The notes beneath the pieces are model-generated. The model did no database searches. It was not told the DNA's origin and was given only the letters and a program-made list of their open reading frames with translations. This document shows positions 1 to 64,000 of a stretch of DNA of 64,000 nt, piece by piece (position 1 is the stretch's first letter; every line of letters starts with the position of its first letter). Where the stretch lies: positions 310,001-374,000 of the forward strand of contig CAMHMZ010000001.1 of NCBI GenBank assembly GCA_946186375.1. The letters are read 5' to 3'. Made by a program: the position numbers and the translations under genes. This DNA is from an uncultured Clostridia bacterium. Lineage in GTDB: Bacteria > Bacillota > Clostridia > Oscillospirales > Oscillospiraceae.

Positions 1-1
1 C

Positions 2-511
2 ACAGCAGTAGCCAGACCTGCATTAACGCGACTCTATTTATACATACGTAACATACAGCGTCTGAACTTTGTGATGAACAAAGTTACACCGGTATCGAAA
101 GAAGATGCGGACCAGCTTGGAATTAAAAGCCCGCTCGATTATTGCATTTACATGGCGGCACATCAAATCGCGTCAGTCCGCTTTGTGGATGACAATGAGA
201 CATATTACGCTGTGACGGAAGGGAACTTCGGCGTCACAAAGAATGACATGTTCAGAAAGCTTTTCGGCCGTTATCCGCTTAGCTCTTACGATGAAAAAAA
301 GAAGTACTTTTTGCTCACAACGAAAGAGGGCATGAGCATCCATTGTGATAGCATGGCGGACTTCTGGATGCTCTGCATCACTCGCGAAGCAGCAAGAGAG
401 GCTGGGGTAGACACTTCTCAGGTAACGCCAGAAATGGTAGAGAACCTATCCTCCGCGAAGATGCACGAACTGCTTCCCATCGTGGCAAACGTGACAGTCC
501 TGTCATCATAA
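2..511 (+). CDS. Phage-element protein of unknown function, probably 5' partial
   Basis: The frame is open from base 2 to the stop at 509-511. The first start codons inside are GTG at 71 and ATG at 74, and neither has a ribosome binding site, so the gene probably begins upstream of the window. From GTG 71 the product would be 146 residues. I see no known domain, signal peptide or membrane segment; the sequence is mixed and soluble-looking. It is the first of the co-directional element genes and is followed by a promoter and terminator at 523-603. Function unknown. Confidence 0.6.
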   Translation, partial: TAVARPALTRLYLYIRNIQRLNFVMNKVTPVSKEDADQLGIKSPLDYCIYMAAHQIASVRFVDDNETYYAVTEGNFGVTKNDMFRKLFGRYPLSSYDEKKKYFLLTTKEGMSIHCDSMADFWMLCITREAAREAGVDTSQVTPEMVENLSSAKMHELLPIVANVTVLSS

Positions 512-522
512 GCATCGGCCAA

Positions 523-551
523 TTGACGTTTTCGTTTCATGGTAGTAAAAA
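523..551 (+). promoter_or_regulatory. Phage promoter, TTGACG-N17-TAAAAA
   Basis: The -35 TTGACG is at 523-528 and the -10 TAAAAA at 546-551, with a 17-base spacer ending in AG. Two other element promoters (3346 and 10234) have the same build, TTGACR-N17-TAAAA preceded by AG. An intrinsic terminator follows within 30 bases, so transcripts from here should be short unless antitermination occurs. Confidence 0.55.
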
Positions 552-575
552 CAAGTCAACAAAATGGAAGATTTG

Positions 576-603
576 GCAACTCGCTTTAGCGGGTTGCTTT
601 TTT
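576..603 (+). terminator. Leader terminator between the 523 promoter and its genes
   Basis: A nine-pair stem, GCAACTCGC (576-584) with GCGGGTTGC (589-597) and one G-U pair, has the loop TTTA and is followed by six T. It lies about 25 bases after the expected start of transcription and upstream of the gene at 630. It therefore looks like a leader attenuator rather than the end of an operon. Confidence 0.7.
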
Positions 604-629
604 ATTTCACAAAACACAGGAGGAAAGAT

Positions 630-812
630 ATGAAGAATTTCATTCCGTTTGAAAAACTCTCCAAGAAGGAGAAAAAAGCCATTAACGCTGCGAAGCGTGG
701 CTCGTGGGGAGACGTAAACCCCGTCTCCAGGGTTCCAGCCAACCCCAAGGCCTACAACCGCAGCAAGAGGAAAGCAGCCGACAGACGCGATTCTGGCGGC
801 TGTTTTGCATGA
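630..812 (+). CDS. Small basic phage protein
   Basis: A 60-residue product rich in Lys, Arg and Asn. The start at 630 is chosen because AGGAGGAAAG lies just upstream; the frame stays open back to 564, but that part overlaps the leader terminator. Nothing in it is recognisable as a domain. The high positive charge would suit nucleic-acid binding, which is only an inference. The next gene begins 26 bases after the stop. Confidence 0.6.
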   Translation: MKNFIPFEKLSKKEKKAINAAKRGSWGDVNPVSRVPANPKAYNRSKRKAADRRDSGGCFA

Positions 813-838
813 TGTAGAGAGGAGGAAAGGAGGAGAAG

Positions 839-1846
839 ATGGGGTACACTATCGTGTACGATCGCAAGTTCATTCGGTCACACGACCGATACATTCCGTT
901 TTGCCTGAGTGGCAGCAGCAACTGTACGCAAACGAATTTTGCCACGGGAAAAGAAATTCGTGAACGTAGTTGGGGTGCTTTTGTCTATTCAGACGACATG
1001 CTGCTTGCGACTCAAGAGAGCTTGATGGATCATGTCCGCCATGCCCATGACGGAAGCCGTTCGCAAGTTTTAAAGTTTCACAGTTCCTGGCTTGGGGACA
1101 AGCAAATGGTCAAGTTCTTTGAGAACGGGATCAAAGAGGCTGTCACAGTAGAAGATATCGTGGAACAGTGCAGAACAAAACCACATTGCACGCTCGGCGG
1201 TTATTTTCCAAACGATGACGCTGACAAGTATCCGCACGACGACTGGCTTATTCATTCGACCTACAAGGTCGTTTTAGACGGATATATATCGTCATCTGAG
1301 GAGCTGGAAGAATTTGTCGCGCTGGCAAAGCGGAACAAGAAGAATATCAAAGCCAACGCGAAAGGTATCGTTCCGTTGCTGTACATCAATGTCAGCCTGT
1401 CTGAGACTAAACCTTTGCGTGTATACAAGCGTGAAGAAATAGAGGAGCCGTGTATAGCAAAATGCGAGCATGGATACCTTGTGAGGGCTTCGTCTGACTC
1501 GATAAGCTATACGCAGGACGTGGAAAAAGCGAAGGTGTTTTCGAACTCAAGCGAGGCATGGGCAGAAGCGTCTATGTTCGACAGAGGCAGGGGAGTGCGT
1601 ATTATTGCGAAAAGCAAGATTCGCAGTCCGTCGGAGAAAAATATCGTACTCTCGGCAGATAGGCTTGGCGAGCGCGTATATATCCTTAAGCTTACGAAGA
1701 AGTCTCTGTATTTCTCCAGATTCTCAAGAACGGCAAAGCGCTTCAAGACAGAAAAAGAAGCGTATGTCTGGTTCGAGAAATATATCAATGGGCGATTCAG
1801 CGAAATAAAAGATCCAAAAACGGAGGTTATCGGCACCAATGAATAA
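839..1846 (+). CDS. Phage-element protein of unknown function (335 aa)
   Basis: Begins at ATG 839 after the strong site AGGAGGAGAAG. The product is 335 residues, soluble, with several charged stretches and no signal peptide or membrane helix. I do not recognise the family. Its stop overlaps the start of the small gene at 1839, a coupling typical of phage operons. The C-terminal third is rich in Lys, Arg and Ser. Confidence 0.7.
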   Translation: MGYTIVYDRKFIRSHDRYIPFCLSGSSNCTQTNFATGKEIRERSWGAFVYSDDMLLATQESLMDHVRHAHDGSRSQVLKFHSSWLGDKQMVKFFENGIKEAVTVEDIVEQCRTKPHCTLGGYFPNDDADKYPHDDWLIHSTYKVVLDGYISSSEELEEFVALAKRNKKNIKANAKGIVPLLYINVSLSETKPLRVYKREEIEEPCIAKCEHGYLVRASSDSISYTQDVEKAKVFSNSSEAWAEASMFDRGRGVRIIAKSKIRSPSEKNIVLSADRLGERVYILKLTKKSLYFSRFSRTAKRFKTEKEAYVWFEKYINGRFSEIKDPKTEVIGTNE

Positions 1847-2009
1847 CGCTGGAAGAACGAAAGGTGACGACATTCGTTCCATGACGAACGAGGAGCTCGC
1901 ACACTGGATTTTTTCTGTTCAGTGTCGACTTTTGTCGCTAAACACAATGTTAGAAAGGCCGACGACTGAAGCAGGATGGCTTCAGTGGCTTAACGAAAGG
2001 AGTAAGTAA
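1839..2009 (+). CDS. Small conserved-type phage protein (56 aa)
   Basis: ATG 1839 overlaps the end of the previous gene, with GGAGG about 12 bases upstream, and the stop is at 2007-2009. The product contains RSMTNEELAHWI near the middle and ends WLQWLNERSK. A 'MTxEELAxxL ... WLxWL' arrangement is common among tiny proteins of Clostridia and Bacilli phages, often near replication genes; that likeness is from memory. Function unknown. It is too short for many gene finders. Confidence 0.65.
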   Translation: MNNAGRTKGDDIRSMTNEELAHWIFSVQCRLLSLNTMLERPTTEAGWLQWLNERSK

Positions 2010-2011
2010 AA

Positions 2012-3271
2012 ATGAAAAGAATCATGACTATTATCCTGGTCGTGCTCATGATGATGAGCGTGACCGCCTGCACCAGCGTGCATGCTACGCCTGACGCCAA
2101 AGAGCCTGCTCAGGAGACGCCTCAGGTCGTTGACGCGAAGAGAGACGCCAATGATACCGAAGTGCCGCCTGAGACCACACAGGAGCCTGTACAGGCATCT
2201 GCAGAGGTCACAATGTCAGACGAGGAAACGCTGCCTGTTGAGAATACAGAAAAAGCTGCGTTCACGAAAGAGCATGTTGCATATCTCAGAGCAAACGAGG
2301 AATACTCGTTCGGCCTGAATGAGCAGATGACTTACCAGACCGCGGCTGAGATGTTCTACGATCTGCTGGCGAATCCCAATCCGTTGGAGAAAGACGTGGA
2401 AAATGCAGAAATGCGGATCATGACAGATCTCGGAGTGTTTGGGGAGCATGCGGCTGACGATGCTATCAGCCGGCATGATTTCGAAAAAGCGCTGAAGGTG
2501 TTCGTGGATATCGAAGTGAGTGAAAGTGATAATGAAGAGACTTTCACGAAGCTCAACGCCATCAAGATCACGAACGCCGCGCTCGGCAGAACGCCTGATG
2601 AAAACGCCATCAATGATATTTCGAGATATTGGTGGCGCGACATGCCGGAAAACGATGCGGATTACCTGCAGGTCATGGAAGCCGCGATCACTCACGATGT
2701 GACCGAAGAGGGAGAAATGGAGATTTGGAGCAATCCGGTTATCCCTGAATCTCGCTTCAAAAGCGGCTACACGAGCGGAAGCCTTTATCTTGATCAAATG
2801 CTGGCAGACATTATCGGCGAAGTCACATCGGACGAGATGAGTGCAGAGGAGAATCTGCATGAGCTGTACCGATACGTCAGAGACAACTTCAACTATCAGA
2901 AAAAGCCGCTGCACTCTGTTAACGATATGGACGAGTGGCTGACGCCGACGGTGGTTGAAGCGTTGGAAACTAAGCGTGGCAACTGCTATTGCTACGCCGG
3001 CACGCTGTATTCGCTTTTCCGGGCCTATGGCTTTGATTGCGAAATGTGCGTTGGAAAATTTACGGGGAGACCTCACGGTTGGGTTGAAGCTGAGATCGAT
3101 GGAACTCGTTATATCTACGACGTTGAAATCGAATGGTGCAGTCTCCATCCGAACTGGTATCCGGACAAGTATGTGAACATGTTCAAACTTGATCTGGCTA
3201 CTGCGCCTCAGTGGGAGTATGTCAGAGAAATGCCCGATAATCAGCAGGTGGCTGAAGAACAGACGCCCTGA
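2012..3271 (+). CDS. Transglutaminase-like lipoprotein carried by the phage element
   Basis: 419 residues. The N-terminus is a lipoprotein signal: a short basic start, a hydrophobic run, then SVTAC as lipobox around residue 20. A Thr/Glu/Pro-rich linker reaches about residue 90. The C-terminal third holds a transglutaminase/cysteine-protease core, with Cys in RGNCYCYAG near 323, His in HGWVE near 355 and Asp in YDVE near 369. It should therefore sit on the outer face of the membrane and cleave or cross-link a peptide or wall substrate, which is unknown. A secreted enzyme inside a replication region looks like lysogenic cargo. The gene starts two bases after the previous stop. Confidence 0.75.
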   Translation: MKRIMTIILVVLMMMSVTACTSVHATPDAKEPAQETPQVVDAKRDANDTEVPPETTQEPVQASAEVTMSDEETLPVENTEKAAFTKEHVAYLRANEEYSFGLNEQMTYQTAAEMFYDLLANPNPLEKDVENAEMRIMTDLGVFGEHAADDAISRHDFEKALKVFVDIEVSESDNEETFTKLNAIKITNAALGRTPDENAINDISRYWWRDMPENDADYLQVMEAAITHDVTEEGEMEIWSNPVIPESRFKSGYTSGSLYLDQMLADIIGEVTSDEMSAEENLHELYRYVRDNFNYQKKPLHSVNDMDEWLTPTVVEALETKRGNCYCYAGTLYSLFRAYGFDCEMCVGKFTGRPHGWVEAEIDGTRYIYDVEIEWCSLHPNWYPDKYVNMFKLDLATAPQWEYVREMPDNQQVAEEQTP

Positions 3272-3345
3272 GCAAAGAACTTTTGAGAGCTGCTTCGAAA
3301 AGAAGCGGCTCTCTTTTGTTGTGCGGCATTTGCGCTCGGTGTGAA

Positions 3346-3374
3346 TTGACACTTCTTTTGGTCGAAAGTAAAAA
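3346..3374 (+). promoter_or_regulatory. Phage promoter, TTGACA-N17-TAAAAA
   Basis: The -35 TTGACA is at 3346-3351 and the -10 TAAAAA at 3369-3374, with a 17-base spacer ending in AG. The leader after it shares AAATGGAAG with the leader of the 523 promoter. It lies in the 250-base gap before the replication and recombination genes. Confidence 0.55.
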
Positions 3375-3395
3375 ACTATTACTAAATGGAAGGTA

Positions 3396-3430
3396 GCGAA
3401 TCGGTCGTATTGCGGGCGGTTCGTTCTTTT
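3396..3430 (+). terminator. Leader terminator of the replication operon
   Basis: An imperfect stem from 3396 to 3424 (GCGAA on the left with TTCGT on the right, several G-U pairs inside) is followed by TTCTTTTT. It lies just downstream of the 3346 promoter and about 90 bases upstream of the first gene, the same layout as at 523-603. Confidence 0.55.
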
Positions 3431-3521
3431 TAATATAGATTGTCGTCGAAAACTTGCGGACTTGTCATTCTGGCAAAGTCTGCATTTATTTTGGAAAAAC
3501 CTTGAAAGGAGAATATAAAAA

Positions 3522-4697
3522 ATGGACGTTAAAAACGTCGACCGTCGCCTCGACTGCTATGAACTTCGTTTCGGTCGTGGCGAAAACGAAGACCTTCTCA
3601 AAGAGGTCAAAGACATGGAGGAAAACTCCGAATGGACCCATGGCGTGACAAGCTCCGGCATTTCGCTGGAGGCAATTGATGGGCCGCTGTTCGCCAAAGA
3701 CGCAGCGGACAGGTATCACCTGAACTACGAGCTGGCTCTGGACACGACCGAAAACACCTGTTTGATGGTCAACACCGGAAGCAGTTTTGAACTTCTGCGT
3801 GATACGGCTCGTTCGAGTCTCTGCGAAACGGCAAAGCTCAGCGGCTCTGCTCTCGGCAGAATGGCCCCGTACCTCTTTGCGGCAACGATCAACAACGGAC
3901 TCAGTGTGGCTCGTGGTTCTTCGCTGCTCCTGAAGCGTTACGGAAAAATTTCCGCTCTGCATTCGAATGCGGACGGTGGCTATCAGATCATGCCGATCAG
4001 CAAGCTTCTTGGGATCACCGAAGATATGATCGAACGTCGCTTCGGCACGGGCGATTTTATCGAGGGCTACAACACCCACGGCTACACGAGCGCAGTCTGG
4101 GAGCTGCCTGATGCTCAGGAAAAGATCCTTGACATCTACAAGAAGGCGCTTGGCCAGGCGGGTAGCAAATACCCTGTGAACTGCATGCCCGCTCTGAGAT
4201 TTCAGAGCTCGGACACCGCCGCGTCCTGCGCTACGCTGCTTCCGGTCTTCGTATACCCGAAGACGGGAATTGGTCTTCCTTTCTCTGAAGGGATTAGGAT
4301 CAAGCACACGAAGAGGGGCTCGTCCCGCGACGCGATGGAAGAGTTTGCGGAACAGGCAGACGGGATGTTCGCTCGCTTCGAAGAGTCGGCAGAAGAGATT
4401 TCTCGGCTGTCTGCCGTAGATATTTACAACGGCTGCAATACCGTTGTGTCTATCTGCAAAAAGTTGAACATTGCCAAGAAATACGGCGAAGCGGCTCGTG
4501 TGGAAATGGAGCGTCTCACGGTTGGTGGTGCACCTGTCACCGCGCACGACGTCTATCTGTGCATGGGTGAGGCTCTGGCTGACGCTATGAATTCCCGCGC
4601 ATCGGCGTGGGTCGTTCGGAATATGGAAGAGTCCATCGCTAAAGTGCCTCGTCTGGACTGGACGGAGCATGACGTTGGTGGCGTGGTTGCCTGGTAA
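3522..4697 (+). CDS. Phage protein, possibly DUF932-like (391 aa)
   Basis: First gene of the recombination block, starting at ATG 3522 after AAAGGAG. It has no signal peptide or membrane segment. Its length, its position directly before a YqaJ-type exonuclease, and the pattern of an N-terminal alpha/beta region with a helical C-terminus recall the DUF932 family, which often sits near phage recombination genes. I see no diagnostic motif, so that assignment is weak. A role beside the exonuclease, for example as an annealing partner, is speculation. Confidence 0.5.
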   Translation: MDVKNVDRRLDCYELRFGRGENEDLLKEVKDMEENSEWTHGVTSSGISLEAIDGPLFAKDAADRYHLNYELALDTTENTCLMVNTGSSFELLRDTARSSLCETAKLSGSALGRMAPYLFAATINNGLSVARGSSLLLKRYGKISALHSNADGGYQIMPISKLLGITEDMIERRFGTGDFIEGYNTHGYTSAVWELPDAQEKILDIYKKALGQAGSKYPVNCMPALRFQSSDTAASCATLLPVFVYPKTGIGLPFSEGIRIKHTKRGSSRDAMEEFAEQADGMFARFEESAEEISRLSAVDIYNGCNTVVSICKKLNIAKKYGEAARVEMERLTVGGAPVTAHDVYLCMGEALADAMNSRASAWVVRNMEESIAKVPRLDWTEHDVGGVVAW

Positions 4698-4711
4698 GGA
4701 GGGCTGACATC

Positions 4712-5008
4712 ATGGGAGAAAAATCTGCGAACTATCTTGACTCTCTGTCTTGTGAGCGCCTGGCGGTGGCGATCACCAAGAACGCCGCTGCTGACTACGT
4801 GCGATCTCACGGGACGGATCTGGCTGCAAGGTCGTTCTTTGTGAATGACCGCATCTTCCGCACCATGAATATCGATGGTGAAAAATTCATCGCAATCATG
4901 GACAAAATCATCGAGTCCGGCGAAAAGGGGATCAAGGCATTTCTTGCCTCGCTCCACTCGAAGGACGGAGCCGGTTTTGCGCTTTCTCTGGAAGGGAGGC
5001 GCACTTAA
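4712..5008 (+). CDS. Small phage protein before the exonuclease gene (98 aa)
   Basis: Starts at ATG 4712 after GGAGGGCTGACATC. Its stop TAA overlaps the ATG of the exonuclease gene at 5008 (TAATG), so the two are translationally coupled. The 98-residue protein is helical in character and has no recognisable domain. The coupling suggests a partner of the exonuclease or of DNA recombination, but nothing in the sequence proves it. Confidence 0.6.
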   Translation: MGEKSANYLDSLSCERLAVAITKNAAADYVRSHGTDLAARSFFVNDRIFRTMNIDGEKFIAIMDKIIESGEKGIKAFLASLHSKDGAGFALSLEGRRT

Positions 5009-6384
5009 TGTATTTTGAGTGTAATCTCCCACGGACGATTCCGGCATACTACGCGCCGGAGATCTGCCGCAAGCTGCAGGACTGTGTCAACACGGTTTAC
5101 AGACGTACGGAGAAGCTGAACGAGGCCTGTGACAAGATGCAGGCGGAAAAGCATATGCGGCCTGCGACGTTCCATGCGCTGGCAAAAAAGGTCTTCGACA
5201 ACGGCTCAGATCATTTCGATCAGATGTCTATTGACAATCTTTGCACACTGGTCGGTCTTCTCTATACGGGAGAAGAATATCCGGATCGTGAGGAGTTTCC
5301 TAATGTCGATGTCATGTACGACACCGCCTTCGTGTCCACGAAGGACTGGGAAGCTCTTCGTCATTTCGGTATCGGCGGCTCCGATTCCTCTGTTCTGATG
5401 GGTGTGAACCCGTATCAGACGGAAGAAGGCCTGTACTTCGACAAGCTCGGCTTCCCCGAGCGTGTCAAAGACGAAGGCCGTCAGGCGATCTTTGATCGAG
5501 GACACTTCCTTGAGCCGAAAGTCATCGAGACTTTCTGCAACATGACTGGCGCCGTTCAGATTCCTGAAACAAGAATGTTCCGGAGCCGAAAGCACCCCGC
5601 CAGCACAGCAAACCTGGATGCCGTTCTGCGCATGCCTTCCGGGAAACTGGTCATTTTTGAGGCCAAGTCGGCCATTGACTGCTACACCAAGGCCGAAGAG
5701 TGGTTCGGATCGAACATTCCGCCCAACTACGTTACGCAGATCCACCAGTACATGGGCGTTATGGATGACCCTCGCATTGAGGGCGTCTATATCGGCATGC
5801 TGCCGTGCACGGATCACGTCGTCGCTGGGACGTACATTGGGAGTGCCTATAACACTGACAAGTACTTTCACCAGTACGAGGCGCGTGACGAGGTGTACGA
5901 GGAAGAGATTCTGCAGGCCGAGGAGGACTTCTGGAAGAATCATGTGGAAGCCGGTGTGAAGCCCGCTCCCTCCATGAACGCGGCTCTGGATCGCACGGTC
6001 AACGAGCGGTACAAACCGACTCCGAAGTCCGTCGAGAGCGTGCCTGTGAAGACCCTGCTGTACGAAGAATACAAAGGCCTTTACGAACGCCTTCTCGCTG
6101 CTGAAGAGCAGGTGAAGACGAAGGAGAAGGAATTCGAATCCATCTCCAATTATCGGGACACGATTCGGAATGAGATTATCGAGCTCATGGACGGTGCTCA
6201 GGAAGCGCAGCTCACCGACAAGGATGGCGCGCCTATGGTCACGATTAAGAACACTCTCGTTCGCAAGGAGAGCATCGACATAGAAACGCTCAAGCAGTTC
6301 TTTGGGGACGCTTATGAGAAGTGCAGGCGCGTCAGCGTCTTCACGAGATTCTCGACTAAGCCGTACAAGCCGAAGAAGAAGTGA
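5008..6384 (+). CDS. YqaJ-type (lambda exonuclease-like) phage recombination nuclease
   Basis: 458 residues. The motif FGIGGSDSSVLMGVNPY near residue 120 is the N-terminal signature of the YqaJ/lambda-exonuclease family. The PD-(D/E)XK centre follows: Glu in HFLEPKVIE, Asp in NLDAVL and the EAK triad near 215-220, then the Gln-rich QIHQYMGVM helix. Such enzymes resect double-stranded DNA 5' to 3' and hand single strands to an annealing protein. The C-terminal 130 residues are a charged helical extension. Its neighbours (helicase, SSB, dUTPase) fit a replication and recombination module. Confidence 0.85.
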   Translation: MYFECNLPRTIPAYYAPEICRKLQDCVNTVYRRTEKLNEACDKMQAEKHMRPATFHALAKKVFDNGSDHFDQMSIDNLCTLVGLLYTGEEYPDREEFPNVDVMYDTAFVSTKDWEALRHFGIGGSDSSVLMGVNPYQTEEGLYFDKLGFPERVKDEGRQAIFDRGHFLEPKVIETFCNMTGAVQIPETRMFRSRKHPASTANLDAVLRMPSGKLVIFEAKSAIDCYTKAEEWFGSNIPPNYVTQIHQYMGVMDDPRIEGVYIGMLPCTDHVVAGTYIGSAYNTDKYFHQYEARDEVYEEEILQAEEDFWKNHVEAGVKPAPSMNAALDRTVNERYKPTPKSVESVPVKTLLYEEYKGLYERLLAAEEQVKTKEKEFESISNYRDTIRNEIIELMDGAQEAQLTDKDGAPMVTIKNTLVRKESIDIETLKQFFGDAYEKCRRVSVFTRFSTKPYKPKKK

Positions 6385-6454
6385 TCACCTTGCACTTGTT
6401 CTGGCTGCCGTCATTCGGCAGCCGAACAGGTTTTCGATAAATGAAGGAGGATGT

Positions 6455-6503
6455 ATGCAGGTACTTTACTGCTCCCCAGAAAGAGGGGAGGGAATGCGGT
6501 GAC
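6455..6503 (+). CDS. 15-residue leader peptide in front of the helicase gene
   Basis: ATG 6455 lies four bases after GGAGG (6446-6450). The frame encodes MQVLYCSPERGEGMR and stops at TGA 6501-6503, which overlaps the likely helicase start GTG 6500 (GTGA). The internal GGGGAGGG can serve as ribosome binding site for the helicase. This looks like translational coupling through a tiny ORF. The alternative is that the helicase starts at ATG 6451, but that ATG directly abuts the ribosome binding site with no spacer. Confidence 0.4.
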
Positions 6504-8724
6504 ATCTGCAGCAGATGTAAAAATCACGGCCGTGTTTGCATTCGATGTGTTTGCGAACGCGGATAAGACCTATTGTGTCTACAAATTCCGTGATTGTGAC
6601 ACAGATAAGGAGTTCACAGCCGTTGGCCCAAATCTGCCCGATCAGAAAAACCTTCGGGTCGATCTGTACGGCAATTGGACAAACAGCAAAAAGACCGGCA
6701 AAAAGCAGTTCGAGGTTTCCTATACGGAAATCGCACGCCCAACACAAAGACGTGAAATTATCGCGTATCTTGTTTCGCTGAAGTGTGGCGTGGGCCGCGC
6801 AAGAGCGCAGGCGATCTACATGCGCTTCGGCGAGAGAACGTGGGATGTCATTGACAATGAACCTGAGCAGATTAAGAAAATTCCCGGTATTTCTGAAAAG
6901 ATCTACAAGAGGATGCTCAAGGCTATTGCAGATGACAACATCTCACGTGTGCTGCTGGCCAAGCTTGCTAAAGCAGGCGTGACAGTGAATGGAAATTCGC
7001 TGCACAAGCTCATCGACAAGCTCGGGAAAGACGCCGTTCAGTTGCTGTCCGAGAACCCTTACAGGGCTTATGGAATGGAAGGTTTTTCGTTCGACAAATG
7101 TGACGCACTCGCGCTCAGTCTTGGTATCGCAAAGGACGATCCGAGAAGACTTCGCGCGATGGTAAAGCGCGTTCTGAATATGGCCGCAATAAACGGTCAT
7201 GTATGCCTGCCGAAAATCCTTCTGTTGCAGTTGATGATCAAATGGTCTGGCTGTGGGAGAGACGAGTGTGCGGCGGCTATTAACAGCGCGTTTGCGGACA
7301 ATGAGATTCGATCTGCGAACGGCCACATCTATTCCGCGGAGAGATACGAGGTGGAAGCCTCGATCGCTAACAGTGTGATTCGCCTACTTGGAACGAAGGC
7401 AGCCACTGTTGCCAACATTGACAGCCTGATAGGCAAATATGAAGAGACACACTTCAAACTGGCGGACAGTCAGCGCGATGCTATCAAAATGGTCTTTTCC
7501 AGCCAAATGTCGATCATCACTGGTGGACCGGGTACAGGCAAAACAACTGTCACGAACGCGGTGTTGTGGGTGCACAGAACTGTGTTCGGTGAAAAATCAG
7601 AGCCTCTGCTTTTGGCCCCAACGGGCAAAGCTGCCCGTCGAATGTCTGAAGCGACAAACTATCCTGCCGCCACTATTCACAGTGCCGTCGGCTGGAGAGG
7701 TGACGACGAAGCTGTCCCATGCGGAAAAGATGAGCTCCAGGGCAACCTGGTGCTTGTTGACGAGGCCAGTATGATGGACCAAAAGATCGCATCTATTCTG
7801 CTGGAGCGCATCCAGAGCGGTGCAAAAGTCGTTCTGATCGGTGACGTAGACCAGTTGCCGTCTGTCGGATGCGGAAATGTGCTTCGAGACATGATCGAAT
7901 CGCATGTTGTGCCTACGACAAGGCTGACGGTGATCTATCGCCAGGCTGGGAACAATCCGATCGTCACGAATGCGCACCGTATCAACTCCGGAAATGCAGA
8001 CATCATCGAAGCTAAATCCTTCAAGTTCATTGAGACCTATTCAGAAGGTGAAACCTTCGAACAGGCCATTAGGATGTACATTCGATGTGTACGCGCATAC
8101 GGCGACGACAAGGTGATTCTTCTGAACCCGCAGAGACACAACACAGATCTCAGCGTCGACAACTTCAATGCGAAGCTGCAGGCCATTATGAATCCGCCGG
8201 CGGAAGACAAACCTGAAATCAAAGTAGGGAAGTACGCCTTCCGCGTCGGCGATAAAGTAATGGAGCTCAAAAACACGCAGAACGCGAAAAACGGCGATGT
8301 CGGGCGCATTAGAGCGATCGCAAGAACGCCGGATCCAGATGATCCGTCCGAGTGGGAATGCCAAGCGATGATCGAGTTTGAGGGCGATGAAGGTAATTAT
8401 CTTGCATACTCTCAAGATGATCTGCGTCATGTGACGCACGCATGGTGCATGACCGTTCATAAGGTTCAGGGATCAGAGTACCCGACCGTCATCGAGGTCG
8501 TGTCGAAGGCACACCCGAGCATGCTCAAGAAAAACCTGATCTATACAGGTATTACGAGGGCGCGGTCGAACGTGGCACTTATTGGCGAGCGAGATGCGCT
8601 GCGTCTTGCTGTATCCGAGGAAAACGCAAAAGCAGACCTCCGCTATACGCTTCTCGCCAAACGGCTAAGAAGCGAATGGGCGAAGAAAACGTTACATGGA
8701 GGAAACAATGAAAATATCGCTTGA
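6500..8724 (+). CDS. RecD2-like SF1 DNA helicase
   Basis: About 741 residues from GTG 6500; the frame could also open at ATG 6451. It has an N-terminal OB-like part and a helix-hairpin-helix region (residues about 80-230). The SF1 core follows: Walker A GGPGTGKTT near 342, Walker B LVDEASMMD near 417, LIGDVDQLPS, and the late motifs HKVQGSEYPTV and YTGITRARSNVALIG. This order is that of stand-alone RecD2 enzymes, 5'-3' helicases that work without RecBC. It probably acts in phage replication or repair. The dUTPase gene starts 17 bases before its stop. Confidence 0.85.
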
Positions 8725-9151
8725 GCCTGGGGCAATCATGCCCCGGAGAGCTCACAATGAAGATGCCGGTTTGGATCTCTGCGTGCCATACAAGGAAGGC
8801 GGAGAATCAGCCATGATGGTGATTATCAAACCGCATACCCGGTTTAAAATCGATACTGGCGTTCACGTTCAGATTCCGAAAGACTGCGTTGGCTTCTTGA
8901 AGTCAAAGAGCGGCCTTATGGCGAAGAAAGGCGTGACGACCGACGGTACGATCGACGAAGGGTACACTGGGACAATTCAGGTTGTTGTGTTCAATCACTC
9001 CGACGAAGATGTTGTGTTTTCGTCTGGGGATAAGATTACACAACTGGTGATCCAAAAGATCGAAAAGCCGGATCTCGAGCTCGTCGACAAACTTGATGAG
9101 GCTCCTCGCGGTGATGCTGGATTTGGCAGCACCGGAACGTCTATCAACTAA
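8708..9151 (+). CDS. dut: Deoxyuridine 5'-triphosphate nucleotidohydrolase
   Basis: 147 residues, a normal size for trimeric dUTPase. All five family motifs are visible in order: HNEDAGLDL, KSKSGLMAKKG, DGTIDEGYTGTIQ, GDKITQLVIQKI and the C-terminal GDAGFGSTG. It hydrolyses dUTP to dUMP and pyrophosphate, keeping uracil out of phage DNA. ATG 8708 is chosen over an upstream in-frame ATG at 8696 because GGAGGAAACA directly precedes it. It overlaps the end of the helicase gene. Confidence 0.92.
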   Translation: MKISLEPGAIMPRRAHNEDAGLDLCVPYKEGGESAMMVIIKPHTRFKIDTGVHVQIPKDCVGFLKSKSGLMAKKGVTTDGTIDEGYTGTIQVVVFNHSDEDVVFSSGDKITQLVIQKIEKPDLELVDKLDEAPRGDAGFGSTGTSIN

Positions 9152-9189
9152 ACAAACACAAAAATCTTAAAAAGGAGATATATAAACAT

Positions 9190-10170
9190 ATGGCAAGAAA
9201 CATTATGGTCAATCCTGAAATCCTTGCGCTGAAGGCGGATTACGTCATTGACGCTTTCTATCTGCTGAAGACCGCGAGCGTCAAGACTTCCGCGAAGGGA
9301 TCGCAGTACCTTGCTCTGTCGCTTTGCGACAAGAGCGGTGAGATTGAAGCCAAGATCTGGGACTATGATCCGTCCGAGGGGCTGCATGAGCACGTCGGCG
9401 AGGTGATCAAGGTCCGCGGAACCGTTGAGGAATACAACGGCAAGCTGCAGCTCAAGATTGAGAACCGCAGACTCCCGCGTCCAGACGACAAGTATGACAT
9501 GAGTCAGATCGTTCCGACCGCGCCGATCGATGTCATTCCCACGTTGGACAGCGTGAAGGACATGCTTGACGGTGTTCAGGACAAGACCTATCACGCCATC
9601 GGCCAGAAGGCTTTCGAAGTCATGAAGGACTGGCTTCGCACTCTGCCGGCCGCGAAGGGCGTGCACCATGCGTTCATCGCTGGTCTGCTTATGCATACTA
9701 ATGACATGATGCGCGACGCGACCATGTATGCAGATCGTTACAATCTGCGCTACGGTGACTTCATCAACAAGGATCTTCTGATCGTCGGCACGTTTTGCCA
9801 TGACATGGCTAAGCGCCGCGAATTCACCACGTCCGGTGTCGGTCTGGTGACGGAGTATTCCACGGAAGGTCAGCTGATGGGTCACCTGGTGATGGGCTCC
9901 GAGGACATCGGCGAGCTGGCTAAGGCTGCCGGCATTCCCGTTGACGCGAAGGAGGTCACTCTTCTTCGCCACCTCATTCTTTCCCATCATGGGCAGAGGG
10001 AGTTCGGTGCCTGCGTTCTGCCGCAGACGGTTGAGGCAGAGATCCTCAGCCAGGTTGACATGCTGAATGCCCGCATCGAGGTGTATCGTGAGGAGCTCCC
10101 GAAGATCGACGTTGGGACTCACTCCGATTTCATCAAGCCTCTCAACCACAGCATTTACCGGCACATGTAA
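9190..10170 (+). CDS. YhaM-like OB-fold/HD-domain nuclease
   Basis: 326 residues. An N-terminal OB fold (about 15-105: AKIWDYD, VIKVRGTVEEYNGKLQLKI) is followed by an HD phosphohydrolase domain with His-Ala near 155, HT near 175, CHDMAK near 203 and HLILSHHG near 262. This order matches YhaM/CBF1-type 3'-5' exonucleases, which trim RNA or single-stranded DNA from the 3' end. Such a gene in a phage replication module, between dUTPase and SSB, is uncommon to my knowledge. AAAGGAGATATATAAACAT precedes the start. Confidence 0.8.
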   Translation: MARNIMVNPEILALKADYVIDAFYLLKTASVKTSAKGSQYLALSLCDKSGEIEAKIWDYDPSEGLHEHVGEVIKVRGTVEEYNGKLQLKIENRRLPRPDDKYDMSQIVPTAPIDVIPTLDSVKDMLDGVQDKTYHAIGQKAFEVMKDWLRTLPAAKGVHHAFIAGLLMHTNDMMRDATMYADRYNLRYGDFINKDLLIVGTFCHDMAKRREFTTSGVGLVTEYSTEGQLMGHLVMGSEDIGELAKAAGIPVDAKEVTLLRHLILSHHGQREFGACVLPQTVEAEILSQVDMLNARIEVYREELPKIDVGTHSDFIKPLNHSIYRHM

Positions 10171-10180
10171 GAAATTCAGT

Positions 10181-10210
10181 GCATAGAGGATGCAAATGCA
10201 TCCTCTATGC
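10181..10210. terminator. Perfect 14-bp hairpin after the HD nuclease gene
   Basis: GCATAGAGGATGCA (10181-10194) and its exact complement (10197-10210) are separated by AA. No T run follows on the plus strand, so it may be a terminator of another kind, an RNA-stabilising or processing hairpin, or a protein site. It lies between the nuclease stop and the next promoter. Confidence 0.55.
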
Positions 10211-10233
10211 CTGCCAAAACACGCCCGGCAATG

Positions 10234-10262
10234 TTGACGTATACGTTAACTATAAGTAAAAC
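10234..10262 (+). promoter_or_regulatory. Phage promoter, TTGACG-N17-TAAAAC, with palindrome in the spacer
   Basis: The -35 TTGACG is at 10234-10239 and the -10 TAAAAC at 10257-10262, with a 17-base spacer ending in AG as in the two other element promoters. The ten-base palindrome ACGTATACGT (10237-10246) overlaps the -35 and would be a natural repressor site. It would drive the small gene at 10299 and SSB. Confidence 0.5.
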
Positions 10263-10298
10263 TGTAGTACCCATTTAGAAGGCTGAAGGAGGAAGAAT

Positions 10299-10502
10299 AT
10301 GAATTCTACCGCGAAGAAACTGTACGCCTTCAAAGGGGCCGTGCAGGTTTTCGGCAAAATCGCGGCAAATAATTATGCCGCGACAACCTGGGCAGCAAGT
10401 GAAGCAAAAGCAAGAAGTAATATTGCATTTCGCTTCAAGCAGAGCATGGGCTATACAGCCAGTGTTCCTGTAAAGTTGCTCGGAAAAATGACCGCGCAGT
10501 AA
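10299..10502 (+). CDS. Small basic phage protein (67 aa)
   Basis: Starts at ATG 10299 after GGAGGAAGAAT and encodes a 67-residue protein rich in Ala and Lys with no recognisable domain. It lies between promoter 10234 and the SSB gene, so it is probably expressed with SSB. Function unknown. Confidence 0.6.
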   Translation: MNSTAKKLYAFKGAVQVFGKIAANNYAATTWAASEAKARSNIAFRFKQSMGYTASVPVKLLGKMTAQ

Positions 10503-10575
10503 ACAAGAAGCCGCAGATACGGCAGCAAAAAAATATGATGATGGGCCGACAGACGTGCCCGAAAGGAGAAAAACT

Positions 10576-11178
10576 ATGGCAAATCAGCAGAATCAGCAGA
10601 ATCAGCAGGAGCGTGTTTACTATTCCAAGGTGAACATTCTCAAGCGTGGTAAGGATCAGCCTCTGAACGAGGCCGTTTACACCGTCAGCGGCGAAGTTTC
10701 CTACGCCGAGAAGAAGGCGGGGCAGTATGGCGACTATCTCGCCGTGACGCTGACCGCGGTCCTCGGCGACAAGTTCGTCGAGCGGAACTTCGGCGCGGAG
10801 TTCGTCAACCCTGAGCACAAGGTTGAGTTCCGTTTCAACCTGAACGGTGTCAGCGCTCAGAACTTCGTGGAGCACCCCCCGCGTTGGGGACAGGACATCC
10901 TGTTCATGCTCTACGATATGAAACCCGAGGAGTTTCAGCGTCGCTCCGGTGAAACCGGCCGCAACATCAGCGCCAAGTGCAGCGGCTTTGCCGCTCTCGG
11001 CTCGCTGAAGAAGCCCGACGGCTCCGATCGTCCTGCGATCCGCATCCGCGGCATCGAAGACGGTACTTCGGCGCCCGCTGCTGCCGCTCCTGCGGCTGCT
11101 GCGAACCGTTCCGTCCAGGAGGCCATGTCCAGTATGAACGTGGACACCCTCGAGGACGACGGCGAACTGCCGTTCTGA
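10576..11178 (+). CDS. Phage single-stranded DNA-binding protein
   Basis: 200 residues. The start is Gln/Asn-rich, then about 120 residues fit an OB fold, then an Ala/Pro linker, and the protein ends DDGELPF. An acidic tail closing on a hydrophobic-Pro-Phe tip is the hallmark of bacterial and phage SSBs that recruit partner proteins. The body is not obviously like host SSB, so it is probably a divergent phage type. ATG 10576 follows GAAAGGAG. Two tandem terminators close the transcript. Confidence 0.7.
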   Translation: MANQQNQQNQQERVYYSKVNILKRGKDQPLNEAVYTVSGEVSYAEKKAGQYGDYLAVTLTAVLGDKFVERNFGAEFVNPEHKVEFRFNLNGVSAQNFVEHPPRWGQDILFMLYDMKPEEFQRRSGETGRNISAKCSGFAALGSLKKPDGSDRPAIRIRGIEDGTSAPAAAAPAAAANRSVQEAMSSMNVDTLEDDGELPF

Positions 11179-11185
11179 AAAGCCA

Positions 11186-11218
11186 GGCACTCTCTTTTTA
11201 AAAGAGAGTGCCATTTTT
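11186..11218 (+). terminator. Terminator after the SSB gene (first of two)
   Basis: GGCACTCTC with the flanking T/A run pairs with GAGAGTGCC, followed by ATTTTTAT. It lies eight bases after the SSB stop. Confidence 0.85.
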
Positions 11219-11224
11219 ATGCGC

Positions 11225-11257
11225 ACGTCTCCGCAAAAGGAGACGTTTTTGTTTTTT
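11225..11257 (+). terminator. Second tandem terminator before the tRNA array
   Basis: ACGTCTCC (11225-11232), loop GCAAAA, GGAGACGT (11239-11246), then TTTTGTTTTTT. Together with the previous hairpin it insulates the tRNA array from the protein operon. Confidence 0.85.
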
Positions 11258-11271
11258 AAAGGCTTTTACAG

Positions 11272-11300
11272 TTGACAAACGCGGCGCGTTATAGTAATAT
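11272..11300 (+). promoter_or_regulatory. Promoter of the tRNA array
   Basis: TTGACA at 11272-11277, a 17-base spacer and TAATAT at 11295-11300. This host-like sigma-A form differs from the TAAAA promoters elsewhere in the element. A nine-pair leader hairpin (GCTGCGAGG with CCTCGCAGC, 11402-11436) lies between it and the first tRNA. Confidence 0.6.
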
Positions 11301-11441
11301 AGTCTTGCGAACGCGGGGTGGTGCCGATGGCGCTATTGAGGCTGTTGTGTTTCCCGGCGTTCATACCCTCCTTTCATTTTTTTCCTCCTTTCTTTTTCAG
11401 CGCTGCGAGGTCGTCTTCTCCTTTCGGCCTCGCAGCAATTT

Positions 11442-11518
11442 GGTCCCTTCGACTAATCGGTTAGGTCACCACCCTTTCACGGTGGCAATGTTGGGTTCGA
11501 ATCCCACAGGGATCACCA
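11442..11518 (+). tRNA. tRNA-Glu(TTC)
   Basis: A full cloverleaf with acceptor GGTCCCT/AGGGATC, anticodon loop CTTTCAC (TTC), a normal T loop TTCGAAT and an encoded CCA. First member of the element's tRNA array. Confidence 0.93.
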
Positions 11519-11915
11519 TCGTCGGCGAGCAAAACATACGCGGCGGTGCACGCGATGCTGTTGTCTGCAGATATCGCACGGTCGGCCACGCACCCTCCTT
11601 TTTTTTGCCGCAGAACCATTCGCCGGCGTCGTGTCGATCTTTTGAGGAACCAGCGCTGTAGCTATGCGCAAAATGCTGTTTGCAGAAACAATGGGACGAA
11701 CATGCACGCAGCACAAACTTCGGTCACGTCCCTTGGCCGAGCTCGTGGAGTTTTGATGGTGTTCATACGAGGTTATTGTTGCAGAAAGGTTAAACCAAGC
11801 ATCTCAAAAAATTTGCCCTTGCGGGGTATTCCCGCTTCTGCACCCAGGCGTTTCTCACGCCATGATTCTTCTCCTTTCTTCTTTTTACGGGAAGGTTTCG
11901 GCCTTCCCAATTTAT
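11519..11915. other. Gap of about 400 nt inside the tRNA array, no gene seen
   Basis: No convincing protein frame with a ribosome binding site. Structure seen: GGGAAGG/CCTTCCC (11890-11909) just before tRNA-Gly, and weaker pairings elsewhere. It may be tRNA precursor spacer or an unrecognised small RNA. Confidence 0.4.
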
Positions 11916-11989
11916 GCGGATGTAGTTCAATGGTAGAATCCCAGCCTTCCAAGCTGGTTATGAGGGTTCGATTCCCTTTATCCGCTCCA
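11916..11989 (+). tRNA. tRNA-Gly(TCC)
   Basis: Acceptor GCGGATG/TATCCGC, anticodon loop CTTCCAA (TCC), T loop TTCGATT, discriminator T and encoded CCA. A normal cloverleaf. Confidence 0.93.
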
Positions 11990-12028
11990 TGATCTAACTC
12001 GCGTGTGCTACGGCACCGCGGGTATCAT

Positions 12029-12104
12029 GCTGGATTAGCTCAGTTGGTAGAGCAGCGCACTTGTAATGCGCAGGTCGTCAGTTCGAGTCTGACATCCAGC
12101 TCCA
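12029..12104 (+). tRNA. tRNA-Thr(TGT)
   Basis: Acceptor GCTGGAT/ATCCAGC, anticodon loop CTTGTAA (TGT), T loop TTCGAGT, discriminator T, encoded CCA. Confidence 0.93.
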
Positions 12105-12107
12105 TAT

Positions 12108-12183
12108 GCTTTCTTAGCTCAGCTGGTAGAGCATGCGGCTGTTAACCGCAGGGTCGTAGGTTCGAGTCCTACAGGAAGCGCCA
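12108..12183 (+). tRNA. tRNA-Asn(GTT)
   Basis: Acceptor GCTTTCT/AGGAAGC with one T-G pair, anticodon loop CTGTTAA (GTT), T loop TTCGAGT, encoded CCA. It begins four bases after tRNA-Thr ends. Confidence 0.93.
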
Positions 12184-12187
12184 TCAT

Positions 12188-12264
<77 letters not shown>

Positions 12265-12311
12265 TCGCTGTGCCAAATGCACCAGCCATTCTTTAAGAAA
12301 GGAGAACAACT

Positions 12312-12596
12312 ATGACCAAGGAAGAGCTTATGCAGGCTGTAGCCGGCAAGGTAAAGCCCGGCGATATTGCCTCGAAGGCCGCGCTGAACCGCGTGTTCAA
12401 CGCTGTGTTCGACGTTATCGCTGAAGATCTGATTGCCGGCAACAACGTGAACATTCCCGGTTTCGGCAGCTTCAAGGTCAAGGAACGCGCTGAGCGCAAG
12501 GCACACAACCTGCAGACCGGCGAAGAAATCATCGTTCCTGCGAGCAAGGCAGCAGTATTCAAGCCCAGCTCGGCCCTCAAGAATGCCGTAAAGTAA
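12312..12596 (+). CDS. HU-family DNA-binding protein inside the tRNA array
   Basis: 94 residues, a standard HU/IHF length. The family signature appears as IPGFGSFKVKERAERKA near residues 50-66, and the DNA-wrapping arm GEEIIVPASKAAVFKPS follows. HU dimers bend and coat DNA. The gene has GAAAGGAGAACAACT before ATG and lies between tRNA-Asp and tRNA-Val in the same direction, so it may be made from the processed array transcript. It is a phage copy, perhaps for packaging or for control of the element's own DNA. Confidence 0.9.
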   Translation: MTKEELMQAVAGKVKPGDIASKAALNRVFNAVFDVIAEDLIAGNNVNIPGFGSFKVKERAERKAHNLQTGEEIIVPASKAAVFKPSSALKNAVK

Positions 12597-12659
12597 AAAT
12601 CAAGATCAAAAAAGATTTATTCCGCCGGTGACGAAGTGCGCCGCTGGCGGTAATAATAT

Positions 12660-12736
12660 AGCGCTATAGCTCAGCTGGTTAGAGCACCTGCCTTACAAGC
12701 AGGGGGTCGCTGGTTCAAGTCCAGTTGGCGCTACCA
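12660..12736 (+). tRNA. tRNA-Val(TAC)
   Basis: Acceptor AGCGCTA/TGGCGCT, anticodon loop CTTACAA (TAC), T loop TTCAAGT, encoded CCA. The start A at 12660 is set by the acceptor pairing. Confidence 0.92.
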
Positions 12737-12882
12737 CCCGCTGCGGTGCCGCATAACCGGCATCGGCATAAGCAGATTTCTGGTGCAAAGGGATCTGTTT
12801 TGGCTGGCGTCCGAAAGGCCGCTGGTCGTGAAAGCTCGGCCGTAAAGGGGCTTCGGCGGCAATGAGAAAGGAAAACTAACCC

Positions 12883-12958
12883 ACCGGTGTAGCTCAGTTG
12901 GCAGAGCGCCGTCTTGATAAGGCGTGGGTCGCTGGATCGTGCCCAGCCACCGGTACCA
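12883..12958 (+). tRNA. tRNA-Ile(GAT) with an aberrant T loop
   Basis: Acceptor ACCGGTG/CACCGGT is perfect, the D arm is normal (AGTTGGCA loop), the anticodon loop is TTGATAA (GAT) and CCA is encoded. The T loop is ATCGTGC instead of TTCRANY: position 54 is A and 58 is T, an exchange of the usual T54-A58 pair. The outer pair of the anticodon stem (C27-T43) is also mismatched. It may be decaying or deliberately non-standard. Confidence 0.75.
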
Positions 12959-13300
12959 AACGCTCCAGGAGCTCGCCCCTCCTGGCCGACGACCGAGCGT
13001 ATGTCCAATATCCGCGGAATTCGAAGTGCTGAAGGCCAAGGTGCTTCGCCACGTTTGGACTTTCGGAGGTTAAATTTTGGCTAACAAGCCAACCTGTGAA
13101 TTGGTACGGACCACCAATCCTGGTGCCATAAGAGCGTCGAAGTCTTATGGCCGAAGGGGAACGGGCGCGTTGGCGAACGGCGGCCTCGACGCGGTCGGAT
13201 ATGCGTTCAAAAGCTGGCACGAAAGCCACGGAAGCTGCTGGGCCTTATTGGCATCGGGCTTCAAAAAAGGCCACATTGGCGAGTAAAAGCAAGAATATGC
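12959..13300 (+). other. Hairpin-rich gap between tRNA-Ile and tRNA-Ala
   Basis: Consecutive hairpins are visible: CCAGGAG/CTCCTGG (12965-12985), TTGGCT/AGCCAA (13077-13092), CACCA/TGGTG (13112-13125), CCATAAGA/TCTTATGG (13126-13150) and CGCGT/ACGCG (13166-13193) inside CCGA/TCGG. A 69-codon frame from TTG 13077 with GGAGG at 13065 also exists, but its start lies in a hairpin. A structured RNA seems more likely than a protein, and neither is proven. Confidence 0.35.
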
Positions 13301-13326
13301 CGTAGCTCGCTTGGTGGCCACTTCAC

Positions 13327-13402
13327 GGGGGATTAGCTCAGCTGGGAGAGCGCCTGATTTGCATTCAGGAGGTCAGCGGTTCGATCCCGCTATCCTCCAC
13401 CA
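13327..13402 (+). tRNA. tRNA-Ala(TGC)
   Basis: Acceptor GGGGGAT/ATCCTCC, anticodon loop TTTGCAT (TGC), T loop TTCGATC, encoded CCA. A normal cloverleaf. Confidence 0.93.
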
Positions 13403-13407
13403 AAACG

Positions 13408-13528
13408 GATTACCGCACAGACGTGTCAAGACGGAGTGAAACCGTGCATTCGTGGCAAACCTACCGTGCGGATGAAATTGACCTTTCCGAGGGATTAAGT
13501 AGGAAACAGGGTGAAGATTGCGGTAATC
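13408..13528 (+). other. Inverted repeat with two competing pairings between tRNA-Ala and tRNA-Met
   Basis: GATTACCGCA (13408-13417) is the exact complement of TGCGGTAATC (13519-13528). The inner part CCGCAC (13413-13418) can instead pair with GTGCGG (13466-13471). The two folds exclude each other. No protein gene is seen in this gap. Confidence 0.4.
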
Positions 13529-13544
13529 TTGTTTAAAAAAATAT

Positions 13545-13619
13545 TGCGAGGTAGAGCAGTGGTAGCTCAGCGGCCTCATAAGCCGTGTGTCGTGGGTTCA
13601 AACCCCACCCCCGCAACCA
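13545..13619 (+). tRNA. tRNA-Met(CAT), initiator-like
   Basis: Anticodon loop CTCATAA and T loop TTCAAAC, ending CCCCGCA-A-CCA. The D stem is GAGC/GCTC, giving the purine-11/pyrimidine-24 pair typical of bacterial initiator tRNA, and the whole resembles tRNA-fMet rather than elongator tRNA-Met. Differences from the standard initiator are T1-A72 instead of the C1-A72 mismatch, an A5-C68 mismatch, and GGC/GCC instead of GGG/CCC at the base of the anticodon stem. Confidence 0.85.
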
Positions 13620-13644
13620 CGTCATCTTGCAGCGGCGACGATCG

Positions 13645-13674
13645 AAAATAGGAGACGGTTCTCCTGTATTTTTT
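13645..13674 (+). terminator. Likely terminator of the tRNA array
   Basis: AATAGGAGA, loop CGGT, TCTCCTGTATT with a small bulge, then TTTTTT. It follows 26 bases after the initiator-like tRNA. Confidence 0.6.
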
Positions 13675-13721
13675 ACCGGAGGGCGAAACACTAATTTATA
13701 TGTACAATGTCGCTGAGATGA

Positions 13722-14273
13722 GAAAACGCTTGACCGGCGCGCTATAGGTCAAAACAAGTTTTCCGAGCGTTGACGCGTTTCATGGAAATTGTGGGACTGT
13801 TGGACCAGGTACCATACCAGATGCGCGTGTTAGGAGGATAACTTTTCACATGCAGCAGTAGCTCAACTTCAGAGCGTCGATCATATCGATCGGAGGCAAC
13901 AGGAAAACGCCTGTCTGCTGCTCCACGGTAAGGTTCGGCCGCAGTGGTTTTGTATTCGGGTGTGGCACGAAGGGTATGAAACCGCAAATCGAACCTCCGA
14001 GGTGAGATAATTCTGCCAGCCACGGCGCTCACCAAAACGCGCGGGATCCGCGCCGTGCAGATGTTCTGCAAGTGTGTTCTTGATCTGCAAACATAGCTGC
14101 AAACGAGTAATGCAGCGGCAAAAATTGCGGCAATAGATCAGTTCGCAAAGGATGCCGGGCGGAGGTCGGCGTAAAGCTTGGTATGCGAGGTAAAGTTGGC
14201 CCATTGCTAAACTGTGAGGAGAAGGTAAATCCGACCGAGTCGATCTCCGCCTATTATGTCACCTACGTTTGCG
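13722..14273 (+). ncRNA. Candidate large structured RNA next to the phage tRNA array
   Basis: No protein gene lies in 13620-14428. Many exact helices occur in order: AAAAC/GTTTT around TTGACC/GGTCAA (13730-13752); ACGCG/CGCGT (13773-13828); a tRNA-shaped domain (13852-13925); AGGTTCG/CGAACCT around GTGGTTT/AAACCGC (13931-13996); GGTGAG/CTCACC and CACGGCGC/GCGCCGTG (14001-14057); TGATCT/AGATCA enclosing GCTGCA/TGCAGC and GCAA/TTGC (14081-14140); CGCAAA/TTTGCG enclosing GGCGGAG/CTCCGCC and GTCGG/CCGAC (14144-14273). Size, phage setting and tRNA neighbours fit the ornate large RNAs called ROOL and GOLLD; membership is inferred, not shown. Confidence 0.55.
13852..13925 (+). other. tRNA-shaped domain lacking canonical loops
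   Basis: Four stems are complete: acceptor GCAGCAG/CTGCTGC, D stem GCTC/GAGC, anticodon stem TCGAT/ATCGG, T stem ACAGG/CCTGT, then T and CCA. The loops are wrong for translation: the D loop AACTTCA lacks GG, the anticodon loop CATATCG lacks T at position 33, and the T loop is six bases (AAAACG) without TTC. It lies inside the structured RNA region and may be a tRNA mimic or a domain of that RNA. Confidence 0.55.
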
Positions 14274-14284
14274 TACAAAGTAGT

Positions 14285-14339
14285 TTGACAAACACAACTG
14301 AATATAATATAATAGTAACAGTTGGGAGCACCAACTGTT
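14285..14339 (+). promoter_or_regulatory. Consensus promoter with a palindrome at the transcription start
   Basis: TTGACA (14285-14290), 17 bases, TATAAT (14308-14313): a perfect sigma-A promoter. AACAGTTGG (14317-14325) and CCAACTGTT (14331-14339) form a nine-pair inverted repeat over the expected start site, followed by TTTCTTTT. It could be an operator, a 5' hairpin or an immediate terminator. The next gene starts at 14429. Confidence 0.8.
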
Positions 14340-14428
14340 TCTTTTGCGTTCTGCTGACATACACAACGCGTTTTAGTTGTTTTGTACAAATGGTCAGCAC
14401 AGCGCACATCTAGCGTGGTGAGTTTTAT

Positions 14429-14716
14429 ATGATTGATGATGAAGATTACATCTCATTAAGAGCACATACGGTATGGTACGCGATTTTTGAATATGCGCGC
14501 ATTATTTTGCCGATCATCATGATGTTATATAAGCTTTGCCAAGTAGCAAACAAAACAGTGGTACCGACCGGGAAGATGTTCATATTCACGTTTCTTGGAT
14601 GCTTGGCTATATATGGTCTTTGCACGATAGGGAAGTACGTGGTTTTGATAAGTTGGATGAGGATCCAAGAATACAAACAGCAGGTCGCAGAGCAGACAAA
14701 GCTCTGGAAAAAGTAG
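14429..14716 (+). CDS. Small membrane protein of the phage element (95 aa)
   Basis: Begins at ATG 14429 after GGTGAG. Two hydrophobic segments (about residues 20-40 and 48-72) predict two membrane helices, followed by a charged tail ending in Lys. The family is not recognised. It is the first gene behind the strong promoter at 14285, so it may be expressed in the integrated state; a role in exclusion or holin-like action is only a guess. Confidence 0.65.
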   Translation: MIDDEDYISLRAHTVWYAIFEYARIILPIIMMLYKLCQVANKTVVPTGKMFIFTFLGCLAIYGLCTIGKYVVLISWMRIQEYKQQVAEQTKLWKK

Positions 14717-14759
14717 TAGCGCCTGCATAATCGGAATTTACGACACTGGAGCGAAAAGT

Positions 14760-15638
14760 ATGGGTATTAAAGAAGCATATATCGATCAAGAAAAGTTTGA
14801 GCGCGGCGACGGTAAGGCTTGGGGGCTTCCGAAGAACTCAATCATCTCTGACGCGGGGCGCCTGATTGTAGAAAATGAACCGAACATCACAGACGAAACG
14901 CTCAATCTTCTGATTGAAACCGACTGGGCTTTGATCAAAGACGAGGACAGAAACGACATCCTCGCGCTGTCAAAGAAGGAGCTTGCACTCAAGGTGTTTT
15001 ACGAAAACAGCGAGATCGGCCTTGCTCATGTGGCTCAGTGCATCAAAGATGATCTGAACCAGCCGCTTGGTGAGCTGATCGGTCGTTATTCATATGAGCG
15101 CCGCATCCCGTACCTTCAGGGAGCGATCTACATCAAAGCATTGACGGAAGTTCAGAAGCTGTTCTACTACACTTATTCGCCTGACGCAGGTTATCGGCGC
15201 GTTGTGTGGACGCCTGTGGAAGCGTACATTCCTCCGGCTGTGATCGCACCCCCTGAGAAAAAGAAACGCAGGATCAGGAAAAAGCCTTTAACTTCCATTC
15301 CGGAGTCTCCGACTTTTGAGCTTTATGCTTGCCCGATATGCAGTCATCCTGCGAGGTTATTCCGTTGCGGCAAAAATAGTCGTCTCTGGCATGTGTGCTG
15401 CATGGATCCGCAGCGAGAGTGCGACAATTTTGCCGGTCTGGCACCGTCGAAGACGGAGAAGCAGGCGGCTATAGCATGGAACGAATACGTGAAGAGCGTC
15501 GTAGACGACCCCATCTGGTCCAAGGACGCAATCATGTTTGAGTATGCGGATGCTGCTGATGATGATACAACTTCTGCTGAAGCTTCGAACGCATTTGTCG
15601 CCGAAAAAGCAGAAAAAGCAGAAAATAACGCCCTCTGA
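14760..15638 (+). CDS. Phage protein with a C-terminal Lar-like zinc finger
   Basis: 292 residues from ATG 14760. The C-terminal part (about 185-240) reads as a four-cysteine domain: CPIC, then CC and C in VCCMDPQRECDNFAG, then KTEKQAAIAWNEYV. The 'aW...N' ending after the cysteines is typical of Lar-type restriction alleviation and related phage finger proteins. The N-terminal 170 residues are helical and unassigned. No restriction genes are seen nearby, so the function is inferred from the fold only. Confidence 0.6.
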   Translation: MGIKEAYIDQEKFERGDGKAWGLPKNSIISDAGRLIVENEPNITDETLNLLIETDWALIKDEDRNDILALSKKELALKVFYENSEIGLAHVAQCIKDDLNQPLGELIGRYSYERRIPYLQGAIYIKALTEVQKLFYYTYSPDAGYRRVVWTPVEAYIPPAVIAPPEKKKRRIRKKPLTSIPESPTFELYACPICSHPARLFRCGKNSRLWHVCCMDPQRECDNFAGLAPSKTEKQAAIAWNEYVKSVVDDPIWSKDAIMFEYADAADDDTTSAEASNAFVAEKAEKAENNAL

Positions 15639-15683
15639 GTGGAAACTCAGTGGGCGTTTGCTATAGAAAAGGAGTGAGACGAT

Positions 15684-16049
15684 TTGACAGTAAACGAATT
15701 GCACGCGCAAACACAAGCTGCGATCACGATGGGTCATGGTGAGGACGAAGTCAAAATCGATCTGAATATGGCCAGTATCGGCCCACGCGCTTCGTCTGGC
15801 GTGGACACAGCATACTTAGGTTTCGATTGGGATCACGGTTCCTTTCACATATCACCAAGTCTAAAGCTCGTTTTAGACGGCTTCAGAAGAGACGATCCGA
15901 AGACTGTCTTGATTTATGAGGACAAAGTCATGTCACGTGCAAAAGGCAGACCTTATTTGATCAGATATTGTCCTCGCTGCCAGAACAGTGTCAAAAAGAA
16001 CCAGCGCTACTGCTCGGTGTGTGGCCAGGCGCTTTCGTGGGAAGGCTGA
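15684..16049 (+). CDS. Phage protein with a C-terminal zinc ribbon (121 aa)
   Basis: Starts at TTG 15684 after AAGGAGTGAGACGA. The last 30 residues hold two CxxC pairs, YCPRCQN and YCSVCGQAL, a short zinc ribbon. The rest contains a beta-rich segment of unknown family. It is followed closely by the DUF1064-type gene. Confidence 0.65.
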   Translation: MTVNELHAQTQAAITMGHGEDEVKIDLNMASIGPRASSGVDTAYLGFDWDHGSFHISPSLKLVLDGFRRDDPKTVLIYEDKVMSRAKGRPYLIRYCPRCQNSVKKNQRYCSVCGQALSWEG

Positions 16050-16056
16050 TAAAAAG

Positions 16057-16614
16057 ATGAACATGTCAATAGAAGAGCTCAACGATCTTCTCACAAACAA
16101 TCCGGAGCTCAGAAAAAAGAACAAGGCGCTGGCCGTATCTCTGGGCATTGAAAAGCAGGATATCGCAGCTTCAGAAAAGCGAACAGACCAACCGGGAGAA
16201 GGGGAGAGGCGCCGTCCCAAATACAGGAACAAAAAAGTGTTTGTTTATGAAGATGGAGAAGTGTCTGCTGGAGAGCAAATCGGCGGGCACGGGAAAGTGG
16301 TTGAGCATTATGACTCCGTAAAAGAATACAGGCGATATCAAGACCTGAAGCTTCTGGAAAAGGCCGGCGTGATTTCAGACCTTCACCGCCAGGTAGAATT
16401 TGTCATTCAGGATTCCTTTATATATAAAGGTGAAAAGATATCAAAGATCTCGTACGTAGCGGACCATGTTTACAAAAGAAACGGCGAGCAGGTCGTGGAA
16501 GATGTAAAAGGTGTCGCTAAAGACGGGACGACAATCACGAGCACCAAAGATTTCAAGCTCAAATGGAAACTGCTGAAAGCAAAATATCCGGAGCACACCT
16601 TTGAAATATTTTAG
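16057..16614 (+). CDS. DUF1064-type phage protein, probable PD-(D/E)XK nuclease
   Basis: About 185 residues from ATG 16057; an alternative start is ATG 16063. The middle reads YRNKKVF, then DSVKEYRRYQDLKLLEKAG, then YVADHVYKRNG and VVEDVKG, followed by FKLKWKLLKAKYP. Glu in KEYRR, Asp in VADH and E-D-V-K form a PD-(D/E)XK-like arrangement typical of DUF1064 phage proteins. These resemble Holliday-junction or tailed-phage endonucleases. It lies directly before the integrase gene. Confidence 0.72.
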   Translation: MNMSIEELNDLLTNNPELRKKNKALAVSLGIEKQDIAASEKRTDQPGEGERRRPKYRNKKVFVYEDGEVSAGEQIGGHGKVVEHYDSVKEYRRYQDLKLLEKAGVISDLHRQVEFVIQDSFIYKGEKISKISYVADHVYKRNGEQVVEDVKGVAKDGTTITSTKDFKLKWKLLKAKYPEHTFEIF

Positions 16615-16653
16615 CTTTATCGTTCGCTGATGCGCGAATAGGACGATTTCATT

Positions 16654-17889
16654 ATGACGGCACAAAAGAATTTACAGTCTTCTTCTTTACCTTTGAGCGA
16701 TCTCATGTTATTATCACAGAGTGGTAGCATCGGAAGCGCCGTGGTAGAGGAGATGCTCAAAAAAGCGAAGAAAACCTATGTTGAATCTCGCCACAATCAA
16801 GCGATTAGCCAGATGCGGTCGACAAACAAATACAAAAACGGCAAATGGAAAACCTATTATGTGGGTGACACCGGCAGGAAGGAGATCATTCGGGATTCTG
16901 AGGAAGCCATTTATGAAACACTGTTTGAACTATACAAGCAGCGTGAAAATCGCCCGGCAACGGTAGAAGATGTGTTTAATGCACTCATGGAAAGAAAGCG
17001 CGATCAGCTTGGAAGAAGTCAAAACACGATAGACGATTCGACTCGATACTTCTCATATATCAGCGACGCAATCAAGAAAAAGCCGATTGCAGAAGTTGCA
17101 GAGTCGGATTTGAGGAAATGGTTTGTCAAATCATACATGCCGACGATGCCGAGAGAGCAGGCCTTGCGCAAGATGCTGCAGCTGCTAAAGCAGATTTTCA
17201 GGTACGGCATGCAGATGAAGGTGTGTTTTAGCAACCCGGCGGAATACATCTTATTTGACGACTACGCAAAAGATTGTAATCTCCAAAAAAAGACAGATGA
17301 AGAACGCGCTTTTTCAAAAGAGGAAATTAAACTGCTGACAAACTATGCGTTGACCCGTCCGCAAAACCCGCGAGCAGTGATGTCGATTTTTGCTGCTGAA
17401 ACAGGAATGCGTGTTGGCGAAATGCCGGCCCTGTTATGGGATGATATTTCTGACGAGTACATTCATGTACATAGACAGCAAATCATGGAGAAAGCTTCAA
17501 GAGTCTTTTCCGAGGTAAGCTATACAAAAGATGAGAGGAAACACCCTCATAATGGCCGGATGGTTCCTATAACGAAAGGAATTAAGCAGGCATTGTCTTT
17601 AGCAAAAACGCTTCCTGGAGAATCCAAGTATGTGTTCCATGACAAAAACGGCCTCCCAATCACGAAGGAATCTTACGCACACTATTTGACGAGGGCGTGC
17701 AAAAAACTCGGCATACAGATTTCAAACAATCATGCATATCGCATAGCTTTCAACTCAAGGATGATAGAGTGCGGGTTGTCACCAGCGGATCGAGCTTTAA
17801 TTCTTGGACACGCGGTGCAAACGAACGAGCATCATTACTCAGTGTCAGACAAACGACGTTTGGCTGATATCAAAAGTAAAATGCTATAA
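16654..17889 (+). CDS. Tyrosine recombinase (integrase)
   Basis: 411 residues. The N-terminus has a DNA-binding region, a core-binding SAM-like domain lies at about 110-200, and the catalytic domain runs from about 220. Catalytic residues are seen in order: Arg in GMRVGE near 253, HxxR in HAYR near 361, His in GHAVQ near 386 and Tyr in HHYSV near 395. It integrates and excises the element by site-specific recombination. It lies 30 bases from tRNA-Arg, next to the repeated tRNA segments that mark the attachment site. Confidence 0.92.
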   Translation: MTAQKNLQSSSLPLSDLMLLSQSGSIGSAVVEEMLKKAKKTYVESRHNQAISQMRSTNKYKNGKWKTYYVGDTGRKEIIRDSEEAIYETLFELYKQRENRPATVEDVFNALMERKRDQLGRSQNTIDDSTRYFSYISDAIKKKPIAEVAESDLRKWFVKSYMPTMPREQALRKMLQLLKQIFRYGMQMKVCFSNPAEYILFDDYAKDCNLQKKTDEERAFSKEEIKLLTNYALTRPQNPRAVMSIFAAETGMRVGEMPALLWDDISDEYIHVHRQQIMEKASRVFSEVSYTKDERKHPHNGRMVPITKGIKQALSLAKTLPGESKYVFHDKNGLPITKESYAHYLTRACKKLGIQISNNHAYRIAFNSRMIECGLSPADRALILGHAVQTNEHHYSVSDKRRLADIKSKML

Positions 17890-17891
17890 AA

Positions 17892-17920
17892 AAACAGGAG
17901 ACTGTCCAAGTCTCCTGTTT
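17892..17920. terminator. Bidirectional terminator between integrase and tRNA-Arg
   Basis: AACAGGAGACT and AGTCTCCTGTT with a five-base loop. The minus strand ends in seven T, so it terminates tRNA-Arg; the plus strand has a shorter T run after the integrase stop. It touches the encoded CCA of the tRNA. Confidence 0.85.
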
Positions 17921-17996
17921 GGCACCCACGAGAGGATTCGAACCTCCGACTTCACGCTTAGGAGGCGTGCGCTCTATCCTGCTGAGCTACGTGGGC
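17920..17996 (-). tRNA. tRNA-Arg(CCT), complete copy next to the integrase
   Basis: On the minus strand: acceptor GCCCACG/CGTGGGT, discriminator G, encoded CCA, anticodon loop CTCCTAA (CCT), T loop TTCGAAT. It lies downstream of the host promoter at 18160-18188 and of a broken 5' copy (18090-18131), so it is probably supplied by the element to replace the disrupted host gene. Confidence 0.92.
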
Positions 17997-18089
17997 AAAT
18001 ATTTGATTATCACTCATTGGCACTCAGGAAAATTCCGCGCCGTCGCCACCAAATGCCTTTTAAATAGCCACTTTTCATTTTTGGCCAAG

Positions 18090-18131
18090 CGCTTAGGAGG
18101 CGGTCGCTCTATCCTGCTGAGCTACGCGGGC
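18090..18131 (-). pseudogene. 5' half of tRNA-Arg(CCT), probable att junction
   Basis: On the minus strand it contains the acceptor 5' strand, the D arm and the anticodon arm of a tRNA-Arg close to the full copy, then diverges after the anticodon stem. Identical to the full copy are 13 bases covering the anticodon loop (18090-18102 and 17955-17967) and 22 bases of the D arm region (18105-18126 and 17970-17991). The crossover core is therefore likely in the anticodon loop. Confidence 0.75.
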
Positions 18132-18159
18132 AAATGGCTCCTGCTTCCGGAACTTTGCT

Positions 18160-18188
18160 ATTTTATCGCAGTTTACCCTCTCTGTCAA
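18160..18188 (-). promoter_or_regulatory. Native promoter of the tRNA-Arg locus
   Basis: On the minus strand: TTGACA (18183-18188), 17 bases, TAAAAT (18160-18165). Transcription would start about 20 bases before the broken tRNA half and run through it into the complete tRNA-Arg and its terminator. Confidence 0.75.
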
Positions 18189-18212
18189 TCCTAAGCTTTT
18201 GGAGTTGTCGAT

Positions 18213-21134
18213 ATGCTCAAGCTTGTCAACATCAAAAAAGACTATATCACCGGAGATACCACGGTCCACGCTTTGAAGGGGATCGATCTGGCCTTCCGCG
18301 AGAGCGAATTTGTGGCCATCCTCGGCCATTCCGGCTGCGGCAAAACGACGATGCTGAACATCATCGGCGGCCTGGATCAGTACAGCTCCGGCGACCTTGT
18401 CATCAACGGACGCTCTACGAAGAACTTTGCGGACAGCGACTGGGACGCCTACCGCAACCATTCGATCGGCTTTGTGTTTCAGTCCTATAATCTGATCCCG
18501 CATCAGACCGTGCTCTCCAACGTGGAGCTTGCGCTGACGCTCTCCGGCGTCGCTCCCTCCGAACGGAAGGCGCGCGCCAGAGAGGCGCTGGAAAAGGTCG
18601 GGCTCGGGGATCAGCTCTACAAGAAGCCGAACCAGATGTCCGGCGGTCAGATGCAGCGCGTCGCCATCGCGCGTGCTCTCGTAAACGATCCGGATATCCT
18701 CCTGGCCGACGAGCCGACCGGCGCGCTCGACTCCGAGACTTCCGTGCAGATCATGGAGATCCTGAAGGAGATCGCCAAAAACAAGCTGATCATCATGGTC
18801 ACGCACAATCCGGAGCTGGCCACGGACTACGCCAGCCGGATCATTCGTCTCAAGGACGGCGAGATCATCGACGACAGCGATCCCTTCACGGCGCAGGAGG
18901 AAGAAGCGGCAGCACCCGGTGGTCGGCGTCTGAAGACCTCCATGAGCTTCTTCACGGCCATGGCGCTTTCGATGAATAACCTCATGACCAAGAAGGCGCG
19001 CACGATCCTCACGGCCTTCGCCGGGAGCATCGGCATCATCGGCATCGCGCTCATCATGTCGCTTTCCAATGGCATACAGAACTACATCGACAAGGTGCAG
19101 GAGGACACGCTCTCAAGCTACCCGATCACGATCCAGGCTGAGAGCGTCGATATGACGAGCATGATGGCCTCCATGATGGGCGCCCAGGCTGCGAGCGAGA
19201 GCAACCGCCATGAGAAGGACGCGGTCTATTCCAGCTCCGTCCTTTTCGATATGATCAATTCCTTCGTCACGGCTGACACCGAGACGAACAATCTCAAACC
19301 CTTCAAGGCCTATATCGAGGATGACAGCAGCGAGCTGAACCAGCACATGAGCTCGGTGCAGTATTCCTACGACGTGGATCTCACGCCCTATGCGGAAGAC
19401 GACAACGGACATATCGGACGCACGGACACCGTGCAGATCATGCAGACGGCCATGTCGGCCTCCTTTGGCGGAGATTACAGCAGCTATTTTGCCACCTATG
19501 GACAGATGTACTCCGCGCTGGACGTGTGGCAGGAGATGCTGCCGGGGGAGAACGGCGAGGCGATCCACCCCCTTTTGAAGGAGCAGTACGACGTATTATA
19601 TGGGCACTGGCCGGAAAACTACGACGAGGTCATTCTGATCGTGGATGAGAATAACGAGATCTCTGACCTTGTCCTGTATTCGATCGGTCTCAAGCCCAGC
19701 GACAGCATCGCCGAAAATATGGAAGCGCTCATGTCGGCCGAGGCGATGGAGACGAAGCTCGAGAGCTGGAGCTATGAGGATATCTGCAGCCGTTCCTTCC
19801 GCTATATCTATCCGGCGGATCAGTACAGCTATGACGAGGAGAGCGGAGAGTATATCGATCTGACGCAGGAGGAGCTCGGTCTGCGGACGCTCTACAATAA
19901 CGGGCTGGAGATCCGGATCGTCGGCATCGTGCGGCAGAACAGCGACGCCATGTCCGGTATGCTGACCGGCGCCATCGGTTATACGCACGCGCTGGTGGAG
20001 CACGTGGCCGGGGAGGCTATGACGAAGGATCTCCTGCTCAAGCAGCTTGGCGACCCCGAGCACGACGTCTTTTCCGGTCTGCCGTTTCTCGACAGGGAAG
20101 ACGAGGCTATGACAAAGTCCCGCAAGCAGGAGGCCGCCCGGGACTATATCTCGAAGGCTGACGCGCAGCAGAAGGCGGAGCTCTACGTCACCTATATGTG
20201 CAACCCGACGGACGACTATGTGCAGGAGCTCATCGACGAGCAGATGGACGGCACGAATCGCGAGGACATCGAAAAAATGATCCTCGAGAACTATCCGGAA
20301 TATGCAGGCATGCTGAGCCAGATGGACGACGATATGCTTTTCAGCTATATCGGGCAGATGGCCGGACAGCAGGCCAGGGAGCAGTATGCTCAGCAGATGA
20401 AGGCGCTCTACGCCGAGCTCAGCGACGAGGAGCTGGCGGAGGACTTCGATCTGCTCGTGCTGACGGACGAGGATTATCTGTGGATCTACGAGAACGCCAT
20501 GCCGCCGGTCTATTCCTCCAGCAGCTATAAGGACGTTCTGAAAAAGCTCGGCTATGTGGATCTCGAGACTCCGAGCACAATCAACATCTACGCCTCGACC
20601 TTCGAGGACAAGGACGCGATCGCGGAGGCGATCAAGCACTATAACGAGAACGCGTCCGAAAGCGACCAGATCAGCTATACGGACATCGTGGCGCTGCTGA
20701 TGAGCTCGATCACCACGATCATCAACGTCATCAGCTATGTGCTTATCGCCTTTGTAGCCATCTCACTCGTGGTGTCCTCCATCATGATCGGCATCATCAC
20801 CTATATCAGCGTCCTGGAACGGACCAAGGAGATCGGTATCCTGCGCGCGATCGGCGCTTCGAAGAAGGATGTCTCCCGCGTCTTCAACGCCGAGACCGTC
20901 ATCATCGGCTTTACGGCCGGTGCGATCGGTATACTCATGACGATTCTGCTGAATATCCCCATCAACATCATCGTGCATGATCTGACGGATATCCAGTCTC
21001 TCAATTCCACGCTGCCTGCTGTCGGCGGGATCGCACTCGTGCTGATCAGCATGGGTCTCACCTTTATCGCCGGACTGATTCCCTCCGGGATCGCCGCGAA
21101 AAAGGATCCTGTAGAAGCGCTTCGGACCGAGTGA
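18213..21134 (+). CDS. MacB-type ABC transporter, ATPase-permease fusion
   Basis: 973 residues. The ATPase is N-terminal: Walker A GHSGCGKTT near 37-45, signature MSGGQMQRVAIARAL near 145, Walker B LLADEPTGALD near 165. A linker leads to a first membrane helix near 260-285, then a long extracellular part of about 500 residues, and three C-terminal helices (from about 825) with the FtsX motif LERTKEIGILRAIGASKKDV. Such proteins move lipids, peptides or antibiotics out of the membrane. The fused order resembles MacB; in Firmicutes the halves are more often separate. Confidence 0.88.
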   Translation: MLKLVNIKKDYITGDTTVHALKGIDLAFRESEFVAILGHSGCGKTTMLNIIGGLDQYSSGDLVINGRSTKNFADSDWDAYRNHSIGFVFQSYNLIPHQTVLSNVELALTLSGVAPSERKARAREALEKVGLGDQLYKKPNQMSGGQMQRVAIARALVNDPDILLADEPTGALDSETSVQIMEILKEIAKNKLIIMVTHNPELATDYASRIIRLKDGEIIDDSDPFTAQEEEAAAPGGRRLKTSMSFFTAMALSMNNLMTKKARTILTAFAGSIGIIGIALIMSLSNGIQNYIDKVQEDTLSSYPITIQAESVDMTSMMASMMGAQAASESNRHEKDAVYSSSVLFDMINSFVTADTETNNLKPFKAYIEDDSSELNQHMSSVQYSYDVDLTPYAEDDNGHIGRTDTVQIMQTAMSASFGGDYSSYFATYGQMYSALDVWQEMLPGENGEAIHPLLKEQYDVLYGHWPENYDEVILIVDENNEISDLVLYSIGLKPSDSIAENMEALMSAEAMETKLESWSYEDICSRSFRYIYPADQYSYDEESGEYIDLTQEELGLRTLYNNGLEIRIVGIVRQNSDAMSGMLTGAIGYTHALVEHVAGEAMTKDLLLKQLGDPEHDVFSGLPFLDREDEAMTKSRKQEAARDYISKADAQQKAELYVTYMCNPTDDYVQELIDEQMDGTNREDIEKMILENYPEYAGMLSQMDDDMLFSYIGQMAGQQAREQYAQQMKALYAELSDEELAEDFDLLVLTDEDYLWIYENAMPPVYSSSSYKDVLKKLGYVDLETPSTINIYASTFEDKDAIAEAIKHYNENASESDQISYTDIVALLMSSITTIINVISYVLIAFVAISLVVSSIMIGIITYISVLERTKEIGILRAIGASKKDVSRVFNAETVIIGFTAGAIGILMTILLNIPINIIVHDLTDIQSLNSTLPAVGGIALVLISMGLTFIAGLIPSGIAAKKDPVEALRTE

Positions 21135-21153
21135 TCATAGAAAAGGCAAAAAA

Positions 21154-21191
21154 GCCTCCGCTGCTTGAGCTTTTGCTCAGACAGCGGAGGC
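21154..21191. terminator. Bidirectional terminator between the ABC transporter and hypA
   Basis: GCCTCCGCTG and CAGCGGAGGC enclose a second small stem. A-rich on the left and T-rich on the right, so it works for both converging genes. Confidence 0.85.
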
Positions 21192-21196
21192 TTTTG

Positions 21197-21541
21197 CTAT
21201 ATGGCCTCGATTTCTTTGATGTTATACTCGTTGCCGGTGATCAAAAAGGTATTCGGGCTGTGGCAGTAGGGACATTCCTTGCCATACTGCATGGTGGGAT
21301 AGGTCTGTTTGCAGTCCTGGCAGTAGGTGACCGCCTTCAGCTCTTCGATCTTGAGCTCGGTCTCCTTGAAATGCTCGGTCTTCTCCCGGGCGTACTGCCA
21401 GAAGTCCATGAGGTAGCTGGGGATGATCCCGCTGACCTCACCGACCTCCAGCGTGATGGATCCGACCTGCTTTAGATCGTTTTCCACCATCAGCTTTTCC
21501 ACCGTGTCGATCACATAATAGATGGTTCCTAATTCGTGCAT
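21197..21541 (-). CDS. hypA: Hydrogenase nickel-incorporation protein HypA
   Basis: 114 residues beginning MHELG, which carries the nickel-binding His2 of HypA. The C-terminal zinc domain has CQDC and CPYC pairs (about residues 74-77 and 90-93), normal for the family. It delivers nickel with HypB to NiFe hydrogenase. It starts three bases after the large oxidoreductase stop, in the same direction. No hydrogenase or other hyp genes are in the window, so it may serve another target here or act in trans. Confidence 0.88.
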   Translation of the reverse strand: MHELGTIYYVIDTVEKLMVENDLKQVGSITLEVGEVSGIIPSYLMDFWQYAREKTEHFKETELKIEELKAVTYCQDCKQTYPTMQYGKECPYCHSPNTFLITGNEYNIKEIEAI

Positions 21542-21543
21542 TC

Positions 21544-24246
21544 TCAGCCCTTGCGGATGATCCGTACCTGCTTGGCGGCGTGCTTGAGCATCGGGCCGAC
21601 CTTGTCCTCGCAGCGAACCATGGTGGAGGCGGCGGGAACGTCGCGTTCGAGGTGGATCGCATCGAACATGCACTTGGTCGTGCACAGGCCGCAGCCGATG
21701 CACTTGTTCTGGTCGACGACGCTGACGCCGCAGCCCAGGCAGCGGCTGGCCTCGCGCTTGACCTGCTCTTCGGTGAAGGTCAGGCGGTCATGCTCGAAGG
21801 AACGGGCCTTCTTCTCATCGTGCAGGATGGGCTGACGCTCGGGCCGGTCGAAGCTGTCGAGACCGAAGACAAGGTTCTCCTTGTCCAGCTCGTAGAACTC
21901 GCGGAGGTTACGGCCCTGCGTGAGGCTCTGGCCGTCCTGAACGAAGCGGTGCAGGGACTCGGCGCCCTCGCGGCCCGCGGCGATCGCATCGATGGCAAAC
22001 TTCGGACCGGTGTAGACGTCACCGCCCACGAAGATGTCCTCCTGCTCGGTCTGATAGGTGACGGCGTCGGCCAGGGCGTTGCCCTTCTTGCCGGTCTTGA
22101 GCTCGCCAACGTCCAGTTTGCCCCAGTCGATGCTCTGGCCGACGGCGGCGAGGACGGAGTCGACCGCGATGGTCTCGAACTTGCCGGTGCCGACGGGCTT
22201 GCGGCGGCCCTTCTCGTCGGCTTCGCCCAGCTCCATGAGCTCGACCTTGATGCCGGTGACCTTGCCGTCTGCGCCGAGGATCTCCACCGGGGCGTTGAGG
22301 AAGCAGAACTTCACGCCTTCAGCCTTGGCCTCGGCGATCTCCTCCTTGTCAGCGGGCATTTCGGCCTCGCTGCGGCGATAGATCACATAGGTCTCGGCGC
22401 CGAGACGAACAGCCGTGCGGCAAACGTCCATCGCGACGTTGCCGCCGCCGATGACCGCACACTTCTTGCCGATGGAGGGCTTGTTGCCGAGGTTAACTTC
22501 ACGCAGGAAGTCGACGCCGCCGAACACACCCTCCAGCTCTTCGCCGGGGATGTTCAGCTTCTGACTCTTCTGTGCGCCGATGGCCACGTAGAAGCCCTTG
22601 TAGCCCTGCTCGCGCAGCTCGGCGATGGTGACGTCCTTGCCGATCTCGGTGTTCATCTGGAAGTGGACGCCCATCTTCTCGAGCACTTCGATCTCGCCCT
22701 TGAGAGCGGCGCGGTCGAGACGGTAGCTGGGGATGCCCATGACGAGCATGCCGCCGGGCTGGGGATTGCGGTCGAACACGGTGACGTTGGAATACCCCAT
22801 GCGGGCCAGGTAGTAGGCACAGCTCAGACCGGCGGGGCCGGCGCCGATGATGGCGACCTTCTCCTCATAGCCCTTGTCGATCGGGCGGCGGTACAGCGGG
22901 GCGGGAATATAGCGATCCTCGCTCTTGAGATCCTGCTCGGCGATGAACTTCTTGATCTCGTCGATGGCGAGAGCCTTGTCCATCATGCCGCGGGTGCAGG
23001 CGTCCTCGCAGCGGCGGTTGCAGACATAGCCGCAGACAGAGGGGAAGGGGTTATCCTGCTTGATGAGCTTGAGAGCGTCGAGATAACGGCCTTCCTTGGC
23101 GAGCTTGATGTAGCCCTGGATGGCGATATGGGCCGGGCAGGCAGTCTTGCAGGGGGCCGTGCCGGACTCATGGCAATTCTTGCGGTTGTCGGCGACATAG
23201 TTCGGGTTCCACTTGTCCTTGCCCCACTTGAGACCGTGCGGCAGCTCCTGCTTGGGATACTGCACTTCGCCGTTCTTGGTGCACAGCTTCTGGCCGAGCT
23301 TCACGGCGCCGGCCGGGCAGACCTCGACGCACTTGCCGCAGGCAACGCAGCTGTCCTTGTCGACATGGGCACGATAGGCCGAGGCGGACAGGTTCGGGGT
23401 GTTGAAGTACTGGCTGGTGCGCAGCGCAAAGCAGACGCCGACGTCGCAGTTGCACAGGCCGAAGATTTTGTCCTGGCCGTCGATGTTCGTGATCTGATGG
23501 ACATAGCCGTTGTCCTCGGCGCGCTGGCAGATCGCCAGAGCCTCTTCCTTGGTGATGGGGCGGCCCTTACCGGTCTCGACCAGGTATTCGGCAAAATCGC
23601 CGAGGCCGATGCAGCAGTCGTCCTGGATCTCGCCGGAGCCCTGGCCGTACAGGCGGCGGGCGTTGCGGCAGGAGCAGTAGCCGACGGAGAGCTTGCCGTC
23701 GTACTTGTCGAGCCAATGGGAGATATGTTCGATGGAGATGGATTCGTTCGTGGCGTTGATGGCCTTTTCGACCGGGATGACGTGCATGCCGATGCCGTCG
23801 CCGCCGGGAGGGATGAGGTGGGTCTTGCCTTCCAGAGGCAGGAAGGTCATCTTGTCAAAGCTGTCGGCCAGCTCAGGGTACTTGCAGACCTGCTCGTAGA
23901 CCATGTTCGTCATCTCAGCGATGCCGGGGACAAAGAGCTGGACATACCACTGCTTGACGTGCTCAGGGTTTTCACGGTGATACTCGACGATGCCGTGCAT
24001 AGCCGCGTCGGTGAGCAGCTCCTCAACGCGCGCCTCGCTTTTGCCGGTGAGCTTGGCGATCTCCGCCGTGGTCTTGGGCTTGCGCAGGCCCATCTTCAGC
24101 ATGACCTCCGCGATCTCGTCGCTGGAGCATGCGCGGTCCAGAATGATGTACTCCGGATCGTTTTCCGTCAGCCGCTTGATGCCGAATTTATAAGGGAGAC
24201 GGTCAGTGATCATTTTGCCAAGGTCAAAAAGAATTTCCCTTGCCAT
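21544..24246 (-). CDS. NAD(P)-linked Fe-S flavoprotein oxidoreductase, GltD/NfnB-like
   Basis: 900 residues. The N-terminal 270 residues have a winged-helix-like part and a cysteine-rich region (SCRNA, DCCIG, CNCDVGVC). A ferredoxin domain follows with CVACGKCVEVCP near 300, then the GltD-type linker with CKTACPAH and CGYVCNRRCEDAC. FAD binding GAGPAGLSCAYYLARMGY lies near 465, an NAD(P) site near 610, and a second ferredoxin motif CIGCGLCTTKCMFDAIH near 855. It should pass electrons between NAD(P)H and ferredoxin or a partner. The partner is not in the window. Common in anaerobic Clostridia. Confidence 0.82.
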   Translation of the reverse strand: MAREILFDLGKMITDRLPYKFGIKRLTENDPEYIILDRACSSDEIAEVMLKMGLRKPKTTAEIAKLTGKSEARVEELLTDAAMHGIVEYHRENPEHVKQWYVQLFVPGIAEMTNMVYEQVCKYPELADSFDKMTFLPLEGKTHLIPPGGDGIGMHVIPVEKAINATNESISIEHISHWLDKYDGKLSVGYCSCRNARRLYGQGSGEIQDDCCIGLGDFAEYLVETGKGRPITKEEALAICQRAEDNGYVHQITNIDGQDKIFGLCNCDVGVCFALRTSQYFNTPNLSASAYRAHVDKDSCVACGKCVEVCPAGAVKLGQKLCTKNGEVQYPKQELPHGLKWGKDKWNPNYVADNRKNCHESGTAPCKTACPAHIAIQGYIKLAKEGRYLDALKLIKQDNPFPSVCGYVCNRRCEDACTRGMMDKALAIDEIKKFIAEQDLKSEDRYIPAPLYRRPIDKGYEEKVAIIGAGPAGLSCAYYLARMGYSNVTVFDRNPQPGGMLVMGIPSYRLDRAALKGEIEVLEKMGVHFQMNTEIGKDVTIAELREQGYKGFYVAIGAQKSQKLNIPGEELEGVFGGVDFLREVNLGNKPSIGKKCAVIGGGNVAMDVCRTAVRLGAETYVIYRRSEAEMPADKEEIAEAKAEGVKFCFLNAPVEILGADGKVTGIKVELMELGEADEKGRRKPVGTGKFETIAVDSVLAAVGQSIDWGKLDVGELKTGKKGNALADAVTYQTEQEDIFVGGDVYTGPKFAIDAIAAGREGAESLHRFVQDGQSLTQGRNLREFYELDKENLVFGLDSFDRPERQPILHDEKKARSFEHDRLTFTEEQVKREASRCLGCGVSVVDQNKCIGCGLCTTKCMFDAIHLERDVPAASTMVRCEDKVGPMLKHAAKQVRIIRKG

Positions 24247-24360
24247 GTGCTTTCTCCTCTCTGATATGTTGGATTTGTGAACCTCTCACTTCTGTATTAC
24301 CATATCATATACAGCATCAAATGTCACGAAAAATTTGCTTCCATAAGACGCAAAGCCGTT

Positions 24361-24391
24361 AAAAACGCCGGAAGTCGAAGACTTCCGGCGT
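24361..24391 (-). terminator. Terminator after asd
   Basis: ACGCCGGAAGT and ACTTCCGGCGT with loop CGAAG; on the minus strand it is followed by TTTTTAA, ten bases past the asd stop. Confidence 0.85.
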
Positions 24392-24400
24392 GTATGCGGA

Positions 24401-25405
24401 TCACTTGCAGAAGAGCTTCAGGATCTGAACGGCGTTGGCGGCGGCGCCCTTGCGGATCTGATCGCCGCAGCACCAGAGCGTCAATCCGTTCTCGTCTGTG
24501 AGATCTTCGCGAATGCGTCCGACCCAGACGAGATCCTGACCGCTCGTGTCGAGCGGCGTGGGATAGCAGCGGCCCTCATAGTCCTCGATGAGACGGCAGC
24601 CGGGATAGGAGCGGATGGCCTCCTTCGCCTCTTCGACGCTGATCTTCCGCTCCGTTTTCAGCGTGACGGCGATGGAATGCGAGCGCATGACCGGTACGCG
24701 CACACAGCTGCAAGTCACGCGCAGCTCCGGCTGATGCAGGATACGCTGGCCCTCGTTCTGCATCTTCATCTCCTCATCGGTGTAGAGATTGTCGGTCATA
24801 GAGCCGATGAAGGGGATGACGTTCAGCGCGATCTGGGCGGGGAAGACCTTCCGTTCGATCGGCCTGCCCTCCGCCAGCGCTTTCATCTGCTCCTCCAGCT
24901 CTCTGAGACCGTTCTGGCCCGCGCCGGAGACCGCCTGGTAGGTGCAGGCCACCATCGAGCGGATCGGGGAGAGCGCATGCAGCCCGGCCACGGCCATCAT
25001 CGTGATGATCGTCGAGCAGTTGGGGTTGGAGATGATGCCCTTGTTCAAAATAGCGTCGCCGCCGTTGATCTCCGGCACGACGAGCGGAACGTCGGGATCA
25101 AGCCGGAAGGCGGAGCTGTTGTCGATGTAGACGGCGCCGCTTTTTTTGATCGCCGGGGCAAAGCGGCGGGACATATCCGCCTCCACGGCGCCGAGGACGA
25201 AATCAAGACCCTGGAAGCTCTCGTCCGTCGCCTCCTCGATGATCACGTCCCGGCCGTGAAAACACACCGTCCCTCCGGCGCTGCGGGCGCTTGCCAGCGG
25301 CAGCAGCTTCTCAATGGGTACTTCGTACTCCTCAAGGATCCGGATCATTTCCTGTCCGACCGCGCCTGTGGCGCCGAGTACGGCGATCTTATAGCTTTTA
25401 CTCAT
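24401..25405 (-). CDS. asd: Aspartate-semialdehyde dehydrogenase
   Basis: 334 residues, normal size. NADP binding LGATGAVGQEMIRILEE is at the N-terminus, and the active-site Cys is in SNPNCSTI near residue 130. It reduces aspartyl phosphate to aspartate semialdehyde for Lys, Thr and Met. Third gene of the hom-lysC-asd run, 20 bases after lysC. Confidence 0.95.
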   Translation of the reverse strand: MSKSYKIAVLGATGAVGQEMIRILEEYEVPIEKLLPLASARSAGGTVCFHGRDVIIEEATDESFQGLDFVLGAVEADMSRRFAPAIKKSGAVYIDNSSAFRLDPDVPLVVPEINGGDAILNKGIISNPNCSTIITMMAVAGLHALSPIRSMVACTYQAVSGAGQNGLRELEEQMKALAEGRPIERKVFPAQIALNVIPFIGSMTDNLYTDEEMKMQNEGQRILHQPELRVTCSCVRVPVMRSHSIAVTLKTERKISVEEAKEAIRSYPGCRLIEDYEGRCYPTPLDTSGQDLVWVGRIREDLTDENGLTLWCCGDQIRKGAAANAVQILKLFCK

Positions 25406-25424
25406 GATGATTCCTCCTCTGAAA

Positions 25425-26738
25425 TCAGCCCGCGAAGCCGTCGTACAGAACGCGGATCGCGGTCTCGTAATTACAGTCGTCTACGCCGATGATGATGGAC
25501 AGTTCGTCCGCGCCTTGGGCGATGGTGCGGATATTCACGCCTTTCTCGCCCAACGCCTTGAAAAGTCGACCGGAGATACCGGGCCGGAAGGTCATGCGCC
25601 GACCGACGGCAGCAACCAGCGCGATCCCGTCGTCTATTCGGATATCATCCGGCCGGCATGCCTTTTTCAGATCAGAGATCAGATTGAAGACGCTGTCGCC
25701 CAGAGCCGAGGAACTCACAACAAAGGCGAAACTGTCCAGCCCCAGCGTGATATGTTCGATCTTCGTATGATAACGATCCAGGATCTCGAGCGCCTGACGC
25801 ATAACAGACGAGTCATTCAGATTTCTTTTGAAGACCGTCAGTACCGTAAAATTGCGCCTTCCCGCGATACCGGTAAGGAAACGCTCGTCCGCGACATCGT
25901 TTTCAGTGCTGGGCACGATCACGGTTCCGGGGTCGTCCAGAGCGTTCGTGTTGCGGATGTTGAGCGTGATCCCTTTATCCTTGACAGGCGCAACTGACTC
26001 CTCATGCAGAACAGAGGCCCCCATAAAAGCCATCTCCCGCAGCTCGGCGTAGGTGGCCTTGGCGATCGGCCGTGGTTTGTTGACAATGCGGGGATCGGCC
26101 ATCAGGATCCCGGAAACATCGGTCCAGTTTTCATACACGTCGGCCTCAACCGCAGCAGCGGCCAGAGCACCGGTGATGTCGCTCCCGCCGCGCGTCATGA
26201 CCTTGACGCGCCCGGTGGGGAGTTTTCCATAAAAGCCGGGGATCACGATCCTGCCATGCTTTTCAAAGGCTTCGGAGATCGCTGCGTAAGTCTTTTCGCG
26301 GTCGATCTGTCCGTCGAGCCCAAAGAAAACACAGTCGCCGGCGTCGACAAAGGCATAGCCCAGATATTCGGCCATGAGCCTCGCGGTGAAGTATTCGCCT
26401 CGCGAAACGAGAAGATCGGCCGAGATGCTGCGATCAAGCTTCTGATAGAGCGCGTCAAGCTCGCTTTCGATATCATACCTCAGCCCGAGCTCGTCGCGCA
26501 GCGTGAGAAAGCGCTCCCGGATAGTGGAGAAGATCTCGTCGCAGGAGACGCCGTACTGCAGGTGCGCGTGACAGAGATACAGGAGATCAGTCAGCTTGTG
26601 GTCGGCTTTGTCGCGTTTTCCCGCCGCCGATACCACGACGATGCGGCGGGAGGGGTCTGCTTCTATGATATGCTTTACCTTTTGAAACTGTGCAGCGCCG
26701 GCCACAGAGGAGCCGCCGAATTTGGCTGTCTTGATCAT
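25425..26738 (-). CDS. lysC: Aspartate kinase
   Basis: 437 residues, the class with a kinase domain followed by two ACT domains. KFGGSSVAGAAQFQKV is at the N-terminus and TRGGSDITGALAAA near 205. It phosphorylates aspartate and is usually feedback-controlled by Lys or Thr through the ACT domains. Its ATG overlaps the hom stop (ATGA). Confidence 0.95.
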   Translation of the reverse strand: MIKTAKFGGSSVAGAAQFQKVKHIIEADPSRRIVVVSAAGKRDKADHKLTDLLYLCHAHLQYGVSCDEIFSTIRERFLTLRDELGLRYDIESELDALYQKLDRSISADLLVSRGEYFTARLMAEYLGYAFVDAGDCVFFGLDGQIDREKTYAAISEAFEKHGRIVIPGFYGKLPTGRVKVMTRGGSDITGALAAAAVEADVYENWTDVSGILMADPRIVNKPRPIAKATYAELREMAFMGASVLHEESVAPVKDKGITLNIRNTNALDDPGTVIVPSTENDVADERFLTGIAGRRNFTVLTVFKRNLNDSSVMRQALEILDRYHTKIEHITLGLDSFAFVVSSSALGDSVFNLISDLKKACRPDDIRIDDGIALVAAVGRRMTFRPGISGRLFKALGEKGVNIRTIAQGADELSIIIGVDDCNYETAIRVLYDGFAG

Positions 26739-27889
26739 TTACTCTCCTCCATCGCCGCGAAGAAGAGCTTGCACTCGGAAGCACGCAGCTCAGAGGCAAG
26801 CGCATGCATCCTGGATACCGGCATCGGAGCTGTCACACCGCGTACAAGGCCGCCGTCCTCTTCCTGACTTTCAAATGTGAAAGCTCCCGCCGCTTCGCGA
26901 GGCAGCCGGATATAATAGCGGCACTTTGCCAGCTCGTTATGAACAGCGTCGGCTTTCAGTCCGGCAGGAAACATGTTTCGGTGCCCCAGACTGATGGCGC
27001 TCATATCTCTAAGCACGGCTGAGGCGGTCGGATAACGTCCGGCGCCTTGCCCGCTCAGCAGGATATCGCCCGCGTTCTCCCCATGATATTTCGCCAGGTT
27101 GAAGTTCTTTTTTACCGCGGCCTCCTGCGCCGTTTGAGGAAGGAGGACCGGCTGCACGAAGGCGCTCAGTCTGCCGCATTCATCGAGCGAGGCGTGAGCA
27201 AGAAGACGGCACACCAGACCTTTTTCTTTGAAATGAGCGACGTCTGCGGCTGTAAGACTATCGATGCCCTCATGGTTCAGGCCCTCTGAAGGCAGAACGC
27301 CCCAGGCCACCGCGCAGGCCAGCATGATCTTCCGCAGCGCGTCAAGCCCGGAGACATCCGCGCTGGGATCCGCCTCGGCATAACCAAGGCGCTGCGCTTC
27401 TGCCAGAATCTCGCCGTAATCGCAGCCGTCCGTCTGCATAGCGTCGAGCATGAAGTTCGTGGTCCCGTTCAGGATACCGCCGACGGATAGGATCTTATCG
27501 GTTTGAGCCGCCAGTGCGAGATTGTGAAGAAAGGGGATCGCCCCGCCGCAGGCGGCGGAGAACAGGAAGGCGACGCCGTGCTCTCGCGCGAGCGCATTGA
27601 GCTCCAGTCCATGCGCAGCGACGAGCGCCTTGTTGCTTGTCACAACGTGCTTGCCGGCCCGCAGCGCCGCGGAAACATAAGTAAATGCGGGCTCTGTGCC
27701 GCCCATGACCTCCGCGACGATATGGACGCTCGGATCTGACAGGATCTGATCCAAATCGTCTGTTTTATAATCGGCGTTGACTTTTCCTGCCCTTACGAGA
27801 ACCGGGCCGGGCTCGAGCCCTTCGCATTTCTGCAGCATCTCATAAACGCCGACACCGACGGTTCCAAAACCCAAAATTGCAGCTTTCAT
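26735..27889 (-). CDS. hom: Homoserine dehydrogenase
   Basis: 384 residues. NAD(P) binding ILGFGTVGVGVYEML is at the N-terminus, with the catalytic region GILNGTTNFML near 140-150. It lacks the extra ACT domain of longer homologues (about 430 residues), so feedback must act elsewhere. First gene of the leftward run, divergent from the ACT regulator and thrC. Confidence 0.94.
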   Translation of the reverse strand: MKAAILGFGTVGVGVYEMLQKCEGLEPGPVLVRAGKVNADYKTDDLDQILSDPSVHIVAEVMGGTEPAFTYVSAALRAGKHVVTSNKALVAAHGLELNALAREHGVAFLFSAACGGAIPFLHNLALAAQTDKILSVGGILNGTTNFMLDAMQTDGCDYGEILAEAQRLGYAEADPSADVSGLDALRKIMLACAVAWGVLPSEGLNHEGIDSLTAADVAHFKEKGLVCRLLAHASLDECGRLSAFVQPVLLPQTAQEAAVKKNFNLAKYHGENAGDILLSGQGAGRYPTASAVLRDMSAISLGHRNMFPAGLKADAVHNELAKCRYYIRLPREAAGAFTFESQEEDGGLVRGVTAPMPVSRMHALASELRASECKLFFAAMEESK

Positions 27890-27922
27890 AGCGCACCTCT
27901 TTTTCTTTTTTGTCCGCGTAAA

Positions 27923-27979
27923 AAAAACACTTGTTTTTTTATGAAAAACACTGTATCATAGAAAATCGAAAAACACAAG
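27923..27979. promoter_or_regulatory. Three direct repeats in the divergent threonine promoter region
   Basis: AAAAACAC occurs three times with CAC at 27928, 27949 and 27974, spaced 21 and 25 bases, within the AT-rich 124-base gap between hom and the ACT gene. Spacing near two helical turns suggests binding of a regulator to one DNA face. A candidate -10, TATCAT, lies at 27954. Confidence 0.4.
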
Positions 27980-28013
27980 CATTATTTTTAGTTTTTTAAA
28001 GGAGCGGCATGGC

Positions 28014-28448
28014 ATGGAAAACTATCTGCTTATCCACAAAAGCATTTTGCCGGAATATTATGGGCTGGTTTTGGAGGCGCGGCATCTTCTGGAAGCGGGC
28101 GCCGCCAAGGACGTCAGCCAGGCGGTGAAGAAGGTCGGGATCTCCCGCAGCACGTATTATAAATATAAAGATTATATTCTCGAGCCGTCCGAAACCGCGG
28201 CGGGGAGGAAGGCCGTCATCGCCGCCATGCTGTCTCATGAGGCCGGTATGCTCAGCGCGCTATTGTCAAAAATCTCCTCCGCGGGGGCCAACGTACTCGC
28301 CATTACGCAGAGTTTACCCATTCGAGGCAAGGCCAGCGTGACCGTCTCGCTGGATGTAGACGGCATGGAGGGCTCGCTGACAGAACTGATCGACCAGCTC
28401 TCCCAGAGTCCGGGCGTTGAGCAGTTGAAAATCCTGGCAGCGGAGTAG
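28014..28448 (+). CDS. HTH-ACT protein of the UPF0735 type, probable threonine locus regulator
   Basis: 144 residues. The N-terminal half has a helix-turn-helix-like segment, VSQAVKKVGISRSTYYKYKD near 38-57. The C-terminal half is an ACT domain, ending SQSPGVEQLKILA, that could bind an amino acid. The position, first gene before thrC-thrB and divergent from hom-lysC-asd, argues for control of this locus. DNA binding is an inference from the motif. ATG 28014 follows AAAGGAGCGGCATGGC. Confidence 0.8.
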   Translation: MENYLLIHKSILPEYYGLVLEARHLLEAGAAKDVSQAVKKVGISRSTYYKYKDYILEPSETAAGRKAVIAAMLSHEAGMLSALLSKISSAGANVLAITQSLPIRGKASVTVSLDVDGMEGSLTELIDQLSQSPGVEQLKILAAE

Positions 28449-28451
28449 GAG

Positions 28452-29930
28452 GTGCATAGGATGATTTATCAGAGCACAAGAGGAAAAGAGCAGGTGGATG
28501 ATCTGCACGCCGTATTGCAGGGGATCGCATCTGACGGCGGCCTTTTTGTAGACCCTGCACCGGAAAGCCAGCCCTTCGACTGGCAGGCATGTCTGCAATG
28601 TGAGCCGCTCGACATGGCGAAAATGCTGCTGGGGCACCTGCTGCCCGGCTTTCGGGATATGGATGCACTCGTGGAGAGAGCGTATAACGGTAAATTCGAT
28701 ACGCCGGAGCTCACGCCGCTCGTCCCGGTCGGCGGCGCCTATGCGCTGGAGCTTTTTCACGGGCCTACCTCGGCCTTCAAGGATGTGGCGCTGTCTGTCC
28801 TGCCGCAGCTGATCCGCGCGGCGCGTAAGCAGCTCGGCGAAGAAGGGGAGACCGTCATCCTCACCGCGACCTCCGGCGACACGGGCAAAGCCGCGCTCGA
28901 AGGCTTCCACGACGTGGAGGGAACGCGAATCATTGTTTTCTATCCGGAAGGCGGCGTTTCTTCCGTGCAGCGCAGGCAGATGGTCACGCAGAGCGGTAAA
29001 AACGTCTCCGTCTGCGCGGTCAAGGGCAACTTCGACGATTGTCAGCGCGGCGTGAAGCAGTGCTTCGCGGAGCTCAAAAATCGTCCCGGCCTGTCCCTCT
29101 CCTCGGCAAACTCCATCAATATCGGCCGTCTGGCGCCTCAGCTCGTCTATTATTTCATTGCCTATGCCAGCCTCGTGAAGAATGGGCGTATCCGGACAGG
29201 GAAGCGTGTGGATTTCGTAGTACCCACCGGGAACTTCGGCGACATCCTGGCCGGGTTCATGGCCGCCCAGCTCGGCCTGCCGGTCGGAAAGCTTGTCTGC
29301 GCTTCCAATGAAAACCGGGTACTGACGGACTTTTTCCATACCGGTGTCTACGACCGAAAGCGGGACTTTGTGAAAACGGACTCGCCTTCGATGGATATTC
29401 TTGTTTCCTCCAATCTGGAGCGTCTGCTGTTTTGCGCGCTGGACCGTGACGCGGATGCTGTCAACCGGTGCATGGCCGCGCTGGAAACAGAGGGGGAATA
29501 CCGCCTGGATGAGTCCGTCATGCAGAAGCTCAGAGAGCATTTCGCAGCCTATGCCTGTACGCGCGAAGAGACACGGGAGACGATCCGCGAGATGTATGAG
29601 AAAAACGGCTATCTCTGCGACCCGCACACGGCAGTAGGCTTTTATGCAGGAAAGCAATATCGTGAGGAAACGGAAAGCAACGCACCCCTCGTCGTTCTGT
29701 CTACGGCCTCACCCTATAAATTCTCGGGCGCCGTTCTGGAAAGTCTCGGCGTTACGCCCTCCGTGGACGAGTTTGACAGGATGGAGCAACTGCGAGCAAT
29801 CAGCGGCGTACCGATCCCGAAAAACCTCGCCTCTCTGCGGCAGGCAAAGGAACTGCATCACGATTGCATCGAAAAAAACGACATGATCTCCTACGTGCTT
29901 CGTGAAGCCGGGAAAGGAGAAAATGAATGA
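28452..29930 (+). CDS. thrC: Threonine synthase
   Basis: 492 residues, the long ThrC class. The PLP lysine lies in GPTSAFKDVALSVLPQL near 107-125, and SGDTGKAALEGF and SSANSINIGRLAPQ complete the family motifs. It converts O-phosphohomoserine to threonine. It starts three bases after the ACT gene and overlaps thrB by ATGA, so the three genes form one operon. Confidence 0.95.
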   Translation: MHRMIYQSTRGKEQVDDLHAVLQGIASDGGLFVDPAPESQPFDWQACLQCEPLDMAKMLLGHLLPGFRDMDALVERAYNGKFDTPELTPLVPVGGAYALELFHGPTSAFKDVALSVLPQLIRAARKQLGEEGETVILTATSGDTGKAALEGFHDVEGTRIIVFYPEGGVSSVQRRQMVTQSGKNVSVCAVKGNFDDCQRGVKQCFAELKNRPGLSLSSANSINIGRLAPQLVYYFIAYASLVKNGRIRTGKRVDFVVPTGNFGDILAGFMAAQLGLPVGKLVCASNENRVLTDFFHTGVYDRKRDFVKTDSPSMDILVSSNLERLLFCALDRDADAVNRCMAALETEGEYRLDESVMQKLREHFAAYACTREETRETIREMYEKNGYLCDPHTAVGFYAGKQYREETESNAPLVVLSTASPYKFSGAVLESLGVTPSVDEFDRMEQLRAISGVPIPKNLASLRQAKELHHDCIEKNDMISYVLREAGKGENE

Positions 29931-30811
29931 AGATCCGTATTCCGGCAAGCTCCGCCAATCTCGGCCCCGGCTTTGACAGCTTTGGGATCGCCTGGCAGCT
30001 CTACAATGAGATCGAATTTGAAGCTTTGCCGCAAGGGCTCAGGATCGAGGGCTGCGAAGAGCGCTTTCAGAACGAAAACAATCTGGCCTTGCGCGCCTTC
30101 TCCCACACGCTGAAAAAGTTCGGCGTCAAACAGAAGGGGACCTTGATCCGCTTTGTCAATAGCGACATCCCCGTCTCGCGGGGACTCGGCTCCTCCGCAG
30201 CGCTGATCGCCGCAGGCGTCAAGGCCGCAGACGCCCTCTACGGACTTGGGCTCGGCCCCGGTGTGCTTCTTAATCTGGCGACCGAGGTCGAAGGCCATCC
30301 CGACAACGTAGCACCCGCGCTCTTCGGTGGGATGACGGTGTCTCTTTTGGAAGGGAAGAGGGCGCTGACGCGGCGCTTTAACGTCCACGAAAAGCTTCGC
30401 TTTACGCTTCTGATCCCGCCCTTTGAGCTCTCCACGGCGCTTTCCCGCTCCGTCATGCCAAAAGAAGTTTCCATGCACGACGCCGTCTTCAATCTCTCGC
30501 GGGCAGCGCTTTTGCCTCATGCGCTGGAGACCGGCGATCATGAGCTCTTGCGTGTATGCCTGCAGGATCGTCTGCATCAGCCCTATCGCCGCAGCCTGAT
30601 CGACGGCATGGAGCAAGCCGAAAGGCTTTCAGAGGAGGCAGGCTGCATCGGGCTGTGCCTGTCTGGCGCGGGATCCACGCTGCTGTGTATCGGAAACGTC
30701 TCGGAGCAGAGTGCGCTTCTTGCAGAAAAAGCAAAGAAATGCCTGCCCGGCTGGATCGTGAGAGAGGCCGTTCCGGATCTAACGGGCGCAGTGATCGTGG
30801 GATCTTTCTGA
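29927..30811 (+). CDS. thrB: Homoserine kinase
   Basis: 294 residues, GHMP kinase family. The ATP motif is VSRGLGSSAALIAAGVKAAD near 85-104, the N-terminus MKIRIPASSANLGPGFD is typical, and the C-terminal motif LSGAGSTLLC is present. It phosphorylates homoserine for ThrC. Overlaps thrC by four bases. Confidence 0.95.
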   Translation: MKIRIPASSANLGPGFDSFGIAWQLYNEIEFEALPQGLRIEGCEERFQNENNLALRAFSHTLKKFGVKQKGTLIRFVNSDIPVSRGLGSSAALIAAGVKAADALYGLGLGPGVLLNLATEVEGHPDNVAPALFGGMTVSLLEGKRALTRRFNVHEKLRFTLLIPPFELSTALSRSVMPKEVSMHDAVFNLSRAALLPHALETGDHELLRVCLQDRLHQPYRRSLIDGMEQAERLSEEAGCIGLCLSGAGSTLLCIGNVSEQSALLAEKAKKCLPGWIVREAVPDLTGAVIVGSF

Positions 30812-30823
30812 AAACTTAAAACT

Positions 30824-30873
30824 CACAAGTGGAGCCTCAGCGGCGGTTTTCCGCCGCTGAGGCTCCACTTGTG
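30824..30873. terminator. Perfect 23-bp inverted repeat between thrB and the deacetylase
   Basis: Arms 30824-30846 and 30851-30873 are exactly complementary with loop TTTT and very GC-rich. It lies between converging genes and probably ends both transcripts, although the T tracts on either side are interrupted. Confidence 0.7.
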
Positions 30874-30880
30874 CATCACA

Positions 30881-31648
30881 TTATTTTGCTTTCTGGCGAC
30901 CGGTATGATCGATCGTATAATCTCCCGTCAAAAGGAGCTGAGAGACGGGAACGACGCGATATCCGTCCTCGAGCAGGGTGTCCAGGATGCCAGGAAGCGC
31001 CTCCGGCGTGTGTTCAGCCGCATTATGAAAGAGTACGATGCTGCCGGGCCTGATGTTGCGCAGCACGCGCTTCTGGATCTCCTCCGCGGAGATGCCCTTC
31101 CAGTCGAGACTGTCCACATCCCATTGGATCGCCGTCATACCCATGCTGCTCACCGCCTGAATCACGTGATCGTCATACTCCCCGTAGGGGCAGCGAAAGA
31201 GCGTCGGGCATACACCGGTCAGCGCTTCGATCTTCTCGTTGCAGGCCTTGACGTCGGCTACGATCTCATCCTCTTTGAGGGTAGAGAAATGTGCGTGACT
31301 GGAGGAATGGTTCATGACTTCGTTGCCCGCCTGGGCCAGCGCCTTTACAGACTCGGGATAGCGGTCGACCCAATCACCGACGACGAAAAAGGTGGCTGTC
31401 AGGTCGCGCTGCTGCAGAATGTCGATCAGATTTTGCGTGTCTTCGTTTCCCCAGGCGGCGTCAAAGGAAATAGCGACGATCTTCTCTTCCTGCTCGACAC
31501 TGTAGATCGGCAGCAGCCTTTTTGTGGCCGAGGCTCCGACGATGGCGGGATTGTTCACGGTCCACAGGATCAGAACGACCGCCAGAACGAGCGCAAGTGC
31601 CGAGAATGTACTTCGATAGCGTTGGACAAGCTTTCTTACATCGATCAA
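30881..31648 (-). CDS. Polysaccharide deacetylase, membrane-anchored
   Basis: About 255 residues from TTG 31648, chosen because AGGAGG precedes it; an ATG-led extension to 31759 lacks such a site. One N-terminal membrane helix is followed by an extracellular NodB domain: ISFDAAWGNEDTQNLIDIL with catalytic Asp, HSSSHAHFS as metal-binding His motif, CPYGEYDDHVI and WDVDSLDW. It resembles PdaB/PdaA-like wall or sporulation deacetylases. Substrate not determined. Confidence 0.87.
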   Translation of the reverse strand: MIDVRKLVQRYRSTFSALALVLAVVLILWTVNNPAIVGASATKRLLPIYSVEQEEKIVAISFDAAWGNEDTQNLIDILQQRDLTATFFVVGDWVDRYPESVKALAQAGNEVMNHSSSHAHFSTLKEDEIVADVKACNEKIEALTGVCPTLFRCPYGEYDDHVIQAVSSMGMTAIQWDVDSLDWKGISAEEIQKRVLRNIRPGSIVLFHNAAEHTPEALPGILDTLLEDGYRVVPVSQLLLTGDYTIDHTGRQKAK

Positions 31649-31825
31649 TTGGATCCCTCCTGTGATACTTTTGAACTTGTTATGGATGATGGTACCGCAT
31701 CTTTGCTTTTCCAACTTATGAGGACAGGGAGAGAAACATGTTAGCCTGTGGAAATTCAACCCAAACCGCTTGATTTATTCATAATTATCGCATATACTGG
31801 TGCGTGCTTGAAAGGAGGGCCGGAT

Positions 31826-32365
31826 GTGGAGACCGTACCCTATGAGATCGAACGGAAATATCTGATCCGGCGTCCGGACGAGCAATGGCTCCGCGGCAGG
31901 GCAGAGGCGTCCGATATCGAACAGACCTACCTGCTTTGTAACGAAGTCGAAGGCCGCGCGCGTGTACGTGCAAGAACAACCGGCGACAAGACAGTTTATA
32001 CGCATACCGTCAAGCGGCGAGTGAACGTCCTGCGTGCCGTTGAGATCGAACAAGTGATCACAAAAGAGGACTATGACCGGCTTCTGGATCTCGCCGATCC
32101 CTCCAGACGGACGATTCGCAAAACGCGTTTCTGCCTGCCCTATGAGGGCCAGATGTTCGAGATCGACGTCTACCCCTTCTGGCAGACAAAAGCAGTCATG
32201 GAGATCGAGCTTGGGGATGAGGCGCAGCCGGTGACGCTGCCGCCTGAGATCGCCGTACTGCGTGAGGTCAGCTCCGACAGGCGATACAGCAACGCCGCTC
32301 TGGCCCTGCTGCTGGCTGTGGAGCACGAAGGGGAGCCGGACCCGGAAAGGATGATAATAGAATGA
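31826..32365 (+). CDS. CYTH-domain phosphatase or triphosphatase
   Basis: About 179 residues from GTG 31826, set by AAGGAGGG eight bases upstream. The EIERKYL motif at the start is the CYTH signature, with alternating charged strands after it (RARVRARTTG, EIDVYPFW, MEIELGDE). Members hydrolyse triphosphates, including inorganic triphosphate, or make cAMP. The stop overlaps the start of the next gene (ATGA). Confidence 0.88.
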   Translation: METVPYEIERKYLIRRPDEQWLRGRAEASDIEQTYLLCNEVEGRARVRARTTGDKTVYTHTVKRRVNVLRAVEIEQVITKEDYDRLLDLADPSRRTIRKTRFCLPYEGQMFEIDVYPFWQTKAVMEIELGDEAQPVTLPPEIAVLREVSSDRRYSNAALALLLAVEHEGEPDPERMIIE

Positions 32366-33675
32366 AAAAATTGATCGCCATGCTTCTTTGCCTGGCTATG
32401 ACAGTCTCCCTTTGCGCCTGCACCGCGCTCAAGCAGGTGGAGGGCGACCCGAAAAACGAACAGAGCGCTGCGGCCCCTTCCGCCCAGCCAGAGCAGACCG
32501 AGAGCGACGAGCCCGTCCCCTCCGAGGCTTATCCCGAGCTGGAAGCGCTCGGCAGCCAGATCCTCGTGAGCATTGACGGCAGGGAAGAAGTACATAAAGC
32601 GCCCGACGGCTCAGATCAGACGATCCTGACCTTTGCCTACGACACGGTGACCGTTCACATCGAAGGAAACGACAGCGCTTCCCAGCGCATCAACAACAGC
32701 CTCGGCGTGCTTGAGGAGACCTTTTATTCCGGCACCGGCATGGGTGACGGCATGGGCAACGGCCTGAATGGTATGCTGGAGCTTGCCACAGACAATTACA
32801 CGGTCGCTATGGAAACCGGTGACGACAGAGCCCTGGAGTTTTCTTCGGCCCGAACCGCCTTCGTCAAGCGCAGCGACAGCCGCCTTCTGAGCCTTGTTTA
32901 CCAGACGCAGGTCTATTCCGGCGGGGCGCACGGCATTTATCACGAGCGCGCTTATCTCTTTGACAGCGAGACCGGCGACCGGCTGACGCTCGCCTCTCTC
33001 TGCGGCTCGGCAGAAAAGCTCGAGGCCTTCAAGGCCTATGCGCTCAAGAAGATGAGCGAAGAAGCCCATCGGGAAGACAGCGGCGTGGATCTCGCAATGT
33101 TCGACGACGATGCGGCGCTGGACACCGCACTGAGCAATCTGCTCCGCGAGACCTCCTGGTATCTTGATGCAGAAGGGCTCGTCGTCTTCTCCGATATCTA
33201 CGAGATCGGCAGCTATGCCGCGGGCATCATCCGCTTCCGCTTCAGCTATGACGAGCTCAAGGACTATATCGACGAAAAATGGCTGCCTACGACGCGGGAG
33301 GGAGACGGCAATCTTTCTGTTGCGTATATGAAGGACCTGCCCGACGGTGCGACGACGATCCTGGATCGCGTCGTGATCGATCCCAATGGTGAGGAGCTTT
33401 GTCTCACGGTCTCCGGCACCGTGTACGACCTTACGGTGGTCTCTGTCGGCTATATCAGCGACGACGTCGGCTTTTACGAGACCGCGCAGCACTGGTCCTG
33501 CAGCTATCTGCATGACGCGTCCCTCCAGCTTGTGACGGTGCTGCCGGAAGGCATGCCGGACGTGATGGTCCGGTACACGGACGCAGATGGGACGGTTCAC
33601 AGCCTGGTCGTGACGCAGAGTGGGGAAGACGGCAGTCTCATCCTTGTTGACGACGATATCCAGGCCATCGGCTGA
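32362..33675 (+). CDS. DUF3298-type lipoprotein
   Basis: 437 residues. A lipoprotein signal with CACTA (lipid Cys near residue 18) is followed by an Ala/Pro/Glu linker. The central part has GGAHGIYHERAYLFDSETGDRLTLASL near 190-215, the typical pattern of DUF3298/RsiV-like and PdaC N-terminal regions. The C-terminal part is unassigned. Exposed outside the membrane; role unknown. Confidence 0.75.
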   Translation: MKKLIAMLLCLAMTVSLCACTALKQVEGDPKNEQSAAAPSAQPEQTESDEPVPSEAYPELEALGSQILVSIDGREEVHKAPDGSDQTILTFAYDTVTVHIEGNDSASQRINNSLGVLEETFYSGTGMGDGMGNGLNGMLELATDNYTVAMETGDDRALEFSSARTAFVKRSDSRLLSLVYQTQVYSGGAHGIYHERAYLFDSETGDRLTLASLCGSAEKLEAFKAYALKKMSEEAHREDSGVDLAMFDDDAALDTALSNLLRETSWYLDAEGLVVFSDIYEIGSYAAGIIRFRFSYDELKDYIDEKWLPTTREGDGNLSVAYMKDLPDGATTILDRVVIDPNGEELCLTVSGTVYDLTVVSVGYISDDVGFYETAQHWSCSYLHDASLQLVTVLPEGMPDVMVRYTDADGTVHSLVVTQSGEDGSLILVDDDIQAIG

Positions 33676-33717
33676 TAGCCTGTTTTCTGATGTGAAAGCT
33701 TCTCGAATGTACACGCC

Positions 33718-33746
33718 TTGCAAAAATGCTTCTCAGTGTGTATAAT
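33718..33746 (+). promoter_or_regulatory. Promoter of rpe
   Basis: TTGCAA (33718-33723), 17 bases, TATAAT (33741-33746), about 42 bases before ATG 33788 with AAGGAG in between. Confidence 0.65.
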
Positions 33747-33787
33747 AAATAAGTTATTTTATATAGAAATAATAAGGAGATCGGATC

Positions 33788-34441
33788 ATGATCAAAGTTG
33801 CGCCTTCGATCCTGTCCGCTGATTTTGCCCGGCTCGGCGCCGAGGTGGAGGATATCCGCCGCGGCGGTGCGGATTATGTCCATTTCGATGTGATGGACGG
33901 CGTTTTCGTCCCCAACCTCTCGATCGGCATCCCCGTGCTGAAATCTCTCCGCAAGGCGACGGACATGTTTATCGACGTCCATCTGATGATCGAGCGGCCT
34001 GTGCGCTACGCGGCCGCGTTTTGTGACGCAGGAGCCGATCTCGTGAATTTCCATGTGGAAGCGGATTTACAGGAGAAGATCCTCGAAGCGATCCGCATCG
34101 TCAAAGAAAAAGGCAAGAAGGTCGGCGTCACAGTCAAGCCCAAGACCCCGGCCGAGGCGATCCTGCCCTATGCGGCACTTGTCGATCTGGTGCTTGTCAT
34201 GACGGTCGAGCCCGGCTTCGGCGGTCAGAAATTCATGCAGGATCAGATGCCAAAGGTCACGCAGATCCGGGAGATCCTGGACAAGATCAAACCCGCCGTC
34301 GACCTCGAGGTCGACGGCGGCATCGACGCGCAAACGGCCCCCATCGCGAAAAGCGCAGGAGCGAACATCCTCGTCGCCGGCAGCGCCGTCTTCAAGCAGC
34401 AGGATCGCGCGGCGATGATCCGCGCCATCCGCGAAGCCTGA
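33788..34441 (+). CDS. rpe: Ribulose-phosphate 3-epimerase
   Basis: 217 residues, a TIM barrel. SILSADFARLG at the start, HFDVMDGVFVPN near 35, MTVEPGFGGQKFM near 138 and EVDGGID near 174 are the catalytic and phosphate-binding motifs. It interconverts ribulose- and xylulose-5-phosphate. Confidence 0.95.
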   Translation: MIKVAPSILSADFARLGAEVEDIRRGGADYVHFDVMDGVFVPNLSIGIPVLKSLRKATDMFIDVHLMIERPVRYAAAFCDAGADLVNFHVEADLQEKILEAIRIVKEKGKKVGVTVKPKTPAEAILPYAALVDLVLVMTVEPGFGGQKFMQDQMPKVTQIREILDKIKPAVDLEVDGGIDAQTAPIAKSAGANILVAGSAVFKQQDRAAMIRAIREA

Positions 34442-34468
34442 TCCAAATCATCACAGGAGAACGCAGCC

Positions 34469-35068
34469 ATGTCTTTCTTTCCCGCTTCATTGGAAACGCT
34501 GATTGATCGCTTCGCTTCTCTGCCCGGCATCGGGCGGAAGAGCGCGCAGCGTCTGGCCTTCCATATCCTGTCTCTGCCGGATGAGGAGGCGACGGCCTTC
34601 GCCGACGCGATCACCGAAGCCAAGGCGAACGTCCACTGCTGCCGCATCTGTCAGAACCTGACGGAGGGGGAGGTCTGTGCGATCTGCGCCAGCGACCGGC
34701 GGGACAAGAGCACCATCTGCGTCGTGTCCGAGCCGAGAGACGTTCTGAGCATCGAGCGCGGACGCGAGTATAACGGCACTTACCATGTACTGCACGGGGT
34801 TCTTTCGCCCATGAACCACGTCGGCCCCGACGATATCCGCATCAAGGAGCTTCTCGTCCGCGCGGCGGAGGATGAGGTCGAAGAGGTCATCATGGCGACG
34901 AACCCGGACACCGAGGGGGAGGCGACGGCGATGTATATCTCCCGTCTGCTCAAGCCCTTTCAGATCAAGGTGACCCGTCTGGCCTACGGGATCCCAGTCG
35001 GCTCCAATCTGGAGTTTGCCGACGACGCCACGCTCAACCGCGCCATCGAAGGGCGTACGGAGATGTGA
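34469..35068 (+). CDS. recR: Recombination protein RecR
   Basis: 199 residues, full length. HhH motif LPGIGRKSAQRLAFHIL near 17-33, the zinc finger CRICQNLTEGEVCAIC, and the Toprim region CVVSEPRDVLSIE and TNPDTEGEATAMY. It works with RecO/RecF in gap repair. Confidence 0.95.
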   Translation: MSFFPASLETLIDRFASLPGIGRKSAQRLAFHILSLPDEEATAFADAITEAKANVHCCRICQNLTEGEVCAICASDRRDKSTICVVSEPRDVLSIERGREYNGTYHVLHGVLSPMNHVGPDDIRIKELLVRAAEDEVEEVIMATNPDTEGEATAMYISRLLKPFQIKVTRLAYGIPVGSNLEFADDATLNRAIEGRTEM

Positions 35069-35146
35069 CGGGCGTCTTATGAATGCCTGCTAATTCGGGC
35101 ATACTTTGTCTGTACATACTTTTTACTATATTTGAACGGAGTTTCT

Positions 35147-36805
35147 ATGGTATCAAAACTGAAAATCATTCCCTTAGGCGGTCTCGGTGAGATCGGAAAA
35201 AATATGACGGCGTATGAATACGGAAACGATATCATCGTCGTCGACTGCGGCATGGGCTTTCCCGATGAGGATATGTACGGCGTGGACATCGTTCTGCCGG
35301 ATATCAGCTATCTCAAGTCCAACGCCTCCAAGATCCGCGGCATCATTCTGACCCACGGACACGAGGACCACATCGGCGCCGTGCCCTATGTGCTCAAGGA
35401 GCTGGACGTGCCCATCTACACGACAGCGCTGACCGCCGCGCTGGTGGAGCTGAAGCTCGAGGAGCACGATCTGCTGTACAACACGCAGATCTTCACCAAG
35501 AAGGCTGGGTCGGTCTTTCGTCTGGGCTGCTTTACGGTGGAGTTTATCCACGTCAACCACAGCATCCCCGACTCTGTGGCGCTGGCGATCAAGACGCCGC
35601 TCGGCACGATCATCCACACGGGCGACTTCAAGATCGACGTGACGCCCATCTCCGGCGGCATGATCGATCTGACGCGCTTCGGCCAGCTTGGCAACGAAGG
35701 CGTGCTTGCCCTTCTGAGCGACTCGACCAATGTCGAAAAGCCCGGCTATTCCGATTCAGAGCGGAAGGTCGGCGTCAGCTTTGACAAGCTCTTTTCCGGC
35801 TGTGACAAGCGCATCATCATCACGACCTTTGCCTCGAACGTCCACCGCCTGCAGCAGATCATCGACGTTGCGGCCCGCTACGGCCGTAAGGTCGCCATCA
35901 CCGGCCGCAGCATGGAAAACGTCCTTCGCGTGGCCATTGTGCTTGGTTATATGGATATCCCCGAGAACGTGATGGTAGATCTCGAGCAGATCAACAAGCT
36001 GCCGAAGGACAAGATCGTCATCATCTCGACCGGCAGCCAGGGCGAGAGCATGTCCGCCCTGTACCGCATGGCCTTCTCGGAGCACAAGCAGGTGCATATT
36101 GACGCGGGGGATCGCGTCATCATCTCCGCCTCTGCCATCCCCGGCAACGAAAATACCATCAGCCGCGTGATCGACGAGCTCTTCCACAAGGGCGCGGAGG
36201 TCATCTATGACCGCCACACGGATCTGCATGTGTCCGGCCACGCCTGCCAGGAGGAGCAGAAGATGATCCTCGGTCTGGTCAGGCCCCGCTATTTCATCCC
36301 CGTGCACGGTGAGCACCGCATGCTCGTCAAGCATGCCGAGCTCGGCCGCATGATGGGCGTCCAGCCCAAAAACGTGGTGATCGCCGAGAACGGCAAGGTG
36401 ATCGAGATCACCAAAAAGAGCATCAGCTGTGAAGCGACCGTCCCCTCCGGCGCCGTTCTGGTCGACGGCAGCGGCGGCGGCACTGTCGGCAGTGTCGTCA
36501 TGCGCGACCGTCATCGTCTGGCCGAGGACGGCATGGTCGTGATCGTGATCCCGTTCTCCGCCTATGATCACAAGCTGCTGGCCGATCCCGAGATCGTGAC
36601 GCGCGGCTTTATCTATGTGAAAGAGGCCGAGGAGCTGATGGAAGAGCTCAAGCGGGTGACGCTCGAATCCGTCGCCGCCTGCGAGGCCCAGCACATCAAC
36701 GACTACACGACGATCAAGACTCGCGTGAAGAACAACGTCTCCGGCTATCTCTACAAGGAGACCCGCCGCAGCCCGATGATCCTCCCGGTCATCACGGAGA
36801 TATAA
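35147..36805 (+). CDS. rnj: Ribonuclease J
   Basis: About 552 residues from ATG 35147, after ACGGAGTTTCT; a TTG start five codons upstream is less likely. Metallo-beta-lactamase/beta-CASP motifs: THGHEDHIGA near 73, HTGDFKID, STGSQGE and GHACQEE, with the C-terminal domain. It is a 5'-3' exo- and endoribonuclease for mRNA turnover. A strong terminator pair follows. Confidence 0.94.
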   Translation: MVSKLKIIPLGGLGEIGKNMTAYEYGNDIIVVDCGMGFPDEDMYGVDIVLPDISYLKSNASKIRGIILTHGHEDHIGAVPYVLKELDVPIYTTALTAALVELKLEEHDLLYNTQIFTKKAGSVFRLGCFTVEFIHVNHSIPDSVALAIKTPLGTIIHTGDFKIDVTPISGGMIDLTRFGQLGNEGVLALLSDSTNVEKPGYSDSERKVGVSFDKLFSGCDKRIIITTFASNVHRLQQIIDVAARYGRKVAITGRSMENVLRVAIVLGYMDIPENVMVDLEQINKLPKDKIVIISTGSQGESMSALYRMAFSEHKQVHIDAGDRVIISASAIPGNENTISRVIDELFHKGAEVIYDRHTDLHVSGHACQEEQKMILGLVRPRYFIPVHGEHRMLVKHAELGRMMGVQPKNVVIAENGKVIEITKKSISCEATVPSGAVLVDGSGGGTVGSVVMRDRHRLAEDGMVVIVIPFSAYDHKLLADPEIVTRGFIYVKEAEELMEELKRVTLESVAACEAQHINDYTTIKTRVKNNVSGYLYKETRRSPMILPVITEI

Positions 36806-36810
36806 ATTTC

Positions 36811-36850
36811 AAAGAGACTCGAAAAAAACACGGTTTTTTCGAGTCTCTTT
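36811..36850 (+). terminator. Terminator after RNase J
   Basis: AAAGAGACTCG pairs with CGAGTCTCTTT, the stem continuing into A and T runs around CACGG. Confidence 0.8.
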
Positions 36851-36876
36851 GCAGTTTTCAGTTTTCAGATGCAAAA

Positions 36877-36902
36877 GGGGACAGGAGTTCTTTCCTGTCC
36901 CC
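36877..36902 (-). terminator. Terminator after fhs
   Basis: GGGGACAGGA and TCCTGTCCCC; on the minus strand it is followed by TTTT, just past the fhs stop at 36916. Confidence 0.7.
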
Positions 36903-36915
36903 TCATAACGTATTC

Positions 36916-38592
36916 TCAGAAAAGGCCGGTGATGACGCCGTTTTCGTCCACGTCGATCTTTTCGGCGGCGGGCACCTTCGGAAGCCCCGGCATTGTCATG
37001 ATATCGCCGGTCAGCGCCACGATAAAGCCCGCGCCGGCACAGACCTTGAGGTTTCGCACCGTGATGGTAAAGCCCTTCGGCGCGCCGAGGAGAGCGGCGT
37101 TATCGGAGAACGAATACTGCGTTTTGGCCATGCAGATGGGCAGCTTGTCAAAGCCGAGCTCCGTCAGCTGCCTGAGCTGCTTTTTGGCGTTTACGTCGAG
37201 CTCCACGCCGTCGGCGTGATAGACTCTCGTGCAGATGGCGCGCAGCTTGTCCTCGATGCTGTCGTTCAGATCATAGACAAAGGAGAAGTCGTTAGGCTGC
37301 TCACAGAGACGCACGACCTCCTCGGCCAGCGCCTTGCCGCCCTCGCCCCCCTTGGCCCAGACTTCGCTGAGCGCCACGTTCACACCGAGCTTGCGGCATT
37401 TCTCCGCAACGAGCTCGAGCTCCGCATTCGTATCCGTGGGGAAGGCGTTGATCGCCACGACGCAGGGGAGACCGTATACGTCTTTGACGTTGGAGACGTG
37501 CTGCAGCAGGTTGGGAAGGCCCTTCTCGAGAGCGTCCAGGTTTTCGGTGTTCAGCTCGGCCTTCGGAACGCCGCCGTGATATTTGAGGGCGCGGACTGTG
37601 GCGACAATGACTACGGCGGAGGGGTGCAGACCCGCCATGCGGCACTTGATATCCACAAACTTTTCTGCGCCGAGATCGGCGGCAAAGCCCGCCTCCGTGA
37701 CCGTATAGTCGGAGAGCTTCAGCGCAAGGCGCGTGGCCATGACGCTGTTGCAGCCGTGCGCGATGTTGGCAAAGGGCCCGCCGTGGATAAAGGCGGGCGT
37801 GCCCTCGAGTGTCTGCACCAGATTGGGCTTGATGGCGTCCTTCAGGAGCGCTGCCATCGCGCCCTCGGCCTTCAGATCGTGCGCTGTGACAGGCGAGCCG
37901 GAATAGGTATAGCCAACGATGATGCGGCCGAGCCGCGCCTTGAGATCGGTGATATCAGAGGCAAGGCACAAAATCGCCATGACTTCGCTCGCCACGGTGA
38001 TCTCGAAGCCGTCCTCGCGCGGCACGCCCTGCATCCGCCCGCCGAGACCGTCCACGATGTGGCGGAGCTGCCGGTCGTTCATATCGACGGCGCGCTTCCA
38101 GGTGATGGCCTTCGGGTCGATGCCGAGGACGTTGCCCTGCTGGATATGGTTATCGAGCATGGCGGCCAGCAGATTGTTCGCCGCCCCGATCGCGTGAAAG
38201 TCGCCGGTAAAGTGGAGGTTGATGTCCTCCATGGGCACGACCTGCGCATAGCCGCCCCCCGCGGCGCCGCCCTTGACGCCGAACACCGGGCCGAGGCTGG
38301 GCTCGCGCAGCGCCACCATCGCGTTCTTGCCGAGCTTGCGCAGCCCGTCCGTAAGGCCGACGCTGGTTGTCGTTTTGCCTTCACCGGCGGGCGTCGGTGT
38401 GATGGCGGTCACCAGGATCAGCTTGCCGTCCGGCCTGTCGGCGAGCTTCTTGAGCAGGGAATAGTCGATTTTGGCTTTGTAGTTGCCGTACTGCTCCAGA
38501 TAGTCCGCGTCGACGCCGGCAATTTCGGCGATCTCAGTGATCTTCTTCTTTGGGCAGGCCTGCGCGATCTCGATATCCGTTAAGTATGCCAT
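36916..38592 (-). CDS. fhs: Formate-tetrahydrofolate ligase
   Basis: 558 residues, the normal length. ATP site [16 protein letters not shown] near 65-80; family motifs [11 protein letters not shown] and [14 protein letters not shown] are present. It makes 10-formyl-THF from formate, ATP and THF, or runs backwards to yield ATP in acetogens and purine fermenters. The nearby formyltransferase fusion may use its product. Confidence 0.95.
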
Positions 38593-38668
38593 AGAGAAAC
38601 CTCCAGGAAAGAATTTAGTTTATCATACCATTCCAGATGGAAATAGGCAAGCTTCTGTTTCAGAAAAA

Positions 38669-38691
38669 CCCCGGATGCAAAGCATCCGGGG
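38669..38691 (-). terminator. Terminator after the NSS symporter gene
   Basis: CCCCGGATGC and GCATCCGGGG; on the minus strand it is followed by TTTTT. It separates the symporter from fhs. Confidence 0.8.
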
Positions 38692-38714
38692 TTTTATGTG
38701 TGATGTGCGGAAAA

Positions 38715-40085
38715 TCAGAAGCTCTGGAAGAAGCCGACCAGGCCGGTGACAACGACCACCAGCAGGAGGATCGGGCAGACGAACTTGACCAGGAAGAACC
38801 ACACGTCGTAGATCTTCTTGTGAGCAAGCGTGCCCTTGTTGGTAACGGCATCCAGCGCGTTCTTCTTGCCCCAGATCCAGCCGACGATGATGGCGGTGCA
38901 GAGGGCGATCAGAGGATAAGCGAAGATGCAGATGAAGTTGTCATACAGGCTGAAGATATCCTGACCCAGGATGCGGACGTCGCCCCAGATGCCGAAGCTC
39001 AGACTGACGGGAATACCGAGCAGCAGGCAGAGCACACCGCCCAGGATGGAGGAGTTGGTGCGGTTGAACTTCTTGGGGAAGGTCTCGGCCATGAAGGGGA
39101 CGAAGATCTCCAGGATGGAGACGGAAGAGGTGAGGGAAGCGAAGAGCAGCAGCACAAAGAACAGGAAGCAGAAAAGTCCGCCCAGCGGCAGCTGCGCAAA
39201 CAGGGAAGGCATGGTGACGAACAGCAGCATCGGGCCGGAGCCGACGTCGATGTTGAAGGCGAAGGCGCTGGGGATGATGATGAGGCCTGCGAAGAAGGCC
39301 ACGCCGAAGTCCGTGAAGGCGACCTGCATGGTGGACTTGAACACGTCCTCGTCGTCACGCAGGTAGCTGCCGTAGTTGACCATGCCGGTGGTGCCGACGT
39401 TCAGAGAGAAGAAGCACTGACCGACAGCCGCCGCGATAACGGGAAGGGTGATCTTGGAGAAGTCCGGCTTGAGGTAGTAGACGATGCCTTCGCCGGCGCC
39501 GGGCAGAGTGACCGCGCGGAAGATCAGGATGATCAGGATGACGATCAGAGCCGGCATCATGAACTTGCTGGCCGCCTCGATGCCCTTCTTAACGCCGCCG
39601 CATACGATCACGACCGTGATAGCCAGGAAGATAAGGGTGCCGAGGATCGGGCCCCAGACGTCGCTGACGAACGCGCCGAAGAAGCCGCCGACGTCAGCCG
39701 GGTTAATGTGTGCGAGCGTGGTGAAGGAGTGCAGGATGTAGTGCAGCATCCAGCCGCCGAACACCGCGTAGTAGGACAGGGCGAGCAGAGCGCTGAAAAT
39801 GCCGAGGTAGCCCATCCAGGTGAAGTGGTTGTTGCCGAGGAGCTTGCGGTAGGACGCAACGGCGTTGGCCTTGCCGTTACGGCCGATGAGGAAGTCGCAG
39901 AGCAGCATGCCGATACCGATGATCAGCATCACGATGATGTAGGTAAACAGGAATGCCGCGCCGCCGTTTTGTCCCGTCATCCACGGGAACTTCATGATGT
40001 TGCCGAGGCCGACGGCCGAGCCCGCCGTAGCGAGAACGAAACCAAGACGACCCGACCATTGCTCACGGGGTTTCTTGTTGTCCAT
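38715..40085 (-). CDS. NSS-family sodium-dependent transporter
   Basis: 456 residues with about 11-12 hydrophobic segments. The start WSGRLGFVLATAGSAVGLGNIMKFPWM is the TM1 signature of neurotransmitter:sodium symporters (LeuT, MhsT, TnaT), with Asn and Gly lining the sodium and substrate sites. It probably imports an amino acid. It lies directly downstream of the homocitrate-synthase-like gene, in the same direction. Confidence 0.9.
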   Translation of the reverse strand: MDNKKPREQWSGRLGFVLATAGSAVGLGNIMKFPWMTGQNGGAAFLFTYIIVMLIIGIGMLLCDFLIGRNGKANAVASYRKLLGNNHFTWMGYLGIFSALLALSYYAVFGGWMLHYILHSFTTLAHINPADVGGFFGAFVSDVWGPILGTLIFLAITVVIVCGGVKKGIEAASKFMMPALIVILIILIFRAVTLPGAGEGIVYYLKPDFSKITLPVIAAAVGQCFFSLNVGTTGMVNYGSYLRDDEDVFKSTMQVAFTDFGVAFFAGLIIIPSAFAFNIDVGSGPMLLFVTMPSLFAQLPLGGLFCFLFFVLLLFASLTSSVSILEIFVPFMAETFPKKFNRTNSSILGGVLCLLLGIPVSLSFGIWGDVRILGQDIFSLYDNFICIFAYPLIALCTAIIVGWIWGKKNALDAVTNKGTLAHKKIYDVWFFLVKFVCPILLLVVVVTGLVGFFQSF

Positions 40086-40153
40086 GATGTACCTCCTTAT
40101 TTTCTCCTTTTCCGATTATCAACAACAGTCTGCGACTGTGATTGACCAGACGC

Positions 40154-41377
40154 TCAGCCCACGACCTCGTGGTAGATCTTGATGTACTCCTCGTCCTTCA
40201 GATCGCGCTTGACCTCGAGCGAGAGCTTTTTGACCTTGTCGAGGATCGCCTTGACAAGCTCCTTGTCTTCCACAACGGGCAGTCCCAGCCGCTCGTTGAC
40301 CAGCGCGACGTTGGCACCGCCGCTCTTCTTGCCGATGAAGATATGCGGGGGATTCTGGCCGGTCATCGTGTAGAGATAGGGGAGCATAATGAGGGGATTG
40401 ATGTCCTTGGATTTCTGCCAGTAGCCGACGGGAAGTCCGGTTTCCCAGCCGAAGAGACGGTCTCCGACGATGGCCTTGGTGGGAGGCGTGGGCTTGCCGG
40501 TGCGTTTCTCCACTTCCTTGGCAAGGTCGATAAGGTTTTCGGTCTTGACGCCGGTGTCCTGTCCGTAGAGGCACAGCAGGCTCATGACCAGCGGCTCGAT
40601 GGGGCAGCTGCCGGCGCGCTCGCCGATGCCGTTTACCGTGACGTGAGCACAGAAGGCGCCTTCCTTCAGCGCCGCGATCGTCGTTGCGACGGAGAGCCCG
40701 AAGTCTTCATGGAAATGGGCCTCAACGGGCTTGCCGACGCGGTCGAGCAGTGCACGGGTATAGAGCGCCGCGCCCTCGGGAGAGAAGGCACCGAAGGTAT
40801 CGACCAGGGCGATGGAGTCCATCCAGCCGCCGCCGTCGAGGATGGCGTTGAGCAGATTGACCAGGAAGTCCAGCGAGGCACGGGAGGCGTCGGAGGGGAA
40901 GTAGGTGACCTTCAGACCCAGTTCGTGGGCGTGACGGGTCGCCGCGATCGCGGCCTCCACGGCCTTCTCGGGCGTCCAGCGCATACCGCCGGAGAGCATA
41001 TGCTCGCTGCCCGGGATCTCGATGATAACGCCGTCCACGCCGCACTCCTTGGCCAGATCCTGGTCGGAGAGCACGCCGCGCACGAAGCAGTAGATGTCCG
41101 CGTTGAGCCCGGCCGCGCAGATCTCCTTGAGTGCCTCGGCGTCTTCCTCGGAGGTGGCGGGGCAGCCCGCGTCGATGCGGTGCACGCCGGCAGCGTCCAG
41201 CTTCTTGGCGATGGCAAGCTTATCTTCCTTACTCAGGATGATGCCGGCCTCCTGTTCGCCGTCGCGCAGGGTGGTGTCGAGGATCTCGATCTTCTCGGGG
41301 AACTTGTAGGCAGCGGTCACAGACTCGTCATAATCGCCTGGGCTTACCCACCATTTGCCTTCTTCTTTGTAGCCCAT
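40154..41377 (-). CDS. Homocitrate/isopropylmalate synthase-like enzyme
   Basis: 407 residues, a DRE-TIM barrel. LDTTLRDGEQEAG near 33-45 is the catalytic and metal motif, and the metal-binding HxH lies in EAHFHEDFG near 205. Length fits the short class without a regulatory domain. Members condense acetyl-CoA with 2-oxo acids, or cleave the reverse. Context (transporter, aminotransferase, acyl-CoA synthetases) suggests amino-acid metabolism. Substrate not determined. Confidence 0.85.
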   Translation of the reverse strand: MGYKEEGKWWVSPGDYDESVTAAYKFPEKIEILDTTLRDGEQEAGIILSKEDKLAIAKKLDAAGVHRIDAGCPATSEEDAEALKEICAAGLNADIYCFVRGVLSDQDLAKECGVDGVIIEIPGSEHMLSGGMRWTPEKAVEAAIAATRHAHELGLKVTYFPSDASRASLDFLVNLLNAILDGGGWMDSIALVDTFGAFSPEGAALYTRALLDRVGKPVEAHFHEDFGLSVATTIAALKEGAFCAHVTVNGIGERAGSCPIEPLVMSLLCLYGQDTGVKTENLIDLAKEVEKRTGKPTPPTKAIVGDRLFGWETGLPVGYWQKSKDINPLIMLPYLYTMTGQNPPHIFIGKKSGGANVALVNERLGLPVVEDKELVKAILDKVKKLSLEVKRDLKDEEYIKIYHEVVG

Positions 41378-41407
41378 GTGTTCAGTCCTCCTCTAAATAA
41401 TAAAATT

Positions 41408-43483
41408 TTAAAGCGAAAGAACAGCTCTTGCGTCAAGAACGCAGAGGCTATCCTTCGTGATACGACAGGGGTTTATCTCCAGTTCTTGCAGGGAGGGGAA
41501 GCTAAGTATCAAAGAGCCCAGCTTGTCAAGCAGAGAAAATAGCTTCTCTTCCGGAAATCGCGGTATTCCGTCCGGAGCATATAAAACGCCTGCGCAGCGC
41601 AGAGAGCGCAGCATGGCACGAACTGTAGGAATATCGGAAGGCAGGACACAAAAAGCGTCATCCGCGAGTGCTTCCGCAAAACTGCCGCCCAACCCGACCA
41701 TCAGCAGGACACCGAGGGGTGAGCGAACCGCACCGATAATCAGATCGAAGCCTTCGCCGCCCATAGGCTGAACGGTCAGTGTGGCGTCGGGATCAACTTT
41801 ACGAAGCTGAGCGAGCATTTGCGCAGACTCCTCCAGAACTGCCTCGCGGCAGAAAAGACCAAGGCGGACACCGCCGACGGCGCTTTTGTGAGTGATGACG
41901 GAGGATTCAAGCTTCAGCACGACCGGAAAGCCGAGGCTTTCCGCTGCAGCGGCAGCGACTGCCGGCGTATCGGCACGAGAGGGGATGATAACGTCGATCC
42001 CAACAAGGGAGAAAAGCTCTTTGCTTAAACGCTCTGACAGGATCTGAGTGTCCTGAGCTTCTAAAAAAGCTTTTGCCACAGGCAGCTGCCTGACTCGACC
42101 GACAGCAGGCTCGACCGTCTTCTCCCTGCGCGCCTCAGACCAGGCGCAGATCGCACCGCAGGCCACGGCGGCGTCATGAGCGTCGCAATAGCAGGGGATC
42201 CCGGCCTCTTCGATCGTCAGCGGATAAGAGAGAAAAGCTTGCTGAGATGAAAGAAAACAGGAGACAACCGTCTTTCCGCTTTTCTGCGCGGCGGCAATGA
42301 GTTCCTTCTCCGGCAGCATAAGATGTCGATTTAGGCTAAAGAAGCCTAACAGAAGATCATATTCGTCTGAGTTAAGAAGCCGTTCTGCTGCCAGCCCGTA
42401 ACGCTGCGGTGACAAGCCGTTGGAAGAGATGTCCGCAGGATTGTTCAGCTGCATGGCAACGCCGGCTTCTTCATCGATTGAGCTGCGCAGCTGCTCGGAG
42501 ACAGGTGGGAGCATGATCCCCATTGTTTCCATGGTATCAGCAGCCAAAACAGAGGGGCCGGCGGTGTTTGTCAGGATCACCGCGCGGTTTCCGTTGGCCA
42601 CATGTGCCACACAGAGAGCCTTTAGCATCACCGCGCAGTCGCGTACCGTGGAAGCCTCCAGCAGATGAAACTGGCGAAACAGGGAAGGGAGAACAGATCC
42701 TCCATAAACCAGAGCGCCGGTGTGCGAAGCCGCAGCGCGAAGACCGGTATCGCTTTTTCCATCTCGCAGCAGGATAACGGGCTTATGACGATTGACCTCC
42801 TCGGCTCGCCGAAGAAAAGCAGTCAATTCCCTCAGACCTTCAAAGCAGACCGCGATGGCGGAGGTTTCCTCGTCTTGCGCCAGAAACTCAAGCGCTTCGA
42901 GAGCCGTTAGCCCGGCCTCGTTCCCGATCCCGATCCATTTTGATATTCCACAGCGCTGATCATCCAGGGCTGACAGGAGCGCCATACCGACGCCGCCGGA
43001 TTGACTGATCACGGAGACCGGACCTCGACGGTGCGAGGCAGGAAGGAAAGTTCCGTTAAAGCCAGAGGAGGTATCCAGAAAGCCAAGTGTATTTGGCCCA
43101 AGGAGCGTTATACCGCTTCTTTGAGATAGAGCACGGATCTCTTCCTCAAGCGCTGCGCCGGTCGCGTCCTTTTCTTTAAAGCCTGAGCTGATGATAACGA
43201 CGTTTTTGATACCGATAGCTTCGCATTCTCTTAAATAGGGGAGGACGTGATCGCGCGAAACGGCGATAAAGGCATGACTCGGAGGGAAAGGCAGCTCACG
43301 CAGACTATGATAACAGACTCGATCGAATAGCCGATCGTGGTTCGGATTTACAAAAAAGAGCTCAGACCCGCCAGACAGCATGGCCTCAACAAGGCCGCTG
43401 CCGATGCGGCCGGCTTTGTCTGACGCGCCAACGATCACAACGGAAGCGGGGCGGAAGAAGCTCTCTGCAATCAAACTGACCAT
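41408..43483 (-). CDS. NDP-forming acyl-CoA synthetase (three-domain type)
   Basis: 691 residues. CoA-binding Rossmann domain (residues 5-140, VVIVGASDKAGRIGSGLVEAM), succinyl-CoA-ligase-like middle with the His motif ASHTGALVYGG near 255, and a C-terminal ATP-grasp part (from about 475, VVLKLESSVITHKSAVGGVRLG). It turns acyl-CoA plus ADP and phosphate into acid, CoA and ATP, a common fermentation step. Divergent from the aminotransferase gene, with shared operator elements. Confidence 0.88.
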   Translation of the reverse strand: MVSLIAESFFRPASVVIVGASDKAGRIGSGLVEAMLSGGSELFFVNPNHDRLFDRVCYHSLRELPFPPSHAFIAVSRDHVLPYLRECEAIGIKNVVIISSGFKEKDATGAALEEEIRALSQRSGITLLGPNTLGFLDTSSGFNGTFLPASHRRGPVSVISQSGGVGMALLSALDDQRCGISKWIGIGNEAGLTALEALEFLAQDEETSAIAVCFEGLRELTAFLRRAEEVNRHKPVILLRDGKSDTGLRAAASHTGALVYGGSVLPSLFRQFHLLEASTVRDCAVMLKALCVAHVANGNRAVILTNTAGPSVLAADTMETMGIMLPPVSEQLRSSIDEEAGVAMQLNNPADISSNGLSPQRYGLAAERLLNSDEYDLLLGFFSLNRHLMLPEKELIAAAQKSGKTVVSCFLSSQQAFLSYPLTIEEAGIPCYCDAHDAAVACGAICAWSEARREKTVEPAVGRVRQLPVAKAFLEAQDTQILSERLSKELFSLVGIDVIIPSRADTPAVAAAAAESLGFPVVLKLESSVITHKSAVGGVRLGLFCREAVLEESAQMLAQLRKVDPDATLTVQPMGGEGFDLIIGAVRSPLGVLLMVGLGGSFAEALADDAFCVLPSDIPTVRAMLRSLRCAGVLYAPDGIPRFPEEKLFSLLDKLGSLILSFPSLQELEINPCRITKDSLCVLDARAVLSL

Positions 43484-43517
43484 GCGCCTTTCTAACAGTA
43501 TAAATCATTCCATAAAA

Positions 43518-43564
43518 ACTATAATACGAAGGGAAAACCTTGTCAACCAGCTAACTAAAGTTAG
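43518..43564 (-). promoter_or_regulatory. Promoter of the acyl-CoA synthetase gene, with palindrome
   Basis: On the minus strand: TTGACA (43541-43546), 17 bases, TATAGT (43518-43523). CTAACTAAAGTTAG (43551-43564) is a palindrome just upstream. AACAGTAT (43494-43501) lies in the leader and repeats half of the operator at 43774. Confidence 0.7.
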
Positions 43565-43749
43565 TGGAAACATTTCCCCGATTTTTACAAAATATCGTCC
43601 CTGTATTTGTGCATTGTGATCAGAGTTCCAAAGCATGAGCCCGGAAATCCGGGCATTTCTCCCAAATCCGGTGAGCTCTTTTTAGGCAAAGCGATAAGGG
43701 AAAACAGAAAAGGCGGCAGAGCAAAACTTTCTTAAGCTTGGCAAGCGGA

Positions 43750-43789
43750 TTGACATGTTTTTGGCGGCTTGTTATACTGTTAACAGTAT
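43750..43789 (+). promoter_or_regulatory. Promoter of the aminotransferase operon with a 16-bp operator
   Basis: TTGACA (43750-43755), 17 bases, TATACT (43773-43778). ATACTGTTAACAGTAT (43774-43789) is a perfect palindrome covering the -10, which marks a repressor site. Confidence 0.8.
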
Positions 43790-43854
43790 CATCGGGCGCG
43801 ATGTCCGTGGAGATAATGTCATTATTTTTTCTTGTCAGAAAGGAGAGTTCAGCC

Positions 43855-45048
43855 ATGAATTATGTGTTTTCCGACAACATCAGCAGCGTAAAACCGTCCG
43901 CGATCCGCGAGATTCTCAAAATGGTAGCCGCCAATCCCAGCATCATCTCTCTTTCGACCGGCAGTCCCTCCAATGAGGCGATCCCCGTGCAGGAGATCCA
44001 TGAGATCACAGAGAAGATCTTCCGCGAGAGAGCCATCGAATCTCTGCAGTACAGCATGACGGAGGGCTATCCCGCTCTCCGCGAAACGACGATGAAGCGT
44101 CTGCACGAGGTCTTCGGCATCAACCCCGAGGGGAACGAGGTCATCATCACAACCGGCGGTCAGCAGGGCCTTTTCCTCACGCCGCAGGTGCTTATCAACC
44201 GCGGCGATACCGTCATTGTAGAAAGCCCGTCCTTTGTCAGCGGCATCATCGCCATGAAGACCAACGGCGCCAACGTCGTCGGCATCGAGATGGACGATGA
44301 AGGCATCCGCCTTGACAAGCTGGAGGAAGCGATCCGTACCGAGAAGAACGTCAAGCTCCTCTATCTGATCCCGACCTTCCAGAATCCCCGCGGCTCAACG
44401 ATGAGCCTGCAGCGCCGCAAGGACGTCTATGAGCTCTGCGTCAAGCACAACATCATCATCCTCGAGGATAACCCCTACGGCGAGCTCCGCTTCCGCGGCG
44501 AGGACATCCCCACCATCAAGTCCATGGACCGGGAAAACATCGTCGTCTATAACGGCTCTTATTCCAAGGTGCTATCCGCCGGCATGCGCATCGGCTTTGT
44601 CTGCGCGCCTCAGCCCATCATCCAGAAAATGATCATCGCCAAGCAGGGCGACGACTGCCACTCCAACATCTTCTTCCAGATGGTCGTGGACGAGTTCTTC
44701 CGCAACTACGACGTAGACGCACATATTCAGAAGATCCGCGGGATCTACCGCGACAAGTGCGACTTCATGCTCAAATGCCTCGATCAATATGTGGACAAGC
44801 GTGTGACCTGGACGCATCCCGAGGGCGGCCTCTTCCTGTGGTGCTCGCTGCCGGAGGGCTATGACAGCCTCGACTTTGCCCGCAAGGCTGCCGAAAAGGG
44901 CGTGGCCTTCGTGCCCGGCTGCTCCTTCATGGTCAAGGACGACGAGCCGTGCCCGGCCTTCCGTCTGAACTACTCTACGCCGAGCTATGAAAATATCGAG
45001 CGCGGCGTCAAGATCCTGGCCAAGGCGATCGACGAATATCTGAAATAA
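43855..45048 (+). CDS. PLP-dependent aminotransferase, aminoadipate/KAT-II type
   Basis: About 397 residues from ATG 43855, chosen after AAAGGAGAGTTCAGCC. Class I fold: LSTGSPSNEAIP near 33, GGQQGLFLTPQVLI near 100, YLIPTFQNPRG near 173, EDNPYGELRF and the Lys in NGSYSKVLSAGMRIGF near 240. Related enzymes act on 2-aminoadipate, Lys, Trp or branched amino acids. Next to a homocitrate-like enzyme, an aminoadipate or branched-chain role is possible. 19 bases before the fusion gene. Confidence 0.9.
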   Translation: MNYVFSDNISSVKPSAIREILKMVAANPSIISLSTGSPSNEAIPVQEIHEITEKIFRERAIESLQYSMTEGYPALRETTMKRLHEVFGINPEGNEVIITTGGQQGLFLTPQVLINRGDTVIVESPSFVSGIIAMKTNGANVVGIEMDDEGIRLDKLEEAIRTEKNVKLLYLIPTFQNPRGSTMSLQRRKDVYELCVKHNIIILEDNPYGELRFRGEDIPTIKSMDRENIVVYNGSYSKVLSAGMRIGFVCAPQPIIQKMIIAKQGDDCHSNIFFQMVVDEFFRNYDVDAHIQKIRGIYRDKCDFMLKCLDQYVDKRVTWTHPEGGLFLWCSLPEGYDSLDFARKAAEKGVAFVPGCSFMVKDDEPCPAFRLNYSTPSYENIERGVKILAKAIDEYLK

Positions 45049-45067
45049 CAAGGAAGGAGAAGCAAGC

Positions 45068-47911
45068 ATGCTCAAGCCCATCATCGATCCGGCGCGCGGC
45101 AAGCTGCGCGTGCTGGGTTACTGCTCCGGCTCCGGCAATACGCTCTGGAAAGCCTACGAGCTGCAGAAGGAAATGGAAAAGACCCCCGAGGGCTGCCCCT
45201 TCGAGATCGTCGGCATCTTTGCCGACAAGCCCGATTCCAAGGCGGTGGCCGCGGCCCAGGCCTACGGCGTCCCCTATGTCGCCGTCGATATCCGCCAGTA
45301 CTATGCCGATCGCGGCCGTCCTCTCAAGGACCGGGAGCTTCGCGCCCAGTTTGACCGCGAGGTGCTGGAAAAGGTGGAGGAATTCCACGCCGATATGATC
45401 CTGCTGGCCGGGTACGTCTGGGCTACCACCGACGCGGTGCTGGATCGCTACACGGTCGTGAACGTCCACCCCGCCGACCTCGCCGTCGTTGATGAGGAGG
45501 GACACCGTCTTCTCGCGGGCGCCAACGGCATCAAGTCCGCCTTCAACAACAACATGGACTATCTGCGAGCCAGCTCCCATATCGCGACCAAGGAGCTCGA
45601 CGCCGGTCCTCTGCTCGTCCGCTCCCCGAAAATCCCCGTGGACTACAGCCTGTTTACCGACGAAGAGGAGCGCTTCCGCTACTACCTCAAGCTCGTCAAT
45701 GAACAGAGCCGCCTCGTCGGCGCTCGCACTGTGCTGGAGCTCGCGCTCGGCAATTTCAGCACGGACGAGAACAACAAGCTCTACTACAAGGGACAGCCCG
45801 CTCCCACCGGCCTCTGCTTTGAAAGCTGGGAAGAGAACAAACCTTTTTTTGAACGAGACCGCTCGAAGCTTTTCTACCCGGACTCCGTAGCGGTCATCGG
45901 CGCCTCAGCAAGACCGGGTATGGGAAACGCGATCGTTCTGAACATGGTCACCCTTGGTTATACGGGCCGACTGTACGCGGTGAACCGGAAAGGGGAGGAA
46001 GTGCACGGCGTGCCGGGTTACACCTCCGTTCTGGATATCCCCGACACGATCGACACCGCGGTCCTGGCCGTACCGTCCGCCGGTGTGCTCGACGTGGCGG
46101 AGCAGTGCGGCAAAAAGGGCGTAAAGGCCATGATCTGCATCACGGCCGGCTTCCGCGAGGTCGGGGGTGAGGGCGTTGAGCGCGAAAAGAAGCTCCTCGA
46201 GATCGTGGATAAATACAACATGTGCATGACCGGGCCAAACTGCATGGGCCTTGCCAACACGGACGACAAGGTGCGCATGAGCGCCACGATCCTGGATAAA
46301 TCCCCGCGCAAGGGCCACGTCGCCTTTCTGACGCAGTCGGGCGCTCTCGGTGCGAGCCTCATCGACTTTGCCGACGAGCTGGACGTGGGCTTCAGCGTGA
46401 TCGTCTCTCTCGGCAACATGGCGAACATCAACCCCTGCGATCTGCTGCCGATGCTGGAGGCGGACGAGAACACACAGATCATCTGCATGTACATGGAGAC
46501 CCTGCCGGAGCCCTACCGCTTCGAGCGCGTGATGCGCGGCATCACAAAGCCCGTCATCATGGTCAAGTCCGGACGCACGGCCGCGGGCGCAAAGGCAGCC
46601 AGCTCCCACACGGGCAGTCTCGCCTGCAACGACAACATAGCAGACGCGCTTTTGGCCAAATGCGGCGTGATCCGCGCCGACAATCTGGAGGACGCCTTCC
46701 TGCTGGCCTCCGCCATGAGCAAAATGCCCCGCATCAAAGGGCGGCGCGTCGGTATCATCTCCAATGCCGGCGGCCTTGGCACGCTGACGACGGACGTGCT
46801 GGTCAAATACGGCTTTGAGCTTCCCGAGCTCAGTGCCGAAGAGCAGGCCGCCCTCGCGCCGCAGCTTCTGCCCGAGGCCTCCACGCACAACCCGCTCGAC
46901 CTTGTGGCGCCCGCGCCTCCCGCACACTATGCCGCGGCTGCCCGCGCGATGATCGGCAGCGGCCGCTACGACGCCATTATCGTCGACTGCGTCCCGCCCG
47001 CGCTGATCGACACGGGCGAGGTCGCCCAGGCGATGGTGGACATCCTCAAGTCCACGGACATGCCCATCTTCTCCTGCTTCTTCGGGCCAAATCTCGGCAA
47101 GCGCGGCAGGGAAGTGATGAAGAAAGGCGGCATCCCCACCTTCTCCTTCCCGGATCAGATGGTGCGCACCATGGCGTATATGGTGGAAAAGACGCCGGTC
47201 AAAGCCATGGAATACACGCCCGTGCTCACTTTGGACGAGAGATATGAGGCCCGCGCCATTCTGGAGCGGACGGGGAAGGGCGAATATCTGCCCCCGGAGG
47301 ACTGTTTCCGCTTGCTTAGCTTGTACGGCATCCCCGTCGCGCGCAATGCGACTCTCGCCTGCGGAGACGATCCGGCGCTTCTGGATTTGCCGTATCCGGT
47401 CGTAGCGAAGATCGACCATCCGGAGATCGTGCACAAATCCGACGTCGGCGGCGTGCGGCTGAACATCAAAAACGCCGAGGAGCTGCGGCAGCTGATGGCG
47501 GAATGGGAGGTCAAATTCCCCGGATTGCGCGGTGTGCAGGTCCAGCAGCAGATCAGCGGCTCGCTCGAGCTTATCATCGGCGCTTCACTGGATCCCGCCC
47601 TCGGCCACAGCATTCTGACCGGTCTCGGCGGCACGGCGGTCGAAATTCTGAAGGACGTGTCCTTCGGCCACGTCCCGCTGTCGGGTACGGACGCCGAACG
47701 CATGCTCTCTTCTCTGCGCTGCGCCAAGCTCCTGGAAGGCTATCGCGGCAGCAAAGGCATCGACCGTGAGGCCTTCAAGCGCATCCTCTACAGCGTCAAC
47801 GCGCTGCTGCTCGATTATCCCGAGATCGCGGAGATGGACATCAACCCTATTCTGTTCGACGAAGCGCGCAATGCTTTCTTTGCCGTTGACGCGCGGATCA
47901 GAAAACTGTAA
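45068..47911 (+). CDS. Formyltransferase fused to NDP-forming acyl-CoA synthetase
   Basis: 947 residues. Residues 1-230 resemble formyltransferases (PurN/Fmt): GYCSGSGNTLWKAYE at the start, catalytic Asn-His in VVNVHPADL near 137, and Asp in ELDAGPLLVRSP near 178. Residues 265-600 hold the CoA-binding and ligase-like domains (YPDSVAVIGASARPG; SSHTGSLACN near 515), and residues 715-947 the ATP-grasp part (VVAKIDHPEIVHKSDVGGV). The catalytic triad of the first domain is kept, so both halves may work. With fhs nearby it may join formyl transfer to CoA-thioester energetics; the reaction is unknown. Confidence 0.85.
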   Translation: MLKPIIDPARGKLRVLGYCSGSGNTLWKAYELQKEMEKTPEGCPFEIVGIFADKPDSKAVAAAQAYGVPYVAVDIRQYYADRGRPLKDRELRAQFDREVLEKVEEFHADMILLAGYVWATTDAVLDRYTVVNVHPADLAVVDEEGHRLLAGANGIKSAFNNNMDYLRASSHIATKELDAGPLLVRSPKIPVDYSLFTDEEERFRYYLKLVNEQSRLVGARTVLELALGNFSTDENNKLYYKGQPAPTGLCFESWEENKPFFERDRSKLFYPDSVAVIGASARPGMGNAIVLNMVTLGYTGRLYAVNRKGEEVHGVPGYTSVLDIPDTIDTAVLAVPSAGVLDVAEQCGKKGVKAMICITAGFREVGGEGVEREKKLLEIVDKYNMCMTGPNCMGLANTDDKVRMSATILDKSPRKGHVAFLTQSGALGASLIDFADELDVGFSVIVSLGNMANINPCDLLPMLEADENTQIICMYMETLPEPYRFERVMRGITKPVIMVKSGRTAAGAKAASSHTGSLACNDNIADALLAKCGVIRADNLEDAFLLASAMSKMPRIKGRRVGIISNAGGLGTLTTDVLVKYGFELPELSAEEQAALAPQLLPEASTHNPLDLVAPAPPAHYAAAARAMIGSGRYDAIIVDCVPPALIDTGEVAQAMVDILKSTDMPIFSCFFGPNLGKRGREVMKKGGIPTFSFPDQMVRTMAYMVEKTPVKAMEYTPVLTLDERYEARAILERTGKGEYLPPEDCFRLLSLYGIPVARNATLACGDDPALLDLPYPVVAKIDHPEIVHKSDVGGVRLNIKNAEELRQLMAEWEVKFPGLRGVQVQQQISGSLELIIGASLDPALGHSILTGLGGTAVEILKDVSFGHVPLSGTDAERMLSSLRCAKLLEGYRGSKGIDREAFKRILYSVNALLLDYPEIAEMDINPILFDEARNAFFAVDARIRKL

Positions 47912-47924
47912 GCTCTCATATGAG

Positions 47925-47960
47925 AACAGCAGACCGGGAGAGCCCCGGTCTGCTGTTCTT
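47925..47960 (+). terminator. Terminator after the fusion gene
   Basis: AACAGCAGACCGGG and CCCGGTCTGCTGTT with a short loop, then CTTGACTTTT. Confidence 0.8.
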
Positions 47961-48019
47961 GACTTTTATTGGTGTTTCCCTTAGAATATCAGCAGTTGGA
48001 TTGAAAAGGAACGGTTTCT

Positions 48020-48856
48020 ATGAGTGATAACGATCATCTGACATTCTCGATCAGCCAGGTCGCCAGGATGCTCGGCGTCGTACCGGGTACGATCCGCAAC
48101 TGGGAGAAATGCGGGCTGATCAGCGTACGCCGCTCGGAAAACAATTACAGGATCTTTACGCTGGATGATCTGAACACGCTGAGAAAGGTCAAGGAATACT
48201 CGGTCGACAAGCGCATGGGCGCACACGCGATCCGGTATTTGATCGGCTCGAACGGGGAGAACGGCAGCGAGCTGGAGGATCAGATCCGGCAGCAGCGGCA
48301 GAAGCAGTATTCCAAAAAGCTGATGAGCGAAAAATGGCGGGAGCTCCGCAAGCAGCAGGGCTATACGCTGGAGGAAGTCAGCCGCGCCGTCGGAATCTCC
48401 GTGGCGCATCTGAGCAAACTGGAAAACGGCGGGAACGTATCGCTGGAGCTGCTGCGCGATCTGGCGCATTTTTACGGGGAGAGCCCGCTGTATTTTCTGG
48501 AGCCCGCGCCGGAGGAAAAGCACCTTGTCCGTCAGAACGAGGGCGACTCCCTCGACGTCAACGGCGACCCCGGCATCGAGATGCGCTCTTTGTGCGCCAT
48601 GCGAGAGCATGTGATGTATCCGGTTTTCTGTGAGGTTCAGCCGGGCTCCGGCAACAAGACGCCGCACACTCACAACGGCGAGGAGTTTATCCAGATGTTC
48701 TCCGGCACGCTGGAGGTCCATCTGCGCGAAGACCAGGTCTATGTGCTGCGAACGGGAGACTCCTTCTACTACAAGGGCTCCGATCTTCACTGGTGGTGGA
48801 ACTCGGGGAAGCGTCCGGCCCGTTTCCTGTGGGTGCATTCCTCTGTGTCCAAATAA
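48020..48856 (+). CDS. Regulator with MerR-like, XRE and cupin domains
   Basis: 278 residues. Residues 8-80 are a MerR-type winged helix (SISQVARMLGVVPGTIRNWE, then DDLNTL). Residues 110-165 are an XRE helix-turn-helix (KWRELRKQQGYTLEEVSRAV, SVAHLSKLENG). Residues 195-278 are a cupin (TPHTHNGEEFIQMFSGTLEV, then HWWWNSGKRPARFLWVHS). XRE-cupin proteins control amino-acid and polyamine genes; the added MerR part is unusual. It probably controls the neighbouring cluster, including the palindrome at 43774. Confidence 0.85.
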   Translation: MSDNDHLTFSISQVARMLGVVPGTIRNWEKCGLISVRRSENNYRIFTLDDLNTLRKVKEYSVDKRMGAHAIRYLIGSNGENGSELEDQIRQQRQKQYSKKLMSEKWRELRKQQGYTLEEVSRAVGISVAHLSKLENGGNVSLELLRDLAHFYGESPLYFLEPAPEEKHLVRQNEGDSLDVNGDPGIEMRSLCAMREHVMYPVFCEVQPGSGNKTPHTHNGEEFIQMFSGTLEVHLREDQVYVLRTGDSFYYKGSDLHWWWNSGKRPARFLWVHSSVSK

Positions 48857-48898
48857 AACCGTCGAGTAACTTATCAGCTGCGGAAGGAGCAGGAAAGC

Positions 48899-49231
48899 TT
48901 GAATATTCAGATCTTTGGCAAAAGCAAGTGCTTTGACACGAAAAAAGCGGAGCGGTATTTCAAGGAGCGCCGCATCAAATACCAGTATATCGACGTTCTG
49001 CGCTACGGCATGAGCCGGGGAGAATTGAACTCCGTCAAAAACGCCGTCGGACTTGATGCTTTGATCAATACCGAGGACGAGGATTATCCGCTGATCCGGT
49101 ATCTGGCGGGCACGGAGGCCAAGCTGGATAAGCTGTTTGAGGATCCGTACCTGCTGAAAACGCCCATCGTCCGCAACGGGAAACAGGCCACCGTCGGCTA
49201 CTGTCCCGACGTGTGGAAAACCTGGGAATAA
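48899..49231 (+). CDS. ArsC/Spx-family protein (thioredoxin fold)
   Basis: 110 residues from TTG 48899 after GGAAGGAGCAGG. KSKCFDTKKAERYFKERRI near 8-26 has one Cys at the ArsC position, then LLKTPIVRNGKQATVG near 84, as in the YffB/ArsC family. It may reduce arsenate or act as a thiol protein; the single N-terminal Cys leaves this open. Confidence 0.8.
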   Translation: MNIQIFGKSKCFDTKKAERYFKERRIKYQYIDVLRYGMSRGELNSVKNAVGLDALINTEDEDYPLIRYLAGTEAKLDKLFEDPYLLKTPIVRNGKQATVGYCPDVWKTWE

Positions 49232-49265
49232 AAAAACAGCCTGCTTTTCAGCAGGCTGTTTTCTT
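49230..49265. terminator. Bidirectional terminator between the ArsC-like gene and secG
   Basis: ACAGCCTGC and GCAGGCTGT around TTTTCA, flanked by A and T runs on both sides. Confidence 0.85.
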
Positions 49266-49273
49266 GTATAAGC

Positions 49274-49510
49274 TCAGATCAGGTTCAGCACAAAGGTGAA
49301 GACGACGAAGGCAAGCGCGAACCACGGGGTGGCCTTCGCGAGCTTTTCGTCCCAGGTCTTGGCCTTGCCCTTGGAGAGGAAGGTCTCCGCACCGCCGGAG
49401 ATAGCGCCGGAGAGGCCAGCGCTCTTGCCGCTCTGCATCAGAACGATCGCGGTCACGGCCAGGCCGGAGAGAAGCTGAAGAACAGTCAGAACGATTTTCA
49501 GTGCACTCAT
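49274..49510 (-). CDS. secG: Preprotein translocase subunit SecG
   Basis: 78 residues with two membrane helices. VLMQSGKSAGLSGAISGGAETF near 22-43 is the SecG signature loop. It supports SecYE in protein export. Confidence 0.92.
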   Translation of the reverse strand: MSALKIVLTVLQLLSGLAVTAIVLMQSGKSAGLSGAISGGAETFLSKGKAKTWDEKLAKATPWFALAFVVFTFVLNLI

Positions 49511-49647
49511 TTATTTCAATCCTTTCGATCATGCACAAATTTTCAAGCAAAATGTAATATACCATAACGCCGTACACAATTCAAGCCTTTTTTGCGGAAA
49601 CTTGAGAAAACGGCGGTACGACCTGCAAGTGGAATATGCCAGAAGAC

Positions 49648-50052
49648 TCAGCCCTTCTTCATGCGCTGAAACTGCTCATGCTCTGCGCTCAGATTCCGGT
49701 GCAGCTCACAGGCGCTCCAGGAGAGATTTGTGGGCGTGAGCATGGCCTTCAAAGCGATCCGCTTCAAGCCCGTCTCGGAAAAGAACGACAGCAGCGCGTT
49801 GAGCCGCTTCTGGTCGAAAAAGCACATGAGCATCATCTCGTCCGTGAAGGGCAGAGAAAGCTGGCTGCCGACGACAGGAGCAGGGGAGAGGCCCAGCAGC
49901 GCGCCGACTGGCAGGGTAAAATCTTTCGGCTGCACATGGCGCACGGCCACGCCGCTCTCTCTGAGATAGGCCTCCAGCTTTGCGCAGCGCTCGTCTCGCG
50001 GCAGATTGAACAGCAGCACCTGCGGCTGATTTGCTTGGGACAGGTTCATCAT
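49648..50052 (-). CDS. DUF3783-type protein
   Basis: 134 residues, alpha/beta. The start QVLLFNLPRDERCAKLEAYLRESG and the later KAMLTPTNLSWSACELHRNLSAEH match the DUF3783 family as I know it. Function unknown. It is the gene after the DNA glycosylase, on the same strand. Confidence 0.7.
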   Translation of the reverse strand: MMNLSQANQPQVLLFNLPRDERCAKLEAYLRESGVAVRHVQPKDFTLPVGALLGLSPAPVVGSQLSLPFTDEMMLMCFFDQKRLNALLSFFSETGLKRIALKAMLTPTNLSWSACELHRNLSAEHEQFQRMKKG

Positions 50053-50064
50053 AGCGTATCTCCT

Positions 50065-50574
50065 TTATTTGAGGCTGGGCAAGGCTTCGCCCCATTCACG
50101 GATCAGCCCGTCCAGCCGGCAGGCGGCGTTGGCGGGGCTTGTCGAGGGCAGCTTGACGGCGGGAAGGCCGATCAGCGGACGGGTATAGCGCATATAGAGC
50201 TGCCAGGCCTTGGCGCCGTTCGTGAAAATACGGTCGCCGACCTTGCTGCCTGCGAGGATCGGCGCAAGATCCGTCACGATCACATCCTCGATGCTGCTGT
50301 CGGACGAGCCGACGATCGTGCAGCTTTCGATAACGTCGTAAAGGGCGATCCTGTGCGTCTCCAGAAGCCGTTCTTTTTCTTCCCGCGTTTGCGGCTTCTC
50401 CTCGCCGCAGAGCGCGGCGATCACGGGCCAGAAACGGTTTTGCGGGTGCCCGTAATAAAACTGCGCCTCGCGCGATTTCACGGAAGGAAAGCTCCCCAGA
50501 ATCAAAACCCGTGAGTCCTCCCGGTAAAAGGGGCCGAAGCCGTGCTGCAGCAGCTGTCTTTGTTCCTCCGGCAT
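50065..50574 (-). CDS. DNA-deoxyinosine glycosylase (uracil-DNA glycosylase superfamily)
   Basis: 169 residues. LILGSFPSVKSREAQFYYGHPQNRFWPV near 22-50 is the motif I region of the Mug/UDG family, and LPSTSPANAA near 143 the motif II region. It removes deaminated purines from DNA. Six bases before it ends the YfcE-like gene, in the same direction. Confidence 0.85.
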   Translation of the reverse strand: MPEEQRQLLQHGFGPFYREDSRVLILGSFPSVKSREAQFYYGHPQNRFWPVIAALCGEEKPQTREEKERLLETHRIALYDVIESCTIVGSSDSSIEDVIVTDLAPILAGSKVGDRIFTNGAKAWQLYMRYTRPLIGLPAVKLPSTSPANAACRLDGLIREWGEALPSLK

Positions 50575-50579
50575 GGCGC

Positions 50580-51122
50580 TCAGGCCTCATAGCGCATGAA
50601 TTCGACGCCGTTCAGATCCTTCCAGAGAAACAGCCCGTCCTCACAGGTCATATAGCTGTGCACACTGCCTTCCTTGGGGATCGAGACGGAGCCGGGGTTC
50701 ATGATCAGGATCCCGTCGACCATCCGGCAGACGGGTACATGCGTATGCCCGTGCAGGAGGATATCTCCGGGGCGGAGGGGCGGGAGATGCCGCTCGTTAT
50801 ACACGTGGCCGTGCGTGACAAAGACGAGCCTGCCGCCCAGCTCCACAAGCGCATAGTCGGCTGAAGAGGGAAACTCCAGAACGACCTCGTCGATCTCGGC
50901 CTCGCAGTTGCCGCGCACGGAGAAAACGGAGCCCTTCAGCTTTTTGAGAAGCGCGGCCGTCTCCATCGGCGCATAGCCATCCGGCAGCGCATTGCGCGGC
51001 CCGTGATACAGGATATCTCCGAGCAGGAGAAGCCTGTCCGCCTTTTCCTCGTGAAAACGCTCCACGAGCTTTCTGGTGAAGTGTGCCGAGCCGTGAATGT
51101 CCGAGGCGATCATCCATTTCAT
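50580..51122 (-). CDS. Metallophosphoesterase, YfcE-like
   Basis: 180 residues. Metal motifs in order: ASDIHGS at the start, LGDILYHG near 35, RGNCE near 70, THGH near 103 and HGHTHVP near 123. It is a cyclic or simple phosphodiesterase. GGAGG lies before ATG 51122. Confidence 0.88.
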   Translation of the reverse strand: MKWMIASDIHGSAHFTRKLVERFHEEKADRLLLLGDILYHGPRNALPDGYAPMETAALLKKLKGSVFSVRGNCEAEIDEVVLEFPSSADYALVELGGRLVFVTHGHVYNERHLPPLRPGDILLHGHTHVPVCRMVDGILIMNPGSVSIPKEGSVHSYMTCEDGLFLWKDLNGVEFMRYEA

Positions 51123-51255
51123 ATGTTTTTCCTCCGGTTTTCAGCGTCGCTCCCAGTATACCGAAAGAAGCGCCGCTTGGCAAGAACGAAAGCAGCGCAT
51201 CCCTTGCAAGCGGAAGAGAAAGCCTGTATAATAGGATAGAAAGGAGAGGAGCGTC

Positions 51256-52518
51256 ATGCCGGACAGACTGATTTTTCATGTGGACGTCAACAGCGCCTAT
51301 CTCTCCTGGGAGGCCGCGCGGCGCGTCAAGGAGGGGCAGGAGGATCTGCGTCTCATTCCGTCCTGCATCGGCGGCGACCCGAAGACCCGGCGCGGCATCG
51401 TGCTGGCCAAGTCCATCCCGGCCAAGCGCTTTGACGTCAAAACCGGCGAGCCGCTCGCGCTCGCTATGCGCAAGTGCCCGACGCTTGTGATCGCCAAGCC
51501 CGATTTCGGCCTCTATACGCGCTGCTCCCGCGCCTTCAAGGACGTTTGCCGCGCCTACGCCCCGGCTGTGGAGGAGTTTTCCATCGACGAGTGCTTTCTG
51601 GATCTGAGCGGCACGGAGCTGACCTACCCCGATCCGATCGCGCTGGCTTACCGCATCAAGGACGAGATTCGCGACACGCTCGGCTTTACGGTCAATATCG
51701 GCGTGGCCCGGAACAAGCTCTGCGCCAAGATGGCCAGCGATTTTGAAAAGCCCGACAAGGTGCACACGCTTTTTCCCGAGGAGATCCAAAGCAAAATGTG
51801 GCCGCTGCCGGTCAGCGACCTTCTGTTTGTCGGCGGCGCCTCCGCCCGGCGCTTGAAGGAGGCGCGGATCTTCACCATCGGCGATCTGGCCTGTGCCGAA
51901 CCCGAGACGCTGAAGAAACTCCTCGGCGATAAGATGGGCCGACAGGCACGCCGTTACGCCAACGGGCTGGACGATTCGCCCGTCCGTCAGGAGCCGGAGG
52001 AGGCCAAGGGTTACTCTAATTCCGTCACGCTGGAGGAGAATGTCACGACGCTCGAGGCGGCCGACGCCATTCTGCTCGCGCTCTGCGACAGCGTCTCAGC
52101 CCATATGCGAAGCGAGGGGGCCAAGGCGGGGAGCCTCAGCGTCGGCGTGCGGTATCTTGATTTTACGAACCGCTCGCATCAGTGCCGCCTCTCGCCGCCG
52201 ACCGATACGACTAACGCCTTATACGCCGAAAGCCGCCGCCTGCTGCGTGAGCTCTGGCATGACAAGAGGCCCCTGCGCCTGCTGAGCGTCTCTCTCGCCA
52301 ATCTCTCGAGAGGGGACGAGGGCTCGCAGCTGTCTCTTTTTGAAGAAGAGGAGAACGCCTTACAGGAGAAAAGCCGGAAGCTCGACCGCGCTGTGGACGC
52401 GATCCGCGGCAAATTCGGCTCGGATATCATCCAACGCGGCACTGTCATGGGCAGCGGCGTGCGCGTCGCTCGCAAATTCAAGGCCAAGCAGGATCTTGAA
52501 GCAGAAGATGAGATTTAA
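51256..52518 (+). CDS. dinB: DNA polymerase IV (Y family)
   Basis: 420 residues. HVDVNSAYLSWEA at the start holds the first catalytic Asp and the steric-gate region; EFSIDECFLD near 108 has the second Asp and Glu pair. Thumb HhH and little-finger parts follow. An error-prone translesion polymerase. Start after AAAGGAGAGGAGCGTC. Confidence 0.93.
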   Translation: MPDRLIFHVDVNSAYLSWEAARRVKEGQEDLRLIPSCIGGDPKTRRGIVLAKSIPAKRFDVKTGEPLALAMRKCPTLVIAKPDFGLYTRCSRAFKDVCRAYAPAVEEFSIDECFLDLSGTELTYPDPIALAYRIKDEIRDTLGFTVNIGVARNKLCAKMASDFEKPDKVHTLFPEEIQSKMWPLPVSDLLFVGGASARRLKEARIFTIGDLACAEPETLKKLLGDKMGRQARRYANGLDDSPVRQEPEEAKGYSNSVTLEENVTTLEAADAILLALCDSVSAHMRSEGAKAGSLSVGVRYLDFTNRSHQCRLSPPTDTTNALYAESRRLLRELWHDKRPLRLLSVSLANLSRGDEGSQLSLFEEEENALQEKSRKLDRAVDAIRGKFGSDIIQRGTVMGSGVRVARKFKAKQDLEAEDEI

Positions 52519-52540
52519 ATAGATAAAAGGGGGATCTATC

Positions 52541-53170
52541 ATGGTACATACCGTACTGGTTTTAAACGGCAGCCCGCATCCGAACGGCTGCACGGCACGA
52601 GCGCTGGAGGAGGTCATTCGAACGCTCCGGGAAGAGGCGATCGAGACGGAGCTCATCCAGGTCGGCCGCGAGAGCATCCGCGGCTGCATGGCCTGCGGCT
52701 ACTGCAGCACGCACGGCTGCTGCGTGTTGAAGGACAGCGTCAATGAGGTCGCGGAAAAGCTGAAGAACGCGAGCGGCCTTGTGATCGGAAGCCCCGTCTA
52801 TTACGGCTCTCCGAACGGGAACCTGCTCTCTTTCCTGGACAGACTCTTCTACAGCAGCGATTTCTCCAAACACATGAAGGTCGGCGCGGCGGTCGTGAGC
52901 TGCCGCCGGGGAGGCAACACCGCCTCCTTTGACGTCTTGAACAAGTATTTCACCATCTCCGGCATGCCCGTCGCCTCCAGCAGCTACTGGAACCAGGTGC
53001 ACGGCTTTTCCGCCGAGGATGTGGAAAAGGATCTGGAGGGTCTGCAGACGATGCGCAATCTGGCCAGGAACATGGCCTTCCTCATCCGCGCCATTGAAGC
53101 GGAGAAGGAGAAAAACGGACTCCCCGCCGTCGAAAGCGGCTGCTTTACCAGCTTCCCGGACGGAAAATAA
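52541..53170 (+). CDS. NADPH-dependent FMN reductase/flavodoxin-like protein
   Basis: 209 residues. LNGSPHPNGCTARALE near 6-21 is the FMN phosphate loop, and CGYCSTHGCCVLKD near 55 a Cys cluster common in iron-sulfur flavoproteins. GSPVYYGSPNG near 85 binds flavin. A redox role in an anaerobe. Confidence 0.88.
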   Translation: MVHTVLVLNGSPHPNGCTARALEEVIRTLREEAIETELIQVGRESIRGCMACGYCSTHGCCVLKDSVNEVAEKLKNASGLVIGSPVYYGSPNGNLLSFLDRLFYSSDFSKHMKVGAAVVSCRRGGNTASFDVLNKYFTISGMPVASSSYWNQVHGFSAEDVEKDLEGLQTMRNLARNMAFLIRAIEAEKEKNGLPAVESGCFTSFPDGK

Positions 53171-53184
53171 AAGCAAATAATAAC

Positions 53185-53224
53185 AGGAACGCGGCGATCC
53201 GAACGGACCGCCGCGTTCCTCTTA
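53185..53224. terminator. Terminator at the left edge of the AT-rich island
   Basis: AGGAACGCGGCG and CGCCGCGTTCCT around ATCCGAACGGAC, then CTTAAT. It lies between converging genes. Confidence 0.75.
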
Positions 53225-53824
53225 ATCTGTCTCCTGTTCATAGAACAGGCTTTTTCTTTGATCTGTAATGGAATAAACTCGGATCCGCGTAAACATATTT
53301 GGATCAGCTTCTTCCGCCTCGTCGCAGTCTAAAACCACGATGACTTTTCCGGGCTTCTTTTTCCCATCGTCAAAATAAGGGAGATAGTTCATCTTATCTT
53401 CCGATATTCCCTTTACAGAGGATGACCCGTGCATTCTGTTATCAAATAAAATTATTTCTTTTTTGCAATTTTTACAGACAGCCTTCATTACTTCGATCCC
53501 GACAAAGTATGGCGCTTCAGGGAACCGCACATGCTTTTTGAACAGACCGAGGATCTTGATATAGGTATAGCGATTGCCGTTTGCATCTATTCCGCCATAA
53601 ACAGCATGCCAGCCGGTCTTGGGCAAACTTTTTTCATATGCATGAACAGATCGTTCTTCTTCTGCTGTATAAGTATTCTTCAACAAGTCAAAGTCCTTAC
53701 AGCCGCAGTTACACTTCAGGCGGAAAGAAACAGTATCTTGTGAAGTGTTTACGTCATAAGCATACTTTTTTAAATGATTCGGAACATACATCACTTCTGC
53801 CCTCTGTTTATAGATCAAGGCCAT
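53222..53824 (-). CDS. Unknown protein of the rlmD island with two Cys pairs
   Basis: 200 residues from ATG 53824. CNCGC near 40 and CKNCKKEIILFD near 117 suggest a zinc ribbon. No signal peptide. Base composition is AT-rich compared with its neighbours. It overlaps the DMP19-like gene by 17 bases. In other genomes such genes often belong to immunity or toxin islands, but here that is inference. Confidence 0.7.
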   Translation of the reverse strand: MALIYKQRAEVMYVPNHLKKYAYDVNTSQDTVSFRLKCNCGCKDFDLLKNTYTAEEERSVHAYEKSLPKTGWHAVYGGIDANGNRYTYIKILGLFKKHVRFPEAPYFVGIEVMKAVCKNCKKEIILFDNRMHGSSSVKGISEDKMNYLPYFDDGKKKPGKVIVVLDCDEAEEADPNMFTRIRVYSITDQRKSLFYEQETD

Positions 53825-54203
53825 TTGCGATTCCTTGTAAATACTCGATTATCTCCTGTTCATATTCATAGAAATAACCATCTGCCGATTCACAAATCTT
53901 CTCTTCATGTTCCGTGCCGTATGAACGAAATGCTTTATTGAGATTGTTATATAGATGAGTTGGCAATATTTCTTTCAAGGCAGAAAGGCTTTTATTGATT
54001 GCTTCCTTTCCTTCTGCGTTTTCCATATTGAAAAACCATCCGCTGTGTCCTTCGCCGTTTACACCGTTCTCATATTCGCACAAAGCAAATGTGTTGTAAT
54101 CGGTTTTCGCAAGTTCCCCAGACGCATACATTTCCCACAGTTTGTTCCATTTCTTTTGATCTTCCGTCAATTCCGGCGGCTCTTTTCTTTCAATAATACT
54201 CAT
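53808..54203 (-). CDS. DMP19-like (DUF4375-type) protein
   Basis: 131 residues. The helical pattern with NALCEYENGV-like centre (ALCEYENGVNGEGHSGWFFN) and AINKSLSALKEILP fits DMP19/DUF4375 proteins, which are frequent in toxin-immunity loci. The assignment is from memory. AT-rich; start ATG 54203 after CGGAGATTTTATGCC. Confidence 0.55.
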   Translation of the reverse strand: MSIIERKEPPELTEDQKKWNKLWEMYASGELAKTDYNTFALCEYENGVNGEGHSGWFFNMENAEGKEAINKSLSALKEILPTHLYNNLNKAFRSYGTEHEEKICESADGYFYEYEQEIIEYLQGIANGLDL

Positions 54204-54242
54204 GGCATAAAATCTCCGTTTACAATCATGAATAATTACATC

Positions 54243-54399
54243 TTAAACTCGCGTCATCAATACCACCGTCTCCACATGCCTTGGAGCTCTCGTATCCGTG
54301 TCCGATATGCGCTGACAGTTCGAGGGAGCAAGTCAAGAGCCTGTGGTCGTTTGCGGAAACATATCTACGAACCGTGAGCGTTCGTGGAAACAAGTCCAC
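54243..54399 (-). pseudogene. Decayed copies of the rlmD 3' end (integration scars)
   Basis: On the minus strand 54278-54243 encodes HVETVVLMTRV and a stop, matching the RlmD C-terminus HVECVVLMSKM. Two more pieces upstream encode VDMFPQT (54368-54345) and VDLFPRT (54399-54379), matching VDMFPRT of rlmD at 55200-55180. These look like tails left by successive integrations at the rlmD 3' end. Confidence 0.6.
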
Positions 54400-54404
54400 T
54401 ATCG

Positions 54405-55127
54405 TTATTCTAAGAGGTTATGAATGATATATTCCACCAAACATTTATGGAGTTCTTCTGCAGAACCACTTTTTTCAGAATCCCAAACAACCTTATTAGC
54501 CTCATTAATTCTTCGCAAAAGGTCTTTATCATCGTGCACCTCATCCGTTAATGGCAACGAAATGTCACTAAAAAGGTGATCCATAATATAACGAAATATG
54601 TGGGTATACTGCGTTACTCCAATACATTGCAATGCATCCAGCATTTCAGGCAATTTATCATCGAATAGGACTTCATCGGCAGCGTCCGATACTTCATTGA
54701 AAAACTGAATACCGCGCGTAAATACTCGCTCTTGCTTCGTCAGTCCAGAGTACAGTTCTTCATTAAAACAAGCCTCATAATAACGCGAATAATCAAAAGA
54801 AGGAAGCTTCACATACGCTCCGTTTTCCAAGACAAAGAACACGTTATAAGGCAGTGATTTAAATCCGCCAGCGCACCGAATTTCAACGAAAATATAGCTT
54901 GAATTATTTAAGGCTGATGAACATATGATACAATTCCGCCTATCACTCTGATAAATAGAATCAAAAAAGTAATAATCGGATTTCGCAATCTCTGTGACGA
55001 GTGTTTTCCCATTTTTTAGGGTTCCCACATATTCTCCATTGATAAAAAGCTTATAAGGAATCAGTGACTCTACTAATGTAGATTTCCGAGTAATTTGAAA
55101 TCTTACTTTTTCCGTTTTATCGTTCAT
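54405..55127 (-). CDS. Unknown AT-rich island protein (240 aa)
   Basis: 240 residues starting at ATG 55127 after GGAGATCTATGT, just past the rlmD stop. The N-terminal 90 residues look beta-rich (YKLFINGEYVGTLKNGK), the rest helical and acidic. No family recognised. It is the only gene between rlmD and the displaced rlmD tail, so it is probably cargo of an integrated element. Confidence 0.7.
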   Translation of the reverse strand: MNDKTEKVRFQITRKSTLVESLIPYKLFINGEYVGTLKNGKTLVTEIAKSDYYFFDSIYQSDRRNCIICSSALNNSSYIFVEIRCAGGFKSLPYNVFFVLENGAYVKLPSFDYSRYYEACFNEELYSGLTKQERVFTRGIQFFNEVSDAADEVLFDDKLPEMLDALQCIGVTQYTHIFRYIMDHLFSDISLPLTDEVHDDKDLLRRINEANKVVWDSEKSGSAEELHKCLVEYIIHNLLE

Positions 55128-55140
55128 ACATAGATCTCCA

Positions 55141-56499
55141 TCACATTTTTGACATTAATACTACGCACTCCACATGATGCGTGCGGGGAAACATGTCGAC
55201 CGCCTCGACTTTTTGGAGACCGTAGCCGAGCGCGCTGAAGCGCAGGATGTCCCGGGAGAGGGTCGCGGGGTCGCAGGAGACATAGACGATCCGCTCGGGG
55301 CTCATGGAGGCAACGGCGCGGACAGCCTCTTCGCTCATGCCCTTGCGCGGCGGATCGACGACGATGACTTCGGGCGCAAGAGCGCGCGCGGAGAAGGATG
55401 AGGCGATCTCGCCCGCGTCGCCGCAGAGGAATTCGACGTTCGTCACGCCGTTGACCAGGGCGTTTTTCCGGGCGTTGGCGACGGCCTCCTCGACGATCTC
55501 GGCGCCGATGACGCGCCCGGCCTGCCGCGCCAGCGCCAGGCTGATCGTTCCCGCCCCGCAGTAGAGCTCCAGGACGAGGCTCTTCTCATCGGCCGCCGCA
55601 TAGTCGCAGGCGATCGTATAGAGCTTTTCGGCCTGGGGCGGATTGACCTGAAAGAAGGCCTGCGGGGCGATCTCAAAACGGGACGAGCAGATCTCGTCCG
55701 TGATCTCGGCCCTGCCCCAGAGTGTATAAAAATCTCCTGCCAGGACGGTGTTCCCGCGGCTGCGGTTTACGTTCAGAACGATCCCGCTCAGTTCCGGGCA
55801 GGCCTCGCGCAGCGCGGAGACAAGCGGCTGCGTATGCTTGCCGAGACCGCCGGCAGAGACGATGCAGACGACGGCGTCCGCAGTTCTGCGCGCCCGGCGG
55901 CAGAAGACATGCCGGATGAGCCCGGCGCCGTCGGTCTCCCGATAGGCCGGGAGGTGATGCTCACGCATATAGCGCACAACGGCGGCAGCCGCCCGCTCGT
56001 TCAGCTCGTTCTGGATGAGACAGGCCTCCACAGGGACAAGCTCATGCGTCCGGCCGCGGTAAAAGCCGAAGCGGGCCTCGCCCTTTTCCTCCTGGACGGC
56101 AAAGATCGCCTTGTTGCGGTAGCGCGTTATTTCATCGCTGCCGTGGATGACAGCGGCCTGCAGGCTCTGCTTGCCGATCCGCCGCAGCGCGTCGTTGACG
56201 CGTTCAAGCTTGAAGCGCAGCTCCTCCTCATAGTTCATGTGCCACAGATCGCAGCCGCCGCAGCGTCCGAAATACGGACAGGCCGGTTCTGTGCGGAAAG
56301 GGGAGGGCCTGAGCAGTTCTATCCCGATAGCATAACTGGCGCCCGCGCTGAGCTTGACAAGGCGGATCCTCCATTGTTCGCCCTTGATCGTGCGCGGCAC
56401 GAAAACCGCGCGCCCGTCCAGACGGCAGACGCCGAGTCCATCGGAGCTGTAGCCCTCGATCTCGACCGTATATTCCTGATTTTTCTTTAATTCCATCAT
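55141..56499 (-). CDS. rlmD: 23S rRNA (uracil-5-)-methyltransferase RlmD/RumA family
   Basis: About 452 residues; starts at 56499 or 56496 are both possible and no clear ribosome binding site is seen. TRAM domain at 1-60, then the Fe-S cysteines in ACPYFGRCGGCDLWH near 75, SAM motif LELYCGAGTISLALA near 300, DPPRKGMSEEA near 375 and the catalytic CDPATLSRD near 400. The last codons (SKM) are AT-rich and unlike the rest, as expected if the tail was replaced by an integrated element. Confidence 0.9.
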   Translation of the reverse strand: MMELKKNQEYTVEIEGYSSDGLGVCRLDGRAVFVPRTIKGEQWRIRLVKLSAGASYAIGIELLRPSPFRTEPACPYFGRCGGCDLWHMNYEEELRFKLERVNDALRRIGKQSLQAAVIHGSDEITRYRNKAIFAVQEEKGEARFGFYRGRTHELVPVEACLIQNELNERAAAAVVRYMREHHLPAYRETDGAGLIRHVFCRRARRTADAVVCIVSAGGLGKHTQPLVSALREACPELSGIVLNVNRSRGNTVLAGDFYTLWGRAEITDEICSSRFEIAPQAFFQVNPPQAEKLYTIACDYAAADEKSLVLELYCGAGTISLALARQAGRVIGAEIVEEAVANARKNALVNGVTNVEFLCGDAGEIASSFSARALAPEVIVVDPPRKGMSEEAVRAVASMSPERIVYVSCDPATLSRDILRFSALGYGLQKVEAVDMFPRTHHVECVVLMSKM

Positions 56500-56600
56500 A
56501 AGCAAATCATACCATATCATGAAGGAAAGTGCAATCTTGCAAAGGGTGTGTATAGAGGCGCGTTTTTGTCATATACTATACTCTGCTAAGGAGGGTGGAT

Positions 56601-56849
56601 ATGAAAAGATTGCTTTCGGCCGTTATGGTCCTGTGTTGCCTGCTGCTCTGCGCCTGCGGGAGTTATCGAATGGACGACGGGATGACAGAGACGCTGCCTC
56701 CCGTGGAGAGCATGGTACCGGATCCCATAGAGAGCATGATGCCGGATCCCGAGGACGGGGTCGTCGAGGACAAGGACGGCGTGATCGAGGACGACGAAGA
56801 GAAAACCGACGTCCATACGCCCGATCCCGGCGCTGCCGTCAGGCCGTGA
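56601..56849 (+). CDS. Small lipoprotein with acidic tail
   Basis: 82 residues from ATG 56601 after AGGAGGGTGGAT. Lipoprotein signal ending LLLCACGS, then a Pro, Asp and Glu-rich region with two MVPDP/MMPDP-type repeats. No domain; function unknown. Confidence 0.7.
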   Translation: MKRLLSAVMVLCCLLLCACGSYRMDDGMTETLPPVESMVPDPIESMMPDPEDGVVEDKDGVIEDDEEKTDVHTPDPGAAVRP

Positions 56850-56944
56850 AAAAAGGGGCTTCTTCGGAAGCCTCTTTTTTCTTGCGTTTTTGGGGAGATG
56901 AGAGTATGATTGTTCACAAGTTAAATTGAAAGGAAGGTCAGGAT

Positions 56945-57487
56945 ATGAGTACCGTACCGACACCGGAGGAAGCGCTGGAGCTTGTCAAGCGCTATAACAA
57001 GGAAGCCTTTCATATCCAGCACGCGGAGACCGTCTCCAAGGTCATGGGCGTTCTGGCTGCGAAATATGATCCCGAGCGGGTCGATTTCTGGCGTGCCGCT
57101 GGCATGCTGCACGATATCGACTTCGAGCTCTACCCGGAGCAGCACTGTGTCAAGGCAAACGAGATCCTGCACGAGCTGGATATCGACGAAGCGCTCATTC
57201 ACGCCGTTGTCAGCCACGGCTACGGGATATGCGCCGACGTTGAGCCCGAGGCGTACATGGAGAAGGTTCTCTTCGCGACCGACGAGCTCACCGGACTGAT
57301 CGGGGCCGCCGCGCTGATGCGCCCGAACGGCTTGAGCGACATGGAGGTCAAGTCCATCAAGAAAAAGTTTAAGGACAAGAAGTTCGCCGCGGGCTGCTCG
57401 CGCGAGGTCATTGTGCGCGGCGCGGAGATGATGGGCGTGGAGCTCGACGAGCTCTTTGCTCTCACGCTGGAGGCCATGCGGGCATGA
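56945..57487 (+). CDS. HD-domain phosphohydrolase
   Basis: 180 residues. HAETV near 26, MLHDIDFE near 56 with the HD pair, and HAVVSHGYG near 87 are metal-binding positions. DELTGLI follows as in the HDIG-type family. Nucleotide or phosphate substrate unknown. Overlaps the next gene by ATGA. Confidence 0.85.
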   Translation: MSTVPTPEEALELVKRYNKEAFHIQHAETVSKVMGVLAAKYDPERVDFWRAAGMLHDIDFELYPEQHCVKANEILHELDIDEALIHAVVSHGYGICADVEPEAYMEKVLFATDELTGLIGAAALMRPNGLSDMEVKSIKKKFKDKKFAAGCSREVIVRGAEMMGVELDELFALTLEAMRA

Positions 57488-58110
57488 TCTCCGTTCTCTG
57501 GGCAGAGGTGTCCGGCCTGTCCACGGAGCGGATCGAGATCCCGCTCACAGCTTACCGGGAAGAGAAGCTTCAACGCATCAGGCCTCAGCTCTCGCGTCAG
57601 CAGTCTCTCGGCGCAGAGTATTTGCTTCACGAGAGCCTGAGGCGTGCAGCCCCTGCGCTGCCATGGCCGCCGAAGCTCCTCTGCACGAAGGAAGGAAAGC
57701 CTTATTTGAAAGAGGGGGGCGTTTTCTTCAGCCTGTCCCACAGCGGCCTATATGCCGCCTGCGTGGTATCGGACGCAGCCGTCGGCCTCGACATCCAGAC
57801 GCCGCAGCCATACAAGAAAGAGATTGCAGAGCGCTTTTTCAGCCCCGAGGAGCGCGCGTATGTTCTTTCCTCACCGGATCCCGGAGAGGCCTTCACCGAG
57901 CTCTGGTGCCGCAAGGAGAGCTTTCTCAAGGCGACGGGACTCGGCTTGAAGCTTTTGCTGCAGGGGGTTCAGACAGCCCCGGGTGGAAGCTTTGCCTGGG
58001 AGGGGCGTCGCTACAGCTGCCAATCCTGTCGCTTACCGGGCTTTCATCTCGCTGTATGCACGGAAAATGAAGAAGTTTCCATACAGATAGAAAAGCTTAC
58101 ACTTATATAA
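57484..58110 (+). CDS. 4'-phosphopantetheinyl transferase
   Basis: 208 residues, Sfp type. FSLSHSGLYAACVVSDAAVGLDIQ near 79-102 contains the metal-binding Asp-Ile-Gln, and ELWCRKESFLKATG near 139 the Lys. It attaches phosphopantetheine to carrier proteins. No synthase is in the window. Confidence 0.88.
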   Translation: MISVLWAEVSGLSTERIEIPLTAYREEKLQRIRPQLSRQQSLGAEYLLHESLRRAAPALPWPPKLLCTKEGKPYLKEGGVFFSLSHSGLYAACVVSDAAVGLDIQTPQPYKKEIAERFFSPEERAYVLSSPDPGEAFTELWCRKESFLKATGLGLKLLLQGVQTAPGGSFAWEGRRYSCQSCRLPGFHLAVCTENEEVSIQIEKLTLI

Positions 58111-58112
58111 AA

Positions 58113-58152
58113 AGCGGCCTGTAAAACCAGAAAAGGTTTTACAGGCCGCTTC
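58113..58152. terminator. Bidirectional terminator between the Sfp-type gene and dapA
   Basis: AGCGGCCTGTAAAACC and GGTTTTACAGGCCGCT around AGAAAA. Confidence 0.88.
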
Positions 58153-58167
58153 ATAAAAGTAGTTCGT

Positions 58168-59058
58168 TCACACATGCAGGCCGACGTCGCGCATCACACT
58201 GCGCAGCGTCTTCAGATGCTCCTCTCCGATCTCAGTCAGCGGCAGGCGCAGCTTTCCGCTGTCAAGCCCCAGAAGCTGCATGGCGGCCTTGACCGGGATG
58301 GGGTTTGTCTCGATAAAGAGAGCGGAAAACAGCGCCGTATAGCGCTGGAAAAGCTCGCTCGCAGCCGGGTAGTCGCCCTGCAGGCACAGCTCGCACAGCT
58401 TCGCGACCTGCCCCGGCAGGAGGTTGCTCGCGACCGAGATAACACCGAGTGCGCCGAGTGCCATCATGGCCACGGTGTTGTCGTCGTTTCCGCTCCATAG
58501 AAAGAGATTTTCTCCGCAGAGGCTGCGCATCTCCGCGATCTGGCTGAAGTTGCCGGAGGCCTCCTTGACGCCGTTGATGTTGGGGTGCTCCGATAAGATC
58601 CGATAGGTCTCCGGCGCGATCCCGATCCCCGTGCGGCTGGGCACGTTGTATAGGATGATCGGAATGTCCACACGATCCGCCACGTATTGAAAATGCTCCA
58701 CCAGCCCGCGCTGACTGGTCTTGTTGTAATAGGGCGTCACCATCAGCACGGCGTCAGCGCCGATGTATTTGGCGTTCTCGGCATTTCGCAGGGCAAGGGC
58801 GGTGTTGTTGCTGCCGATGCCCGCGATGACCTTCATTTTTCCTCGACAGGCATTGACTGAAACGCGGATGAGCTCGCTGTGCTCTTCGCCGCTTAGTGTG
58901 GCAGCTTCGCCCGTCGTCCCGCAGACGACGACCGCGGCGCTGCCGTTTTCATACTGCATCGCCAGATTGGCCTTCAGACGCTCATAATCGATCCCGTGCT
59001 CGTCGAAGGGTGTGATGATGGCGGTGCAGGAGCCTTTGAAAACAGGTGTTTTGACCAT
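58168..59058 (-). CDS. dapA: 4-hydroxy-tetrahydrodipicolinate synthase
   Basis: 296 residues, TIM barrel. GTTGEAATLSGEE near 46, PYYNKTSQRGL near 108 and the Schiff-base Lys in NGVKEASGN near 163. It condenses pyruvate with aspartate semialdehyde, the first step of the Lys and wall branch. Confidence 0.95.
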   Translation of the reverse strand: MVKTPVFKGSCTAIITPFDEHGIDYERLKANLAMQYENGSAAVVVCGTTGEAATLSGEEHSELIRVSVNACRGKMKVIAGIGSNNTALALRNAENAKYIGADAVLMVTPYYNKTSQRGLVEHFQYVADRVDIPIILYNVPSRTGIGIAPETYRILSEHPNINGVKEASGNFSQIAEMRSLCGENLFLWSGNDDNTVAMMALGALGVISVASNLLPGQVAKLCELCLQGDYPAASELFQRYTALFSALFIETNPIPVKAAMQLLGLDSGKLRLPLTEIGEEHLKTLRSVMRDVGLHV

Positions 59059-59214
59059 AGCTGACCTCCTCGGTTCTGTTTACAAAAACAAGTTTATTGT
59101 CATGGCGGCCGCCGTATGACATTCGGCGTTGAAATGCAGACGCTTGTTTGTTATAATACTATGGCTTTACGAATTGCCCGATACGGGTCAAAATGGATTA
59201 TCGGAGAGGAAAGC

Positions 59215-60507
59215 ATGCCGATGCGCAGCCCCTATAAGCCGCTGAAATCACTCATATTGCTTTTTACTGCTGCGCTTCTGCTCCTTTCCTGCGGCGCATC
59301 CGCCGGGGCTGAGGCTCCAGCCGACGCGTTGGAGAAGGGGAGTACACCGGCCGCCTCTCTCGAGCTTGAAACCTACGAGCCCTTTGAAGGCGCCATCTAT
59401 GAGCCGACGCGCATCTCGGTGGAGACGGTGCGGATCGGCCTGCGCTACGGAGAGAATGCCACGGACTACGCGGAATTCGGCTGCAGCGACGAGACCGGCT
59501 TTGCCCTTGGGTATTTTGATGAAGACAGGGTCTTTCATACCGAGGGAAAAACAGAGCTCTCCTGGCTCGCCGTGTCCCGCGAGGAGGAGAAGATCGTGCT
59601 CACGGGCTGGGGCTTCAGCCGCACATACGACGGCAAGCGAGGTCTCGCGTTCCAGGCTCTCGGCGGCGGACCGCTCGCTTTTCAGGGCAATCGTTACCGC
59701 GGCGCGATCGAAGTGACCTGCGGTGCGGACGGGGGACTGACGGTCGTCAACGTCGTAGGGCTCGAGGACTATGTCAAGGGCGTCGTGCCCTATGAGATGA
59801 GCGACGGCTGGCCCTATGAGGCGCTGCGCGCCCAGGCCGTGTGCGCCAGGACCTACGTCGTGTACAATCAGAACAAATATGAAGAATACGGCTTCGATCT
59901 CACCGACGATACGGAAAGCCAGGTCTATCGGGGCATTGATCTTGCGTCAGCGGAGACCGATCGCGCGGTCGATTCCACACGCGGGCTCTATGTCCGCTAT
60001 CGGGGGGAGATCTGCGAGATTTACTATTCGGCAGCCGACGGCGGGCATACGGAGGACGGGATCAACGTTTTCGGTTCGGAGCGTCCGTATCTGGCCGGGA
60101 AAACCGACCCCTTCGAGGACGCCGTCAACTATACGGGCCGCAACTGGGCCGCATACCGCGACGGGGAGGAGCTCGGCTACCGCCTCAGCGCCCGCGGTTT
60201 TGAGATCGGTACGATAGTCGATTTGCAGGCTAAATACTCTGAGCTCGGCAATGTGATCGCCATGACCTATACGGACGAAAACGGGCAGCAATTGACGCTC
60301 ACTGAGCGCGAAGCCTATACCGCCATCGGCCTCAACAACTGTCATTTTACGGTACAGAAAGAGAAGGACGTTTTTGTCTTCTCCGGCAGCGGCTGGGGCC
60401 ACAACTGCGGGATGAGCCAGTGGGGCGCCTACGCCATGGCGGAGCTGTATGGCTATAACTTTGAGGATATCATCAGATTTTACTATACCGGAGCATATGT
60501 GGGATGA
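59215..60507 (+). CDS. SpoIID/LytB-domain lipoprotein
   Basis: About 430 residues from ATG 59215, chosen after GGAGAGGAAAGC. Lipobox LLLLSCG near residue 24. The SpoIID domain is clear: [20 protein letters not shown] near 182, then [12 protein letters not shown] and [20 protein letters not shown] near the end. SpoIID enzymes cut glycan strands in engulfment; this lipoprotein version may act in sporulation or wall work. Confidence 0.86.
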
Positions 60508-61526
60508 AGAGAACGGATTTTTGGTTTGATCTGCCCGAGGAGCTGATCGCTCAGACGCCGCTGCAGCAGCGCGATCACTCCCGGCTGATGCTGCTCGACC
60601 GGCAGAGCGGAGAGGTTGAGCACCGCATGTTTTATGAGCTGCCGGAGCTTCTGCGGGAAGGGGACTGCCTCGTGATGAACGACTCGCGCGTCCTTCCTGC
60701 GAGACTTCTGGGAACAAGAAAAAGCGGCGGAAGCGTTGAGCTCGTTTTGCTGCGCGACCTCGGCGAGGGACGCTGGGAGTGCCTCAGCCGTCCGGGCCGG
60801 AAGACAAAGCCCGGCACGGAGCTCAGCTTCGGCGAGGGCGAGCTGACGGCGACGGTAGAGGAAGTGACGGAAGGCGGAAACCGCATCGTGCGTTTTGCCT
60901 ACGAAGGCATCTTTCTGGAGGTGCTCGAGCGTCTCGGAAAAATGCCGCTGCCGCCCTATATCAAGGCCGAGCTGCAGGATCCGGAGCGCTATCAGACCGT
61001 CTACTCCCGGGAGGTCGGCAGCGCGGCCGCGCCGACGGCCGGTCTGCACTTTACGAAGGAGCTTCTGGATACGATCGCGTCACGCGGCGTCAAGCTTGCC
61101 TATGTGACGCTGCACGTCGGTCTCGGCACCTTCCGACCGGTCAAGGAGGATGAGATCGAGGATCACCCGATGCACGCCGAATTCTGCATCATCCCGGAGG
61201 AGACCGCCCGCATCATCAACGAGACGAAGGCTCAAGGCGGCCGCGTCATCGCCGTGGGGACGACCTCCTGCCGTACGCTGGAGAGCTTTGCCAACGAGGA
61301 CGGCACGCTGTCCGCCCGCTCCGGCTGGACGAACATTTTCATCTATCCCGGCTACCGCTTCAAATGTATCGACGCGCTGATCACGAACTTCCACCTGCCG
61401 GAGAGCACGCTCATCATGCTCGTTTCCGCACTGGCCGGAAGGGAGAACGTCCTGAACGCATACAACAAAGCCGTGGAGGAGCACTACCGCTTCTTTTCCT
61501 TCGGTGATGCGATGTTTATCAGATGA
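60504..61526 (+). CDS. queA: S-adenosylmethionine:tRNA ribosyltransferase-isomerase
   Basis: 340 residues, full length. [16 protein letters not shown] at the start, [12 protein letters not shown] near 177, [17 protein letters not shown] near 290. It adds the epoxycyclopentane part to preQ1 in tRNA. Overlaps the previous gene by four bases and is followed by tgt. Confidence 0.95.
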
Positions 61527-61537
61527 GGAGGGCCTAT

Positions 61538-62668
61538 ATGTTTCAGCTTCTCAAACAGGAGGGTCATGCCCGCCGGGGTGAATTCACGACCCCGCACGGT
61601 ACTGTCCAGACGCCTGTCTTCATGAACGTGGGCACGCAGGGCGCCATCAAGGGAGCACTTTCGGCACGCGATCTCAAGGAAATCGGCTGTCAGATCGAGC
61701 TATCCAACACCTATCATCTGCACGTTCGCCCGGGCGACGCCCTCATCAAAGAGCTCGGCGGCCTGCATAAATTCATGACCTGGGACGGCCCCATTCTCAC
61801 AGACAGCGGCGGCTTTCAGATCTTTTCGCTCGCGGAGCTGAGAAAGATCACGGAGGAGGGGGTCCGCTTCAATTCCCATGTGGACGGGCGTCACATCTTC
61901 ATGGGGCCGGAGGAGAGCATGCGCATCCAGTCCAATCTCGGCTCTGATATCGCCATGGCCTTTGACGAATGCGTAAAGATCCCCTCGCCAAAGGACTATG
62001 TACAGCGTTCCTGCGACAGGACCGCCCGCTGGTTGGAGCGCTGCAAGAAAGCACTTGCCGCCTATAACACGGAGGACGACGCAGTCAATCCCGGACAGAT
62101 GCTCTTCGGCATCAACCAGGGCGCGGTCTTTCACGATCTCCGGATCGCCCATATGAAGCAGATCGCAGAGCTTGACCTGCCCGGCTATGCCATCGGCGGC
62201 CTTGCGGTGGGGGAGAGCCATCAGGAGATGTACGACACCATCGAGGCTGTGGAGGAATATATGCCGAAGGACAAGCCCCGCTATCTGATGGGCGTCGGCA
62301 CACCTGGCAACATCATCGAGGGCGTGGCGCGCGGCGTGGACTTCTTCGACTGCGTCATGCCCGCTCGAAACGGCCGCCACGGTCATCTCTTTACCTGGAA
62401 CGGCATCATCAACATCAAGAACGAGAAGTATCTCCGGGACGATACGCCGATCGATCCGAGCTGCGGCTGCCCGGTCTGCCGCCGCTACTCCAAGGCCTAT
62501 CTGCGCCACCTCTTCAAGGCTGAGGAGATGCTCGCCATGCGTCTCGCGGTTGCTCATAACCTCTATTTCTACAACGATCTGGCCAAAAGGATCCGCGAGA
62601 GTCTTGACGAGGGGCGCTTTGGTGCGTTCCGAGACGAATTTTCAAAAAAATTGGATAAGCGGATATGA
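61538..62668 (+). CDS. tgt: Queuine tRNA-ribosyltransferase
   Basis: About 376 residues from ATG 61538 after GAGGAGGG. Catalytic Asp in LTDSGGFQIF near 90 and DCVMPARNGRHG near 270, with zinc site CGCPVCRRYSKAYLRHL near 310. It swaps guanine for preQ1 in tRNA anticodons. The natural partner of queA. Confidence 0.95.
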   Translation: MFQLLKQEGHARRGEFTTPHGTVQTPVFMNVGTQGAIKGALSARDLKEIGCQIELSNTYHLHVRPGDALIKELGGLHKFMTWDGPILTDSGGFQIFSLAELRKITEEGVRFNSHVDGRHIFMGPEESMRIQSNLGSDIAMAFDECVKIPSPKDYVQRSCDRTARWLERCKKALAAYNTEDDAVNPGQMLFGINQGAVFHDLRIAHMKQIAELDLPGYAIGGLAVGESHQEMYDTIEAVEEYMPKDKPRYLMGVGTPGNIIEGVARGVDFFDCVMPARNGRHGHLFTWNGIINIKNEKYLRDDTPIDPSCGCPVCRRYSKAYLRHLFKAEEMLAMRLAVAHNLYFYNDLAKRIRESLDEGRFGAFRDEFSKKLDKRI

Positions 62669-62673
62669 TTGAC

Positions 62674-62702
62674 TTGAATTAAACGTCGTTTCCATGTATA
62701 AT
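62674..62702 (+). promoter_or_regulatory. Promoter of yajC
   Basis: TTGAAT (62674-62679), 17 bases, TATAAT (62697-62702). Confidence 0.65.
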
Positions 62703-62733
62703 ACATTCACATTTACTTTTTGGAGGTAACACC

Positions 62734-63075
62734 ATGACTTTATTCCTCACTGAGGCTGCGGCAACCGGAGCCGGAAGCATGTCCACCATGCTGATCATGA
62801 TGGTGGCCATGATCGCGATTTTCTATTTTCTGATGATCCGGCCTGAGAATAAAAAGAAAAAGAAAATGGAAGAGATGCGCAACTCTCTCACCCTCGGCGA
62901 AGAGATCGTGACGATCGGCGGCATTATCGGCAAGGTCGTACAGGTCACGGAAGACACGATCACCTTTGAGACCAGCGAGGACCGCGTGCGTATCCAGACC
63001 AAGAAATGGGCGATCTCCACGACTGCCAAGATGGAGGCCGCAGAAGCCGCTGCGCAGAAGGGCAAGCGCAAATAA
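62734..63075 (+). CDS. yajC: Preprotein translocase subunit YajC
   Basis: 113 residues. One N-terminal membrane helix ending FYFLMIRPENKKKKKMEEM, then a basic region and the conserved LTLGEEIVTIGGIIGKV. Part of the SecDF-YajC complex. Confidence 0.93.
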   Translation: MTLFLTEAAATGAGSMSTMLIMMVAMIAIFYFLMIRPENKKKKKMEEMRNSLTLGEEIVTIGGIIGKVVQVTEDTITFETSEDRVRIQTKKWAISTTAKMEAAEAAAQKGKRK

Positions 63076-63094
63076 GCACAGGCATGAATGACAT

Positions 63095-63142
63095 CCCCGG
63101 GCAATAAGATGGAACAGATCTTGTTGCTCGGGGGTGTTTTTT
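63095..63142 (+). terminator. Terminator after yajC that touches the next gene
   Basis: CCCCGGGCAA (63095-63104) and TTGCTCGGGG (63124-63133) then TGTTTTTT. The next gene begins directly after the T run. Confidence 0.7.
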
Positions 63143-63577
63143 ATGCCTAAATCAGACGGAACTCGCCGCAGTGCGGCGGGAGACCTTGCACCGGCCCTGT
63201 TTTTCTGGGCCGCCGCGGCCTGCCTGTGCCTGCCGCTTGCGGCAGCTCTCATCACACTGACAGAAATAAAGGTTTCTTCTTTTCAAGCGGCGGCTTTTCT
63301 CACAGGGACGCTCGCGTCTTTCTGCGCGGGGCTTCGCGCCTGCCGCGGGCAGGGCGGCTCGCCCCTGCGCAGAGGCTTGCTGCTCGGGCTTGTGCTGACC
63401 GTTTGCCTGCTGACGATCGGCTTCATCGTTGACGGCAGCAAATTGCGGGCCGAGGGAATTCTGCTTACAGCCGGATCCTCCTTCCTGGGCTCTGTGCCCG
63501 GCGGCCTGCTCTCCTCCAGGCTCAAAGGATTTTCCGGGAAAAGGAAGTTCCGACCGAAAAGCAGGAACGCGGCTTGA
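63143..63577 (+). CDS. Small membrane protein, TIGR04086-like
   Basis: About 144 residues from ATG 63143 (a GTG at 63134 is also possible). Four hydrophobic segments with GCAGLRACRGQGG between them recall the TIGR04086 membrane family of Firmicutes, often next to yajC. Function unknown. The start sits in the terminator T run without a clean ribosome binding site. Confidence 0.72.
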   Translation: MPKSDGTRRSAAGDLAPALFFWAAAACLCLPLAAALITLTEIKVSSFQAAAFLTGTLASFCAGLRACRGQGGSPLRRGLLLGLVLTVCLLTIGFIVDGSKLRAEGILLTAGSSFLGSVPGGLLSSRLKGFSGKRKFRPKSRNAA

Positions 63578-63722
63578 CATAACCGAAGAGGCCAAAGAGA
63601 TCTGAAAATCAATATCTTGTTGCCCAAAATCCAGCGGCCACAACAACTTGTTGAAATTTGAAGCAAGCTGTTTCCGCGTTGACATAAATAAAATTATTTT
63701 TTGAAAAATATCGAAAAAAGGC

Positions 63723-63751
63723 TTGATAAATTTGAAGGAATGTAATATATT
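63723..63751 (+). promoter_or_regulatory. Promoter upstream of the last gene
   Basis: TTGATA (63723-63728), 17 bases, TATATT (63746-63751). The surrounding 63578-63841 gap is AT-rich and holds no gene that I can see. Confidence 0.6.
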
Positions 63752-63841
63752 GTTACCAGCGCGTAGTTATGTCAATCATAAATTTATGCGTGTTTGTTTT
63801 TCTTTTGAAACCATTTTTCTCGCGCGGCAGGGCATGGAAGT

Positions 63842-64000
63842 ATGAGCGGCTTCCTGTCCGATAACCGTCGTCAGCTGTTTCTGCTCTTTGCTCTGGGCGT
63901 CCTGGCTTCCCGGTTTGCAGGGCCATATGTGCTTTGCGATCAGAAGGCGATGGACTTGGTGCAAAGGCCGGAGGCACTGTTGCTGCCTTCGCTGCTTGCG
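63842..64000 (+). CDS. Membrane protein, 3' end outside the window
   Basis: Starts at ATG 63842 and stays open to the window edge (53 residues seen). It begins MSGFLSDNRRQLFLLFALGV, with a hydrophobic stretch near 13-27. No family recognised from this part. Confidence 0.5.
   Translation, partial: MSGFLSDNRRQLFLLFALGVLASRFAGPYVLCDQKAMDLVQRPEALLLPSLLA

Follow-up and report, generated by a model that had tools for sequence, protein, structure and literature searches.

A putative non-decoding tRNA-Gly-like cloverleaf among candidate structured spacers at the 3′ end of a tRNA array in a predicted giant conjugative-type integrated element

We analyzed a 64,000-nt window of DNA from an uncultured Clostridia bacterium (C1:310001-374000, i.e., the forward strand of contig CAMHMZ010000001.1; coordinates without a prefix are in window numbering). 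Positions 1 to ~17,900 of the window are predicted to belong to a single integrated conjugative-type element, which would span C1 1 to ~328,000, measure at least ~328 kb and have its left end beyond the contig. We read this region as one element because of a step in GC content, which in 10-kb bins is 0.47-0.51 across C1 1 to 330,000 and 0.56-0.585 thereafter, and because a tyrosine integrase gene (16654..17889, plus strand; PF00589) ends beside a tRNA-Arg(CCT) gene (17920..17996, minus strand; called by ARAGORN) that marks the element-chromosome border, alongside which the GC of the 10-kb bins goes from 0.51 to 0.585. A left partner of an att repeat at this tRNA-Arg border was not found inside C1 250001-374000. 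The element encodes a conjugative coupling protein (PF02534), a TraG-type P-loop ATPase and a ParA-type ATPase, along with the CRISPR genes Cas3 and Cse1, a CCA-adding-type enzyme, very large ORFs and three HEARO RNAs (by Rfam, with C1 290001-310000 outside that scan). Besides the border tRNA-Arg it carries 39 tRNAs, of which 26 are in array 1 (C1 11180-16154), nine in array 2 and four elsewhere. The initial annotation had spoken of a phage tRNA array; the array under study sits instead in this giant conjugative-type integrated element and not in an ordinary phage. In array 1, a class II tRNA-like sequence with a TTCGATT T-loop (C1:15834-15924) is uncalled by ARAGORN and scores 17.4 bits with a model of the element's tRNAs, and C1:12553-12663, considered as a second tRNA mimic, was rejected as the tRNA model has no match there at E up to 10.

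Array 2 (11442..13619, plus strand) comprises nine tRNAs (ARAGORN), an HU gene (12312-12596; PF00216) and a 69-aa ORF (13077-13286), which has a TTG start behind GGAGG, a weak coding score of +0.11 and no Pfam match. A promoter-like site with 10 of 12 consensus letters lies upstream of the array (11272..11300, plus strand), and there are six promoter-like sites in 11200-14800 versus 2.8 in shuffles. From the terminal tRNA-Met to the next ORF extends an 809-nt non-coding stretch (13620..14428, plus strand), which includes 13722-14273, the part singled out by the initial annotation. A pattern scan locates a terminator-like hairpin of 8 pairs followed by ATTTTTTA at 13648..13667 (plus strand), 28 nt past tRNA-Met, which might end transcription before 13722-14273; in the fold of the surrounding spacer it is replaced by the helix 13658-13664/13678-13684. 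At the far end there is a perfect sigma-70-type promoter (14285..14313, plus strand; TTGACA, 17, TATAAT; 12 of 12 consensus letters), which probably serves the downstream ORFs, and a hairpin with a T-rich tail (14317..14339, plus strand; pattern scan; z -3.0 for 14318-14350), possibly the terminator of the array transcript or a leader hairpin of the next gene.

The claim that no protein gene is present here was borne out. The in-frame hexamer scores for 13620-14300 are negative in all six frames (-0.05 to -0.53), compared with +0.22 for 15684, +0.52 for 14760, +0.66 for 9190, +0.73 for HU and +0.25 for ORF 14429, and the three longest ORFs are Pfam-negative. Two of these ORFs are on the minus strand (13742-14071 and 13881-14204), with hexamer scores of -0.08 and -0.39 and no Pfam matches at E 0.01; the plus-strand ORF 14183-14413, which likewise lacks a Pfam match, scores +0.18 and may encode a small peptide. 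Across the whole window tRNAs are the sole Rfam matches at the gathering threshold, and the stretch contains no rRNA-like pieces detectable by comparison with E. coli rRNA (plus strand) or by the SSU and LSU models.

Within the stretch we found a tRNA-like cloverleaf with an encoded CCA (13852..13925, plus strand), uncalled by ARAGORN, to which the Rfam tRNA model gives 31.3 bits (cut-off 29) in a scan of 101 bases. With a model trained on 27 of the element's own class I tRNAs, its score is 38.3 bits (E 2.6e-9). On that scale, the scanned stretches include 24 of the 27 model tRNAs, whose scores of 60.7-86.1 are partly due to their use in the model; outside the model, the array 1 tRNA-Glu(TTC) scores 53.4 bits and the class II tRNAs 26.2-43.9, and the maximum in a 20-kb control stretch of the element is 9.8 bits. 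The nearest of the 27 tRNAs to the cloverleaf is tRNA-Gly(CCC) (C1:15518-15593), with an alignment score of 23.5 against 15.5 for the runner-up. The two are alike in the first 15 nt of the cloverleaf, which are identical and cover strands of the acceptor and D stems, in the D stem and in the TCCA 3′ end; they differ in the anticodon and T stems, which are altered in the cloverleaf with their pairing preserved, and in the loss of three loop motifs. Despite eight stem substitutions, 21 of 21 pairs are preserved (three compensatory double and two single changes), an outcome that eight randomly placed substitutions would yield with a probability of 5e-5. The D-, anticodon- and T-loop motifs are gone: the anticodon loop reads CATATCG without U33, the D-loop AACTTCA without GG and the six-nucleotide T-loop AAAACG without TTC, so of the features of a functional tRNA it has the cloverleaf and the CCA end. 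It also carries G1-C72, C2-G71 and the discriminator U73, which we take to be glycine identity signals.

Judged by its sequence, the cloverleaf is derived from, or shares a common ancestor with, the tRNA-Gly(CCC) of the element; it is one copy in one element, with the ancestor read from a paralogue, and it could alternatively be the decaying copy of some other tRNA-Gly that had these stems. The preservation of the stems with replacement of the loops appears unlike the course expected of neutral decay. Folded alone, the cloverleaf reaches -27.9 kcal/mol (z -3.2) and gains a sixth pair that narrows the anticodon loop to 5 nt; of its arms, the minimum-energy fold of the whole stretch contains the T-arm only, and the minimum-energy helices that use 13851-13898 are incompatible with the cloverleaf, which has comparative support. 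Among weaker tRNA matches from five viral arrays (27, hand-picked from 173), 21 fit a loose TTC 3′ pattern, which can be satisfied outside the T-loop, and six have T-loop-like letters there that read like TGCAAGT or CTCAACT; by this comparison the T-loop of the cloverleaf is unusual. Staphylococci have a non-proteinogenic tRNA-Gly with altered D- and T-loops that is kept from translation and whose usual user is FemAB. The cloverleaf resembles it as kin of tRNA-Gly with altered D- and T-loops; FemAB, a possible user of a tRNA-Gly mimic, was not found in the present genome, which is incomplete.

The cloverleaf divides the stretch into flanks with candidate RNA domains of their own. On the 5′ side, spacer A (13620..13851, plus strand) is predicted to form a domain at 13622-13721, whose closing helices TCATCT/AGATGA and CAGCGGCG/TGTCGCTG have mean pair probabilities of 0.87-0.94, followed by smaller hairpins. 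On the 3′ side, spacer B has a hairpin domain (13931..13996, plus strand) with 8-pair and 14-pair helices (mean pair probabilities 0.95 and 0.99), the support for which is thermodynamic. The three-way arrangement that the initial annotation described (14081..14140, plus strand) is present in the sequence with all its named helices, closed by TGATCT/AGATCA with GCTGCA/TGCAGC and GCAA/TTGC within, and of these helices the minimum-energy fold retains the GCTGCA/TGCAGC arm only. The long-range closing helices were likewise located in the sequence, namely CGCAAA/TTTGCG (14144-14149/14268-14273) and a 14-pair helix that includes G-T pairs (14157-14170/14239-14252); the latter closes a domain at 14157..14252 (plus strand) with a mean pair probability of 0.97 and a z of -2.6 (14156-14254).

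To calibrate these helices, we counted exact helices with arms at most 150 nt apart in 13722-14273, in 40 shuffles and in 40 element segments of equal length. There are 22 helices of at least 6 pairs (shuffle mean 13.1), 70 at 5 pairs (51.7 in shuffles) and 7 at 7 pairs (2.75 in shuffles), values reached by none of the 40 shuffles, and a single helix at 8 pairs versus 0.9 in shuffles (reached by 26 of 40), i.e., no excess. The helices exceed shuffles at 5-7 pairs, but the counts are matched by background segments of the element (6 of 40 at 5 pairs, 5 of 40 at 6 pairs and 11 of 40 at 7 pairs). The fold z of the 681-nt stretch is -3.5, -2.6 or -3.8 (with 20, 60 or 40 shuffles, respectively), and equally low values are seen in 25% of 60 control segments from the element. 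The stretch has a mean z of -0.90 in 120-nt windows, versus -0.74 element-wide, and a 720-nt run across it takes rank 1751 of 5455 when sorted by z and rank 1217 when sorted by energy difference. After these controls we dropped fold stability as evidence for a structured RNA, and as both helix counts and fold energy are ordinary for the element, the helices by themselves prove nothing.

The initial annotation had proposed a relative of ROOL or GOLLD. ROOL RNA is often close to tRNA islands, is an abundant transcript and forms an octameric cage; GOLLD env-38 lies downstream of a tRNA-Met, and the GOLLD linker can contain tRNAs (PMC12286853). These large RNAs beside tRNA arrays have no known function (PMC12286853). 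Where ROOL is expected near tRNA islands of phages or prophages, the stretch lies directly 3′ of a nine-tRNA array, but in a conjugative-type element and not an ordinary phage. It resembles GOLLD in its tRNA island setting, with a tRNA-Met upstream and a tRNA-like structure within (a likeness to the setting described in PMC12286853). It differs from both in that it has no model match, and from GOLLD also in having no recognizable counterpart of the universally conserved 3′ region. Membership in either family was not upheld: the Rfam models for ROOL and GOLLD have no match at gathering across the window, and permissive scans of 3601 and 761 bases (E up to 10) were equally negative. The latter two scans also failed to list the 31-bit cloverleaf, which was revealed just by the 101-base scan; therefore, a very divergent ROOL or GOLLD relative could escape, and the negative result holds at the sensitivity of the filters.

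Searches for homologues of the stretch were also negative. At E 1e-3 no DNA match was found in 59 relatives besides the genome itself; the 23 source records of the collected loci had none, blastn and nhmmer against those loci gave nothing beyond short matches read as chance, and three exact patterns from the stretch have no match in viral contigs. Phages provided a single 31-nt match (E 3), plasmids 59 Enterococcus records with one common stretch of ~30 nt (E 0.8-9), and 394 genomes of the order numerous alignments ~18-53 nt long (E up to 1), all of which we read as chance; the sole match at or below 1e-3 in the 394-genome search, besides the genome itself, is 22 nt long (E 6.8e-4). Among the collected loci, 13926-14300 aligned with L114 at E 0.097 and, in nhmmer, with L257 at E 0.92, and 13620-13851 aligned with L236 at E 0.15; these too were dismissed as chance. 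The neighboring proteins have no viral relatives by exact peptides, and none in genome contigs either. An alignment of the RecD-like protein led to 43 viral loci, of which 27 were scanned; 24 of these are free of tRNAs and none has more than two. The HD-domain protein led to 16 loci, of which just L030 encodes another of the 17 window proteins compared. The 14760 gene is common to four of the 101 other genomes of the genus. Where the SSB-like and 14760 genes are close neighbors, as in the syntenic L076 and L078, the distance between their matched portions is 389 nt in the former and 635 nt in the latter, so these loci are without the cassette of tRNAs and RNA. L030, L077, L078 and L079 are free of ARAGORN tRNA calls; L076 has two, which lie beyond its integrase match.

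A spacer one tRNA upstream of the stretch, between tRNA-Ala and tRNA-Met (13403..13544, plus strand), has a long terminal closing helix and a relative in a viral tRNA array. This is L231:13048-13192 on the minus strand, between tRNA-Lys and tRNA-Val in an IMG/VR contig locus with 31 tRNAs, with 69% identity across 119 nt; in a comparison with 165 loci its blastn E is 2.7e-8, and nhmmer gives E 3.3e-6. In the closing helix and one inner helix, 13 of 13 pairs are kept with five double changes; partners slid out of register are at most 38.5% paired, and the observed value is reached in 18 of 500 shuffles, which as a control has low power with two rows. The fold z is -1.8 for the window copy and -0.10 for the L231 copy, the minimum-energy fold of which omits the shared closing helix; the evidence for this spacer is therefore the covariation in two sequences, which supports its being a structured RNA. 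Exact patterns identified no further relatives in genome contigs and L231 alone in viral contigs, and blastn of 13620-14440 against C1 1-374000 (E up to 0.5) found no similarity to this spacer. More generally, cognate spacer ends in the arrays pair better than non-cognate ones (mean -14.4 versus -11.9 kcal/mol; permutation p 0.005) in a set of 12 of the 19 listed spacers, chosen as mostly non-coding, one of which contains the 69-aa ORF. By description, such spacers are akin to the stable RNAs C and D of T4, which are structured non-tRNA RNAs in its tRNA cluster, i.e., within a phage tRNA operon.

Two other spacers of the 31-tRNA array of L231 are of note. One, at L231:7261-7401 on the minus strand, is a cow-rumen-3 RNA (RF03083); the likeness to the present locus is that this RNA is a spacer in the very array that holds the relative of 13403-13544, and the difference is that the window has no match to its model at gathering. 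The other is a tRNA-Met/tRNA-Glu spacer of 458-538 nt common to two arrays of one IMG/VR contig (L231:8650-9187 and L257:14426-14883, both on the minus strand). Its consensus, fitted to these two rows, has 39 pairs with four double and two single changes; the L231 copy contains an open frame of 91 codons, and a profile of the two copies, searched at E up to 1, has no hit in C1 1-374000.

We read the stretch, with middling confidence, as the 3′ part of a tRNA operon with a non-decoding tRNA-Gly mimic among structured spacers; the spacers on either side of the mimic belong to the type found throughout both arrays, some of which are structured. The structured-RNA reading of the initial annotation survives in part: the stretch is non-coding and structured-looking, ends a tRNA array, contains a remodelled tRNA and has the covarying spacer 13403-13544 one tRNA upstream, but membership in ROOL or GOLLD is not supported. 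Counterpoints to the operon reading include that the searches found no homologue for the flanks of the cloverleaf and that their fold stability is ordinary for the element. Under this operon reading, the array would be transcribed from upstream; RNase P and 3′-processing enzymes could then cut the tRNAs and the cloverleaf and so free the mimic and the flanking RNAs; and the mimic might bind tRNA-binding host proteins without entering translation, the most likely partners being glycyl-tRNA synthetase or tRNA-processing enzymes. The stretch probably carries no single ROOL- or GOLLD-like RNA. That it is instead a single ornate RNA of ~600-700 nt, similar in kind to ROOL and GOLLD though not in sequence, perhaps homo-oligomeric, and with the tRNA-like structure embedded as one of its domains, we consider unlikely, though not strikingly so. 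Its position 3′ of tRNA-Met with an embedded tRNA-like structure does recall GOLLD env-38 and the tRNAs of the GOLLD linker (as described in PMC12286853), its helices exceed shuffles at 5-7 pairs, and the tRNA-Met/tRNA-Glu slot of the L231 contig holds a long spacer common to two arrays. Against it, no one closing helix has support, the fold is no more stable than is usual in the element, neither a homologue nor covariation nor an Rfam match was found, and the shared L231/L257 spacer is itself unmatched in C1 1-374000 and has the 91-codon frame in its L231 copy. A divergent member of ROOL or GOLLD proper, for which the genomic setting is the one argument, is extremely improbable, the covariance models being silent down to E 10 within their filter limits.

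The most skeptical explanation, a functionless pseudo-tRNA amid degenerating array spacers, draws on the lack of relatives of the flanks in the searches made and on the syntenic L076 and L078, which do not have the cassette. We nevertheless regard it as decidedly unlikely, since neutral decay should break stems and none of the 21 pairs is broken despite eight stem substitutions and changes in all three loops. The perfect promoter at 14285-14313 and the hairpin at 14317-14339, just 5′ of ORF 14429, could alternatively suggest that the stretch is an untranslated leader or regulatory region of the genes from 14429 onward; however, the promoter is downstream of 13722-14273, which accordingly falls outside its transcript, and the tRNA-like structure would be left unexplained, making this reading very unlikely.

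Outside the window, an array 1 spacer holds a mimic of the 23S rRNA GTPase center (C1:12876-13153, equivalent to L069:2876-3153), which is split by an insert and has a covarying closing helix. The spacer (C1:12839-13309) contains GAAGGTTGGCTTAGAGGCAGCCATCCTTTAAAGA, which aligns with E. coli 23S 1052-1088 at 86% identity across 37 nt (E 1.1e-5), and is matched by the LSU model at its positions 1094-1147 (E 3.3e-7; 29.9 bits, cut-off 50); the second half of the mimic, TTTGGCGTAACAGCACACC, follows some 220 nt further on. In the genome itself the 3′ pattern occurs once, at C1:13135, and the LSU model matches at C1:12880 only; both the 3′ pattern and the LSU model show the split halves to be absent from 13620-14300. 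This piece of 23S rRNA is, we presume, the binding site of ribosomal protein L11 and thiostrepton. The mimic is also present in L127, L128, 74 of L129-L208, L250 and L251, with a core of 101-414 nt in total. A degenerate second half is found in at least 120 stretches of viral contigs; among the matches listed, which cover 80 loci, 74 have the first half (with at most three errors) within 700 nt upstream, and a tRNA lies within 500 nt in 38 and within 1.5 kb in 45, with none in the locus in 31. In 64 distinct rows, 4.34 of 5 positions of the outer helix are paired versus 2.85 with shuffled partners, taking the best of three offsets both ways, and none of 2000 shuffles reaches the observed value. 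Rfam 15 at gathering has no match for the element's mimic or for five loci carrying it, and a literature search by title and start of abstract, with most subscription journals outside its scope, returned no description of such a mimic or array RNA.

A cloverleaf that keeps its fold and has lost its decoding parts, together with a covarying neighbor spacer, suggests that the spaces between tRNAs are a store of functional RNAs, and the GTPase-center mimic offers a concrete and directly testable molecular target, presumably the L11 site. By way of speculation, in which we place little confidence, we posit that the arrays of the element carry a set of RNAs acting as decoys of the translation machinery, comprising the tRNA-Gly mimic, the GTPase-center mimic common to many viral contigs and the closed spacers, which would be freed by tRNA processing and bind host synthetases, L11 or stringent-response factors, thereby steering host translation or alarms for the benefit of the element. 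Both halves of the GTPase-center mimic are additionally found in two of 393 other genomes of the order. Xanthomonas phage XacN1 has both as well, and so does Pseudomonas phage pf16, where they lie between tRNAs; a search with the first half matched further large phages, its 63 records including true 23S genes.
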